Shown here piece after piece: positions 1 to 41,987 of a stretch of DNA of 41,987 nt (positions are counted from its first letter, which is position 1; every line of letters begins with the position of its first letter). The notes under the pieces are model-generated. The model worked only from the letters and a program-made list of their open reading frames with translations, had not been told where the DNA came from and searched no databases. The DNA lies in the NCBI RefSeq assembly GCF_025210435.1, contig NZ_JAOART010000120.1:1-41987 (forward strand), in the 5' to 3' direction. The translations under genes and the position numbers were made by a program. Origin of the DNA: Anaeromicrobium sp. (GTDB lineage Bacteria > Bacillota > Clostridia > Peptostreptococcales > Thermotaleaceae).

Positions 1-105
1 GCATAGGATGTTGTGACGTTCCAGGGTTCCAAAGATTTTCAATATATTTTCCTTCGTAGGCAAGTTACTGTATAAATAAAGCTTAGTGTTGATAAATCTA
101 TATAG
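1..105. repeat. Dispersed repeat relic, copy 1 (partial)
   Basis: About 105 bases are roughly 90% identical to 21148-21252, both starting at GCATAGGATGTTGTGACGTT. The copy is cut by the window start. In both copies the minus strand reads as a similar peptide around RHNILC and NLPT.ENILKIFG, so this may be the remains of a short coding sequence of a decayed mobile element. I do not recognise the family. Confidence 0.6.
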
Positions 106-179
106 ATTTCTTGGTTTTAAAATTGCTCTGTACATTTATCTTTATGGAAAAACATAGAATTAATTTTATTAGGTTAGCC

Positions 180-240
180 GTTGGTCGTTAGTAGTTATTG
201 GTTTTAACGAAAGACAACTAACGATTAACGACTTACCAAA
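180..240. other. Imperfect hairpin downstream of the sugar dehydrogenase
   Basis: The segment around GTCGTTAGTAGTTATTGG pairs imperfectly with the later GACAACTAACGATTAACGAC across a loop of about ten bases. It sits just after the stop of the minus-strand dehydrogenase and could help end its transcript, but there is no clean T-run. The rest of 106-327 is AT-rich and holds nothing I can name. Confidence 0.3.
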
Positions 241-327
241 TCCAATAAACCCTTTAATTACCAAAAACATTTTTGTATAAAATTAATTTATTACTACGAA
301 ATCTATAAGATATATAACATATCTAAT

Positions 328-1602
328 TTATGTGTAACTGTTATGAAATAGATTGCCTAAGTTTTTAATATTAATATGAGTATTATCGTAATTTTTAAGA
401 TTAATAATATTTGTTGTATCAAATATTATAGGGTTTTTCATTGTTTTTATTAGATTTATATAGTTTAAATTTTTAAATTCGTCATGGGCAGCTAAAATTA
501 GTATCATATCTGCTCCTTCTACAGCTTCGTCAATTGATACAATATTTAGATTTTCTCCTTGAACATGTGGATCATAAATAGAAATTTTAAAATTTTCATT
601 TTCAAGTAATTTAATAATTTCTATGGCAGGGCTTTCCCTAATATCTGTAACATTTCCCTTATAAGTAATACCAAAAACAGCTATTTTAGGGTTGTGAATA
701 TCTTTCATTAATTCCTTTACATTTGATAGGATATAATGGGGCATAGAGGAATTTACTTTTCTAGCAGTAGAAATGATATTAGATAGTTGTGGTGCTTTTT
801 CAATAATAAAATAAGGATCAATGGCAAGGCAATGTCCTCCAACACCTGGCCCTGGATTATGAATATTTACTCTTGGGTGCTTATTGGCTATTGATATTAC
901 ATCAAGACCATTGATTTGCAAATGATTGGAAATTGTTACTAGCTCGTTTGCCAAAGCAATGTTCACATCCCTAAAGGTATTCTCCATTAATTTTGACATT
1001 TCAGCAGTTTTTGCATCTGTTACAAAAATTTCTCCCTTTACAAAAGCTCTATAAACATTTGCTGCTTTTTGAGAGCATTCCCGTGTACAACCTCCAACAA
1101 TTCTATTATTTTCAACTATTTCTTTTATTATATTTCCTGGTAGTACTCTTTCAGGACAATGGGCTAAATATATATTATGGCCTACTTTAAATTTTGTCTT
1201 TTCTTCTATGATTGACTTTATGATACCATCTGTTGTTCCTGGTGGAATTGTTGATTCGATTATTATAATATTATCTTTTTCTATATAAGGTAAAATTGAT
1301 TTTACTGCTGATATTAAATAAGTTAGGTCGCAGGATTTATCTTCTTTGCATGGTGTAGGGACTGCAATGATAAATACATCTGCCTTTTCAGGCTGTGTTT
1401 TTCCCATGATTTTTTCCTTATCTACCATGGTCTTTACAATATTTCCTAAAAAAGGTTCTGTAAAATGAATTTCACCCTTGTTTAATTTTTCAAGGATTTT
1501 CTCATTTATATCTACACCAATAACTTTATATTCGTGTAATGCAAGTATTGCCGTAGTGGGTAAACCGATGTAGCCAAGGCCTATTACGCATATTTTTTTC
1601 AC
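328..1602 (-). CDS. UDP-glucose/GDP-mannose dehydrogenase family protein (UDP-ManNAc dehydrogenase, WecC-like)
   Basis: A 424-residue NAD-dependent nucleotide-sugar 6-dehydrogenase, which oxidises a UDP-sugar to its uronic acid in two steps. The Rossmann motif GLGYIG is at residues 8-13, the family lysine and asparagine are in EMSKLMEN (K204, N208), and the catalytic cysteine is C258 in GVGGHCLAIDPYF. The GHCLAIDPYF form and overall length fit UDP-N-acetylmannosamine dehydrogenase better than UDP-glucose dehydrogenase; the exact substrate is inference. The start is GTG with AAAGGTG upstream. It is divergent from the glycosyltransferase at 1970, with a 158-bp repeat between them. The pair suggests surface polysaccharide or spore-coat sugar synthesis, but no epimerase is present in the window. 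Confidence 0.85.
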   Translation of the reverse strand: MKKICVIGLGYIGLPTTAILALHEYKVIGVDINEKILEKLNKGEIHFTEPFLGNIVKTMVDKEKIMGKTQPEKADVFIIAVPTPCKEDKSCDLTYLISAVKSILPYIEKDNIIIIESTIPPGTTDGIIKSIIEEKTKFKVGHNIYLAHCPERVLPGNIIKEIVENNRIVGGCTRECSQKAANVYRAFVKGEIFVTDAKTAEMSKLMENTFRDVNIALANELVTISNHLQINGLDVISIANKHPRVNIHNPGPGVGGHCLAIDPYFIIEKAPQLSNIISTARKVNSSMPHYILSNVKELMKDIHNPKIAVFGITYKGNVTDIRESPAIEIIKLLENENFKISIYDPHVQGENLNIVSIDEAVEGADMILILAAHDEFKNLNYINLIKTMKNPIIFDTTNIINLKNYDNTHINIKNLGNLFHNSYT

Positions 1603-1690
1603 AATATATACACCTTTCCATAATTTAATATTTATAAACTTCCTTAATTTCAGAGTATGAATTGTAATACTTAAAAGTTACAAAACAATA

Positions 1691-1848
1691 AGGCATATGA
1701 AAAAAATAAACTAGTCAACTTCCTGAGGAATTTAAATTATTTTCAAGGCATGGAGAGCGAGCATATTAAACATATGTAAGCGATTCCATAACGAAGAAAA
1801 TAGTTCAAATAACCAGTGAAATGACTAATTTATTTTTTGAATATGCCT
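1691..1848 (-). repeat. 158-bp MITE-like repeat, copy A
   Basis: One of three copies, all exactly 158 bp, in inverted orientation relative to copies B (3808) and C (14289). Each begins AGGCATA and ends ATGCCT, and the outer ~50 bases of the two ends are imperfect inverted repeats of each other (for example TTTTTTGAATATGCCT against AGGCATATGAAAAAAA). There is no ORF inside. The size, terminal inverted repeats and exact length conservation fit a miniature inverted-repeat element. Confidence 0.85.
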
Positions 1849-1969
1849 AAGATGTGATACAAGGCACATTTGTAACGGGATAAAATTCATGTGCATAGTA
1901 TTATAGTAATTTAAAGGTGTTTTTGTAAATCAATAAATATTTCTTGAAAGGGAGTGAGGGAATGGTCAA

Positions 1970-3613
1970 GTGAATACCATAAATAAATTAAAGGTAGTTT
2001 CGATTGTAGATGAATTCAGTTATGAATGCTTAAAATATGAATGTAATCTTATTCAATTAGATGGGGAAAAATGGAAATATCAATTGATTAATGAAAACCC
2101 TGACTTACTCTTTGTTGAATCTGCATGGCTAGGAAAAGGAGGTAAATGGGTCCGTAGGATTACTGGGGAAAAGGAAAATAATATAATGGAAGACCTCATA
2201 AATACATGTAATGAGATGAATATTCCTACTGTTTTTTGGAATAAGGAAGATCCAATATTTTTTGAAAATTTCATTGAAACAGCAAAATTTTTTGACTATG
2301 TATTTACAACGGATGAAGGATGTATAGGAACATATAAAAGAATATTAGGACATAGCAATGTATACGTTTTGCCCTTTGCTGCACAGCCCAAATTGCATAA
2401 TCCAATAGATAGGGGTAAAAAACCACTTGGAAAAGTTGCCTTTGCAGGAACTTGGCATAAAATGTATTCTGAAAGAGAAAAGAACATGGAAATGCTATTA
2501 GAACCAGCCTGCAAATATGGATTGCACATTTATGACCGAATGTATTATAGCAAATTTAAATATCGCTATGGATTCCCAGATTTGTACAAATCATATATTA
2601 AAAAACCTGTTCATTATCTAAAAATACCTTCAATCTATAAAAATTATAATACATTTTTAAATGTTAATTTCACTAAAAACAGCGCTACTATGTTTTCAAG
2701 AAGGGTATTTGAATTATTAGCATGTGGAACAAATGTTATTAGTAGTTATTCATTAGGAATAGAAAAGATGTTTTTAAATATTGTTAAACTATGTAGGTCA
2801 AAGGAAGACGTAAAAAAGCATTTGAAATTTTTACTTTATGACAAAGAATTAAGAGACAGACTATCTGTACGAGGGCAAAGGGAGGTATTTAAAAAACATA
2901 CTTATAGACATAGAATGGAAACTATTTTAGAAAAAATTGGTTTAAATTATAAGAGAAGAGAAATTCCAGGTGTATCTATTATTACTTGTATTAATAGACC
3001 AAATAAAATAGAAAATGTATTTTCAAATTTTGAAAGACAAAACTATAAAAAGAAAGAGTTAATTCTTATTTTAAAGGATGATTCTATAAATATAGAAGAA
3101 TGGAAGAAAAGAGAGAAATCTTATGATTATGTAAAAGTATTTATAATGGATGAAGAGAAATCATTAGGGGAATGTGTTAATTTTGCCATGGACCAGGCAA
3201 GGTATCCTTATGTATCTAATTTTCACGAGGATGATTATTATGCTCCAGAATTTTTAGGGGATCTAATGAATCCTTTTGAGTATACAGATGCACATATTGT
3301 TGGGAAACAAACATACTACTCTTATATGGAGGAAAGTGAGACTTTAGGAGTTGAATTTCCTAATTTTGAAAATCAATACGTAAATTCACTATGTGAGTCA
3401 GCTTTTATTATGAAGAAAGAAATATGGAACCAAATAAAATTTAATCATATTAATATTAAAACCTTTAAAATGTTTTTTCAAGATTGTATTAACAATGGGA
3501 AAAAACTATACTCAGCAGATAGATTTAACTATGTATATATGAAGCCTCAGACAACAAGTGAATGTAAAATTGTTAGATATATGGGTAACTATATAAAACA
3601 TATAATTGTATAG
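1970..3613 (+). CDS. Two-domain glycosyltransferase (CgeB-like plus GT2-like)
   Basis: A 547-residue protein with no signal peptide. Residues about 90-330 resemble the CgeB/YkvP spore-protein glycosyltransferase fold: an early VFTTDEG segment, then FAGTW at the domain junction and a C-terminal RRVFELLACGTNVIS nucleotide-sugar-binding motif. Residues about 345-520 form a second, GT-A-like module that opens with VSIITCINRP and carries a DxD-like HEDDYY. Proteins of this layout glycosylate spore-surface or cell-surface components; the acceptor is unknown. The start is GTG with GAGGG nine bases upstream; an ATG at 1962 hits a stop after three codons. The gene stands alone between inverted copies A and B of the 158-bp repeat, and its C terminus is followed by a strong hairpin. 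Confidence 0.75.
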   Translation: MNTINKLKVVSIVDEFSYECLKYECNLIQLDGEKWKYQLINENPDLLFVESAWLGKGGKWVRRITGEKENNIMEDLINTCNEMNIPTVFWNKEDPIFFENFIETAKFFDYVFTTDEGCIGTYKRILGHSNVYVLPFAAQPKLHNPIDRGKKPLGKVAFAGTWHKMYSEREKNMEMLLEPACKYGLHIYDRMYYSKFKYRYGFPDLYKSYIKKPVHYLKIPSIYKNYNTFLNVNFTKNSATMFSRRVFELLACGTNVISSYSLGIEKMFLNIVKLCRSKEDVKKHLKFLLYDKELRDRLSVRGQREVFKKHTYRHRMETILEKIGLNYKRREIPGVSIITCINRPNKIENVFSNFERQNYKKKELILILKDDSINIEEWKKREKSYDYVKVFIMDEEKSLGECVNFAMDQARYPYVSNFHEDDYYAPEFLGDLMNPFEYTDAHIVGKQTYYSYMEESETLGVEFPNFENQYVNSLCESAFIMKKEIWNQIKFNHINIKTFKMFFQDCINNGKKLYSADRFNYVYMKPQTTSECKIVRYMGNYIKHIIV

Positions 3614-3750
3614 GTACTATAAGTTAGTTATATAGAAAAGATCTATATTTATTAAATAAACTATAAAGAAAATCAATTGGTTATAATAGAAAAGATATTT
3701 TATAATAATAGTTAGTATATAATTGAAAAAAGGGTCATATTAAATTTCAA

Positions 3751-3800
3751 TATTAAGTGTAAAAAGTGGCAGGATAGCTTGCCACTTTTTATACTTAATA
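3751..3800. terminator. Terminator after the glycosyltransferase
   Basis: A 21-bp stem (3751-3771 with 3780-3800, one G-U-type mismatch) built on AAAAAGTGGCA/TGCCACTTTTT, with the U-run inside the stem arm. It can work in both directions. The AT-rich stretch 3614-3750 shows nothing else. Confidence 0.8.
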
Positions 3801-3807
3801 GGACATA

Positions 3808-3965
3808 AGGCATATTCAAAAAATAAATTAGCCATTTCACTGGTTATTTGAATTATTTTCTTCGTTATGGAATCGCTTACATATGTTTAATATGCTCGCT
3901 CACCATGCCTTGAAAATAATCTAAATCCCTCAGAGAACTGACTAGTTTATTTCTTTCATATGCCT
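3808..3965 (+). repeat. 158-bp MITE-like repeat, copy B
   Basis: The same 158-bp unit as copy A in opposite orientation, starting AGGCATATTCAAAAAATAAA and ending CATATGCCT. Together with copy A it brackets the glycosyltransferase as an inverted pair. Confidence 0.85.
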
Positions 3966-4017
3966 AAATCATGATTTGGATAGAAAAATCAAAAAAATAT
4001 ATATGGAGGTATAGACC

Positions 4018-5169
4018 ATGAATGAATTACCTAGTATGTTTAATGAATATGATGAAGCAAGACAAAATGGTTTTATAGAAGTGAAAAAATATAAGGAATC
4101 TGGGAAAAAAGTAGTGGGAACCTTTTGTACCTATACTCCTAAGGAGTTGATTCATGCTGCTGGGGGCATAGCCGTAAGCTTATGTGGTACCAGCAATGAA
4201 CCAATTGCTGATGCAGAAATAGATTTGCCAGCAAATTTATGTCCACTTATTAAATCTAGTTATGGTTTTGCCATAACTGACAAATGTCCATATTTTTATT
4301 TTTCTGATTTAATTGTGGGAGAAACCACATGTGATGGAAAGAAAAAGATGTATGAACTTCTTGGAGAAATAAAACCAATGCACGTGATGCAATTACCACA
4401 AAATAATGTAGACCAGGAATCTATGGTTTTATGGAAAAAGGAAATAATGAAACTTAAAGACAGAATAGAGAAGGACTTTCATGTAGAGATTACACCAGAA
4501 AAACTAAAAGAGGCAATAAATATTCACAATGAAGAGAGAAAAGCAAAAATTCAGTTTTATGAGCTAGGAAAATTGAGTCCTTCACCTGTTACAGGAATGG
4601 AAATATTAAAGGTCCTTTATGGTTCTCAGTTTAAATTAGATAAAAGGGAAAGTATAGATTATATTAAAGAATTAACTGCTAAAATAAAGGATGAATATGA
4701 AAATGGACAAAGGGCTACTTCACCAGATGCTCCGAGAATACTAGTTACAGGTTGTCCTATAGGAGGGGCCACGGAGAAAGCAATACAGGCAATAGAAGAA
4801 AATGGTGGAGTGGTAGTATGCTATGAAAATTGCGGAGGTGTAAAGGCAAATAGCCTTCTTGTGGATGAAGATAAAGAGCCTATAGAAGCCATAGCAGAAA
4901 AATATTTGAGTATTCCATGTTCTGTAATGTCACCTAATACAAAGAGACTTGAGTTATTGTCTAAATTAATAGATGAATATAAGATTGATGGAGTAGTAGA
5001 GGTGATTTTACAAGCCTGTCATACATACAATGTGGAAGCTACTAGTGTAAAGAGGTTTGTAAATAGGGAAAAGAACATACCTTATATTAATATAGAAACG
5101 GATTATTCCCAAAATGATATTGGTCAACTCAGTACAAGGATGGGAGCCTTCTTAGAAATGTTATACTAA
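4018..5169 (+). CDS. 2-hydroxyacyl-CoA dehydratase subunit D family protein (double-cubane cluster protein type)
   Basis: A 383-residue member of the HgdB/BcrC/YjiM family, in which iron-sulfur clusters carry electrons for ATP-driven reductions. N-terminal cysteines C37 (GTFCTYTPKE), C56, C75 (ANLCPLIKS), C90 (DKCPYFYF) and C105 (ETTCDGKKKMYE) match the usual cluster-ligand pattern, and the C-terminal half has GCPIGGATEK and ENCGG. The length suits a single-subunit YjiM/double-cubane protein rather than one half of a heterodimeric dehydratase. No ATPase activator (HgdC/YjiL type) and no second subunit lie next to it, so the physiological reaction is open. Start ATG with a GGAGG site. A perfect 20-bp terminator stem follows the stop. 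Confidence 0.8.
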   Translation: MNELPSMFNEYDEARQNGFIEVKKYKESGKKVVGTFCTYTPKELIHAAGGIAVSLCGTSNEPIADAEIDLPANLCPLIKSSYGFAITDKCPYFYFSDLIVGETTCDGKKKMYELLGEIKPMHVMQLPQNNVDQESMVLWKKEIMKLKDRIEKDFHVEITPEKLKEAINIHNEERKAKIQFYELGKLSPSPVTGMEILKVLYGSQFKLDKRESIDYIKELTAKIKDEYENGQRATSPDAPRILVTGCPIGGATEKAIQAIEENGGVVVCYENCGGVKANSLLVDEDKEPIEAIAEKYLSIPCSVMSPNTKRLELLSKLIDEYKIDGVVEVILQACHTYNVEATSVKRFVNREKNIPYINIETDYSQNDIGQLSTRMGAFLEMLY

Positions 5170-5212
5170 TATTAATAAGCCCATGATTAATTTCATGGGC
5201 TTATTAATATTA
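5167..5212. terminator. Bidirectional terminator between convergent genes
   Basis: A perfect 20-bp stem (5167-5186 with 5193-5212, core AAGCCCATGA/TCATGGGCTT) with a 6-base loop, between the plus-strand dehydratase-like gene and the minus-strand racemase. A T-run follows on the plus strand. Confidence 0.85.
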
Positions 5213-5219
5213 AAATTTT

Positions 5220-5948
5220 TTATTTAGCTCCTAAGACCTCTGAAGTAGCTTTTTCAATAGCTGCTTTAGCTAGTATTTCAGTAGGATCGATCGTGTCATC
5301 TACTAAATCAAAGATCTGAAAAATAAGGGGTAATTCTGTACAACCAAGAATTATTTTCTTTGCGCCCCTAGATAAAGCATCCTTTTTAAAGTCATATAAA
5401 TCATCATGAGTATAATTAAATTTTCCATTTTTATAATCATAAATCATATCCATAACCTTTTGTTTAAGCTCTTTAGAAGGCTCTATAAGTTCCATGTTGT
5501 AGGATTCAAAGGCTTTCTCATAAATCATGGATTTATAAGTACCTTTAGTTCCTAAAAGGTAAACCTTTTCGCTTCCTTGTATATTATTAGAAATATATTT
5601 TGCTGTTTCTTCTATCATATTGATAAAGATAATATTCTTATGAGTAATTAAATCTTCAATAGTTTTACAAACATCATTATAAAAATAGTGGGCCGTATTA
5701 CATGGCATTATAAGGATATTTGCACCAATGGATATTAAATTCCTGGCAGAGGATGAAATTTCGCCAGTTGGATTTTCTCCGCCCTCTAAAATATAAGTGG
5801 ATCTGTCTGGGATTGATGTATTATTATCTATAACTATATGAAGGTGACTTTGATCTGAATGGGCAGGGGTATTGTTCACAATTTTTTTGAATAAATCAAT
5901 AGTTGCCATGGGCCCCATACCACCTATAATCCCTACTGTTTTTTTCAT
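5220..5948 (-). CDS. Aspartate/glutamate racemase family protein
   Basis: A 242-residue PLP-independent racemase that interconverts L- and D-aspartate or glutamate through two cysteines. Seen: N-terminal GIIGGMGP, first catalytic cysteine C83 in MPCNTAHYF, second C203 in ILGCTELPL. The length is normal for the RacD/YgeA group. It follows the symporter gene by ten bases in the same direction, so the two are very probably cotranscribed; import and racemisation of the same acidic amino acid is a natural reading, with the GlnKL-type sensor upstream controlling both. Substrate preference cannot be read from the sequence with certainty. Confidence 0.85.
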   Translation of the reverse strand: MKKTVGIIGGMGPMATIDLFKKIVNNTPAHSDQSHLHIVIDNNTSIPDRSTYILEGGENPTGEISSSARNLISIGANILIMPCNTAHYFYNDVCKTIEDLITHKNIIFINMIEETAKYISNNIQGSEKVYLLGTKGTYKSMIYEKAFESYNMELIEPSKELKQKVMDMIYDYKNGKFNYTHDDLYDFKKDALSRGAKKIILGCTELPLIFQIFDLVDDTIDPTEILAKAAIEKATSEVLGAK

Positions 5949-5958
5949 AGAATCACCA

Positions 5959-7191
5959 TTATTTACTATAAATATTTGAACTTACAGGTTCTAAGTCTTT
6001 TTCTGTAGAAGCAACAACTACTGCACATGATGCGTCACCTATTACATTAACAGATGTTCTTGCCATATCTAATATTCTATCAATACCTGCAATTAGAACA
6101 AGGCCTTCAAGGGGTAATCCTACTGATTGGAGTACAAGGGTTAACATTATGAATCCACCACCAGGTACGCCTGCTGTTCCAATAGAGCCTAATGTGGCAG
6201 TTAATACGATTGTTGCCATTTGAGCAAGGCTTAATTCTAGTCCATATACTTGAGCTATAAATAATGCACATACACCTTGATATAGTGCTGTACCATCCAT
6301 ATTTATAGTGGCACCTAATGGAAGAACAAAACTTGCAATTTTTTCTGAAACACCTAAATTTTCACGAGTGGATTTTATTGTTACAGGTAGAGTTCCTGAA
6401 GAACTGGTTGTACTAAAGGCTGTGATTGCAGCTGGGGCAATTCCCTTAAAGAATTTCATAGGGCTTATACCAGCAAACACCTTTACAGCTGTAGAATATA
6501 CTAAAACTGCGTGTAACGCACAACCAATATAAACAGCTAAAATTACCATACTAAGTGGTTTTAATACATCCATTCCATATTGAGATACTACAGGAACAAT
6601 CAAAGCAAAGATTCCATAAGGGGCAAGTTCCATAATAAATGCTGTAATCTTATACATGATTTCTGCAAGACTATCAAAAAAATTTACAAAGGGCTTAGCT
6701 TTATCCTCAGAAACGGCAGTACATCCCACACCTAAGAATAGGGCAAAAGCAATAACTTGTAGGATATTTCCGTCAACTAATCCCTTTAAAGGATTTTTTG
6801 GAATAATATTAAGTAATGTAGCAATTACAGAAGGAGCTTCTTTACCAGCCTGTTCTGCTCCTACAGGAATAATAAGTCCAGCACCTGGGTTCATTACTTT
6901 ACCTAAAAATAATCCTATGGAAACGGCAACGGCTGTTGTTCCTAAATAATAGATAACCGTTTTCCCACCTATTCTACCAAGGGATTTTACATCTCCAATA
7001 CTTGCTGCACCTACAATTAGGGAAGAGAATACTAATGGCACAATGATCATTTTTATCATATTGATAAATAGTGTACCAAATGGCTTAATATATGTTTGAG
7101 CTACCTCTGGTGTACCTTGCATTAATAAACCAACAAGAATACCTATAATAAGTCCAAGAAAAATTTTTGTCGTTAATTTCATTTTTTTCAT
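5959..7191 (-). CDS. Dicarboxylate/amino acid:cation symporter (GltP/DctA family)
   Basis: A 410-residue DAACS-family membrane transporter that takes up glutamate, aspartate or C4-dicarboxylates with H+ or Na+. The family signatures are present: the serine-rich re-entrant loop STTSSSGTLPVT, the substrate-binding NMDGTALYQG, and the second re-entrant loop GVPGGGF. The N terminus is hydrophobic with a short basic start, as expected. It is the first gene of a two-gene unit with the Asp/Glu racemase. Its upstream region holds four 10-bp tandem repeats and a weak -10 (TATAAA on the minus strand near 7225-7230), which fits activation by the adjacent two-component system. Confidence 0.88.
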   Translation of the reverse strand: MKKMKLTTKIFLGLIIGILVGLLMQGTPEVAQTYIKPFGTLFINMIKMIIVPLVFSSLIVGAASIGDVKSLGRIGGKTVIYYLGTTAVAVSIGLFLGKVMNPGAGLIIPVGAEQAGKEAPSVIATLLNIIPKNPLKGLVDGNILQVIAFALFLGVGCTAVSEDKAKPFVNFFDSLAEIMYKITAFIMELAPYGIFALIVPVVSQYGMDVLKPLSMVILAVYIGCALHAVLVYSTAVKVFAGISPMKFFKGIAPAAITAFSTTSSSGTLPVTIKSTRENLGVSEKIASFVLPLGATINMDGTALYQGVCALFIAQVYGLELSLAQMATIVLTATLGSIGTAGVPGGGFIMLTLVLQSVGLPLEGLVLIAGIDRILDMARTSVNVIGDASCAVVVASTEKDLEPVSSNIYSK

Positions 7192-7224
7192 ATCTTCATT
7201 CCTTTCTGAATATTTTTTGCCAAT

Positions 7225-7300
7225 TTTATATGTCTAATATAAGAATATAATCTTTCAGACGGAAAAAGACGGAAAAAGACGGAAAAAGACGGAAGCAGAC
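7225..7300 (-). promoter_or_regulatory. Tandem 10-bp repeats, candidate GlnL-type operator, with promoter of the symporter operon
   Basis: On the plus strand GACGGAAAAA occurs three times head to tail (7258-7287), then once imperfectly (GACGGAAGCA, 7288-7297). Read on the gene's strand this is TTTTTC-N4-TTTTTC-N4-TTTTTC. As I recall, the Bacillus GlnL site is TTTTGT-N4-TTTTGT, which has the same 10-bp period and T-rich half-site. The array ends about 28 bases upstream of a possible -10 element, a usual place for an activator. Confidence 0.6.
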
Positions 7301-7330
7301 TTTGTGTTTTCTGACTATTTTAAAAATTGT

Positions 7331-8197
7331 TTATTTATTAACATAGTTTAAAAGGACCATACTACTCTCAATAAATTTTCTTATATTAATTTTTCCTTGC
7401 TCATTAGATCGACCTTTTAAATAATTCATCTGTTTACGTAATTCATTAAAATCAAATATTTGAGCGCTATAACTCTCAAATACAGGGTTCATATAATCTT
7501 CTATACCGAGGGAAGCCATAATATTAAATGATTTAGTAATAGTACGTCTTATTCGTTGTTCAACTGCATATAATTGACTTTTATCCTCTGGATTTTCCAC
7601 AAGGGACTTATACATATCTGAAAGTGTGTATTTACTACCATTTAAATTAATAACCCACATGAGAGCATTGATAAGATCTTCACAACCATTTTCTCCTATA
7701 ATACCTAGTTTGCCATATAATCTTTTGATTTGTTCATGTTGATTAGGAGGCTTTTTTCGAGATTCAAAGGTTGATAAATAATTGAGGTTTGTAAAAGCTT
7801 CTCTAAAATAATCTATAGTATTTTCCATCATTAAATACTTTTTTGCCTTATCTATTACAGCCATGACTTCAACCACATTTATAGGCTTATTAATGAAAAA
7901 CTCAATATTATGATTATATGCCCTTGCAATCATATTTTTATCAGATACCTCTGAAATCATAATAATTACAGGAGAATATACCCTTTGAATTTCTTTAATG
8001 ACTTCAATGCCATCCTTATCTGGTAGTAGGTAGTCAAGTAAAACAATATCTGGTGTAAGTTTAATTATTTTTTCTATGGCTTCATTACCTGTGGTAGCCA
8101 TACCAGCAAAGGCTTTAGGGTAATGTTCATCTATTAAGTTATTTAAAACATTTACTATACTTGTATCATCATCTACCACATAAATCGAATGTATCAT
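7331..8197 (-). CDS. Response regulator of the GlnL/YcbB type
   Basis: A 288-residue two-component response regulator. Receiver domain at residues 1-125, with the acidic pocket in VVDDD, the phospho-acceptor Asp in IVLLDYLLPDKDG and the lysine in FINKPIN. The C-terminal half is not a common HTH; it carries GIIGENGCEDLINALMW and matches the YcbB domain of Bacillus GlnL, which binds DNA. I place the start at the ATG at 8197, behind GGGGGATTATAAA and one base past the kinase stop; a longer form starting at 8224 would overlap the kinase by 26 bases. It is cotranscribed with the kinase and lies directly upstream of the symporter it probably controls. Confidence 0.8.
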   Translation of the reverse strand: MIHSIYVVDDDTSIVNVLNNLIDEHYPKAFAGMATTGNEAIEKIIKLTPDIVLLDYLLPDKDGIEVIKEIQRVYSPVIIMISEVSDKNMIARAYNHNIEFFINKPINVVEVMAVIDKAKKYLMMENTIDYFREAFTNLNYLSTFESRKKPPNQHEQIKRLYGKLGIIGENGCEDLINALMWVINLNGSKYTLSDMYKSLVENPEDKSQLYAVEQRIRRTITKSFNIMASLGIEDYMNPVFESYSAQIFDFNELRKQMNYLKGRSNEQGKINIRKFIESSMVLLNYVNK

Positions 8198-8198
8198 T

Positions 8199-9479
8199 TT
8201 ATAATCCCCCGCCAACTTTTTCATAAGGTATTTCTATAATAAATTCTGTAAATTTATCTACCTGAGAGTTTACACTGATATGACCTTGAAAGTGTTTTTT
8301 TACAATTTGCTTCACATGGGTTAAACCAATACCACTAGACATTTTTCCTGTGACCTTGTCATATTTAGTTGAGTAACCAGCTCCAAATATGGCATTTAAT
8401 TTATCTTCTCTGATACCTACTCCATCATCCTTAATAGTAAATCTAATTAGGTCATTCTTATAAAGACAATTGATGTAAACATGGCCATAGTTATGAATTG
8501 CATCTATACTATTGATGGCTAAATTATTTAAAATAGATATAATTGGGTAATATTCCTTTAGAGTAAATAAAATATTATAATCAATTGTTACGATTATTTT
8601 TTTTTCTTGCTTTTGTGCAATTTTAACCATATTATCCTTAATTATAAGAAGTATATCCCTATTACTCATATAATTAAGGGGACTCTTCATGGTAAATGCG
8701 GACTCCATACCAGCTATAACTCTTAAATAATCCTTTTTAACTTCATGTATATCCTTTGCAATCTTTAGAAGGGGTGCCTTTAAGTCAGGATCATTAACCT
8801 TATGATAATATTCATGTATAAAGGATACGGTCCTTTCTATTTCATCCCTTGATTTTTCTAAGAAAAAGAGTTCAGTTTTCAATTTAGATGTAAATAAAAC
8901 AAGTTCCTTATAATACTTTTCCTTTTGATCTATCTCAAATTTTCCCACATAATAATTACTTAGCCAATATACCATATAAGTCATGATGGTTCTTAACCCT
9001 CCCATTATAATTATGGCCATTACTATTTTGTCAAAGGGCCCCGATGTCCAAACCTTTCGAACTATAGCTTCAATTAAGTTTGAAAAGGAATCACAGACCC
9101 ATAAAGTTAGCATAAAATTAAGGGGTTTATTAGAATTAACTCGAACTTCTAATAAATGAAAAAGTAGTCCAAAGGGTACATAAAAGGCAATTACAGGTAT
9201 ATATATCATGATTACATCCCTTAAATTTAGGTTTCCACTACCTAAATAAGTAATCATTCCCCGAAAGGCAAACATGAAGATTCCTACTAAAGTACAAATA
9301 AGAAGTTCGTTATAATCTTTAAAATACAATAGAAATAAAGACAATACAACAACAGCTAAAGATAATCTAAAACCATATGTATAAGGACTTATGTAAATTT
9401 GGCCCATGAAAACTGTTAAAATGCACATGGCAAATATATTTTCAATCTTCCTTCGATTCATCTTAATAATATGCAACAT
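8199..9479 (-). CDS. Sensor histidine kinase of the GlnK/YcbA type
   Basis: A 426-residue membrane histidine kinase. About six hydrophobic segments fill residues 1-180 with no large external sensor domain, then comes a cytoplasmic helical region with the atypical H-box KDIHEVKKDYLRV, then an ATPase domain with NNLAINSIDAI (N box), IKDDGVGI (G1) and MSSGIGLTHVKQIV (G2). This layout and H-box fit the GlnK group that partners GlnL. I chose the ATG at 9479 because AAGGAG lies just upstream; an earlier in-frame ATG at 9563 has no such site. In Bacillus the pair senses glutamine and switches on a glutaminase-transporter operon; here the target is probably the acidic amino acid symporter. Confidence 0.8.
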   Translation of the reverse strand: MLHIIKMNRRKIENIFAMCILTVFMGQIYISPYTYGFRLSLAVVVLSLFLLYFKDYNELLICTLVGIFMFAFRGMITYLGSGNLNLRDVIMIYIPVIAFYVPFGLLFHLLEVRVNSNKPLNFMLTLWVCDSFSNLIEAIVRKVWTSGPFDKIVMAIIIMGGLRTIMTYMVYWLSNYYVGKFEIDQKEKYYKELVLFTSKLKTELFFLEKSRDEIERTVSFIHEYYHKVNDPDLKAPLLKIAKDIHEVKKDYLRVIAGMESAFTMKSPLNYMSNRDILLIIKDNMVKIAQKQEKKIIVTIDYNILFTLKEYYPIISILNNLAINSIDAIHNYGHVYINCLYKNDLIRFTIKDDGVGIREDKLNAIFGAGYSTKYDKVTGKMSSGIGLTHVKQIVKKHFQGHISVNSQVDKFTEFIIEIPYEKVGGGL

Positions 9480-9714
9480 ATCACTCCTTAAGCTAGATTC
9501 ATTATCATCTTTTGTCCTTATTATACTATAATAATATACTAAAATAAATTTACAGTTATACAATATAAACTATAATAAATAGGAATATATGTGATGATAC
9601 TAATTTTGATGGATTATATTATAAAAAAATCTTTATAGTATGCACTTTTTTATAATATAATTTACTTGGGGTTAAATGTGAAATATTATTAAGGGTGAGT
9701 AGGGGGGCTTATTG

Positions 9715-10218
9715 ATGGAATTAAATTCCCATAGATTAAGATTAGTACCGCTAACTTTAGATGAATTAGAAGATAGTCTTGTAGATAGGGAGTTAGTAGG
9801 AAAAAAGGCTGGACTGAAATCTAAGGGACAATTGACTAATCTCATGAGGATAGTATATAAAATAAAAATAAATAATATAAAAAAGGATCCCAAAAACTAT
9901 TTATTCTACACCTACTGGCAAATAATATTAAAAGAAGAAAATCGCATCATAGGAAGGGTAGGATTTAAAAATATACCAGATAGGGATGGTAAAATAGAAG
10001 TTGGCTATGGAATGGAAGAAGAATATAGGGACAAATCCTATATGACAGAGGCCTTAAATACTATAATTAAATGGGCTTTCTCAGATGATGGGACAAAGGC
10101 CATATTTGCAGTTACAAAAAAGGATAATATACCTTCTCAAAGGGTACTTTTAAAGGTAGGAATGGAATTGTATGAGGAGGATGAGAAATTTTATAAATGG
10201 ATAAAAAAATATATATAG
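9715..10218 (+). CDS. GNAT family N-acetyltransferase (RimJ/RimL type)
   Basis: A 167-residue acetyl-CoA-dependent acetyltransferase. The N terminus ELNSHRLRLVPLTLDEL is the usual RimJ/RimL opening, the middle has RIIGRVGFKNIPDRDGKIEVGYGMEEEYRDKSYMTEA cut by the acetyl-CoA loop, and the end has NIPSQRVLLKVGME. The family acetylates ribosomal proteins, other N termini or small amines; the substrate is unknown. The ATG at 9715 suits the AGGGGGG site at 9701-9707 better than the TTG one codon earlier. It lies 61 bases upstream of the methyltransferase gene and may share its transcript. Confidence 0.8.
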   Translation: MELNSHRLRLVPLTLDELEDSLVDRELVGKKAGLKSKGQLTNLMRIVYKIKINNIKKDPKNYLFYTYWQIILKEENRIIGRVGFKNIPDRDGKIEVGYGMEEEYRDKSYMTEALNTIIKWAFSDDGTKAIFAVTKKDNIPSQRVLLKVGMELYEEDEKFYKWIKKYI

Positions 10219-10279
10219 GAAATTTTCAATAAAATAGATATAATAGTAGGTATTGAAAAATAATAGATAGGATGGAATT

Positions 10280-11476
10280 ATGAAGAGAGAAATTATATTA
10301 AAAGTTAAATCAAAATTTGTAGACAAATTTAGAAATGGATATCCATTAATTTTTAAGGAAGCCATATTAAATCTTAAGGATTTAAAAAATGAAGGTGAAA
10401 TAGTTAAGCTTGTAACAGAAAAAAACAAGTTTATAGGAAGAGGATATTATGGAAAACAAAACAAGGGATTAGGATGGGTATTAACTAACAAGGAAAATGA
10501 AAAAATAGATATTAAATTTTTTGAAAAGAAACTAATATCAGCTTTAAATAAAAGGATAGCCTTTTATAATAGTAAAGACACTACAGCCTTTAGAGTATTC
10601 AATGGAGAAGGAGATGGAATTGGAGGATTCACCATTGAATACTTTGATGGATACTATCTTATAAATTGGTATAGCAAAGGAATATATAAGTTCAGAGATG
10701 AAGTAATAAATTCTTTGAAGAAATTAGTAGAATTTAAAGGTATATATGAAAAGAAGAGATTTGATACATCTGGTAAATATATAGAAGATAATGATTTTGT
10801 AATGGGTCAAAAGGCTGAAAATCCTATTATAGTTAAGGAAAATGGAGTGAATTTTGCCATATACTTAAATGAGGGAGCCATGGTTGGAGTATTTTTAGAC
10901 CAAAGGGATGTAAGAAGAACCATCAGGGATAAATATGCAAAGGGAAAGACTGTTCTTAATACTTTTTCCTATACGGGAGCCTTCTCCATATTTGCAGCCC
11001 TAGGAGGAGCTAAAAAGACTACTAGTGTAGATTTGGCTAATAGAAGTTTAAATAAAACTATAGAGCATTTTTCCATAAATAATATAGATTATGAAGCTCA
11101 AGATATAGTAGTAGAAGATGTATTTAATTATTTTAAATACGCCCTTAAAAAGGAATTAAAATTTGACATGGTAATATTAGATCCACCGAGTTTTGCAAAA
11201 TCTAAAAAGTTTAAATTTAGTGCTTCAAAGGATTACAAGGATCTATTAAAGGAAGCCATAGGTATAACTGAAAATAATGGAGTAATAGTGGCGTCCACTA
11301 ATTGTAGTACCTTTGATATGAAAAAATTCAAAGGATTTATAGATACGGCATTTAAAGAAATGAAGGGGAAATATAAAATAATAGAAGAATTTGCACTGCC
11401 TTCAGATTTTAGAGTAAATAAAGATTTTAAAGAGGGTAATTATCTAAAGGTAGCTTTTATTAAAAAGTTAAAATAG
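10280..11476 (+). CDS. Class I SAM-dependent rRNA methyltransferase (RlmI type)
   Basis: A 398-residue 23S rRNA cytosine-C5 methyltransferase homologue. An N-terminal PUA-like domain (residues 1-75, GRGYYGKQNKGLGW), a linker domain, then a Rossmann methyltransferase domain with NTFSYTGAFSIFAALGGA (SAM binding), a VDLANRSL acidic position, and the catalytic motif VILDPPSFAKSK. Near the C terminus STNCS follows the usual motif VI cysteine. In E. coli RlmI methylates C1962; the homologue here is named by family only. Start ATG with AGGATGG upstream. It is followed at once by a terminator shared with the convergent pyrophosphatase gene. Confidence 0.85.
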   Translation: MKREIILKVKSKFVDKFRNGYPLIFKEAILNLKDLKNEGEIVKLVTEKNKFIGRGYYGKQNKGLGWVLTNKENEKIDIKFFEKKLISALNKRIAFYNSKDTTAFRVFNGEGDGIGGFTIEYFDGYYLINWYSKGIYKFRDEVINSLKKLVEFKGIYEKKRFDTSGKYIEDNDFVMGQKAENPIIVKENGVNFAIYLNEGAMVGVFLDQRDVRRTIRDKYAKGKTVLNTFSYTGAFSIFAALGGAKKTTSVDLANRSLNKTIEHFSINNIDYEAQDIVVEDVFNYFKYALKKELKFDMVILDPPSFAKSKKFKFSASKDYKDLLKEAIGITENNGVIVASTNCSTFDMKKFKGFIDTAFKEMKGKYKIIEEFALPSDFRVNKDFKEGNYLKVAFIKKLK

Positions 11477-11483
11477 GTTAAAA

Positions 11484-11512
11484 AAAGTCCCTATGAATTA
11501 GGGACTTTAGAA
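11484..11512. terminator. Bidirectional terminator (rRNA methyltransferase / ppaC)
   Basis: A perfect 10-bp stem AAAGTCCCTA/TAGGGACTTT (11484-11493 with 11499-11508) between two convergent stops, with A- and T-rich arms on both sides. Confidence 0.8.
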
Positions 11513-11517
11513 TTTCT

Positions 11518-13131
11518 TTATTTTAGAGTATTTATTGCTTCTGTAATTCTAGGGATTACCTGTTTTTTTCTAGAAACTATTCCTGATGAGAATACTCCCT
11601 GCATATTATCCACATTAAAGGATATGGGAATGATTTGCTTATTGTTAGATTCAAACAATAAATAGGAACCTTCATTAATAATATCTGTGGCTAATAAAAG
11701 GGTAAGGTGGTAATCCTTACCATGATGTATGGAGTTTATAAAGTTTAAAAATTCTTCCTTTTTATTTAATATATCTTCAACGGCTAAAGTAAATACCTGT
11801 CCTACTCCCACTTTGAACCCTTCAATATCAAATTCTTTAAAATCTTTAAAGAATATTTCCTCAATAGTTTGGCCTTCTAAAGAAGTTCCTGCTTTAAACA
11901 TGTTAGTGGAAAATTCATCTAAATTTAAGTTTAATATTTTATTTAATGCATCTACTGCTTCCCTATCAAAGAAGGTGGTAGTAGGAGATTTGAAGAAAAG
12001 GGTATCAGATATGATACCTGATAAAAGTACTCCTGCAATATATTTAGGAATTTCCACATTGTTTTCTTTAAATAAACTATATACAACAGTACAGGTGCTA
12101 CCTACTGGAATATTTCTAAAGTTAATTGGAGTAGTCGTGGCTATATCTCCTAATTTATGATGATCTACTATTTCAAGAATATTAGCTTCTTTTAAACCTT
12201 CCGCACTTTGTCCATATTCATTATGGTCTACAAGAATTACGTTTTTACCTGCAGGACTAAGAAGATGTTTTCTACTTATGAAACCTTTAAATATATGGTT
12301 TTTATCTACTACAGGATAATTACTAAAATTAGTATTAACCATCTCGTCCTTTATTTCTTCTGTATAATCTGTAAGTTTAAATTTCACAAGATCTTTTCTT
12401 TTCATAATAGATGATACAAAGTTACATTGATTTATTATTTTAGATGTAATGTATGTATCTGTTGGAACGGATATTATAGGGATATTTTTTTTCTTTGCTT
12501 CTTCTATATATTCTTTTGGAATCTCTTGATTGCCAGTGATGATTAAAAGTTGCACATTAGACTCTAATGAATGTTCTATGATATCATATCTATCTCCAAC
12601 TATAACTATCTTATTTGAAGATAATCTTCCCTTTAGGGTTTCATAGTAGAAGGCTGCAACTAATACTTGTCCATTTAAAATTCTTTCATGTCCTGTAATA
12701 ATAGTCCCATCTAACCCCTTTGCCACATTAGACAAAGTCGTATTTAGATGATAAAAGTTACCCTTTATGGAAGATACTGCTATATCATACATGGTGGTTA
12801 TGCCTAGTAGTTTTCCATCTTCATTTATAATAGGTAGAGTTTTTAACTTATTATCCTGCATAATCTTATATGCACTTAATATGGATGCCTCTGGAGAAAG
12901 GCCTTGTACTTTTCTTAAATTCAAGTCTTCTAATTGGGTTTTTACATTGTCTATATAGACAGGCTCATCTATATTAAAATAATCTAATACATATTTTGAT
13001 TCCTTATTAATAGGTCCTAATACACAAGGAATAGAGTTAAAACCTAGTTTGTTTTTTAAGTAGGAAAAGGCAATGGCCGAAGTTACTGAATCCGTATCGG
13101 GATTTTTGTGACCAAATACTAATACTTCCAT
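11518..13131 (-). CDS. ppaC: Manganese-dependent inorganic pyrophosphatase with CBS and DRTGG inserts
   Basis: A 537-residue family II pyrophosphatase that hydrolyses PPi to two phosphates. The DHH domain opens with FGHKNPDTDS (residues 6-15) and has ILVDHNE and EIVDHHKLGD; the DHHA2 domain is at the C terminus with the SRKKQVIPRI substrate-binding segment. Between them is a regulatory insert: CBS 1 (about 75-125), a DRTGG-like domain (about 130-240) and CBS 2 (about 245-300). In studied clostridial homologues the CBS pair binds adenine nucleotides and makes the enzyme responsive to energy state. Length matches the CBS-PPase subgroup (plain PpaC is about 310 residues). Start ATG with a strong AAAGGAGG. 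Confidence 0.92.
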   Translation of the reverse strand: MEVLVFGHKNPDTDSVTSAIAFSYLKNKLGFNSIPCVLGPINKESKYVLDYFNIDEPVYIDNVKTQLEDLNLRKVQGLSPEASILSAYKIMQDNKLKTLPIINEDGKLLGITTMYDIAVSSIKGNFYHLNTTLSNVAKGLDGTIITGHERILNGQVLVAAFYYETLKGRLSSNKIVIVGDRYDIIEHSLESNVQLLIITGNQEIPKEYIEEAKKKNIPIISVPTDTYITSKIINQCNFVSSIMKRKDLVKFKLTDYTEEIKDEMVNTNFSNYPVVDKNHIFKGFISRKHLLSPAGKNVILVDHNEYGQSAEGLKEANILEIVDHHKLGDIATTTPINFRNIPVGSTCTVVYSLFKENNVEIPKYIAGVLLSGIISDTLFFKSPTTTFFDREAVDALNKILNLNLDEFSTNMFKAGTSLEGQTIEEIFFKDFKEFDIEGFKVGVGQVFTLAVEDILNKKEEFLNFINSIHHGKDYHLTLLLATDIINEGSYLLFESNNKQIIPISFNVDNMQGVFSSGIVSRKKQVIPRITEAINTLK

Positions 13132-13253
13132 TTTGAGTACCTCCTTTTTAGTGATTTATCTATTATACCAAAAGTATAGAGTCTATTTAAAGGAAAAAAA
13201 ATAAATTTATAGAATAATTTAGTTTATAAGAAATAATTAGGAGGGCATAAGGA

Positions 13254-14285
13254 ATGAAGATAATAGATTTAAGAAGTGATACGGTAACAAAGCCAACTAC
13301 CAAAATGAGAGAAGCCATGTTCAAAGCCATAGTTGGGGATGATGTATACGAAGATGATCCTACAGTAAAGGAACTAGAGATCTATGCAGCAAAATTAGTT
13401 GGAAAAGAAGCTGCCCTATTTGTACCAAGTGGAACCTTTGGTAACCAATTAGGATTATTTACCCATTGTAAAAGGGGAGATGAGGTAATACTAGGAGATG
13501 ATTGTCATATAGTTGCTCATGAAGTGGGAGCTGCATCTGTAATAGCAGGAGTTCAGTTAAGGACTATAGATACGGATGGAGGCATGATGGATCCTTCTAG
13601 AATTGAAAGTAAAATAAGAAAAGAGGAAGATATACATTTTCCTAATACGGGATTAATATGTGTGGAAAATGCCCATTCTGTAGGAAAGGTTGTACCAATA
13701 GATAATATGAAAGAAATTTATGAAATTGCTAAAAAGTATCATATTCCCGTACATTTAGACGGAGCTAGGGTTTTTAATGCTTCAGCTAGCTTAGGTGTGG
13801 ATCCAATAGATATTACTAAATACTGTGATTCTGTAATGTTTTGTTTATCAAAGGGATTATGTGCTCCTGTAGGATCTATATTAGCTGGAAGTAAAGATTT
13901 TATATTAAAGGCAAGAAAAAATAGAAAGTTAATGGGGGGAGGACTAAGACAAGCAGGTTTTCTAGCAGCGGCTGGGCTTGTGGCACTAAAAGAAATGGTT
14001 AAAAGGATTCATGAAGATCATGAAAATGCCAAATATTTAGGAAAAAATTTAAAGAACATAAAGGGCATAGAAGTCGACTTAGAGCATATACATATAAACA
14101 TGGTATTTTTTAATATGGAGAAAATTCATCATAATGTGGACGAATTTGTACAATATATGAAGAATAAGAACATACTCATAAATCCACCTGAAGATGGAAT
14201 GTATAGATTTGTTACTAATTATTGGGTTAACAGGGAAGAGATTGACCATGTAATAGAATCTATAAGAAAATTTTTTCCTCAATAG
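13254..14285 (+). CDS. ltaE: Low-specificity L-threonine aldolase
   Basis: A 343-residue PLP enzyme of the beta-eliminating lyase group that splits L-threonine or allo-threonine to glycine and acetaldehyde. N-terminal IDLRSDTVTKPT is the family hallmark; the PLP lysine is K200 in FCLSKGLCAPVGS; HLDGARVFNA supplies the PLP-nitrogen aspartate. Length is typical. It begins with ATG behind GGAGGGCATAAGG. It stands alone, divergent from ppaC, and its stop is followed after three bases by copy C of the 158-bp repeat, so the natural terminator may lie beyond or within the repeat. Confidence 0.9.
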   Translation: MKIIDLRSDTVTKPTTKMREAMFKAIVGDDVYEDDPTVKELEIYAAKLVGKEAALFVPSGTFGNQLGLFTHCKRGDEVILGDDCHIVAHEVGAASVIAGVQLRTIDTDGGMMDPSRIESKIRKEEDIHFPNTGLICVENAHSVGKVVPIDNMKEIYEIAKKYHIPVHLDGARVFNASASLGVDPIDITKYCDSVMFCLSKGLCAPVGSILAGSKDFILKARKNRKLMGGGLRQAGFLAAAGLVALKEMVKRIHEDHENAKYLGKNLKNIKGIEVDLEHIHINMVFFNMEKIHHNVDEFVQYMKNKNILINPPEDGMYRFVTNYWVNREEIDHVIESIRKFFPQ

Positions 14286-14288
14286 GTA

Positions 14289-14446
14289 AGGCATACTCAA
14301 AAAATAAATTAGTCATTTCACTGGTTATTTGAACTATTTTCTTCGTTATGGAGTCCTTTACATATGTTTAATATGCTCACCCACCATGCCTTGAAAATAA
14401 TCCAAATCCCTTAGGGTCCTGACTAGTTTATTTTTTTCATATGCCT
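14289..14446 (+). repeat. 158-bp MITE-like repeat, copy C
   Basis: The third 158-bp copy, same orientation as copy B, with a few substitutions (AGGCATACTC in place of AGGCATATTC; TCCTTTACAT in place of TCGCTTACAT). It lies three bases after the ltaE stop. Confidence 0.85.
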
Positions 14447-14453
14447 AAAGGTA

Positions 14454-14480
14454 AAAAGTCCCTAAATTAGGGACTTTTCT
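14454..14480. terminator. Bidirectional terminator
   Basis: A perfect 10-bp stem AAAAGTCCCT/AGGGACTTTT (14454-14463 with 14469-14478), next to the stop of the minus-strand small gene and downstream of ltaE. Confidence 0.8.
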
Positions 14481-14484
14481 TTTA

Positions 14485-14685
14485 CTATTCTAATTCATAG
14501 GTAAAAGGATAAACGTCATCAGCTTTTTTGCCTAATTTATTAGCAAAAGCTTCTGCGTCAATCTCTTCTACAACATTGTCTTCTTTGAAGATTCGTACAT
14601 TCCATACTTCACCATCACGTATTAAAAGTTCAGCAGGATAAACAGTACCATCATCTAATGTTACATTGCCACGTTTCCAACTCAT
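14485..14685 (-). CDS. Small hypothetical protein (66 aa)
   Basis: A 66-residue acidic soluble protein starting MSWKRGNVTLDDGTVYPAEL. It has a strong ribosome site (GAAAGGAGAG, eight bases before ATG) and its own terminator, so it is probably expressed. The short strands in the first half suggest a small beta fold; I do not recognise a family and assign no function. Confidence 0.6.
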   Translation of the reverse strand: MSWKRGNVTLDDGTVYPAELLIRDGEVWNVRIFKEDNVVEEIDAEAFANKLGKKADDVYPFTYELE

Positions 14686-14804
14686 AAAATCTCTCCTTTC
14701 ATGAATCTGATTTTAGTATGTGTAAGGAAGAGAAAAATATGATTGTAAAAATAATCTAAAAAAAATTTTTACAGATAGAGAGAAAGATTTTAGTTCTGAA
14801 ACGA

Positions 14805-14879
14805 TTATCAATTGATAAAAATGTTTATTTTAAAAAAACGTGAAAACTAGTATACAAAGGAGCTATAAAAGTATATAAT
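14805..14879 (+). promoter_or_regulatory. Palindrome and promoter in front of the cation efflux gene
   Basis: A perfect 14-bp palindrome TTATCAATTGATAA at 14805-14818, preceded by ACGA, resembles half of a Fur-family box (ATTATCA elements). Downstream is TATACA-N17-TATAAT (14851-14856, 14874-14879), a plausible promoter. A metal-responsive regulator for a metal exporter would make sense; this is inference. Confidence 0.4.
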
Positions 14880-14918
14880 ATAATAACGCTATATCATTTG
14901 AGAATAAGGGGGATGATA

Positions 14919-15845
14919 ATGTTGAATGATGGAGAAAGAATAAAGTTAGGAAATAAGGTGCTCACAATTACAATTGCCCTAAATATAATATTGACAATTA
15001 TAAAAGTTATGGCAGGTCTTAGGGGAAATAGTAGTGCCATGGTGGCAGATGGGTTACACTCACTTAGTGATGTGATAACTTCTATTGGTATTATAATTAG
15101 TTTATTTATTTCGTCTAAACCTAGGGATGAGGAGCATCCCTATGGTCATGAGAAGGCAGAATCCATAGCATCATTCTTATTAGCGTTAGTACTAGTTGTT
15201 ACAGGAGCACAAATAGGATACCATAGTATTAAAACCATAATACATAAAACCTATGCTGAGCCTGAGTTTTATACCATAATAGTTGGAATAATATCCGTAT
15301 TAATAAAGGAATATCAATATAGAATTACTATGGGTGCTGCTAAAAAGATAAATAGCAATGCTATGATGTCAGATGCTTGGCATCATAGATCTGATGCCTT
15401 TTCCTCCATAGCCGCATTAATAGGTATAATAGGGTCAAGATTAGGATATGCTTATTTGGATCCTGTAGCAGGTATAATAGTATCTGTAATAGTTGTAAAA
15501 GTGGGAATTGAACTTTTACTACAGGCAGTACATGAATTAATGGATGGAAGTATAGATGAAAAAGAAATAGAAGAAATAAAAGATAAGGTTATGGAAATTA
15601 AGGGAGTAAGAAATATAAATCAGCTTAGGGGAAGAAAGCATGGATCTAAAACTAATTTGGATATAAACATATGTGTTGACCCTAATATTACTGTATATGA
15701 AGGCCATAAGATAGGTGATATTGCACAAAGGGATATAAAGAATGAATTTTCTAATATAAAGGAAATAATAGTTCATATTGATCCCTGTACTCACAAGGAA
15801 CCTCATGAATGTGGACAATGCAACAGAAAAAAATCAAAAAAATAA
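14919..15845 (+). CDS. Cation diffusion facilitator (CDF) family metal efflux transporter
   Basis: A 308-residue CDF exporter of Zn2+, Fe2+, Mn2+ or similar. Metal-site motifs are clear: HSLSDVITS in TM2, HPYGHEKAE between TM2 and TM3, and SDAWHHRSDAFSS in TM5; DPVAGIIVS closes TM6. A cytoplasmic domain follows and ends in a His/Cys-rich tail (HIDPCTHKEPHECGQC), which may bind metal. I put the start at ATG 14919, seven bases after AAGGGGG; the TTG at 14898 and the ATG at 14913 are poorly placed. It is 40 bases ahead of the RpiR gene, perhaps on a shared transcript by chance. Confidence 0.88.
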   Translation: MLNDGERIKLGNKVLTITIALNIILTIIKVMAGLRGNSSAMVADGLHSLSDVITSIGIIISLFISSKPRDEEHPYGHEKAESIASFLLALVLVVTGAQIGYHSIKTIIHKTYAEPEFYTIIVGIISVLIKEYQYRITMGAAKKINSNAMMSDAWHHRSDAFSSIAALIGIIGSRLGYAYLDPVAGIIVSVIVVKVGIELLLQAVHELMDGSIDEKEIEEIKDKVMEIKGVRNINQLRGRKHGSKTNLDINICVDPNITVYEGHKIGDIAQRDIKNEFSNIKEIIVHIDPCTHKEPHECGQCNRKKSKK

Positions 15846-15885
15846 ATAGTAAAGTTTTATATAAAAATGAGATGAGGGAGCTTTT

Positions 15886-16740
15886 ATGACTGAACAAAAT
15901 ATACTTAAATATTTAAAAGAAAATTATAAAAATCTAACAGAGAGTCAGAAATTGTTAGCACAATATATATTAGACCATTATAACGAAGTAGTGTTTATGT
16001 CAGCACTAGAACTAGGAAAGAGAGTAGGTGTTAGTGATGCTACTATTATAAGGTTTGCTAAAGCAATAGGATTTGATGGCTATATAGATTTGAAAAATGC
16101 CATAAAAAATAGTATGAAAGATATAGGGGCACCTGATAAAAGACTTTTGAAAAATTGGAATCGATTTAAAGATTCAAATGATCTTGTTATGCAAATTGCC
16201 CATACAGATGTATCTAACTTAGAAAATTTTTTATTGAATATTGATCATGATAAAATTGATAAGATTGTTCAATCAATATTTCGTGCAAAAACTATATATT
16301 TCCTTGGTATTGGATCTAGTAGAGTCATTGCACAGTTTATGGCATGGCATATGAGAAGAATGGGATTTTCTGTAGTGAATATAAATGATGGAGGACTAGT
16401 TCTTTTTGAAACACTTAGTGCCACAACTAAAGACGATGTATTATTTACGTGTAGCTTTCCAAGATATTTAAAGGACACTTATCACGCTACTCAGATTGCA
16501 AAAAATAAAGGGGCAAAAGTTATTACCATTACAGATAACGAATTATCAGATATAGGTATCAATAGTGATTTAGTATTATCTACATCCATCGAAACTCCAA
16601 GCTTTTTTAATTCTTACGTTGTTCCTATGGAATTATGTAATATCTTATTAATGAGTATTTTAGAAAAAGATAAAGATAAAATATATAAAAAAATAAAGGA
16701 AAATAGTAAAAATATTAAAAGTGTAGATTTATTTTTATAA
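15886..16740 (+). CDS. MurR/RpiR family transcriptional regulator
   Basis: A 284-residue regulator. An N-terminal HTH_6 domain (residues 1-77) has ALELGKRVGVSDATIIRFAKAIGF as its recognition region (shown here as the family pattern around residues 40-63), then a SIS sugar-phosphate-binding domain (about 120-250) with FLGIGSSRVIA and ITDNELSDIG. RpiR proteins repress or activate catabolic operons in answer to phosphosugars such as MurNAc-6-phosphate. It sits upstream of AbgT, alanine racemase and an amidohydrolase, all in the same direction, so it probably controls them. A terminator follows it, so regulator and targets are separate transcripts. Confidence 0.87.
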   Translation: MTEQNILKYLKENYKNLTESQKLLAQYILDHYNEVVFMSALELGKRVGVSDATIIRFAKAIGFDGYIDLKNAIKNSMKDIGAPDKRLLKNWNRFKDSNDLVMQIAHTDVSNLENFLLNIDHDKIDKIVQSIFRAKTIYFLGIGSSRVIAQFMAWHMRRMGFSVVNINDGGLVLFETLSATTKDDVLFTCSFPRYLKDTYHATQIAKNKGAKVITITDNELSDIGINSDLVLSTSIETPSFFNSYVVPMELCNILLMSILEKDKDKIYKKIKENSKNIKSVDLFL

Positions 16741-16781
16741 ATTATTTAAGAATTTTCCATAGAAAAAATAACCCAAAGTGT

Positions 16782-16824
16782 AAGTATCAATAGCTCATTG
16801 TTGAGAATATTGATGCTTTTTTTT
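16782..16824 (+). terminator. Terminator after the RpiR gene
   Basis: Stem AAGTATCAATA (16782-16792) with TATTGATGCTT (16808-16818), one G-U pair, followed by eight Ts. Confidence 0.8.
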
Positions 16825-16850
16825 ATTGAGAAGAAACAAAGAAAAAAAAG

Positions 16851-16895
16851 TTGCATTCACTACAAAGAAATAATATAATGTAGTAAACGTTACAC
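16851..16895 (+). promoter_or_regulatory. SigA-type promoter and possible operator of the abgT operon
   Basis: TTGCAT (16851-16856), a 17-base spacer, and TATAAT (16874-16879) form a near-consensus housekeeping promoter. Just after it, GTAA-ACG-TTAC is a short dyad overlapping the expected transcription start, a possible binding site for the adjacent RpiR regulator. Confidence 0.65.
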
Positions 16896-16920
16896 GCATT
16901 TGCATAAAGGAGGAGAATTA

Positions 16921-18510
16921 ATGAAAAGTAGTTCAGTTAAAAAAAAGAACCACCTTTCAAAGGTGGAGAAATTCATCAAAATTATTGAGAAGGCAGGAAA
17001 TAAATTACCCCACCCATTAACAATTTTCACTTTTCTTGCTGGTTTTGTACTTGTTTTATCTTATTTTCTAGCAAAAATGGGGGTATCTGTCACATATATG
17101 GCTGCCTCAAGAAATGCAGCTGAAGCAGCAAAAGAAACAACCATCGCTGTTGTCAATTTATTATCAAAGGAAGAACTGCAAGGTATTACTATGAATTTTG
17201 TAAAAACATATATTACATTTTTTCCAATTGGATTAATTGTTGTAATGATGTTAGGCGTATCTGTAGCTGAAAAAGCCGGTTTAATTTCTGCTTTAATGAA
17301 AAGGTTAGTATTAGGAGCACCTGGTTATATGGTTACTTTTATCGTTGCCATAGTAGGAATTTGTGCAAACTTAGCTTCTGATGCAGGAATTGTCTTTGCG
17401 CCTGCCATTGGAGGGGCCATATTCTTTGCTCTAGGAAGACATCCTATCGCCGGTATCCTTGCTGGCTATGTTGCAGCATATGGTGGTTTTTCTGCTAACT
17501 TACTCATCGCTGGAACAGACGCTTTACTAGCTGGTGTAACTCAATCAGTAACTAGCTCTTTTGGTATAGAAGTACCTGTTCATCCATTGATGAATTGGTA
17601 TGTAATGTCAGTATCTACTTTAATGTTAGGACTAATTGTTACAATTGTTACAGAGAAAATAATTATTCCTGTATTAGGAAAATTTGACCCTGTTGACCCT
17701 GAATTAGCTTTATCAAAGCCTACAGAATTTCAGCTGACAGATGATGAGAAAAAAGGATTAAAAGCTGCTGGAATTGTGTGTGCCACACTTATTGGTATAT
17801 TGTTGCTTTTAATCGTACCGGAAAACGCTTTCTTTAGAAACGAAGTTGGAGAGTTACTACCTAAATCTCCACTTACAAAAAGTATATTATTTATTATATT
17901 CACCCTATTTATTTTAGTGGGAATTGCTTATGGAAAAGCTTCAGGAACTATCAAATCAGATAAGGATATTGCAAAATTTATGCAAGAGGGCCTTGTGGGT
18001 GTAGCAGGATTTTTAGTAGTCTGTCTACCAGCTTCCATGTTTATCACATGGTTTAGCCATAGTAATATTTCTACCATTATTGCGGTAAAAGGAGCCAATA
18101 TATTAAAAACTTTCAATATATCAGGGATTCCTCTAATACTATTATTTGTACTTCTATCTGCAGGAATGAATCTTTTCATTACAAGTGGTAGTTCAAAATG
18201 GTTAATATTAGCACCTATATTTGTACCTATGTTCTACATGATGAATATTTCACCAGCTGCTACACAAATGGCCTATAGAATTGGAGATTCTACCACAAAT
18301 ATTATTTCTCCTGTATCTGCATACTTACCTGTTATCTTAGGATTAATGGAAAAGTATAGAAGTAAAGGACAAAATATTGGAATTGGAACAGTTATTTCCT
18401 TGACACTTCCTTATTCAATTGTATTAGTTATTTGTTGGATGATTTTCTTTAGTATATGGTTGTTACTAGGTTTACCTATGGGACCTGGTGCTCAAACCTT
18501 TATTGGATAA
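16921..18510 (+). CDS. AbgT family transporter
   Basis: A 529-residue membrane transporter with about ten hydrophobic segments. Family features seen: the KLPHPLTIF N-terminal motif, NLASDAGIVFAPAIGGAIF, GGFSANLLI, and in the C-terminal half ITSGSSKWLILAPIFVPM and YRIGDSTTNIISP. E. coli AbgT imports p-aminobenzoyl-glutamate; other members move related acyl-amino acids or act as drug exporters. The start is ATG 16921 right after AAAGGAGGAG; a TTG at 16900 is upstream of that ribosome site and unlikely. Genes for alanine racemase and an AbgB/HipO-like amidohydrolase follow, arguing for import of an N-acylated or peptide-like amino acid that is then cleaved. Confidence 0.88.
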   Translation: MKSSSVKKKNHLSKVEKFIKIIEKAGNKLPHPLTIFTFLAGFVLVLSYFLAKMGVSVTYMAASRNAAEAAKETTIAVVNLLSKEELQGITMNFVKTYITFFPIGLIVVMMLGVSVAEKAGLISALMKRLVLGAPGYMVTFIVAIVGICANLASDAGIVFAPAIGGAIFFALGRHPIAGILAGYVAAYGGFSANLLIAGTDALLAGVTQSVTSSFGIEVPVHPLMNWYVMSVSTLMLGLIVTIVTEKIIIPVLGKFDPVDPELALSKPTEFQLTDDEKKGLKAAGIVCATLIGILLLLIVPENAFFRNEVGELLPKSPLTKSILFIIFTLFILVGIAYGKASGTIKSDKDIAKFMQEGLVGVAGFLVVCLPASMFITWFSHSNISTIIAVKGANILKTFNISGIPLILLFVLLSAGMNLFITSGSSKWLILAPIFVPMFYMMNISPAATQMAYRIGDSTTNIISPVSAYLPVILGLMEKYRSKGQNIGIGTVISLTLPYSIVLVICWMIFFSIWLLLGLPMGPGAQTFIG

Positions 18511-18514
18511 AACT

Positions 18515-18552
18515 AAAACCATAGGAAAAGAATTTCTCTTTCCTATGGTTTT
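18515..18552 (+). terminator. Terminator or attenuator after the AbgT gene
   Basis: Stem AAAACCATAGGAAA/TTTCCTATGGTTTT (18515-18528 with 18539-18552), 14 bp. The next genes lie 100 bases on in the same direction, so it may only reduce read-through. Confidence 0.75.
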
Positions 18553-18652
18553 ACCCTAGGAGTTATAAAATACAATTTATGAAAGATCATATGCAGATCC
18601 TCAAATAGAGGGTAAAGCTATAGGACTGTAATCATATAGGGAGGAACGAAGA

Positions 18653-19795
18653 ATGCTATTAAGAGATACTTATGTAGAAATAAATCTTGATCATCTAATA
18701 TATAACCTTAAAAATATAAGGAGATATATAGGCGAAGATGTGGCTATAGGAGCAGTAGTTAAAGCCAACGGGTATGGACATGGTGCAGTTGAAATCTCCA
18801 AAACGATCATGGAAAACGGAGGAGATTATCTTGTTGTAGCTACTCTTACAGAAGGCCTTGAACTTAGAAAAATCTATCCTGATTATAAGATTTTTATTAT
18901 GGGCTATACACCGGATGAATATCTAGAATATGTAGTAGACAATAATATCATTCAATGTATTTTTTCACTAAAGCAAGCAATTATATTGAATGATTTAAGT
19001 AAATTAAAAAACAAAAAAACAGTAGTACATATTAAATATGATACAGGATTTAATAGGCTAGGCTATAGAGATTGTCAAGAGAGTATTGATGAAATTATTA
19101 AAATTTTTAAGTATGAAAATATTATAGTAGAAGGAATATTTTCACACCTTGCCCTTGCAGGAGATGAAGAAAATAAAAAACAATTTAATGCTTTTATGAA
19201 TGCTATAACTAAGATTGAATCATCAGGAAACAAATTAAAATATAAACATATCTGTGATAGCATATCTGCTATTGATTATCCTGAATTCAATCTTAACATG
19301 ATAAGACCTGGAGCCATACTATATGGATTAAAATCCTTTAGAAAAAATGATATAGATCTTAAGCAAGTACTAACCTTTAAATCAAAGATATATTATATTA
19401 AAAAAATCAAAAAGGGAGAAGGGATTAGCTATAATTACAAGTGGAAGGCAAATAGAGATAGTATAATAGCTACTATCCCTGTGGGATATTCTGATGGATA
19501 TCCAAGAAATATGGCAGAAGTAGGCGTGGTAACTATCAAAGGCCATAGAGTTCCTGTAGTAGGAGTTATATGTATGGACCAATGTATGGTAGATGTTACA
19601 GACATCCCTTGTGTAAAGGAAGGGGATGAGGTAGTAATTTATGGTGATGGAAACAATAATTCTCTTACTATAGAAGAAGTATCAAAGCTTGGGCGTACAA
19701 ATAAAAATGAAATCATTAGTAGAATTACAAGAAGAACCCCAAGAGTTTATATAAAAAATAATAAGGTTCATAAGATATTAAATTACTTGTATTAA
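18653..19795 (+). CDS. alr: Alanine racemase
   Basis: A 380-residue fold-type III PLP racemase for L-/D-alanine. The PLP lysine is K37 in AVVKANGYGHGA, the second catalytic base is Y260 in GISYNYKW, and the C-terminal beta domain has IPVGYSDGYPRN and GVICMDQCMVDVT. Length is normal. The start is ATG behind GGGAGGAACGAAGA. It lies between the AbgT transporter and an amidohydrolase with a 15-base gap to the latter. This suggests a catabolic isozyme (D- or L-alanine released from an imported compound) instead of, or as well as, the cell-wall housekeeping enzyme; another alr elsewhere in the genome would settle this. Confidence 0.9.
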   Translation: MLLRDTYVEINLDHLIYNLKNIRRYIGEDVAIGAVVKANGYGHGAVEISKTIMENGGDYLVVATLTEGLELRKIYPDYKIFIMGYTPDEYLEYVVDNNIIQCIFSLKQAIILNDLSKLKNKKTVVHIKYDTGFNRLGYRDCQESIDEIIKIFKYENIIVEGIFSHLALAGDEENKKQFNAFMNAITKIESSGNKLKYKHICDSISAIDYPEFNLNMIRPGAILYGLKSFRKNDIDLKQVLTFKSKIYYIKKIKKGEGISYNYKWKANRDSIIATIPVGYSDGYPRNMAEVGVVTIKGHRVPVVGVICMDQCMVDVTDIPCVKEGDEVVIYGDGNNNSLTIEEVSKLGRTNKNEIISRITRRTPRVYIKNNKVHKILNYLY

Positions 19796-19810
19796 GGGGG
19801 AAATAAAAAG

Positions 19811-20989
19811 TTGAATATTGAAGAGAGCATAGATGAAATTTTGGAAGAGGTTATTGGAATTAGAAGAGATTTTCATAAACATCCAGAATTAAGTGGAAAA
19901 GAGATCAGAACTGGAAAAAAAATATGTGAATACCTTGATAAATGGAATATCCAATATGAAACGGGTATTGCTGAGACTGGTATTGTAGGAATTATCAGAG
20001 GAAAGAAAGGTGAAGGAAAGACCGTAGGAATAAGAGCGGATATAGATGCTCTTCCTATTAATGAAACAGGAGATTATGACTATTGTTCTATTAACCCCGG
20101 TATTATGCATGCCTGCGGACATGATGTTCATACAGCCATTTTGCTTGGGACAGCCAAATTATTAAAGGGAATAGAACAAGAAATAAGGGGGAATATCAAA
20201 TTATTTTTTCAGCCTGCTGAAGAAGCAATTGGTGGAGCAGAAAGAATGATCAAAGATGGCTGTCTAGAAAACCCTAAAGTGGATTATGCAATAGGTCTAC
20301 ATGTAATGCCAAATATTCCAGTAGGTAAAGTAGAACTCAAGTATGGAAAGCTCAATGGAAATTCAGGAAATGTTAAAATTACCATCAATGGAAAATCTGG
20401 TCATGCAGCTTATCCAGACCAATCAGTAGATGCTATCGTTATTGCAGCCAATGTGATTACAGGGTTACAAACACTTGTGAGCCGAAATGTGTCTCCACTT
20501 AACTCAGTAGTATTAACTTTTGGCAAAATATATGGTGGAGAAAAATCAAATATTATTACTGATAAAGTAGTATTAGAAGGCACCTTAAGAACCCTCGATA
20601 CTCAAAGTAGAATGGAAGCAAAAGAAAAAATCAAAAAAATAGCTGAAAATATTGCTATAGGATTAGGAGGCAGTGCAGATATAGAATTTAAAGATGGCTA
20701 TGTTGCATTGATCAATGACACTGATGTTGTTCATGTCATAAGAGATACTGCCATAGATATATTAGGAGAAGAAAATATAGTTTATAAGGAATTTCCAAGT
20801 ATGGGGGGAGAAGATTTTTCTTATTTTACTGAAAAAATCCCATCTGCTTTTTATCATTTAGGGTGTGGAAATGAAGAAAAAGGCATAAATGAACCTCTTC
20901 ACAATAAAAAGTTTATGGTGGACGAGGACTGTATTAAAACAGGACTAATGATGCAAGTTAAAACTGTATTAGCTCTTTTGAATAAGTAA
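19811..20989 (+). CDS. M20 family amidohydrolase (HipO/AbgB type)
   Basis: A 392-residue zinc amidohydrolase that removes acyl groups from amino acids or cleaves aminobenzoyl-glutamate-like amides. Metal ligands are visible: C102 and H104 in HACGHDVHT, the E137/E138 pair in FFQPAEEA, H164 in GLHVMPN, and a late histidine in EPLHNKKF. The dimerisation domain carries GKSGHAAYPDQSVDAI. The start is TTG with AAGGGGG ten bases upstream; no ATG gives a better N terminus, which begins NIEESIDEILEEVIGIRRDF as usual. It is the last gene of the RpiR-AbgT-Alr cluster and likely hydrolyses what AbgT brings in. Confidence 0.87.
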   Translation: MNIEESIDEILEEVIGIRRDFHKHPELSGKEIRTGKKICEYLDKWNIQYETGIAETGIVGIIRGKKGEGKTVGIRADIDALPINETGDYDYCSINPGIMHACGHDVHTAILLGTAKLLKGIEQEIRGNIKLFFQPAEEAIGGAERMIKDGCLENPKVDYAIGLHVMPNIPVGKVELKYGKLNGNSGNVKITINGKSGHAAYPDQSVDAIVIAANVITGLQTLVSRNVSPLNSVVLTFGKIYGGEKSNIITDKVVLEGTLRTLDTQSRMEAKEKIKKIAENIAIGLGGSADIEFKDGYVALINDTDVVHVIRDTAIDILGEENIVYKEFPSMGGEDFSYFTEKIPSAFYHLGCGNEEKGINEPLHNKKFMVDEDCIKTGLMMQVKTVLALLNK

Positions 20990-21009
20990 CAAAAAATAAA
21001 TCATGTAGT

Positions 21010-21252
21010 TTATAGATTTATCATTTTCAAACTTGCTTTATGTGGGCCTACTTCAGGAAAATATATTGAAAATTTTTTCCACCCAAGTCCTTGTCACAAA
21101 CGAAAGTGTGAATCTTCGTAGATAGGTTCATGAGTCATGTTGGAGTAGCATAGGATGTTGTGACGTTCCTCAATTCCAAAAATTTTCAATATATTTTCCC
21201 TTGTAGGCAAGTTACTGTATAAAGAAAGCCTAGTGTTGATAAATCTATATTG
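21010..21252 (-). pseudogene. Decayed coding relic in a dispersed repeat, copy 2
   Basis: On the minus strand a single frame runs from about 21252 to a stop at 21010 with one internal TGA (near 21092). It reads YRFINTRLSLYSNLPTREN, later HEPIYEDSHFRL, stop, QGLGWKKFSIYFPEVGPHKA. The first part is repeated at 1-105 and the last part, as YFPEIGSHKSGL, at 40303-40336. I do not know the family. An open frame starting at 21327 overlaps a plus-strand terminator and is not a credible gene on its own. Confidence 0.45.
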
Positions 21253-21253
21253 A

Positions 21254-21289
21254 TCAACCCACGAATTTTCAATCGTGGGTTTTTTGTTT
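21254..21289 (+). terminator. Hairpin with T-run
   Basis: AACCCACGA/TCGTGGGTT with a short AT loop, then six Ts. It could end transcripts from the amidohydrolase side. Hairpins of this kind also mark IS200/IS605 right ends, but no TnpB sequence is seen here. Confidence 0.65.
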
Positions 21290-21321
21290 TCATAAAAAAG
21301 AGAGTGAAATTCAAAAAAAGA

Positions 21322-21350
21322 TTGCATAAATATTAAATATTATGTATAAT
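21322..21350 (+). promoter_or_regulatory. SigA-type promoter of the amino-acid ABC operon
   Basis: TTGCAT (21322-21327), 17-base spacer, TATAAT (21345-21350). It is 64 bases ahead of the first gene of the operon. Confidence 0.7.
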
Positions 21351-21413
21351 AATTCACAACAGAGAAAATAATATTTAGATTACTCATAAATAAATAGGGG
21401 GAGGAATAAAAAA

Positions 21414-22232
21414 ATGAAAAAGTATATGAAAATTTTAATGGCATCATTGTTAGTATTCACAATGATATTTAGTTTAGCAGCATGTGGAAAAAGTAAGGAA
21501 GCAAGTAAGGAAGTAAGTAAAGTAGATTTAATAAAGGAAAAGGGAAAAATAGTACTTGGAACTAGTGCTGATTATCCACCATATGAATTCCATAAAGAAA
21601 TAAATGGAGAAGACACTATTGTAGGATTTGATATTGAAATTGCAAAGGCAATGGCATCAGAATTAGGAGTAGAACTTGAGATTAAAGATATGAAATTTGA
21701 TGGATTGTTAGCAGCTCTAAAGGCTGGAAAAATAGATTTTATAGTGGCAGGCATGTCTCCAACAAAAGAGAGAAAGAAGAGTGTAGATTTTACGCAAGTT
21801 TATTATAAGGATGTAAACAAGGTATTAGTAAGAGTAGGAGATAAAGATAAGTATAACACTAAAGAAGATTTCAAAGGAACAAAGGTAGGAGTACAAAAGT
21901 CTTCTATTCAAGAAGAATTAGCTAAGAATGAATTAACAGATATTGAACTAAAATCTTTAGGAAAATTAACTAACTTAGTATTAGAACTTGAAAATAACAA
22001 AGTAGATTCCATAGTTGCGGCAGGTCCTGTGGCAGAGGCCTATGCTAAGCAAAATCCTAATTTAGCTTTAGCTAGTATGGAATTTGACGATGGTGGGGAT
22101 GGATCAGCTATTGCCCTAGACAAGGGAAATGAAGAACTAGTAAAAATAATGGATAAAGTAATTAATGGATTAAAAGAAAGTGGAAAGTTACAACAATTTA
22201 TTAAGGAAGCTAATGAATTATCAGGAGAATAG
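21414..22232 (+). CDS. Polar amino acid ABC transporter, substrate-binding lipoprotein
   Basis: A 272-residue SBP_bac_3-type receptor. The lipobox is FSLAAC with the lipidated cysteine at C24, after a basic MKKYMK start. The mature part opens VLGTSADYPPYEFH and has the family motifs VGFDIEIAKAMASEL, FDGLLAALKAGKIDFIVAGM and KVGVQKSSIQEE. The aspartate in GFDIE and the arginine in PTKERKKSVDFT are the usual amino-acid contacts. Whether the ligand is glutamine, cystine, arginine or another amino acid cannot be told. It is the first gene of a three-gene importer with its own promoter. Confidence 0.9.
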   Translation: MKKYMKILMASLLVFTMIFSLAACGKSKEASKEVSKVDLIKEKGKIVLGTSADYPPYEFHKEINGEDTIVGFDIEIAKAMASELGVELEIKDMKFDGLLAALKAGKIDFIVAGMSPTKERKKSVDFTQVYYKDVNKVLVRVGDKDKYNTKEDFKGTKVGVQKSSIQEELAKNELTDIELKSLGKLTNLVLELENNKVDSIVAAGPVAEAYAKQNPNLALASMEFDDGGDGSAIALDKGNEELVKIMDKVINGLKESGKLQQFIKEANELSGE

Positions 22233-22299
22233 ATAATAAGGTATTTGGGTAGGGGTAACCTACCCAAATCCTTGAATTTTTCATTTGGAGGTGACACTT

Positions 22300-22977
22300 T
22301 TGGAACTAGAATTTTTAGCAAAATATTACAAGTTTTATATTTCAGGAACTGGTATAACCTTATTTTTATCTTTCTTTGGAGTTATATTAGGTACCATATT
22401 AGGAGTTATATTAGCTTTACTAAAATTATCTAAAGTGAAAGTTTTAAATATAGAAATATTTAGTAAAATAGCGTCGATTTATATTGAGGTAGTAAGGGGA
22501 ACACCTTTATTTGTGCAATTATTAATGGTTTATTATGGATTACCTATAGTATTAGGAATAGAATTACCAGATGTGTTTGCTGGTATTGTGGCAGTATCTT
22601 TAAACAGTGCAGCCTATGTGGCTGAAATAATTAGAGCTGGTATACTGTCTATAGATAAGGGACAAATGGAAGCTGCTAGATCATTGGGAATGTCCCATTC
22701 TATGGCTATGAAGTATATTATAATTCCTCAGGCTTTTAAAAATATACTACCAGCCTTAGGTAATGAATTTGTAGTTTTAATTAAGGAATCGGCAATCGTA
22801 TCTGTTGTTGGAATACATGATTTAATGTATAATACAGAGACTATAAGGGGGATATCATATAAACCCTTTGCACCACTTATTCCAGCAGCAATCATATATT
22901 TTATAATTACATTTAGCATATCTAAACTATTAGGAAAAATTGAAAGGGGGTTAAGAGTCGGTGATTCACATATCTAA
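22300..22977 (+). CDS. Polar amino acid ABC transporter, permease
   Basis: A 225-residue HisM/GlnP-type inner-membrane subunit with about five transmembrane segments. The N-terminal [16 protein letters not shown] matches the subfamily, [16 protein letters not shown] precedes TM3, and the ATPase-coupling EAA loop is [23 protein letters not shown] place the start at TTG 22300 because GGAGGTG lies seven bases before it; the earlier in-frame TTG at 22285 is part of that ribosome site. The stop overlaps the ATPase start by 17 bases, a sign of translational coupling. Confidence 0.9.
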
Positions 22978-23683
22978 CCTTCATAAAAAATTTGGCAAAT
23001 TACATGTACTAAAGGGAATTGATGAAAATATAAAAAAGGGAGAAGTTGTAGTAGTTATTGGTCCATCAGGATCTGGAAAAAGTACTTTTTTAAGATGTTT
23101 GAATATGTTAGAAGAGCCTACAGATGGAAGTATCATATTTGAAGGTAATTCTATTACAGATGGTAAAAATGATATAAATATGACTAGACAAAAAATGGGA
23201 ATGGTATTTCAACAATTTAATTTATTCCCCCATATGACCGTATTAAAAAATATAACTTTAGGGCCTATAAAGTTAAAGGGAATAGATGAGAAGGAAGGGA
23301 AAATAATTGCCATGAAATTGCTAAAGAGAGTTGGGCTTTCTGATAAGGCAAATGCATATCCTAATCAATTATCTGGAGGTCAAAAGCAACGTATAGCCAT
23401 AGCTAGAGCACTAGCTATGCAACCAGATGTAATGTTATTTGATGAACCTACATCCGCCTTAGATCCAGAAATGGTAGGAGAAGTTTTAGATGTAATGAAA
23501 GAATTGGCATCAGAGGGCATGACCATGGTAGTAGTTACTCACGAAATGGGATTTGCAAAGGAAGTTGGAGATAGGGTAATATTCATGGATGAAGGAAATA
23601 TAATAGAACAGGGAGAGCCTGAAGAGCTATTTAATAATCCTAAACATGGAAGAACACAAGATTTTTTAAGAAAAGTATTGTAG
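22961..23683 (+). CDS. Polar amino acid ABC transporter, ATP-binding protein
   Basis: A 240-residue GlnQ/HisP-type ATPase: Walker [11 protein letters not shown]-loop [13 protein letters not shown], signature [16 protein letters not shown], Walker [16 protein letters not shown] and the switch histidine in [12 protein letters not shown]. The start is GTG with AAAGGGGG ten bases upstream, inside the end of the permease gene. A terminator follows directly, so the operon ends here. Confidence 0.93.
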
Positions 23684-23687
23684 AAAT

Positions 23688-23722
23688 AAAGTACTAGTTT
23701 GACTATAGACTAGTACTTTTTT
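23688..23722 (+). terminator. Terminator of the amino-acid ABC operon
   Basis: Perfect stem AAAGTACTAGT/ACTAGTACTTT (23688-23698 with 23709-23719) with a T-run. Confidence 0.85.
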
Positions 23723-23946
23723 CACATCAATTCATATATATTTTTTTAACATAAAAAGAGTTGTAATAGCTCAAATAGATGACGAAAAAATCAATAATTT
23801 GTAATACGATTTTAATTGATTATGGCAAAGAATATATGATATATATACTATAGAGAGAAAGCCATGGGTAATGGTGAATAAAATTAATTCATAAAGCTAA
23901 AAATATAAATGTTATTATGAATATTATTTGAAAGGAAAAAAACGTT

Positions 23947-24054
23947 ATGATTATGAGCGATGTGAAAAAATTAATTGTAGGATCAATATTCTTTGTATTA
24001 TTATCTGGATTAACCATAGGTATTACAAATTTAACCAATTTATTGTTTAGGTAA
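23947..24054 (+). CDS. Membrane micro-ORF (35 aa)
   Basis: ATGATTATGAGC opens a 35-residue frame: a short polar start (MIMSDVKK), one hydrophobic segment (LIVGSIFFVLLSGLTIGI) and a short tail ending LLFR. AAAGGA lies ten bases upstream, and a terminator hairpin begins right at the stop codon, which supports a real short transcript. It is too small to place in a family. The remaining space between the ABC operon and sleB (23723-23946) shows no other gene. Confidence 0.5.
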   Translation: MIMSDVKKLIVGSIFFVLLSGLTIGITNLTNLLFR

Positions 24055-24082
24055 ATAGTGGCTATAGGGCCATTATTTTTTT
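24053..24082 (+). terminator. Terminator of the 35-aa micro-ORF
   Basis: Stem AATAGTGGC/GCCATTATT (one G-U pair) followed by nine Ts. Confidence 0.7.
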
Positions 24083-24092
24083 TATACGCCTG

Positions 24093-24136
24093 AGAGTGGA
24101 AATTAGGGTAAAATCCTAATTTCCATTCTTTTTTTG
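24093..24136. terminator. Second hairpin upstream of sleB
   Basis: Stem GAGTGGAAATTAGG/CCTAATTTCCATTC with a T-run after it. It insulates sleB from upstream transcription. Downstream, TGAGAATA (24153-24160) and AATATAA (24181) are only a weak hint of a sporulation (SigG-type) promoter. Confidence 0.65.
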
Positions 24137-24208
24137 AAAAGATTTCTGCTTTTGAGAATAAAGGGAAAATTTTTTGAAAAAATATAATTATGTTAGGAGG
24201 TAAAAAGT

Positions 24209-25105
24209 ATGAAAAATAAAAGGCTGATTTTAGTAGTTGCTATACTTATCTTAATTAGTTTTGTAAGCCTTGATTCCCATGCTAGGACCCTTTATTGGGG
24301 AAATTCGGGAGAGGATGTAAAAAGGGTGCAACAAAGACTTATAGAGTGGGGATATTTAAGGGGGACAGCTGATGGTGTATTTGGAAATGCCACATATAAT
24401 GCGGTGGTATATTTTCAAAAGAAAAATGGACTAAAGGCTGATGGAGTAGTGGGTACATACACCTTAAAGGAATTAGGTCTTTATAATGAATTAAGTAGAG
24501 ACACGAAAACTAGTAATAAAGGTGTAAATACTATTGTGAAAAGGGCACAAGAAATATTGAGAACTAAGGGATATTACTCAGGAAATCCAGATGGTGTCTA
24601 TGGAGATGCCACTTATGAGGCAGTAACAAAATTTCAAAGGGATAATGGATTAGTTGTAGATGGATATATAGGTCCTGCCACTAGGAAAGCATTAGGTATG
24701 GACTCTGTTGCGGCAGATAAAAACTATAAACCATCTAATGGCGCAATTACCAATGATAATGATGTGAAACTTTTAGCCATGGTAATAAATGGAGAAGCAA
24801 GGGGGGAAATATATACGGGAAAGGTTGCTGTAGGAGCTGTCGTATTAAATAGGGTTAAGAATCCATCCTTTCCTAATTCCATAGCAGGTGTAGTATATGA
24901 ACCGGGGGCCTTTAATGCAGTAGATGATGGACAAATATATTTAGATCCTCAAAATGATACTTATAAAGCTGCTAAGGATGCATTAAATGGATGGGACCCT
25001 ACAGGTGGTTGCATATATTATTGGAACCCTAAGACGGCTAAAAATAAATGGATGTTATCAAAAACTCCCATAATAACAATTGGTAATCATGCATTCGCAA
25101 AATAG
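24209..25105 (+). CDS. sleB: Spore cortex-lytic enzyme SleB
   Basis: A 298-residue secreted lytic transglycosylase that breaks spore cortex peptidoglycan during germination. Signal peptide at residues 1-25 (ending DSHA), two peptidoglycan-binding PG_binding_1 repeats (about 30-90, GNSGEDVKRVQQRL; and about 107-166, AQEILRTKGYY), then the Hydrolase_2 catalytic domain (186-298) with MVINGEARGEIYTGKVAVGA holding the catalytic glutamate and GAFNAV. Bacillus SleB usually has one binding repeat; two are seen here. It is 11 bases from ypeB, its usual partner. Expression in the forespore is expected from the family. Confidence 0.92.
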   Translation: MKNKRLILVVAILILISFVSLDSHARTLYWGNSGEDVKRVQQRLIEWGYLRGTADGVFGNATYNAVVYFQKKNGLKADGVVGTYTLKELGLYNELSRDTKTSNKGVNTIVKRAQEILRTKGYYSGNPDGVYGDATYEAVTKFQRDNGLVVDGYIGPATRKALGMDSVAADKNYKPSNGAITNDNDVKLLAMVINGEARGEIYTGKVAVGAVVLNRVKNPSFPNSIAGVVYEPGAFNAVDDGQIYLDPQNDTYKAAKDALNGWDPTGGCIYYWNPKTAKNKWMLSKTPIITIGNHAFAK

Positions 25106-25116
25106 AAAGGAGGTAT

Positions 25117-26457
25117 ATGATGAAAAACAAAAATACTGTTTTATATGTGGTCTTAAGTGGATTGTTAGTAATAACTTTTTTATGGGGATATGGTCAATAT
25201 AACAAAAATAAACAATATAATATATATTTAGAAAACCAATATCAAAGAATGTTTGCAGACATGGTAGTTGATTTAGAGGATATACAATCCCATTTGGCTA
25301 AAACTATTGTATCATCCACTTCAAATGAAAAGGTAATGCTACTTTCAGATATAAGTAACCTATCTTATGATGCCCAGGAAAAGTTATGCCAGTTACCAGT
25401 GGTAGGACCTCAATTATTAAAGACTCAGAAATTTTTAAGCCAAACGGGGGATTTGAGTAAAGCCCTAGCCCAAAAGAATTTAAATGGAGGAATATTAAAC
25501 ACAGAGGAATTAAATACGTTAGAAGAACTACATAATTACTCTAACGAAATAACTAAAGAATTAATTGTGGCCCAAAGGTATATGGAAGATAACCATGTAA
25601 GCTTACATGCCATGAATAGAGAAATAAATAAGGAATTAGGTGCTACTAAGGTCAATACGGATAATTTTGCTTATATGGATGAAAGAATTCAACAATATCC
25701 TACTTTAATATATGATGGTCCCTTTTCAGAACATATTGGGAATAGAAATTTTAAAGTTGGAGGTAAGGAAATATCTGAGCATATGGCCATAGAAAAAGCT
25801 AAAACTTTCTTTAACTACAAAAAAGCTAAAGTGGAGAGAGTAGATCATATTAAGTATATGAATGAAGAAAGTTATTTAGTGGTACTAAATGATGGGAAAA
25901 ATAGAATATCATCTGCCATAACAAAAAAAGGTGCACATGTAATATGGATGCTATCTAATGAAAAGGGTTTAAAGAAAAAAATTAGGAGAGAAGAAGCCAT
26001 AAAAAGAGCTAAAGCTTTTCTAGATAGAAAGGGAATAAAAAACATGGCCACAACCTACTATATGGAATATGATAATGAACTTGTAGTAAACTTTGCATAT
26101 GAACAAGATAAGGTAGTGGTATACCCAGATTTAATAAAGGTAAAGATTTCTTTGGAAAATGGAAATGTATTAGGATATGAAAGTCAAGGGTATCTATTTA
26201 ATCATAAGAAGAGAGATTTAAGCAAAGAAAGTTTAATAGGTGAAAGACAAGCCATAAGCAGATTAAGTCCTAGAGGTGTGGTAGAGAGTTCTAGATTAAC
26301 TGTAATTCCTACAGATGCCCATGGGGAGAAATTATGTTATGAATTGAAAGTAACATATAAAAAAGATACTTTTTTAATATATATAAATGCATTAACAGGG
26401 ATGGAAGAGAAAATATTACAAGTTATAATAAAGGATGATGGTGTATTAGTTCTATAA
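25117..26457 (+). CDS. ypeB: Germination protein YpeB
   Basis: A 446-residue protein needed for SleB assembly and stability in the spore. An N-terminal membrane anchor (residues 8-24, VLYVVLSGLLVITFLWGYG) precedes a helical domain and two to three C-terminal PepSY/YpeB repeats (for example IRREEAIKRAKAFLDRKGI, and SLIGERQAISRLSP). The MNREINKELG region near residue 165 is typical of the family. Two adjacent ATGs (25117, 25120) follow GAAAGGAGG; either may serve. Its position directly after sleB, with a terminator after it, makes a two-gene germination operon. Confidence 0.92.
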   Translation: MMKNKNTVLYVVLSGLLVITFLWGYGQYNKNKQYNIYLENQYQRMFADMVVDLEDIQSHLAKTIVSSTSNEKVMLLSDISNLSYDAQEKLCQLPVVGPQLLKTQKFLSQTGDLSKALAQKNLNGGILNTEELNTLEELHNYSNEITKELIVAQRYMEDNHVSLHAMNREINKELGATKVNTDNFAYMDERIQQYPTLIYDGPFSEHIGNRNFKVGGKEISEHMAIEKAKTFFNYKKAKVERVDHIKYMNEESYLVVLNDGKNRISSAITKKGAHVIWMLSNEKGLKKKIRREEAIKRAKAFLDRKGIKNMATTYYMEYDNELVVNFAYEQDKVVVYPDLIKVKISLENGNVLGYESQGYLFNHKKRDLSKESLIGERQAISRLSPRGVVESSRLTVIPTDAHGEKLCYELKVTYKKDTFLIYINALTGMEEKILQVIIKDDGVLVL

Positions 26458-26484
26458 GGCTCTCAATTGAGGGCTTTTTTTTTG
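26458..26484 (+). terminator. Terminator of the sleB-ypeB operon
   Basis: GGCTCTCAATTGAGGGCT folds around CTCAATTGAG and is followed by eight Ts. Confidence 0.8.
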
Positions 26485-26568
26485 TCCATTGTATTTTTAT
26501 GCTTGTCACCTATAAAAAGGTGAGTACATAGTATGTATTAGGACCGTATAAGGAAGTGAGGTTTCAAT

Positions 26569-26961
26569 GTGGAACATATGAATTTTATGGATATGATAGG
26601 AGAACAAGTAAATGATGATCCTCAGTTAAAGGGTTTAAATAGTTTTTTAAGTTACTATGTATATGAAAGCGATGAGAATATAGAAGAAGAATTAAATTAT
26701 ATGATAAAAGGCTTAGATAGAAAAACTCTTAACATGTATGAAAGAGACTTAGGCTTAATAAGAAGAATGAGAAATGAATATATAACAGATGAAGTTAAAG
26801 AAAGAGCTGCTTATTTACAAGGAAGTATAAGATATCACATGAGAAGAGCCTATAGGGGAAGGAAAAGATTTTATATAGATGAAGAGATAGATACAAGTAT
26901 CTTTTCGAAATTAGCATTTTTCTACATGTTTAGAAGTAAAACTTATTTTTTACCTCAGTAG
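26569..26961 (+). CDS. Hypothetical protein (130 aa), spore-region neighbour
   Basis: A 130-residue soluble protein, acidic in the first half (SDENIEEELNYMIKGLD) and strongly basic in the second (SIRYHMRRAYRGRKR), ending in an aromatic-rich tail. It is mostly helical by eye. Start GTG at 26569 with GAGG seven bases upstream; an ATG at 26578 is an alternative. It follows ypeB after a terminator and precedes the 92-aa gene by 16 bases, so these two are probably one transcript. I do not recognise it. Confidence 0.6.
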   Translation: MEHMNFMDMIGEQVNDDPQLKGLNSFLSYYVYESDENIEEELNYMIKGLDRKTLNMYERDLGLIRRMRNEYITDEVKERAAYLQGSIRYHMRRAYRGRKRFYIDEEIDTSIFSKLAFFYMFRSKTYFLPQ

Positions 26962-26977
26962 GTAAAGGAGGATATTT

Positions 26978-27256
26978 ATGAAAGATTTAAAGAAAATGAA
27001 AAAGAAACTAGAAAGGGTTGCAAAGCAATATAACACTTCTAATAAGGATATGGAAAAATTTAATGAAATGGCAGATAAATATAAAGATAAAAGTGAAGCG
27101 GAAATAGAAAATGAAATGATGAAAATGATAAATAAATTTTCTACTTCAGAAAAAAATCAATTGATAAAAAAGATGAAGCTACTAAAAAAGATGGGACTAT
27201 TAGATAGGGAACAAGAAAAAAAGTTAGATTATTTTATAAAGCTTATGAGAAAATAA
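26978..27256 (+). CDS. Hypothetical charged helical protein (92 aa)
   Basis: A 92-residue, lysine/glutamate-rich, probably all-helical protein (MKDLKKMKKKLERVAKQYN at the start, LIKKMKLLKKMGLLDREQ near the end). No cysteine, no membrane segment. Strong AAAGGAGG before ATG. Cotranscribed with the 130-aa gene and ended by a perfect terminator. Function unknown. Confidence 0.6.
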   Translation: MKDLKKMKKKLERVAKQYNTSNKDMEKFNEMADKYKDKSEAEIENEMMKMINKFSTSEKNQLIKKMKLLKKMGLLDREQEKKLDYFIKLMRK

Positions 27257-27286
27257 AAGTCAATTTTCAAATTGACTTTTATTTTT
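27255..27286 (+). terminator. Terminator after the 92-aa gene
   Basis: Perfect 12-bp stem AAAAGTCAATTT/AAATTGACTTTT (27255-27266 with 27269-27280), then T-rich sequence. It overlaps the stop codon. Confidence 0.85.
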
Positions 27287-27355
27287 TACTTACTAGGAAA
27301 TTATAATTTTTTAAAACTGTGGTAATATGGATTTATATGAAAGGAGGAATAAATT

Positions 27356-27991
27356 ATGGAGTTAAAAAGATTTGTAGTAGGTAGTTTAGATACTAATGCT
27401 TATGTAGTATATGATAAAGATAGCCTTAAAGGATGTATAATAGATCCTGGAGATAATGGAAAGGTAATAAGTAATTTTATAGATCAAAAGGAAATTAGTT
27501 TAGAAAGTATAGTATTAACCCATTGTCATTATGACCACATAGGAGCGGTACAATATTTAAAGGATAAATATAAATCAAAAGTATATATTCATGAGCTAGA
27601 TGAAGAAGGATTAACTTCTAGTGAAATCAATAGATCTAAATATCATAATAAGAAAATTCAATTTAAAGGACATATTAGATTGAAAGAAAAGGATATTATA
27701 AACATTGGACCTATAAAAATGGAAGTTATACATACACCAGGTCACACACCAGGGAGTATATGCTTATACATTAAAAAGGAAAAGGTAATATTTACAGGAG
27801 ATACCATATTTGACACGGATATAGGGAGAATGGATTTACCAGGAGGTAGTGTGAAGGATATGGCCTATTCTTTAGACAAGTTAGATAAAAAATTAAATGA
27901 TGAGGTTACTATTTATCCAGGTCATGATGTTTCAGCTACTATGGAATATGTGAGAAAACATAATAGAGAATTTCATCAGTATAAAAAGTAA
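27356..27991 (+). CDS. MBL-fold metallo-hydrolase (glyoxalase II-like)
   Basis: A 211-residue metallo-beta-lactamase-fold hydrolase. Metal ligands: H56, H58, D60, H61 in LTHCHYDHIGAV, a histidine in VIHTPGHTPGS (about 130), D149 in FTGDTIFDTDIG and the late histidine in YPGHDVSA. The short length and the GDTIF..DIGR..LPGG segment match the YqgX-type glyoxalase II-like group, which cleaves thioesters such as S-lactoyl thiols; the true substrate is not known. Start ATG behind AAAGGAGG. Single gene with its own terminator. Confidence 0.85.
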   Translation: MELKRFVVGSLDTNAYVVYDKDSLKGCIIDPGDNGKVISNFIDQKEISLESIVLTHCHYDHIGAVQYLKDKYKSKVYIHELDEEGLTSSEINRSKYHNKKIQFKGHIRLKEKDIINIGPIKMEVIHTPGHTPGSICLYIKKEKVIFTGDTIFDTDIGRMDLPGGSVKDMAYSLDKLDKKLNDEVTIYPGHDVSATMEYVRKHNREFHQYKK

Positions 27992-27993
27992 TA

Positions 27994-28024
27994 AAAAGGC
28001 GGTTAGGCATATAACCGCCTTTTA
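27994..28024. terminator. Bidirectional terminator
   Basis: Perfect 12-bp stem AAAAGGCGGTTA/TAACCGCCTTTT (27994-28005 with 28012-28023) between convergent genes. Confidence 0.85.
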
Positions 28025-28037
28025 AATATATGGATAT

Positions 28038-28190
28038 TTATTTTTCCATAATCATGAAAAATGCAGAATTATTTTCACTTTTGAACTTTGAGTTAAATTC
28101 CTTTTCGAAAGTTTGAATTAGGGACAATTGTTCTTCAGTTAAATTTGCATAATTTAATGAAGAAAGAGAATTCAAATAATCTTTATTCAT
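28038..28190 (-). CDS. Small hypothetical protein (50 aa)
   Basis: A 50-residue soluble protein that begins MNKDYLNSLSSLNYANLTEE and ends FFMIMEK. The ATG at 28190 has a textbook AAGGAGGAA seven bases upstream; the longer frame from 28226 would start before that site and is rejected. It looks like one amphipathic helical hairpin. No known function. Confidence 0.6.
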   Translation of the reverse strand: MNKDYLNSLSSLNYANLTEEQLSLIQTFEKEFNSKFKSENNSAFFMIMEK

Positions 28191-28361
28191 GAAAATTCCT
28201 CCTTGTATATTAGGTAGTGTTTCCAAGTGAATTTAAAAATAATATATAAATATATGGGTAAAAAATAAATAAATATTAAAATTTTTCTTTTCATTATAAA
28301 AAGTACAAAAATAGGTAAAAATATTAAAAAATTTTAACTATTAAGAGGAGTGTACTAAGTA

Positions 28362-29594
28362 ATGGAAAGTATAATAGATAGATTTTTCAAATATGTGGAA
28401 TATGAGACCACATCAGATGAAAATTCAGATACGTGTCCCAGTTCTAAGAGTCAATGTAGGTTTGCTAAACTGTTGAAGGATGAATTAGAATACATAGGTC
28501 TTACCCATGTATACATGGATGAGTTTGGTTATGTATATGGCACCATAGAGGCAAATACTAAAAGGGAAGTTCCAACTATTGGATTTATTGCCCATATGGA
28601 TACAAGTCCTGATACTAGTGGAAAGGATGTGAAACCTAAAATAATTAAGGAGTATGATGGTGGAAAAATTCTATTAAACGAAGAAAAAAATATTGTATTG
28701 TGTCCTAAAGAATTTCCAGAACTTAAAAATTATGTGGGACAAGATATTATAACTACAGATGGAACAACCCTTTTAGGAGCAGATGACAAGGCTGGAATAG
28801 CTGAAATAGTCACTGCCATGGAATATATAATCAATAATCCAAATATAAAACATGGGAAAATAAAAGTTGCTTTTACTCCTGATGAAGAAATTGGAAGAGG
28901 AGCAGATCGGTTTAATGTGGAAAAGTTTAATGCAAAATATGCATACACCATAGATGGAGGGGAAATTGGTGAATTAGAATATGAAAATTTTAATGGAGCA
29001 TATGCAAAGATAAAAATAAAGGGAGTAAATGTTCATCCTGGTATTGGAAAAAATAAAATGAAAAACTCCATTCTTATGGGTATGGAATTAAATTCCATAA
29101 TATCTTCAAAGGAAAGGCCTGCCAATACAGAAAAGTATGAAGGTTTTTATCATTTAAATCATATAAGGGGAAATGTTGAAAACACAGAGATGTATTATAT
29201 TATTAGGGATCATAGTATGGAAGAATTTAAAGAAAAAAAGAATAGAATTGAGAAAATTGTAAACTATATAAATGATAAGTATGGTGAAAATACAATTAGT
29301 TTAGAAATGAAAGATCAATATTATAATATGAGGGAAAAAATTGAACCAGTTATGGAAGTAGTTAATATTGCTAAAGTAGCTATGGAACAAGTTGGTATAA
29401 AGCCTAAGATAAAACCAATAAGAGGAGGCACAGACGGAGCAAGATTATCATTTATGGGATTACCTTGCCCTAATATATTCACTGGAGGTCACAATTTTCA
29501 TGGAAGGTTTGAATATATTCCCGTACAGTCCATGTTAAGAGCAGTTGAAACAATTGTAAAAATTGTCCAGCTATATGAAGAGAATGTTAGATAA
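28362..29594 (+). CDS. pepT: Peptidase T
   Basis: A 410-residue cytoplasmic M20B tripeptide aminopeptidase with two zinc ions. Ligands and catalytic residues: H78 and D80 in FIAHMDTSPD, D141 in LLGADDKAG, E175/E176 in FTPDEEIGRG, D198-region DGGEIG, and the C-terminal histidine in GGHNFHGRFE. The arginine in IRGGTDGARLSFMG binds the peptide. Length is normal. It releases the N-terminal residue from tripeptides, which fits an amino-acid-fermenting anaerobe. Start ATG with AAGAGGAG upstream; single gene. Confidence 0.92.
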   Translation: MESIIDRFFKYVEYETTSDENSDTCPSSKSQCRFAKLLKDELEYIGLTHVYMDEFGYVYGTIEANTKREVPTIGFIAHMDTSPDTSGKDVKPKIIKEYDGGKILLNEEKNIVLCPKEFPELKNYVGQDIITTDGTTLLGADDKAGIAEIVTAMEYIINNPNIKHGKIKVAFTPDEEIGRGADRFNVEKFNAKYAYTIDGGEIGELEYENFNGAYAKIKIKGVNVHPGIGKNKMKNSILMGMELNSIISSKERPANTEKYEGFYHLNHIRGNVENTEMYYIIRDHSMEEFKEKKNRIEKIVNYINDKYGENTISLEMKDQYYNMREKIEPVMEVVNIAKVAMEQVGIKPKIKPIRGGTDGARLSFMGLPCPNIFTGGHNFHGRFEYIPVQSMLRAVETIVKIVQLYEENVR

Positions 29595-29607
29595 ATAACA
29601 TAAATCG

Positions 29608-29724
29608 TCAATTATCTATGTGATGTCTAATCTTATATTGTCTTTCCCTTTCCATTCGGTTTAAGGCGGAAATGTACCTAATGACAAGAACAATTAATAT
29701 TAAACCAATTAAACGTATCAACAT
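29608..29724 (-). CDS. Membrane micro-ORF (38 aa)
   Basis: A 38-residue frame: MLIRLIGLILIVLVIRYISA, one membrane helix, then a polar basic tail (LNRMERERQYKIRHH) ending IDN. GAGGTGATG lies seven to eight bases before the ATG. It converges on pepT with 13 bases between the stops. Its size and N-in, single-helix shape resemble small membrane regulators, but I know no family. Confidence 0.5.
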   Translation of the reverse strand: MLIRLIGLILIVLVIRYISALNRMERERQYKIRHHIDN

Positions 29725-29837
29725 CAAACATCACCTCATGAAAGAAAAATTTTGTTAAAAAAATAACTATATGTATATAATACCATACATTGGAAATTAA
29801 TTCAAAGTATTTCATATATTTTCTAGGAGGGCTAAGG

Positions 29838-30041
29838 ATGGATAGAGACTATGTAATTTATGCACATAATGATATATCTAGTCCCATGAGCAGGGACGAG
29901 GCCATAGCAAAGGTAAAGGAATATGCACATAAAGGAATAGATGCCTATATAATGTCTCGAGAAGAAGGAGAAAGAGTAAAATTTTCAAATGAATTTAATA
30001 CACCTGAGTGGACTAATGAAGGTGCTTATAAGAAAGATTAG
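29838..30041 (+). CDS. Small hypothetical protein (67 aa)
   Basis: A 67-residue soluble protein starting MDRDYVIYAHNDISSPMSRD, with a helix (EAIAKVKEYAHKGIDAY) followed by a short strand, a pattern reminiscent of a half SPOR-like fold. The ATG at 29838 follows TAGGAGGGC; a longer frame from 29790 is unlikely. The last codons lie inside a perfect palindromic terminator. Function unknown. Confidence 0.6.
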   Translation: MDRDYVIYAHNDISSPMSRDEAIAKVKEYAHKGIDAYIMSREEGERVKFSNEFNTPEWTNEGAYKKD

Positions 30042-30066
30042 CCAATTGGCTAATCTTTCTTTTTTA
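30031..30066 (+). terminator. Terminator overlapping the 3' end of the 67-aa gene
   Basis: AGAAAGATTAGCCAA directly followed by TTGGCTAATCTTTCT, a perfect 30-bp palindrome (30031-30060), then five Ts. The stop codon TAG is in its left arm. Confidence 0.85.
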
Positions 30067-30178
30067 GGCACATCAAAAAAATATGTTAAGGAAATGTTAA
30101 AAAAAATAAAAGGTATTTTACTAGGGTAAAAAATATGATATAGTTTACAGGAACATTCATTTTGAAGGGGTGATAGGT

Positions 30179-31057
30179 ATGAAAAAAACAGTGAAAGATA
30201 TAGTAATTGATTATTTATTTATTTTCATTGGGTGCGTTTTAATGGCTTTTGCCATAACGTCCATATTAAAGCCTAATAACTTGGTAACAGGTGGTATTAC
30301 AGGAATATCTATTATAGCCGATAGGGTAATTCACATTAAGTACACATATGTATATTATGTATTATCCCTAGTAGTATTAGTTAGTTCATTTATATTTTTA
30401 GGAAAGAAAGATGGAATGAAAATAATAGTTTTATCCGTTTGTTTTCCGGTTATATTAATGATATTAGAAGAAATTAATATTATGTTTATAGAAAATGATT
30501 TAATATTAGCATCCATATATTATGGTGTCATATCTGGAGTAGGATGTGGAGTTGTTTTAAAAAGAGGATTTTCATTCGGAGGAACAGATACTATAGCTAA
30601 AATATTGCACAAAAGAATACTTCCCTTCGTAAGTATGAGTCAGATATTGCTGGTAATGGATACTATGGTTATAGCCACATCGGCCATAGTCTATGATATG
30701 AATATAGCCCTTTACGCCATAGTAACTCAGTTCATATTTGTAAAGGCAATGGATGCCGTATTATTTGGATTAAAGGCAAAGAAAATCAAGCTTGAAATAA
30801 TAAGTAAAGAATATGAAGAAATAATAGGATACATTTTAAATAAAATACATAGGGGTGTAAGCACATATGATATAAAGGGTGCTTATACGGATGAAAGTAG
30901 AATAAAGATAATATGTATATGTAGTCCACGTGATGTAATAATGATAAAAAATTTCATAGCTAAAGTGGATCCACATGCCTTTTTATATGGAGTTTCAATA
31001 AATTCTGTATGGGGTGAAGGTGCAGATTTTGAATCTTTATTAGAAGATAATATGTAA
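30179..31057 (+). CDS. YitT family membrane protein
   Basis: A 292-residue protein: five to six membrane segments in residues 10-200 (YLFIFIGCVLMAFAITSIL; NNLVTGGITGISII; GVISGVGCGVVLKRGFSFGGTDTIAKIL), then a cytoplasmic DUF2179 domain (about 210-290) with RGVSTYDIKGAYT and ICICSPRDVIMIKNFI. The family is widespread in Firmicutes and its transport role is not settled. The ATG at 30179 is eight bases after GAAGGGG; the GTG at 30170 overlaps that site. Single gene. Confidence 0.85.
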   Translation: MKKTVKDIVIDYLFIFIGCVLMAFAITSILKPNNLVTGGITGISIIADRVIHIKYTYVYYVLSLVVLVSSFIFLGKKDGMKIIVLSVCFPVILMILEEINIMFIENDLILASIYYGVISGVGCGVVLKRGFSFGGTDTIAKILHKRILPFVSMSQILLVMDTMVIATSAIVYDMNIALYAIVTQFIFVKAMDAVLFGLKAKKIKLEIISKEYEEIIGYILNKIHRGVSTYDIKGAYTDESRIKIICICSPRDVIMIKNFIAKVDPHAFLYGVSINSVWGEGADFESLLEDNM

Positions 31058-31065
31058 AAAGTCGT

Positions 31066-31192
31066 AGGATCTAGGATTCGTTATGGAACCTTATGGTTCC
31101 CTTCGACGATTGCTATCGCAATCTGAACACCCTCCTTTAAAGAGGCAGGGGAATTCTTCCCCCACACCCCCTTATTTTTTTACTTATCCACA
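31066..31192. other. GC-rich cluster of short hairpins
   Basis: In an AT-rich surround, this stretch holds GGAACC-TTAT-GGTTCC, GATTGC-TATC-GCAATC and GGGGAA-TTC-TTCCCC in a row. At 31184-31192 there is a perfect DnaA box, TTATCCACA. I see no ORF. It could be a short structured RNA or a decayed repeat unit. Confidence 0.35.
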
Positions 31193-31224
31193 GTCTTAAG
31201 AAATTTATAATTTCCTATAGCGTA

Positions 31225-31261
31225 AAAAAGGGATGGCTATCATTAATAGCCGTCTCTTTTT
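31225..31261. terminator. Terminator after the PTS-like gene
   Basis: Imperfect stem AAAAAGGGATGGCTA (31225-31239) with TAGCCGTCTCTTTTT (31247-31261), next to the stop of the minus-strand PTS_EIIC_2 gene. Confidence 0.65.
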
Positions 31262-31264
31262 ATC

Positions 31265-32263
31265 CTATAGTTTCATATCTCCAAATTTTATTAAACCTAC
31301 TTTTCTCATATATTCAGATATGAAAAAGCATATTAGGCCAGGTAATAGGAAATGAAGAATTCCTATTCCATATAAACTAGCCTTTCCCATTGTGTCTAAT
31401 GTGGCAAATTGTCCAACTAATCCGCTTGTTCCCATTCCAGCACCTATCTTATTATTAGTCATTTTAAATACTAAGGTGGACAAGGGTCCTAAAATAGCAG
31501 AAGTAATTATTTGAGGAAGCCATATCCAAGGATTTTTTATTATATTGGGAACTTGCAACATGGAAGTTCCTAGTCCTTGGGAAATTAAACCGCCAAACTT
31601 ATTTTCTCTGTAGCTAGAGACGGCAAAACCTATCATTTGACATGCACATCCTACGGTGGCTGCACCAGCTGCTAGACCACTTAAACCAAGGGAAATAGAT
31701 AAAGCAGCACTACTAATAGGCAAGGTTAGTATTATTCCCATGAAAACTGCCACTAATATGCCCATTGGTAATGGATGAAGCTCTGTTAAGGTATTTATGA
31801 AATACCCAAGATATGTCATGAATCTAGAAATAATAGGAGCTATAGTGGTAGCTATAATAGTTCCAGATATAATGGTAGTAAGTGGAATAAGAATTATATC
31901 TAGTTTAGTTTTCCCCTGTACTACTTTAGACATTTCAGCCCCTACTAAAGAAGCTATCAGGGCACCTACTGGCTCACCTATGTGTAAGATAGGTGTAGAA
32001 TCAGTAAAGGTTATTGTATTGGCTCCTAGGGCTCCGGCTATGATGGAAGAAAAAATACCTAGGGGAGAAGCATTTACACTATAGGCCACACCTGCACCTA
32101 TGGCAGGCCCCATCATATATTGGCTAATTTTACCACCTAAAAGTAAAGGACCCAAGTTCGTATAGGTTCCTATTTGTTTTAATATAAGGCCAATTATGAG
32201 AGAAGAAAATAAACCTAAAGCCATTCCGTTTAAAACTTTTGTTATGTAATCTTTTAATTTCAT
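31265..32263 (-). CDS. PTS_EIIC_2 family membrane protein (PTS IIC-like)
   Basis: A 332-residue, very hydrophobic membrane protein with about nine segments, rich in glycine (GPAIGAGVAYSVNASPLGIF, GIILTLPISSAALSISLGL, GAGMGTSGLVGQ). It belongs to the EIIC_2 group, which is only distantly like sugar-PTS IIC subunits; no IIA or IIB is fused or nearby, so phosphotransfer is doubtful. Start ATG 32263, behind TGGAGGT. It lies 70 bases downstream of a NiaR-type nicotinate-sensing regulator on the same strand, with an operator-like TGTCTTGTCA in the gap. Transport of a pyridine or other NAD precursor is a reasonable but untested reading. Confidence 0.75.
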   Translation of the reverse strand: MKLKDYITKVLNGMALGLFSSLIIGLILKQIGTYTNLGPLLLGGKISQYMMGPAIGAGVAYSVNASPLGIFSSIIAGALGANTITFTDSTPILHIGEPVGALIASLVGAEMSKVVQGKTKLDIILIPLTTIISGTIIATTIAPIISRFMTYLGYFINTLTELHPLPMGILVAVFMGIILTLPISSAALSISLGLSGLAAGAATVGCACQMIGFAVSSYRENKFGGLISQGLGTSMLQVPNIIKNPWIWLPQIITSAILGPLSTLVFKMTNNKIGAGMGTSGLVGQFATLDTMGKASLYGIGILHFLLPGLICFFISEYMRKVGLIKFGDMKL

Positions 32264-32283
32264 TTTTATACCTCCAGAGTACA

Positions 32284-32302
32284 TACATGTGTCTTGTCAC
32301 GT
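32284..32302 (-). promoter_or_regulatory. Candidate NiaR operator
   Basis: On the plus strand ACATGTGTCTTGTCACGT: it contains the direct repeat TGTCT-TGTCA and the near-palindrome GTGTCTTGTCAC. It is just upstream of the ribosome site of the PTS_EIIC_2 gene. The match to the NiaR site is from memory and not checked. Confidence 0.4.
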
Positions 32303-32333
32303 AGTATTAAAAAATATTATGAATATGTACAAA

Positions 32334-32846
32334 TTATTTACTTATTAAGTAATGTTTATTCTTTAAAGAATCTACTATTTTGTTATATATAGTTATATTA
32401 GGTATTTCTATAGTATGGAAATGAATCCCATCTGTTAAAGTAAAAAGGGGTTGAGCTTTTTTTTCTTCCACTGATTTAATAAATTCATCTAATTCAAATT
32501 TAGAACCTATTAGAAGGGGGGTCTTAATTTCACCATAAACTGGGTGGTTAACGATTATATCTAGTATTTTACCACCTAATTCTATGATTGTATTAAGTTC
32601 ATCTTCTAGTTCATGAGTGCCGTTATGTTTGCACTTTATAATCTTTAGGATTTTGTCATCATTTAATATAACATAGCCATTTGAGGTTGCAAGGATATGT
32701 ATTCCACGAGCCCGCAAAAGGGCTATGTCTTGTACAATAACTTGTCTACTTACTTTAAATTCTTTGGCAAACTCAGAGCCTGTTATTGGTCCTTTAGATT
32801 GTATAAGCAAGTTTAGTAATGATTCTCTTCTTTCTTGAGATTTCAC
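32334..32846 (-). CDS. NiaR-type transcriptional repressor (HTH_11 plus 3H domain)
   Basis: A 170-residue regulator of the NiaR (YrxA) family, which represses NAD-synthesis or niacin-uptake genes when nicotinate is plentiful. N-terminal winged helix (residues 1-60, PITGSEFAKEFKVSRQVIVQDI), then the 3H domain with its metal and ligand histidines in NGTHELEDEL, VNHPVYGEIK and DGIHFHTIE. Length is standard. GTG start with GGGAG eight bases upstream. It is followed by the PTS_EIIC_2 gene, its likely target. Confidence 0.87.
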   Translation of the reverse strand: MKSQERRESLLNLLIQSKGPITGSEFAKEFKVSRQVIVQDIALLRARGIHILATSNGYVILNDDKILKIIKCKHNGTHELEDELNTIIELGGKILDIIVNHPVYGEIKTPLLIGSKFELDEFIKSVEEKKAQPLFTLTDGIHFHTIEIPNITIYNKIVDSLKNKHYLISK

Positions 32847-32980
32847 GGGTAAGACTCCCTTCTAATGACTAAGATTATTTTACCTATTAAAATGCCATAT
32901 TTTAAGTAATTATTATTACGTCCTATAAGTATAACATATGGAAAAATTTATCGCAATATTGAGAAAATTACATATGAAAA

Positions 32981-33002
32981 TAGCAGGGGAAAACCCCTGC
33001 TA
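32981..33002 (-). terminator. Terminator of the interrupted lipoprotein gene
   Basis: Perfect 9-bp stem TAGCAGGGG/CCCCTGCTA with a 4-base loop, just past the minus-strand stop at 33009, followed on that strand by TTTT. Confidence 0.75.
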
Positions 33003-33008
33003 AATTAT

Positions 33009-33779
33009 TTATTTAATATTGTCCATGGCAGATTTAGCAAATTCAGTAGTAACTATTTTATCATAAGGAGCTCTTTTATCTAATTCTCCAGCCATCTCAA
33101 CTATATCCATCATGTGATTTAATCCTTCCTCTGTAAGAATCAAATCAGGTTTCCAAGTATCTTGAGCCTTGTATCTATTAACCACCTCTGTCAATATTTC
33201 CATATCTGCATCTGGGAATTGGGGAGATATGGCGGCAGCCACTTCTTCTGCTGAATGGTTCTCTACCCATTTCATTCCTTTATACACGCCGTTAGTGAAT
33301 TTTTGAATAATCTCAGGATTGTTTTCTATAAAACTCTTTTTCGCAGAATAACAAGTATATGGTATATAGCCACCTTCTTTACCGATTGACGCAACTATAT
33401 GTCCTGCACCTTCATTTTCCATCAAAGAAGCAACGGGCTCAAAGAGTGTTACAAAATCTCCTTCACCACCCTTAAAAGCTCCTGCCATCACAGAAAATTG
33501 TATATCTGTCCTAACATTTACATCTTTACCTGGGATTATATTGTTAGATTTTAAAACATATTCTAGGGTCATCTCAGGCATACCACCCTTTCGACCACCT
33601 ATAATTGTTTTTCCCTTAACCATATCAAAAGTAAATTTTTCCATAGGATTTCTAGCCACTAAAAATGATCCGTCCCGTTGGGTCAATTGGGCGAAGTTAA
33701 CTGCATAATCATCTTTACCCTTGTTATATACATACACAGAGGCTTCAGGTCCCATAAATCCAATGTCTACTTGATTAGA
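33009..33779 (-). pseudogene. NMT1/SsuA-like substrate-binding lipoprotein, C-terminal part (interrupted gene)
   Basis: Encodes the last 255 residues of a periplasmic-type binding protein: NQVDIGFMGPEASVYVY at the junction, then KGKTIIGGRKGGMPEMTLEY, DFVTLFEPVASLMENEGAG and VENHSAEEVAAAISPQFP. This is the family that binds nitrate/sulfonate/thiamine-precursor-like ligands for ABC importers. There is no signal peptide and the only start (GTG 33791) lies in foreign sequence. The missing first 79 codons, including signal and lipobox, are at 39979-40214, 6.2 kb away on the same strand. No frameshift or stop is present in this part, so the gene can be rebuilt by excision of the intervening element. 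Confidence 0.88.
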
Positions 33780-33802
33780 TGGGAAAGACACCTAAGGATA
33801 GG
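33755..33802. other. attL: left junction of the inserted element
   Basis: The crossover dinucleotide is GA at 33778-33779. To its left is lipoprotein-gene sequence (CTACTTGATTA); to its right is element sequence TGGGAAAGAC, then the arm ACCTAAGGATAGG at 33790-33802. That arm is the inverted partner of the arm at 39956-39968 (12 of 13 bases). Confidence 0.85.
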
Positions 33803-33874
33803 ATTTATGAATGGAATAGGGACAAATGTATTTTTCATATGTATTAATAGTAAAGGATAAAGGGGTGAGTCCAT

Positions 33875-34060
33875 ATGGATAATTGGGTAGATACACCCTA
33901 TGGGAAGAGATATAAAGAGGATTATAATAAAACCATGGCCTTTTTTATGACAGCTCCACAGGAGAAGGGGAAAAGAAATATACCAGATGATTTGATGGAT
34001 ATTATTTTGGAAGAATATATACATATAAAAAGACATTTAGTAAATAATAAGGAGGACTAA
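33875..34060 (+). CDS. Small protein next to the recombinase (61 aa), possible directionality factor
   Basis: A 61-residue charged soluble protein (MDNWVDTPYGKRYKEDYN at the start, HIKRHLVNNKED at the end). AAGGGGTGAG lies upstream of the ATG. It lies between attL and the recombinase and converges on it with 11 bases between stops. Recombination directionality factors of serine integrases are small, varied and often neighbours of the integrase; that role is only suggested by position. No family recognised. Confidence 0.5.
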   Translation: MDNWVDTPYGKRYKEDYNKTMAFFMTAPQEKGKRNIPDDLMDIILEEYIHIKRHLVNNKED

Positions 34061-34071
34061 ATGTCTTTAAA

Positions 34072-35556
34072 TCAAATTTTATAATAGATATGAATTTTCT
34101 TTTTTTCATAGGGCCTATCATTATGAAATATTTCTATGCGGTCAATAATCCTATTTAGGATTTTTTTCTTGGAGTGAAAGGAAAATGTATGAAAACTTTT
34201 ACTAAAGGATTTTATATAAATAATAAAATCTCCATCCTTTTGGTGATTTTCCATGTTATATAGTTTGGATTGTAATTCCTTTAAAAGTTTATTTTTTTCT
34301 TCCTTTTCTTTAGATAACTTTTCTCTTCTGTGGGTGAAATCCATTTCTGTAATTAAATCCTTTTCAATGAGATCAAATAGTTTATCCCTTCTCTTTGAAA
34401 TAAGATTAATACTTTCTTTCAATGTAGAAATGTCATTTTTCAGTATATATAGAGTATGATTTTTTTCTTTAATTAATTTTTCATTAATTTCATAAATCAT
34501 ACTTTGGGATGCTTCTAGGTTTTCAATGGTCTTTTGTATTTCCCTTATGATTACATTTTCAGATATGTAATGGTGAGTACATTTTCCATAGTGTTTGTAG
34601 CTTTTACAAGTAAAAAACACTTCTCCATTTTTTCTACTATTTCTAAGCATATATTCTTTACAATCTCCACAAAAGATGATACCAGCTAGTAAATTGGGGA
34701 CTTTAGAAGAGGTTCCACGGTTTAATTTTCTTCTACTCATATTTTCCTTTGATTTTAAAAAGATTTCCTTAGAAATTATAGGTTCATAGGTCCCCTTATA
34801 AGTGTTGTAGTCATGGGAATAAACTACTTTTTTCTTTCCATTCTTCTTTATATATTGTTGTCTTTTATGAACCATCTCCCCATAATAGGTGGGGTTTTTT
34901 AATATACGTACAATGGAAGAACTAGTAAAAGGTTTTTTATTCCTGGTTGTATATCCTAAATTATTAAGGTAAATGGCTATACTTCTAGTACCAATGTTTT
35001 TACTTCCACTAAGATGAAATATTTTTTTTATAATTTCAGATTCCTTTTTATTGATTTTTAAAGTTTTATCTTTAGTCAATTCATACCCTAAGGGAGGTCT
35101 TCCTCCTCTCCATTTACCCTCATGTAATATTTTTTTATGAGCAAGTTGAATTCTTTCACTTATGGAAGCTCTTTCAAATTCGGCAAAGGAGCCTAGCATA
35201 TTTAGCATTAATTTACCAGAGGCTGTGGAAGTATGGAAATTTTCTGTTTTTGACTTAAATATTATATTATTGTTTGTAAATGTTTCTATTATTTTCATCA
35301 AATCTGCCATGTCCCTAGAAAGTCTGTCTAATCTCCACACTAGTACTACATCATAATTTTTACAATCCTTTAATAATTTTTTCAAGGCAGGTCTGTCCAT
35401 TGTACTTGCAGAATAGCCTCCATCCGTATATATATTATAAATATCATAATGAAAGGCATGACAATAGGTTAATAATTCTTGTTTTTGGGCTCCTATGGAA
35501 TGGCCACCAGAAGCTTGTTCTTCTGTACTTACACGGAGATATAGGGCTGCTTTCAA
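34072..35556 (-). CDS. Large serine recombinase
   Basis: A 494-residue site-specific recombinase. Catalytic resolvase domain at residues 1-145: YLRVSTEEQ with the nucleophile S10, then VLVWRLDRLSRD and the AEFERASISERIQ helix that leads into DNA. A Recombinase domain follows (about 150-260, GKWRGGRPPLGYEL), then a zinc ribbon (GIIFCGDCKEYM and FFTCKSYKHYGKC) and a long coiled coil (about 355-450). This is the full integrase layout that acts on attP x attB and needs no host factor. TTG start at 35556 with GAGGTG eight bases upstream; a GTG at 35565 is part of that site. It is the element's own integrase/excisionase. Confidence 0.92.
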   Translation of the reverse strand: MKAALYLRVSTEEQASGGHSIGAQKQELLTYCHAFHYDIYNIYTDGGYSASTMDRPALKKLLKDCKNYDVVLVWRLDRLSRDMADLMKIIETFTNNNIIFKSKTENFHTSTASGKLMLNMLGSFAEFERASISERIQLAHKKILHEGKWRGGRPPLGYELTKDKTLKINKKESEIIKKIFHLSGSKNIGTRSIAIYLNNLGYTTRNKKPFTSSSIVRILKNPTYYGEMVHKRQQYIKKNGKKKVVYSHDYNTYKGTYEPIISKEIFLKSKENMSRRKLNRGTSSKVPNLLAGIIFCGDCKEYMLRNSRKNGEVFFTCKSYKHYGKCTHHYISENVIIREIQKTIENLEASQSMIYEINEKLIKEKNHTLYILKNDISTLKESINLISKRRDKLFDLIEKDLITEMDFTHRREKLSKEKEEKNKLLKELQSKLYNMENHQKDGDFIIYIKSFSKSFHTFSFHSKKKILNRIIDRIEIFHNDRPYEKKKIHIYYKI

Positions 35557-35652
35557 AAGAATCACCTCTTAAGCATATATACTAACACATATGCAAATAG
35601 TCATAATATTTATTACTAAATTTATAAAGTTATAATCATCTATTAAGAATGG

Positions 35653-35687
35653 TACCATATAATAGAAATCCTATCTATTATATGGTA
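35653..35687. promoter_or_regulatory. Perfect 14-bp inverted repeat in the divergent promoter region of the element
   Basis: TACCATATAATAGA (35653-35666) and TCTATTATATGGTA (35674-35687) are exact inverted repeats with a 7-base gap. It lies between the recombinase (minus) and phosphatase (plus) starts, with no T-run on either side, so an operator is more likely than a terminator. It could coordinate both transcripts. Confidence 0.6.
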
Positions 35688-35742
35688 ATATTAAAAAGGC
35701 TTGTAATTTTATAAGTCTTCAACAAAATAGGAGTGATATAGT

Positions 35743-37173
35743 ATGGAAGAAATATTTATACAAGATGAAGAAATAGATTTTAATAACTTAGACCTATTAA
35801 AAGTCATAATAAAAAATATCTCTCATATAGTAGCCGTATATGGGCTAGATAAGACTATTATGTTCCATAATGAGGCTGCTTATGAATTTTATAATGGAGA
35901 TAAAAATGAAATTAAGGGTAAAAGATGTTATGAAATGGTAAATAGAAATGAAGAATGTTTAGATTGTTTCTTTAATAAAGCCATGGAGACTAAAGAAATA
36001 ATAGAAGGAGAAAAATTTATTCCTGAAATAAAAAAACACATGAAATCTAAATATACTCCTGTATTAAATAAATCAGGAGAAGTAAGATTTGTTATTGTAC
36101 AATCAAAGGATATTACTCAAAAAAGGGAATTGGAAAAAAAGTTAGAAGAAAATGAAATAAGGTATAAAAAAATAGTAAATGTATTGCCTGATCCTGTGGT
36201 CATTACAGTGAATGGAAAGATTGTTTTTGGAAATGAAGTAGCCCATAAATATTTTTATGAACTTATTGGAAAGGACATATGTGAGCTTCTATCTGATTCT
36301 TCAAAAACTGCAAAAAAGAGACTTAATCAGATAGTTGAAAATAAAACAGACAAAGCTACCTTTGATTATAGGATTAATCTGGATAATAAACGTATAATTG
36401 ATGTGGAAGTGTGTTCAAATTATCTTATTTATCAAGGAAAACCAGCAGTTATGTCAATTCTTAGGGATATTACTGAAAGAAAAAAAGAATTAAATGCGGC
36501 TGCAAAAATTCAAAGGGGAATATTTGAAAAAAGTATTTCTCTATCAAATAAGATTAATGTGGAAACTCTTTATGTACCAGCAAAAACAGTTAGCGGAGAT
36601 TTTTTCTATATGGAGAAAATAAATGAGGATTTAATCCTTGGAATTATTGGAGATGTAAGTGGAAAAGGAATATCTGCAGCCCTTAGCATATCTGCATTTA
36701 ATGTATTATTCCATGAAGTGATTTTAAAGGAACAAAATCCATACGATATAATCAATCATCTGAATAAGAAGGTCATTGATTATTTGGGAGAAAGGTATGT
36801 TGCTGCATGTTGTTTTAGTCTTGATTTGAAAAAAAATGAAGCTAAAATAGCAGCTGCAGGTATTAATGAATTTGTACTTCAACATGGGAATACTACAATG
36901 GAAAAAAGAATTATTAAAGGACCTTTCCTAGGCATGTTTGAAGACAGCATATTTGATGAACAAACAATTCACTTTCACAGGGGAGACAAGTTTTATTTCT
37001 TTACTGATGGATTAGAATCCATACTCAATAACAAAGAAATTCGTAAAAAACATTTCGAAAAGGCTACACCTATTCATGTGAAAAAATACTTGAATAAATA
37101 TTTAAAGAATATATCTGACAATGTAGAAGGAATAAAAGATGATTGCACTTTATTATCATTAGAAATTAAATAA
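35743..37173 (+). CDS. PAS-PAS-PP2C protein phosphatase (RsbU/SpoIIE type)
   Basis: A 476-residue soluble phosphatase. PAS 1 (about 17-125) contains the cysteine set C62, C72 and C75 in KRCYEMVNRNEECLDCFF, which could bind a metal, heme or cluster or act as a redox switch. PAS 2 spans about 137-248 (VLPDPVVITVNGKIVF). The PP2C/SpoIIE domain (about 255-476) has VSGDFF (D285), GDVSGKG (D304) and GIKDDCTLL (D466, D467), so the metal-binding aspartates are intact. Such enzymes dephosphorylate a STAS anti-sigma antagonist; the partner is likely the STAS protein at 39616. First gene of the plus-strand block; the next ORF starts 16 bases on. Confidence 0.88.
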   Translation: MEEIFIQDEEIDFNNLDLLKVIIKNISHIVAVYGLDKTIMFHNEAAYEFYNGDKNEIKGKRCYEMVNRNEECLDCFFNKAMETKEIIEGEKFIPEIKKHMKSKYTPVLNKSGEVRFVIVQSKDITQKRELEKKLEENEIRYKKIVNVLPDPVVITVNGKIVFGNEVAHKYFYELIGKDICELLSDSSKTAKKRLNQIVENKTDKATFDYRINLDNKRIIDVEVCSNYLIYQGKPAVMSILRDITERKKELNAAAKIQRGIFEKSISLSNKINVETLYVPAKTVSGDFFYMEKINEDLILGIIGDVSGKGISAALSISAFNVLFHEVILKEQNPYDIINHLNKKVIDYLGERYVAACCFSLDLKKNEAKIAAAGINEFVLQHGNTTMEKRIIKGPFLGMFEDSIFDEQTIHFHRGDKFYFFTDGLESILNNKEIRKKHFEKATPIHVKKYLNKYLKNISDNVEGIKDDCTLLSLEIK

Positions 37174-37189
37174 AATAAGGAGCACAAAG

Positions 37190-37570
37190 ATGAAGAAAAG
37201 AGAATTTGTTTTGTACGATTTAACTGAACATAATAGGATTATTGAAGAAATAATTAAAGAATTAAATGCTTTTGAGTATTATTTTGATATAAAGCTAATT
37301 CTTACAGAGGCTTTGACCAATGCCTATAAGCATGGAAATAAAAATGACAATAAAAAGCCCATTTATTTGAGATATTTCTATAATAATAAGAATTTAACAT
37401 TTGAGATAGAAGATTCAGGATCTAATCATAAAAATATAACCATTCCTGATGAAATATCAGATAAAAACTTATTAAATACCTTTGGAAGGGGATTATTTCT
37501 TATTAAAAGTATGGCTGATAATGTAGAATCTAAAGGTAATATGTTAGTTATACAAAAATATCTAAATTAA
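37190..37570 (+). CDS. RsbW/SpoIIAB-like HATPase (anti-sigma factor or switch kinase)
   Basis: A 126-residue HATPase_c_2 protein. N box LILTEALTNAYKHGN, G1 box FEIEDSG, G2 box FGRGLFLIKSMADNV: all ATP-binding motifs of the RsbW/SpoIIAB group are present and the length is right. Family members phosphorylate a STAS partner and hold a sigma factor or another target. No sigma factor gene is in the element, so the target is either a host sigma factor or a different output. Lies between phosphatase and chemoreceptor in the same direction. Confidence 0.85.
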   Translation: MKKREFVLYDLTEHNRIIEEIIKELNAFEYYFDIKLILTEALTNAYKHGNKNDNKKPIYLRYFYNNKNLTFEIEDSGSNHKNITIPDEISDKNLLNTFGRGLFLIKSMADNVESKGNMLVIQKYLN

Positions 37571-37609
37571 AAAAATGAACAGCTTAAAAATTTAGGAAGG
37601 AGAATATCC

Positions 37610-39613
37610 ATGAAGATGAGCTTAAAAACCAAATTGATCTCAATGTTTTTTATATTTATTTCAGTTCCGCTTATTATTTTAGGAATTATATCTAGTAATA
37701 TGGCTTCAAATTCAATGGAACATTTGACTGAGGAAGAATTGAGGCAAATCACTGAAGATGCATCTAAAGCTATTAATCAGAGCATATATTCAGTGGATAA
37801 ATATGTACAAGTTTTAAGTCATAATAAGGATTTTGCTAATATTGCCATAGAAAATATTGAAGATGATTTTAAAGTATTTCAATATTTAAAAACTCTTCAA
37901 GAAGAAAACAGTGAGGAAATAGAAAAAATAATTATTACTGATAAATTTGGTAAGGGTGTTATTAGTAGTGATGATAAGAACTATAATGTGGATTTGAGTA
38001 ATCGAAGCTATGTGCAAAGTGCTTTAAAAGGTTCTAAATATATAAGTGAAGTAATAATATCTAAAGTTTCAAAAAACCCCATAATAGGAATAGCCTATCC
38101 ATTAAAGATTAATGATGAAATTGTAGGAACAATAACTGGAACAATTAAGTTTGAGAATGTATCTAAGCATGTTTCTCATATAAAAGTAGGGCAAAAGGGA
38201 TATGCCTATATGATAGATAAAAATGGATTATTTGTTTATCATCCTGAAAAAGAGAAGGTATTAGAAGAAAATATAAAAGATAGAGCTAACGACCAATTGA
38301 ACAAATTAATAGAAAGAATGGAATTAGGAAAAGAGGGAGAAGGTTATTATGAATATGAAGGAGAACGTAAATTCGTAAGATTTACCCCTTCTAATAAATG
38401 GATTGTGGCAGTAACGGCTGATTATGATGAATATATGGCTGTGGCAACAACTATTAAAAGAAATACATTTGTTATAACAGTGGTATCATTGATAATGGCA
38501 ATGTTTTTAGCCTACTCAATCACAACAAGGAACATAATAAATCCCATTAAAAAACTAGAAGAATTGATGATAAATGCAGGAAATGGGGATTTGACAGTTA
38601 AATCAAATATAACTACAAAGGATGAAATACAAACTCTAGGTGAATGTTTCAATGAAATGATAGAACATCAATCTAATGTAATAAGTCATGTTAGAAAAGG
38701 CGCAGAGGATTTAGCATCAGCATCACAAGAAGTTTCTGCTTCTACGGAAGAAGTAAGTGTATCTACTGAAGAAATTACATCTAATATACAGGAGGTTGCA
38801 GCTAATGCAGAAGAGCAAAACAATACTATAATTGAAACATCTGAAGTTTTAGTTCAACTTTCAAGTTTAATACAAATAGCTCAAATCAAAGCAACTAAAG
38901 CTAAAGATAATTCAAGATATAGTAAAATAGCTGCAGAAAAAGGAAGAAATAATGTTGAAAAAACAGTTGAAGCCATTGAAAATATAAATAAGGTATCAAC
39001 TGAGACGGCACATATATTAAAAGAATTAAATGAACTTTCCAACAAAGTTAGTGGAATTATTGAAACAATTAATAAAATTTCAGATCAAACAAATTTATTA
39101 GCATTAAATGCTGCCATTGAAGCCGCAAGGGCTGGAGAACATGGAAAAGGATTTACAGTGGTAGCAGATGAAGTTAGAAAGCTTTCAGAACAAACAAGTG
39201 TGGAGGCAAATGAAATAGGTTCTTTGGTAAATCAAATGGTAACTCAAATAAATGCTGCCGTTAGATCCATGAATTCAAGTAAGAGGGTAGTACAAAAGGG
39301 TGTAATTGTGGCAAATGAAACGGATGAATCATTTGTGAGTATTATAAATGCAGTGGAACAAATAGTAAATGATATTGAACAAATAGTAAATGTTACGAAG
39401 GATGAAGTGGCAAGTTCTGATCAAATAATAAATCTTATTGATGCTGTTGCAACTATTACTGAGACTACCGCAACAAATAGTGAAGAAGTGGCTAAATCAA
39501 CAGAAGAACAATCCTCCGTAATTGAAAATTTAGCAGCTAGTGCAGAAGAAACTAGCGCCATGGCTAATAGTTTAAATGATCTTGTAGTAAAATTTAAAAT
39601 TGGAGGAGAGTAA
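37610..39613 (+). CDS. Methyl-accepting chemotaxis protein with dCache sensor
   Basis: A 667-residue receptor. TM1 at about 9-28 ([18 protein letters not shown]), an external double-Cache domain (about 40-275; [14 protein letters not shown] and [17 protein letters not shown] are typical), TM2 at about 284-304, HAMP (about 305-358), then a coiled-coil signalling domain with the conserved tip [18 protein letters not shown] at about 492-510. There is no C-terminal NWETF-like tether. The family feeds CheA/CheW; in this neighbourhood it may instead, or also, drive the partner-switching proteins. The STAS gene starts two bases after its stop. Confidence 0.9.
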
Positions 39614-39615
39614 AA

Positions 39616-39894
39616 GTGAATACATCAAATATTATAATACCTAAAAATTTTGCAGTAGATGAGGCCTCTGATTTTAGAGAAGAAATAATTCTCTTAATCA
39701 ACAAAGGTGAAAGGGTCTTTACCCTTAATTTTAGTAAGTGTGAATTTATAGATAGTACGGGACTTGGCGTATTAGTATCAATATATAAAAAATGTGAAGA
39801 AGTAAATGGAGAGCTGAAACTTCATTCAATTAATTCACAAGTCATGAGGATTTTTCAATTAACAAGACTAGACAAAGTATTTAATATTAAATAA
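39616..39894 (+). CDS. STAS-domain anti-sigma factor antagonist (RsbV/SpoIIAA-like)
   Basis: A 92-residue single STAS domain. The phosphorylation loop FIDSTGLGVLVSIYKKC has S47 (followed by T48) where RsbW-type kinases act. Length is slightly short but complete. GTG start with GGAGGAG seven bases upstream, inside the same transcript as the chemoreceptor. It should be phosphorylated by the RsbW-like protein and dephosphorylated by the PP2C protein. A terminator follows at once. Confidence 0.88.
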   Translation: MNTSNIIIPKNFAVDEASDFREEIILLINKGERVFTLNFSKCEFIDSTGLGVLVSIYKKCEEVNGELKLHSINSQVMRIFQLTRLDKVFNIK

Positions 39895-39896
39895 TG

Positions 39897-39928
39897 AAAA
39901 AGCAAAGAGTGAATTCTTTGCTTTTTTC
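39897..39928 (+). terminator. Terminator of the element's plus-strand operon
   Basis: Perfect 12-bp stem AAAAAGCAAAGA/TCTTTGCTTTTT (39897-39908 with 39915-39926) with a T-run. It ends the operon just before attR. Confidence 0.85.
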
Positions 39929-39955
39929 CTTTATATATTAAAATCTATGTAAAAA

Positions 39956-40003
39956 CCTATCTTTAGGTATCATTATAGGATAATAAGGCAGTCATGGTTT
40001 TAT
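39956..40003. other. attR: right junction of the inserted element
   Basis: Arm CCTATCTTTAGGT (39956-39968), then TATCATTATAG-type element sequence up to the crossover GA at 39979-39980, then lipoprotein-gene sequence TAATAAGGCAGTCATGG. The rebuilt attP is 23 + GA + 23 bp with 14 of the outer 16 positions matching in inverted sense. Confidence 0.85.
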
Positions 40004-40214
40004 CTGCACCTTGACCATTAATTATTTCTAATTCTATGCCCTCTTCTTCAAAAAAACCATTAGTTATGGCCACATATTGAGGTGCGTAGAATACAGAGTG
40101 AGTAACTTCAGCTAACCGAACAGTAGTTAGGCCTTTGTCATCACAACCAATAGATGCTATTGATATGATTAGTAATAAGGTGAGAAAAAGAGCTGTTTTC
40201 TTAAACTTTTTCAC
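39979..40214 (-). pseudogene. NMT1/SsuA-like substrate-binding lipoprotein, N-terminal part (interrupted gene)
   Basis: Encodes the first 79 residues: basic start and hydrophobic signal (MKKFKKTALFLTLLLIISIA), lipobox with C24 in SIGCDD, then the binding-protein opening VRLAEVTHSVFYAPQYVAI, GFFEEEGIELEI and GADKTMTALLS. After the serine the frame enters the element, adds four residues and stops at 39963. As it stands this would make only a short lipopeptide. The rest of the gene is at 33009-33779. ATG start with GGGGGGA upstream. No permease or ATPase gene is adjacent in the window. Confidence 0.88.
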
Positions 40215-40302
40215 AAAAATCCCCCCTAATAAGAATTTTCCTATAATATTAATATATTCACATGGATTATAAAGGTTACTATAGATTTCGTATTTATAAA
40301 CC

Positions 40303-40336
40303 AGATTTATGTGAGCCTATTTCAGGAAAGTATATT
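40303..40336. repeat. Fragment of the dispersed repeat relic, copy 3
   Basis: TTTATGTGAGCCTATTTCAG and the following bases match 21034-21067 with about five changes. Only this end of the repeat is present. Nothing else is visible between 40215 and 40434. Confidence 0.5.
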
Positions 40337-40434
40337 AGGGTAAAGTCTAAGGGAAAGTTCTATTTTATAGAAGGTTATTAATGTAAATTATCGAAATTAT
40401 ATAATAAGAGAAAAGGACTAAGGGAGATAGGCAT

Positions 40435-41547
40435 ATGGATGTTAAGAGTAGAATAATTGAACTTCCTCCTGAAGAAAAGTACAGATTAATAGTTATGAGT
40501 GATATTCATGGGGGATTTAATTTATATAAAAAATTAATTGAAAAAGTTAAATTAGAAAAAAAGGATTATCTAATCCTATTAGGAGATTTCATAGAAAAGG
40601 GTCCCCGTAGTAAGAAACTATTAGAAGAGATAAAAAAAATATCAAAACATAAAAATAGAATAATAATATCGGGTAATTGTGAAGCATTTATATCTTATCT
40701 TATGAAAGATATAAATAATTGTGAAAAAATATATAAATATATGGAAACTAAGCCCTATAGAAGTATATTTGACGACTGGATAGATGAACTGAATATTAAT
40801 ATTAATGAAATTACACCAGCCAAACTTCACACTAAGATTAATAATACCTATAAGGATGATGTGAATTTTATAAGTACATTGCCCATAGGCCTAGAATTTG
40901 ATAAATTCATATTTGTACATGGTGGTATAGATCATATTCATAATTGGAAGGATAGTTCCTTTAGAACCATATTGGCCTGTGATGAATTTTATAAAAAGGG
41001 TCACAAAAGTGATAAAACTGTAATAGTAGGACATTGGCCCACTTCAAATTATAAGAATTTCAGTGGTAATGGCGATGTAATTATAGATGAAAAGAAAAGG
41101 ATAATATGTATAGATGGTGGCTATGGAGTAAAAATAAAGGGTCAAATGAATGCTCTTATTATTGAAAAAAATGGAAAAGATTATAATATATTTAGTGAAA
41201 AAATAGATGATTTTACTAGGTATAAGGTTATAGAAAAGAACAGAGGTAGTGAGAAAATTCCTGAAAAATTAGGGTGGCCATATAATAAAATTAAAATAAT
41301 TGAGAAGAAAGAAGAATTTTCCTTATGTGAAAGAATATATAATAGAGAGCGCATAAATGTTAAAAACGAATTGATAAAATATGATGGAAAAGAATATTAT
41401 TGTGATCAAGATTATCAAGAATATTTTTTAACGGTAAATAAGGGAGACCAAGTAAGGGTGGCAGGCATATATGGAAAATATGCTTTAGCAAGATTTAAGG
41501 ATGAATATGGATGGATTGAAACTAAAAAGATTGCTAGGTTGGAGTAA
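40435..41547 (+). CDS. Calcineurin-like metallophosphoesterase with C-terminal extension
   Basis: A 370-residue protein. Metal-site motifs in order: SDIHGG (D23, H25), GDFIEKGP (D51), SGNCEAF (N81, C82, E83), FVHGGID (H162) and VGHWPTS (H200). The GNC form replaces the GNHE of PPP protein phosphatases and recalls YfcE-type phosphodiesterases, although the overall length and spacing look PPP-like. Residues about 250-370 form a separate tail whose end (VNKGDQVRVAGIYGKYALAR) looks like a bacterial SH3 fold. Substrate unknown. Start ATG after AAGGGAGA. Single gene. Confidence 0.8.
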   Translation: MDVKSRIIELPPEEKYRLIVMSDIHGGFNLYKKLIEKVKLEKKDYLILLGDFIEKGPRSKKLLEEIKKISKHKNRIIISGNCEAFISYLMKDINNCEKIYKYMETKPYRSIFDDWIDELNININEITPAKLHTKINNTYKDDVNFISTLPIGLEFDKFIFVHGGIDHIHNWKDSSFRTILACDEFYKKGHKSDKTVIVGHWPTSNYKNFSGNGDVIIDEKKRIICIDGGYGVKIKGQMNALIIEKNGKDYNIFSEKIDDFTRYKVIEKNRGSEKIPEKLGWPYNKIKIIEKKEEFSLCERIYNRERINVKNELIKYDGKEYYCDQDYQEYFLTVNKGDQVRVAGIYGKYALARFKDEYGWIETKKIARLE

Positions 41548-41584
41548 TAGAAAAAATTAATATAAATTTCCATTAAATATGTAT

Positions 41585-41612
41585 TTGCCAATTATAAAAA
41601 ATTTGTTATAAT
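41585..41612 (+). promoter_or_regulatory. Strong promoter of the small RNA
   Basis: TTGCCA (41585-41590), 16-base spacer, TATAAT (41607-41612) with an upstream TG one base before it (extended -10). Confidence 0.75.
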
Positions 41613-41619
41613 GGATACA

Positions 41620-41838
41620 GGAAAACATATATCTGGGATATGCGTGTAGCTCTTATTTTGAACCTACAGTTAAGAAACGGGAGTTCAAAATTTAGATGTG
41701 AAATTGACTTATGAGACCGAATCGGCAAGGACAAAGAAATATCTGTGAGGGCACCCACCTATCATAGAGATAGGTATCAAAATTAGAGTAGCGGTATTTT
41801 GGAATATTAAAAGAGAGGCATGTGCCTCTCTTTTTTGG
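41620..41838 (+). ncRNA. Structured noncoding RNA of about 220 nt, candidate 6S RNA
   Basis: There is a near-consensus promoter, a clear terminator and no ORF between them. Inside, TTTTGAAC pairs with GTTCAAAA around CTACAGTTAAGAAACGGGA; CCTATC pairs with GATAGG near 41760; and the region after the start (GCGTGTAGCTC) pairs loosely with GAGTAGCGGTAT near the 3' end, giving a long closing stem. Size, strong promoter and closing stem fit 6S RNA (ssrS) of clostridia; a raiA-type RNA is an alternative. I cannot run a covariance model, so the family is a guess. Confidence 0.5.
41811..41836 (+). terminator. Terminator of the small RNA
   Basis: Perfect 10-bp stem AAGAGAGGCA/TGCCTCTCTT (41811-41820 with 41823-41832), then six Ts. 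Confidence 0.85.
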
Positions 41839-41846
41839 GTTTATAT

Positions 41847-41987
41847 GAGCGTGCCCAGCAAAGCTGTAATTTGCTTACTGGTGAAAGTCCAGTCTAGGTA
41901 GTTGCCAAGAAGCCTAGTAGCTATAAGACCAGCGTTATTAGAGATAGTAGCGTTGAAGCGTTTTGAAAATGTGCCTTTATGGTGCTA
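41847..41987 (+). mobile_element. Group II intron, 5' part (runs off the window)
   Basis: From about GAGCGTGCCCAGC the sequence has the look of group II intron domain I: GTGCCCAGC, then CTGGTGAAAGTCCAG, then GAAGCCTAGTAGC. It begins about 11 bases after the T-run of a Rho-independent terminator, the usual target of class IIC introns. The reverse transcriptase and the 3' domains would lie beyond 41987. The exact first base is uncertain. Confidence 0.65.

Follow-up and report, generated by a model that had tools for sequence, protein, structure and literature searches.

A 6.2-kb serine-recombinase element splits the binding-lipoprotein gene of a YtlACD-like ABC transporter in Anaeromicrobium and is probably of the skin type

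The window, that is, the whole 41,987-nt stretch of Anaeromicrobium sp. DNA analysed here, is one entire contig (G000:C76). On its minus strand lie the two halves of a gene for an NMT1/SsuA-like binding lipoprotein, separated by an element that carries a large serine recombinase (LSR) gene. The features of the locus, in window coordinates, are as follows.

33009..33780, minus strand: binding-protein gene, 3' half; 255 further codons and the stop
33778..33805, minus strand: attachment junction at the 3' half; core and inner inverted arm CCTATCCTTAGGT
33778..39981, no strand assigned: the insertion itself, 6,201 bp, with GAT (plus strand) shared by its two ends
33816..33844, plus strand: sigma-E-like promoter of the small ORF (ATA, 17 nt, CATATGTAT), putative, picked by eye
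33875..34060, plus strand: 61-aa ORF, candidate recombination directionality factor on account of its conservation
34072..35565, minus strand: LSR, 497 aa, with Resolvase, Recombinase and zinc-ribbon domains (domain searches)
35743..37173, plus strand: cargo, PAS-PAS-SpoIIE-type phosphatase, 476 aa
37190..37570, plus strand: cargo, RsbW/SpoIIAB-like HATPase, 126 aa
37610..39613, plus strand: cargo, dCache-HAMP methyl-accepting chemotaxis protein (MCP), 667 aa
39616..39894, plus strand: cargo, STAS anti-sigma-antagonist-like protein, 92 aa
39955..39981, minus strand: attachment junction at the 5' half; core and inner inverted arm ACCTAAAGATAGG, which matches the opposite end in inverted orientation (0 of 2000 shuffles matched as well)
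39979..40214, minus strand: binding-protein gene, 5' half; GTG start, signal peptide, lipobox and first 79 codons, the final one spanning the join (signal and lipobox by eye; orthologue alignment)
40251..40279, minus strand: sigma-K-like promoter (GTAAC, 16 nt, AATATATT) lying 36 nt ahead of the binding-protein gene's start

The original prediction held that a single gene of 79 plus 255 codons had been cleanly split, and that joining its halves at a shared GA would give an in-frame product of 334 residues. Both points are borne out. Either half taken alone matches NMT1 in Pfam, the 3' half matching NMT1_2 as well. Scripted joining at the shared ATC (GAT on the plus strand) yields 334 codons, the length of the orthologues, across TALLSNQVDIGFMGPEAS, and the joined frame aligns in register with intact orthologues; the alternative in-frame joins compared gain or lose residues relative to the join at ATC. 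Two unrelated neighbouring genes can be ruled out, since the halves align to one orthologue with matching register and length. An assembly artefact can also be ruled out, since the split recurs at the same site in three other, independent genomes (G001, G014 and G016), one of them a single contig. Intron splicing was likewise rejected, the Rfam intron match lying outside the element at 41875-41987. A search for the uninterrupted gene found intact versions in related genomes.

The trinucleotide shared by the two ends, GAT on the plus strand and ATC in gene sense, occupies positions 33778-33780 and 39979-39981; the central dinucleotide of the core is probably GA. Inverted arms were found in the 10 binding-protein junction pairs tested (22 insertions seen), with 0-16 of 2000 shuffles scoring as well. 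At a second split gene of the window genome, that of the ATPase described below, the junction showed no inverted arms: 1746 of 2000 shuffles scored as well. A possible cause is that the core shared by its ends is 13 bp long and leaves the crossover point unplaced.

The domain search confirmed that the element encodes a complete LSR, as first proposed; the LSRs at the identical site in G001, G014 and G016 are 68-81% identical to it. The element is likely to be precise and reversible. An ORF of 58-61 codons beside the junction is kept in all four LSR-A elements known here and is absent from the other loci compared. In the window its 61-aa product (pI 5.6) has no family match in Pfam, NCBIfam or PHROGs; its conservation makes it a candidate for the directionality factor of the element. 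By eye, the sigma-E-like promoter before it is present also in G001 and G016 and altered in G014. A receptor with an MCP signalling domain is found in each of the four LSR-A elements (by Pfam in G000, the window genome, and in G014 and G016; the G001 receptor is 85% identical to that of G000), and the window and G001 elements both carry a partner-switching module. Six window-element proteins were scanned: the absence among them of phage structural or replication genes led us to reject a prophage, and the absence of relaxase or conjugation genes an integrative conjugative or mobilizable element. The window LSR matched nothing in a search of viral contigs. By eye, G174 and G650 have phage-like genes in elements that occupy other sites.

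Orthologues of the split gene occur in 103 of 394 genomes of the order. By hand count among the matches listed, which reach an E value of about 1e-18 and come from 118 genomes (15 with weak paralogues only), the gene is intact in 79 and split in 20; in four (G098, G107, G210 and G378) it is partial or at a contig edge and was placed in neither class. The 20 split orthologues show four insertion positions among the matches listed, and a fifth position occurs in another family; the sites are spread along the gene at approximately residues 72, 85, 178, 193 and 250. An LSR adjoins a half in 19 of the 20 (none was found for G120). The halves lie on two contigs in G120, G159 and G073, and two elements sit inside one gene in G016 and G068. 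As a control, weak paralogues showed a short frame in 1 of 88 rows (Fisher p 1.4e-5), a rough comparison in that the rows (identity ≤32%) were hand-counted after setting aside those of G098 and G029 judged to be orthologue pieces, the genome sets differ (394 vs 99) and a split paralogue is harder to detect. In G211, the 3' piece of the split gene begins late.

The binding-protein gene of the window is an orphan, with ATPase and permease genes on another contig. Elsewhere the order is binding protein-ATPase-permease (three f51 loci, L246-L248, with partners named by eye) or ATPase-permease-binding protein (G120). With its NMT1/SsuA-like binding lipoprotein and the ATPase and permease that go with it, the transporter resembles B. 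subtilis YtlA/C/D, and the binding protein may be an orthologue of YtlA. The partner genes are insertion targets too: five positions in the binding-protein gene are matched by two in the ATPase gene and one in the permease gene, with several LSR lineages involved. In the window genome itself the ATPase gene is split by about 61 kb. The permease gene of G066 appears as two overlapping frames, and in G007 about 1 Mb separates the ATPase halves, which are on opposite strands; in some hosts (G066 permease, G211, G007) the system looks damaged or unexcisable.

In the window genome sigK, the classic target of skin elements, is broken into two or more pieces, one LSR lying in between and another farther out; a third piece was not found on the contig, which ends there. 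In a tree, two large clades hold the sigK LSRs, and these clades also take in the LSRs from binding-protein sites B-D and from the main ATPase site. LSR-A forms a separate clade, not nested among the sigK LSRs, and has as sisters one permease LSR, one LSR at the second ATPase site and one without an assigned target; a place among the sigK LSRs is not strictly demanded of a skin-type element. In this tree G011 and G013 were labelled "perm?" provisionally: the G013 LSR sits between two ATPase pieces, at a site near residue 180, and no junction could be tied to the LSR of G011. Overall, LSRs group by site, with 10 label changes over 10 groups where the minimum is 9. Such grouping would be expected if the targets were sequence-driven hotspots, the attB sites of ancestral LSRs having happened to lie in these genes and been kept or slightly shifted, with mother-cell expression irrelevant. 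We find this quite improbable given that binding-protein sites are scattered over the gene, that sites A-D differ in their cores and arms, and that related LSRs target genes as unrelated as sigK and that of the ATPase. The feature which sigK and the transporter targets have in common is likely to be late mother-cell expression.

Both halves of the window gene are under purifying selection, in line with the original view that neither has decayed: their dN/dS values are 0.068 and 0.158, and three intact pairs give 0.022-0.160. The elements of G000 and G001 share site and cargo, and synonymous divergence is similar for element genes (0.39-0.75) and halves (0.41-0.50), suggesting that one insertion probably predates the two genomes. 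Many LSR elements occupy host genes without regulated excision, and the locus could reflect ordinary insertional inactivation. A dispensable gene would then serve as a conserved attB, the element would leave rarely or never, and the halves would look fresh for lack of time; the damaged or rearranged copies of G211, G007 and the G066 permease are in keeping with this. However, an insertion probably older than the G000/G001 split has left both halves in frame in both genomes (dN/dS 0.07-0.16), and five binding-protein positions, hits in both partner genes and genomes with a split sigK would be unexpected for a random dispensable gene. Inactivation thus appears unlikely.

A looser variant of the sigma-K-like motif, found post hoc from k-mer counts and by eye, then counted and recounted after BLAST sorting of the binding-protein homologues, precedes 44 of 144 such homologues (being absent before the other 100) versus 2 of 1587 other ORFs. 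It lies before just 1 of 69 ytlC-like ATPase genes. The strict motif AC-N15..17-CATAnnnTA showed no enrichment (2/108 vs 29/1626), and the published form AC-N15..17-CATATAAT was found in 3/108 vs 11/1623. B. subtilis ytlA/C/D are listed among sigma-K-controlled genes; in C. difficile, CD1891 and CD1927 are listed as sigma-K-dependent, and the annotation "fragment of ABC-type transport system" stands on a sigma-K-dependent gene. Because the window gene has a sigma-K-like promoter, sigK is split in the same genome and homologues belong to published sigma-K regulons, any element-linked regulation is likely to concern sporulation and the mother cell, which is narrower than the switch on an ABC receptor gene first envisaged. 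Alternatively, the element might exit and return in growing or starved cells, so that uptake is toggled in a fraction of the population; its chemoreceptor and SpoIIE/RsbW/STAS cargo might do the steering. The MCP-type receptor in all four LSR-A elements and the partner-switching module in the window and G001 elements would suit such a role. LSRs require a directionality factor for excision and reintegrate poorly while the factor is present, which argues against a vegetative switch. So do the sigma-K-like promoter and the published sigma-K control of homologues, which make vegetative expression unlikely; we consider toggling in vegetative cells very improbable.

The similar insertions that related spore-formers carry in this transporter's genes and in sigK suggest that rejoining of the split genes may be confined to sporulation and to the mother cell, which dies. 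It is probable that the 6.2-kb element is a skin-type element whose excision in the mother cell rebuilds a late sporulation transporter gene. The element would have entered the binding-lipoprotein gene of a YtlACD-like ABC importer through a single attP x attB crossover catalysed by its LSR. In growing cells the gene would be silent as well as split, at little cost, because a sigma-K-type promoter fires in the mother cell only. From the sequence we infer that during sporulation a directionality factor, for which the 61-aa ORF behind the sigma-E-like promoter is the best candidate, would turn the LSR towards excision; the element would leave as a circle, and the 334-codon gene would be restored as sigma-K becomes active. 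Loss of the element would not be inherited, because the mother cell dies, and the spore would retain it. Both sigK and the genes of this transporter would be safe, mother-cell-only homes, which may explain why different LSR lineages have settled there time and again. We also envisaged, as a doubtful possibility, that the insertions seal sigK together with the binding-protein and ATPase genes of a late-sporulation importer, to be unlocked by coordinated excisions in one mother cell, with the receptor and SpoIIE/RsbW/STAS cargo then signalling into the sporulation decision or into the element's own excision.

The window element shares with skin of B. subtilis and skinCd of C. difficile, both in sigK, an LSR, a split gene (here putatively a mother-cell gene), a short core and inverted arms. 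In contrast to skin, the target here is an ABC transporter, whose binding protein, ATPase and permease have each been struck in some genome; the scanned ORFs of the window element include no phage genes, and its excision is predicted. The small directionality factor of skinCd, CD1234, is sigma-E-listed and has 53 aa and a pI of 4.9, compared with 61 aa and 5.6 for the candidate here. The portions available of PMC5595907 and PMC10747680 describe sporulation genes likewise broken by LSR-bearing or prophage-like elements: gin in gerE (B. cereus), vfbin in spoVFB, yin in yabG and SPbeta in spsM. There gin is non-phage, as is the window element, but measures 28.6 kb and has three LSRs, and each gene holds one element, whereas up to two are found here and partner genes are targeted too. 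Tn5397 of C. difficile, with its LSR TndX, has a central GA at its target, as here (PMC4430133, in the part available); it is conjugative, whereas the scanned ORFs of the window element include no conjugation genes. For the heterocyst interruption elements of cyanobacteria, PMC4874684 (in the part available) counts 87 genes as interrupted, spread over 22 orthologue groups, with multiple elements in 10 of the genes. Those in nifD, nifH, nifK, hupL and fdxN may offer a parallel, with several positions and several elements per gene, one pathway and a terminal cell; phylum, cell type and target differ, which makes this an analogy only.

Intervened sporulation genes known so far form a short list in the source text available: sigK, spsM, spoVFB, gerE, yabG and spoVR. 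The target was originally put forward as undescribed for such an element, and a literature search of open-licence papers found none on such an element in YtlA-like transporter genes, which fits a YtlACD-like transporter gene being an apparently new target within that literature. The pattern of transporter targets resembles that of heterocyst nif genes and suggests that a terminal cell type gives mobile DNA a refuge. Genes used in the mother cell only may be recognisable by their insertion record. The present set also supplies many LSRs with mapped attachment sites within one small gene set, together with a compact directionality-factor candidate, and gives reason to revisit the C. difficile gene that bears the "fragment" annotation and depends on sigma-K.

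The original prediction held that one gene for an NMT1/SsuA-like lipoprotein is split in the window by a 6,201-bp element. The gene product would be the binding protein of a YtlA/C/D-like ABC importer. The size of the element was confirmed, and each half of the gene is recognized on its own:

39979-40214, minus strand, 5' half of the binding-protein gene, matching NMT1
33009-33780, minus strand, 3' half of the binding-protein gene, matching NMT1 and NMT1_2

Candidate joins were scripted at shared words of 2 to 7 bases near both element ends. Joining at ATC (GAT on the plus strand; positions 33778-33780 and 39979-39981) restores, as anticipated, an open frame of 334 codons including TALLSNQVDIGFMGPEAS, which agrees with intact orthologues in both length and register; the remaining joins printed by the same script gain or lose residues. 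The central dinucleotide of the attachment site is probably GA. The inner ends of the element carry inverted arms (ACCTAAAGATAGG versus CCTATCCTTAGGT), and none of 2000 shuffles scored as well. Nor have the halves decayed, as had also been claimed: between the window genome (G000) and G001, a relative split at the same position, dN/dS is 0.068 for the 3' half and 0.158 for the 5' half, both inside the range of three intact-gene pairs (0.022, with saturated dS; 0.109; 0.160). Values of dS for the same comparison are 0.39-0.75 in the element genes and 0.41-0.50 in the gene halves. Judged from the sequences, this pattern fits a single insertion shared by the two genomes, with the halves still under selection.

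The large serine recombinase (LSR) of the window element has 497 residues, with Resolvase, Recombinase and zinc-ribbon domains and a match to the PHROG 95 integrases. A 61-aa ORF, a candidate recombination directionality factor, adjoins the 3' junction. Cargo genes, transcribed in the other direction from the LSR gene, encode a PAS-PAS-SpoIIE phosphatase, an RsbW-like ATPase, a dCache-HAMP chemoreceptor and a STAS protein. The six element proteins scanned gave no match to phage, transposase or conjugation families. Outside the element, a group II intron RNA (Rfam RF02003; 41875-41987) begins at the contig end, and a 6S RNA (41627-41809) neighbors it.

The same position, site A, is occupied in G001, G016 and G014, whose LSRs are 81%, 72% and 68% identical to that of the window, respectively. 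The G001 element carries the same four cargo genes plus an acetyltransferase-like ORF, whereas in G014 and G016 elements of about 3.7 kb combine the LSR with a 512-aa MCP-dCache protein. An MCP signalling domain is encoded by all four site-A elements (window 34072-39894; L049 4199-6202; L050 2472-4010; L051 6025-7563), in proteins of two architectures with dCache either N-terminal or C-terminal. A 58-61 aa ORF is likewise present in 4/4, and an HMM search of the ORFs of the loci collected for comparison found none outside this group (next match, E = 1). Its dN/dS of 0.26-0.50 in four pairs (over 50 codons) suggests that it is coding, under constraint that is not tight. Upstream of it, three of the four elements (G000, G001 and G016) have ATA-17-CATATGTAT, a sequence resembling a sigma-E promoter. 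The LSR and this small protein would together make a minimal excision kit.

Intact versions of the gene do exist in relatives. A search of 394 genomes of the order with an intact 339-aa orthologue gave, by hand count among the matches listed, orthologue-level matches in 103 genomes: 79 intact, 20 split and 4 partial or at contig edges. Splits fall at about residue 85 (site A, four genomes), 178 (D, eleven), 193 (C, three) and 250 (B, four), for a total of 22 insertions in the 20 genomes, as two of them are doubly occupied: G016 at A and B, and G068 at C and B. Cores and arms differ from site to site (arm test on 10 of the 22 junction pairs), and an LSR adjoins a gene half in 19 of the 20 split genomes. 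The site-B elements of G016 (L051 4114-5214) and G068 (L055 18575-19687) also carry a GerAB-type Spore_permease gene, from a spore-germination family. As a rough control, weak paralogues in 99 genomes showed a short frame in one of 88 rows, in a fragmented assembly; the Fisher test (20/99 split orthologues versus 1/88, p = 1.4e-5) is a guide only, since rows are phylogenetically non-independent and split paralogues are harder to detect. When the search was widened to the class, 142 of 391 genomes gave a match at E 1e-30 or better, and genes outside the order were mostly full-length. In another family, f51, four matches begin at residues 69-75 (G632, G650, G680 and G697); this is a fifth insertion position. 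In G632 the missing half was located, with an LSR within the 7-kb insert, and in G650 phage-like genes, recognized by eye, lie upstream of the 3' part.

The partner genes are interrupted as well. Their order is ATPase, permease, binding protein in genome G120, and binding protein, ATPase, permease in three f51 loci. In G000 the best match to the G120 ATPase also lies in two pieces (G000:C119:119843-120448, with 60% identity, and 58668-58841), with about 61 kb between them and a 13-bp core common to both. The 3' piece is adjoined by an LSR and the 5' piece by a gene that by eye is LexA-like; the permease gene downstream is intact. In 99 genomes surveyed with a 250-residue query (hand count), the ATPase match ends at residue 191-203 in 13, at residue 171 in two (G013 and G060), and is full-length in 23, G001 being counted both here and among the 13. 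Both pieces and the intervening LSR lie within one stretch in G066, G098, G088, G043 and G013, and across stretches in other genomes. Two genomes have a split permease gene: in G068 the pieces flank an LSR, and in G011 they are on different contigs. Extra 5' ATPase copies occur in G001, G014 and G016 (L224 708-1490 and 10225-10902; L209; L211), that of G001 adjoining the intact copy. G013 has a whole permease gene and two extra 3' copies (residues 164-279; L245 6728-19438), which begin where the G068 permease is split.

Within the family of the window genome, 13 of 17 genomes have a fragmented sigK (TIGR02846 matches, hand count). Two sigK pieces were found in G000; one LSR separates them and another lies past the second piece. 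The last piece was not found on this contig, which ends shortly after. In a maximum-likelihood tree of 56 LSRs with 10 target groups, target labels require 10 changes (minimum 9; shuffled mean 37.8). Site A, B and C LSRs form one clade each (100/100), and site D needs two changes. Site C and D LSRs group with those of the distal sigK site, and site B and main ATPase-site LSRs with those of the proximal one. The nearest to the site-A clade are one permease LSR, one second-ATPase-site LSR and one without clear target (99/91). Since the program warns of long branches meeting deep in the tree, firm conclusions are limited to the grouping by site. On another G000 contig (G000:C109; L007 251-2793), a serine recombinase adjoins a 291-aa piece that by eye resembles the C-terminal region of MurA and may mark a further interrupted gene.

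A sigma-K-like motif, GTAAC-15..17-[CA]ATAT[AT][AT]T, picked post hoc after inspecting upstream regions, precedes the binding-protein gene in 36/108 loci, including the window, versus 10/1623 other ORFs. These 1623 included 36 binding-protein homologues; after re-sorting by BLAST the counts were 44/144 homologues versus 2/1587 others. One of the latter two is a ytlC-like ATPase, a class in which 1/69 has the motif. The strict form AC-15..17-CATAnnnTA showed no enrichment (2/108 binding-protein loci versus 29/1626). In genus g44, presumably Clostridioides, the order of permease, split binding protein and ECF-sigma-like gene fits the available C. difficile CD numbering, in which we take CD1887 to be csfU. 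The published sigma-K promoter, given in the accessible part of PMC3789822 as AC plus CATATAAT, occurs as AC-15..17-CATATAAT in 3/108 binding-protein loci versus 11/1623. According to the same part of that paper, two C. difficile genes with a sigma-K promoter, CD1927 (ytlC) and CD1891 (annotated 'Fragment of ABC-type transport system'), are at 0.08 when sigK is mutated, and the permease CD1904 is at 0.13. In the portion of PMC3416734 consulted, the sigma-K regulon includes ytlA, ytlC and ytlD.

Speaking against skin-type excision, some lineages show decay or rearrangement (the G211 3' piece; the G066 permease, in two overlapping frames; the G007 ATPase). In G007, about 1.07 Mb separates the two ATPase halves, which are on opposite strands (L218, L219), so that simple excision cannot rebuild that copy. 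G029 has an intact binding-protein gene and, in the roughly 25 kb that follow, three or more partial 3' copies that start near residue 190, together with decayed remnants (L060 3186-16528; L061 1771-3016), as if 3' ends had been brought or left behind by elements. These extra copies are not accounted for by a model of skin-type excision in the sporulating mother cell.

Intervened sporulation genes listed in the available sections of PMC10747680 are sigK, spsM, spoVFB, gerE and yabG; spoVR is a further one in the literature consulted. That this target had not been described for such elements is borne out as far as the accessible open-licence PMC literature goes, where we recognized no publication on a YtlA/C/D-like transporter in this role. 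The kind of element is already known; new, as far as seen, are the target system, the multiple sites within it, and a compact non-phage element with signalling cargo.
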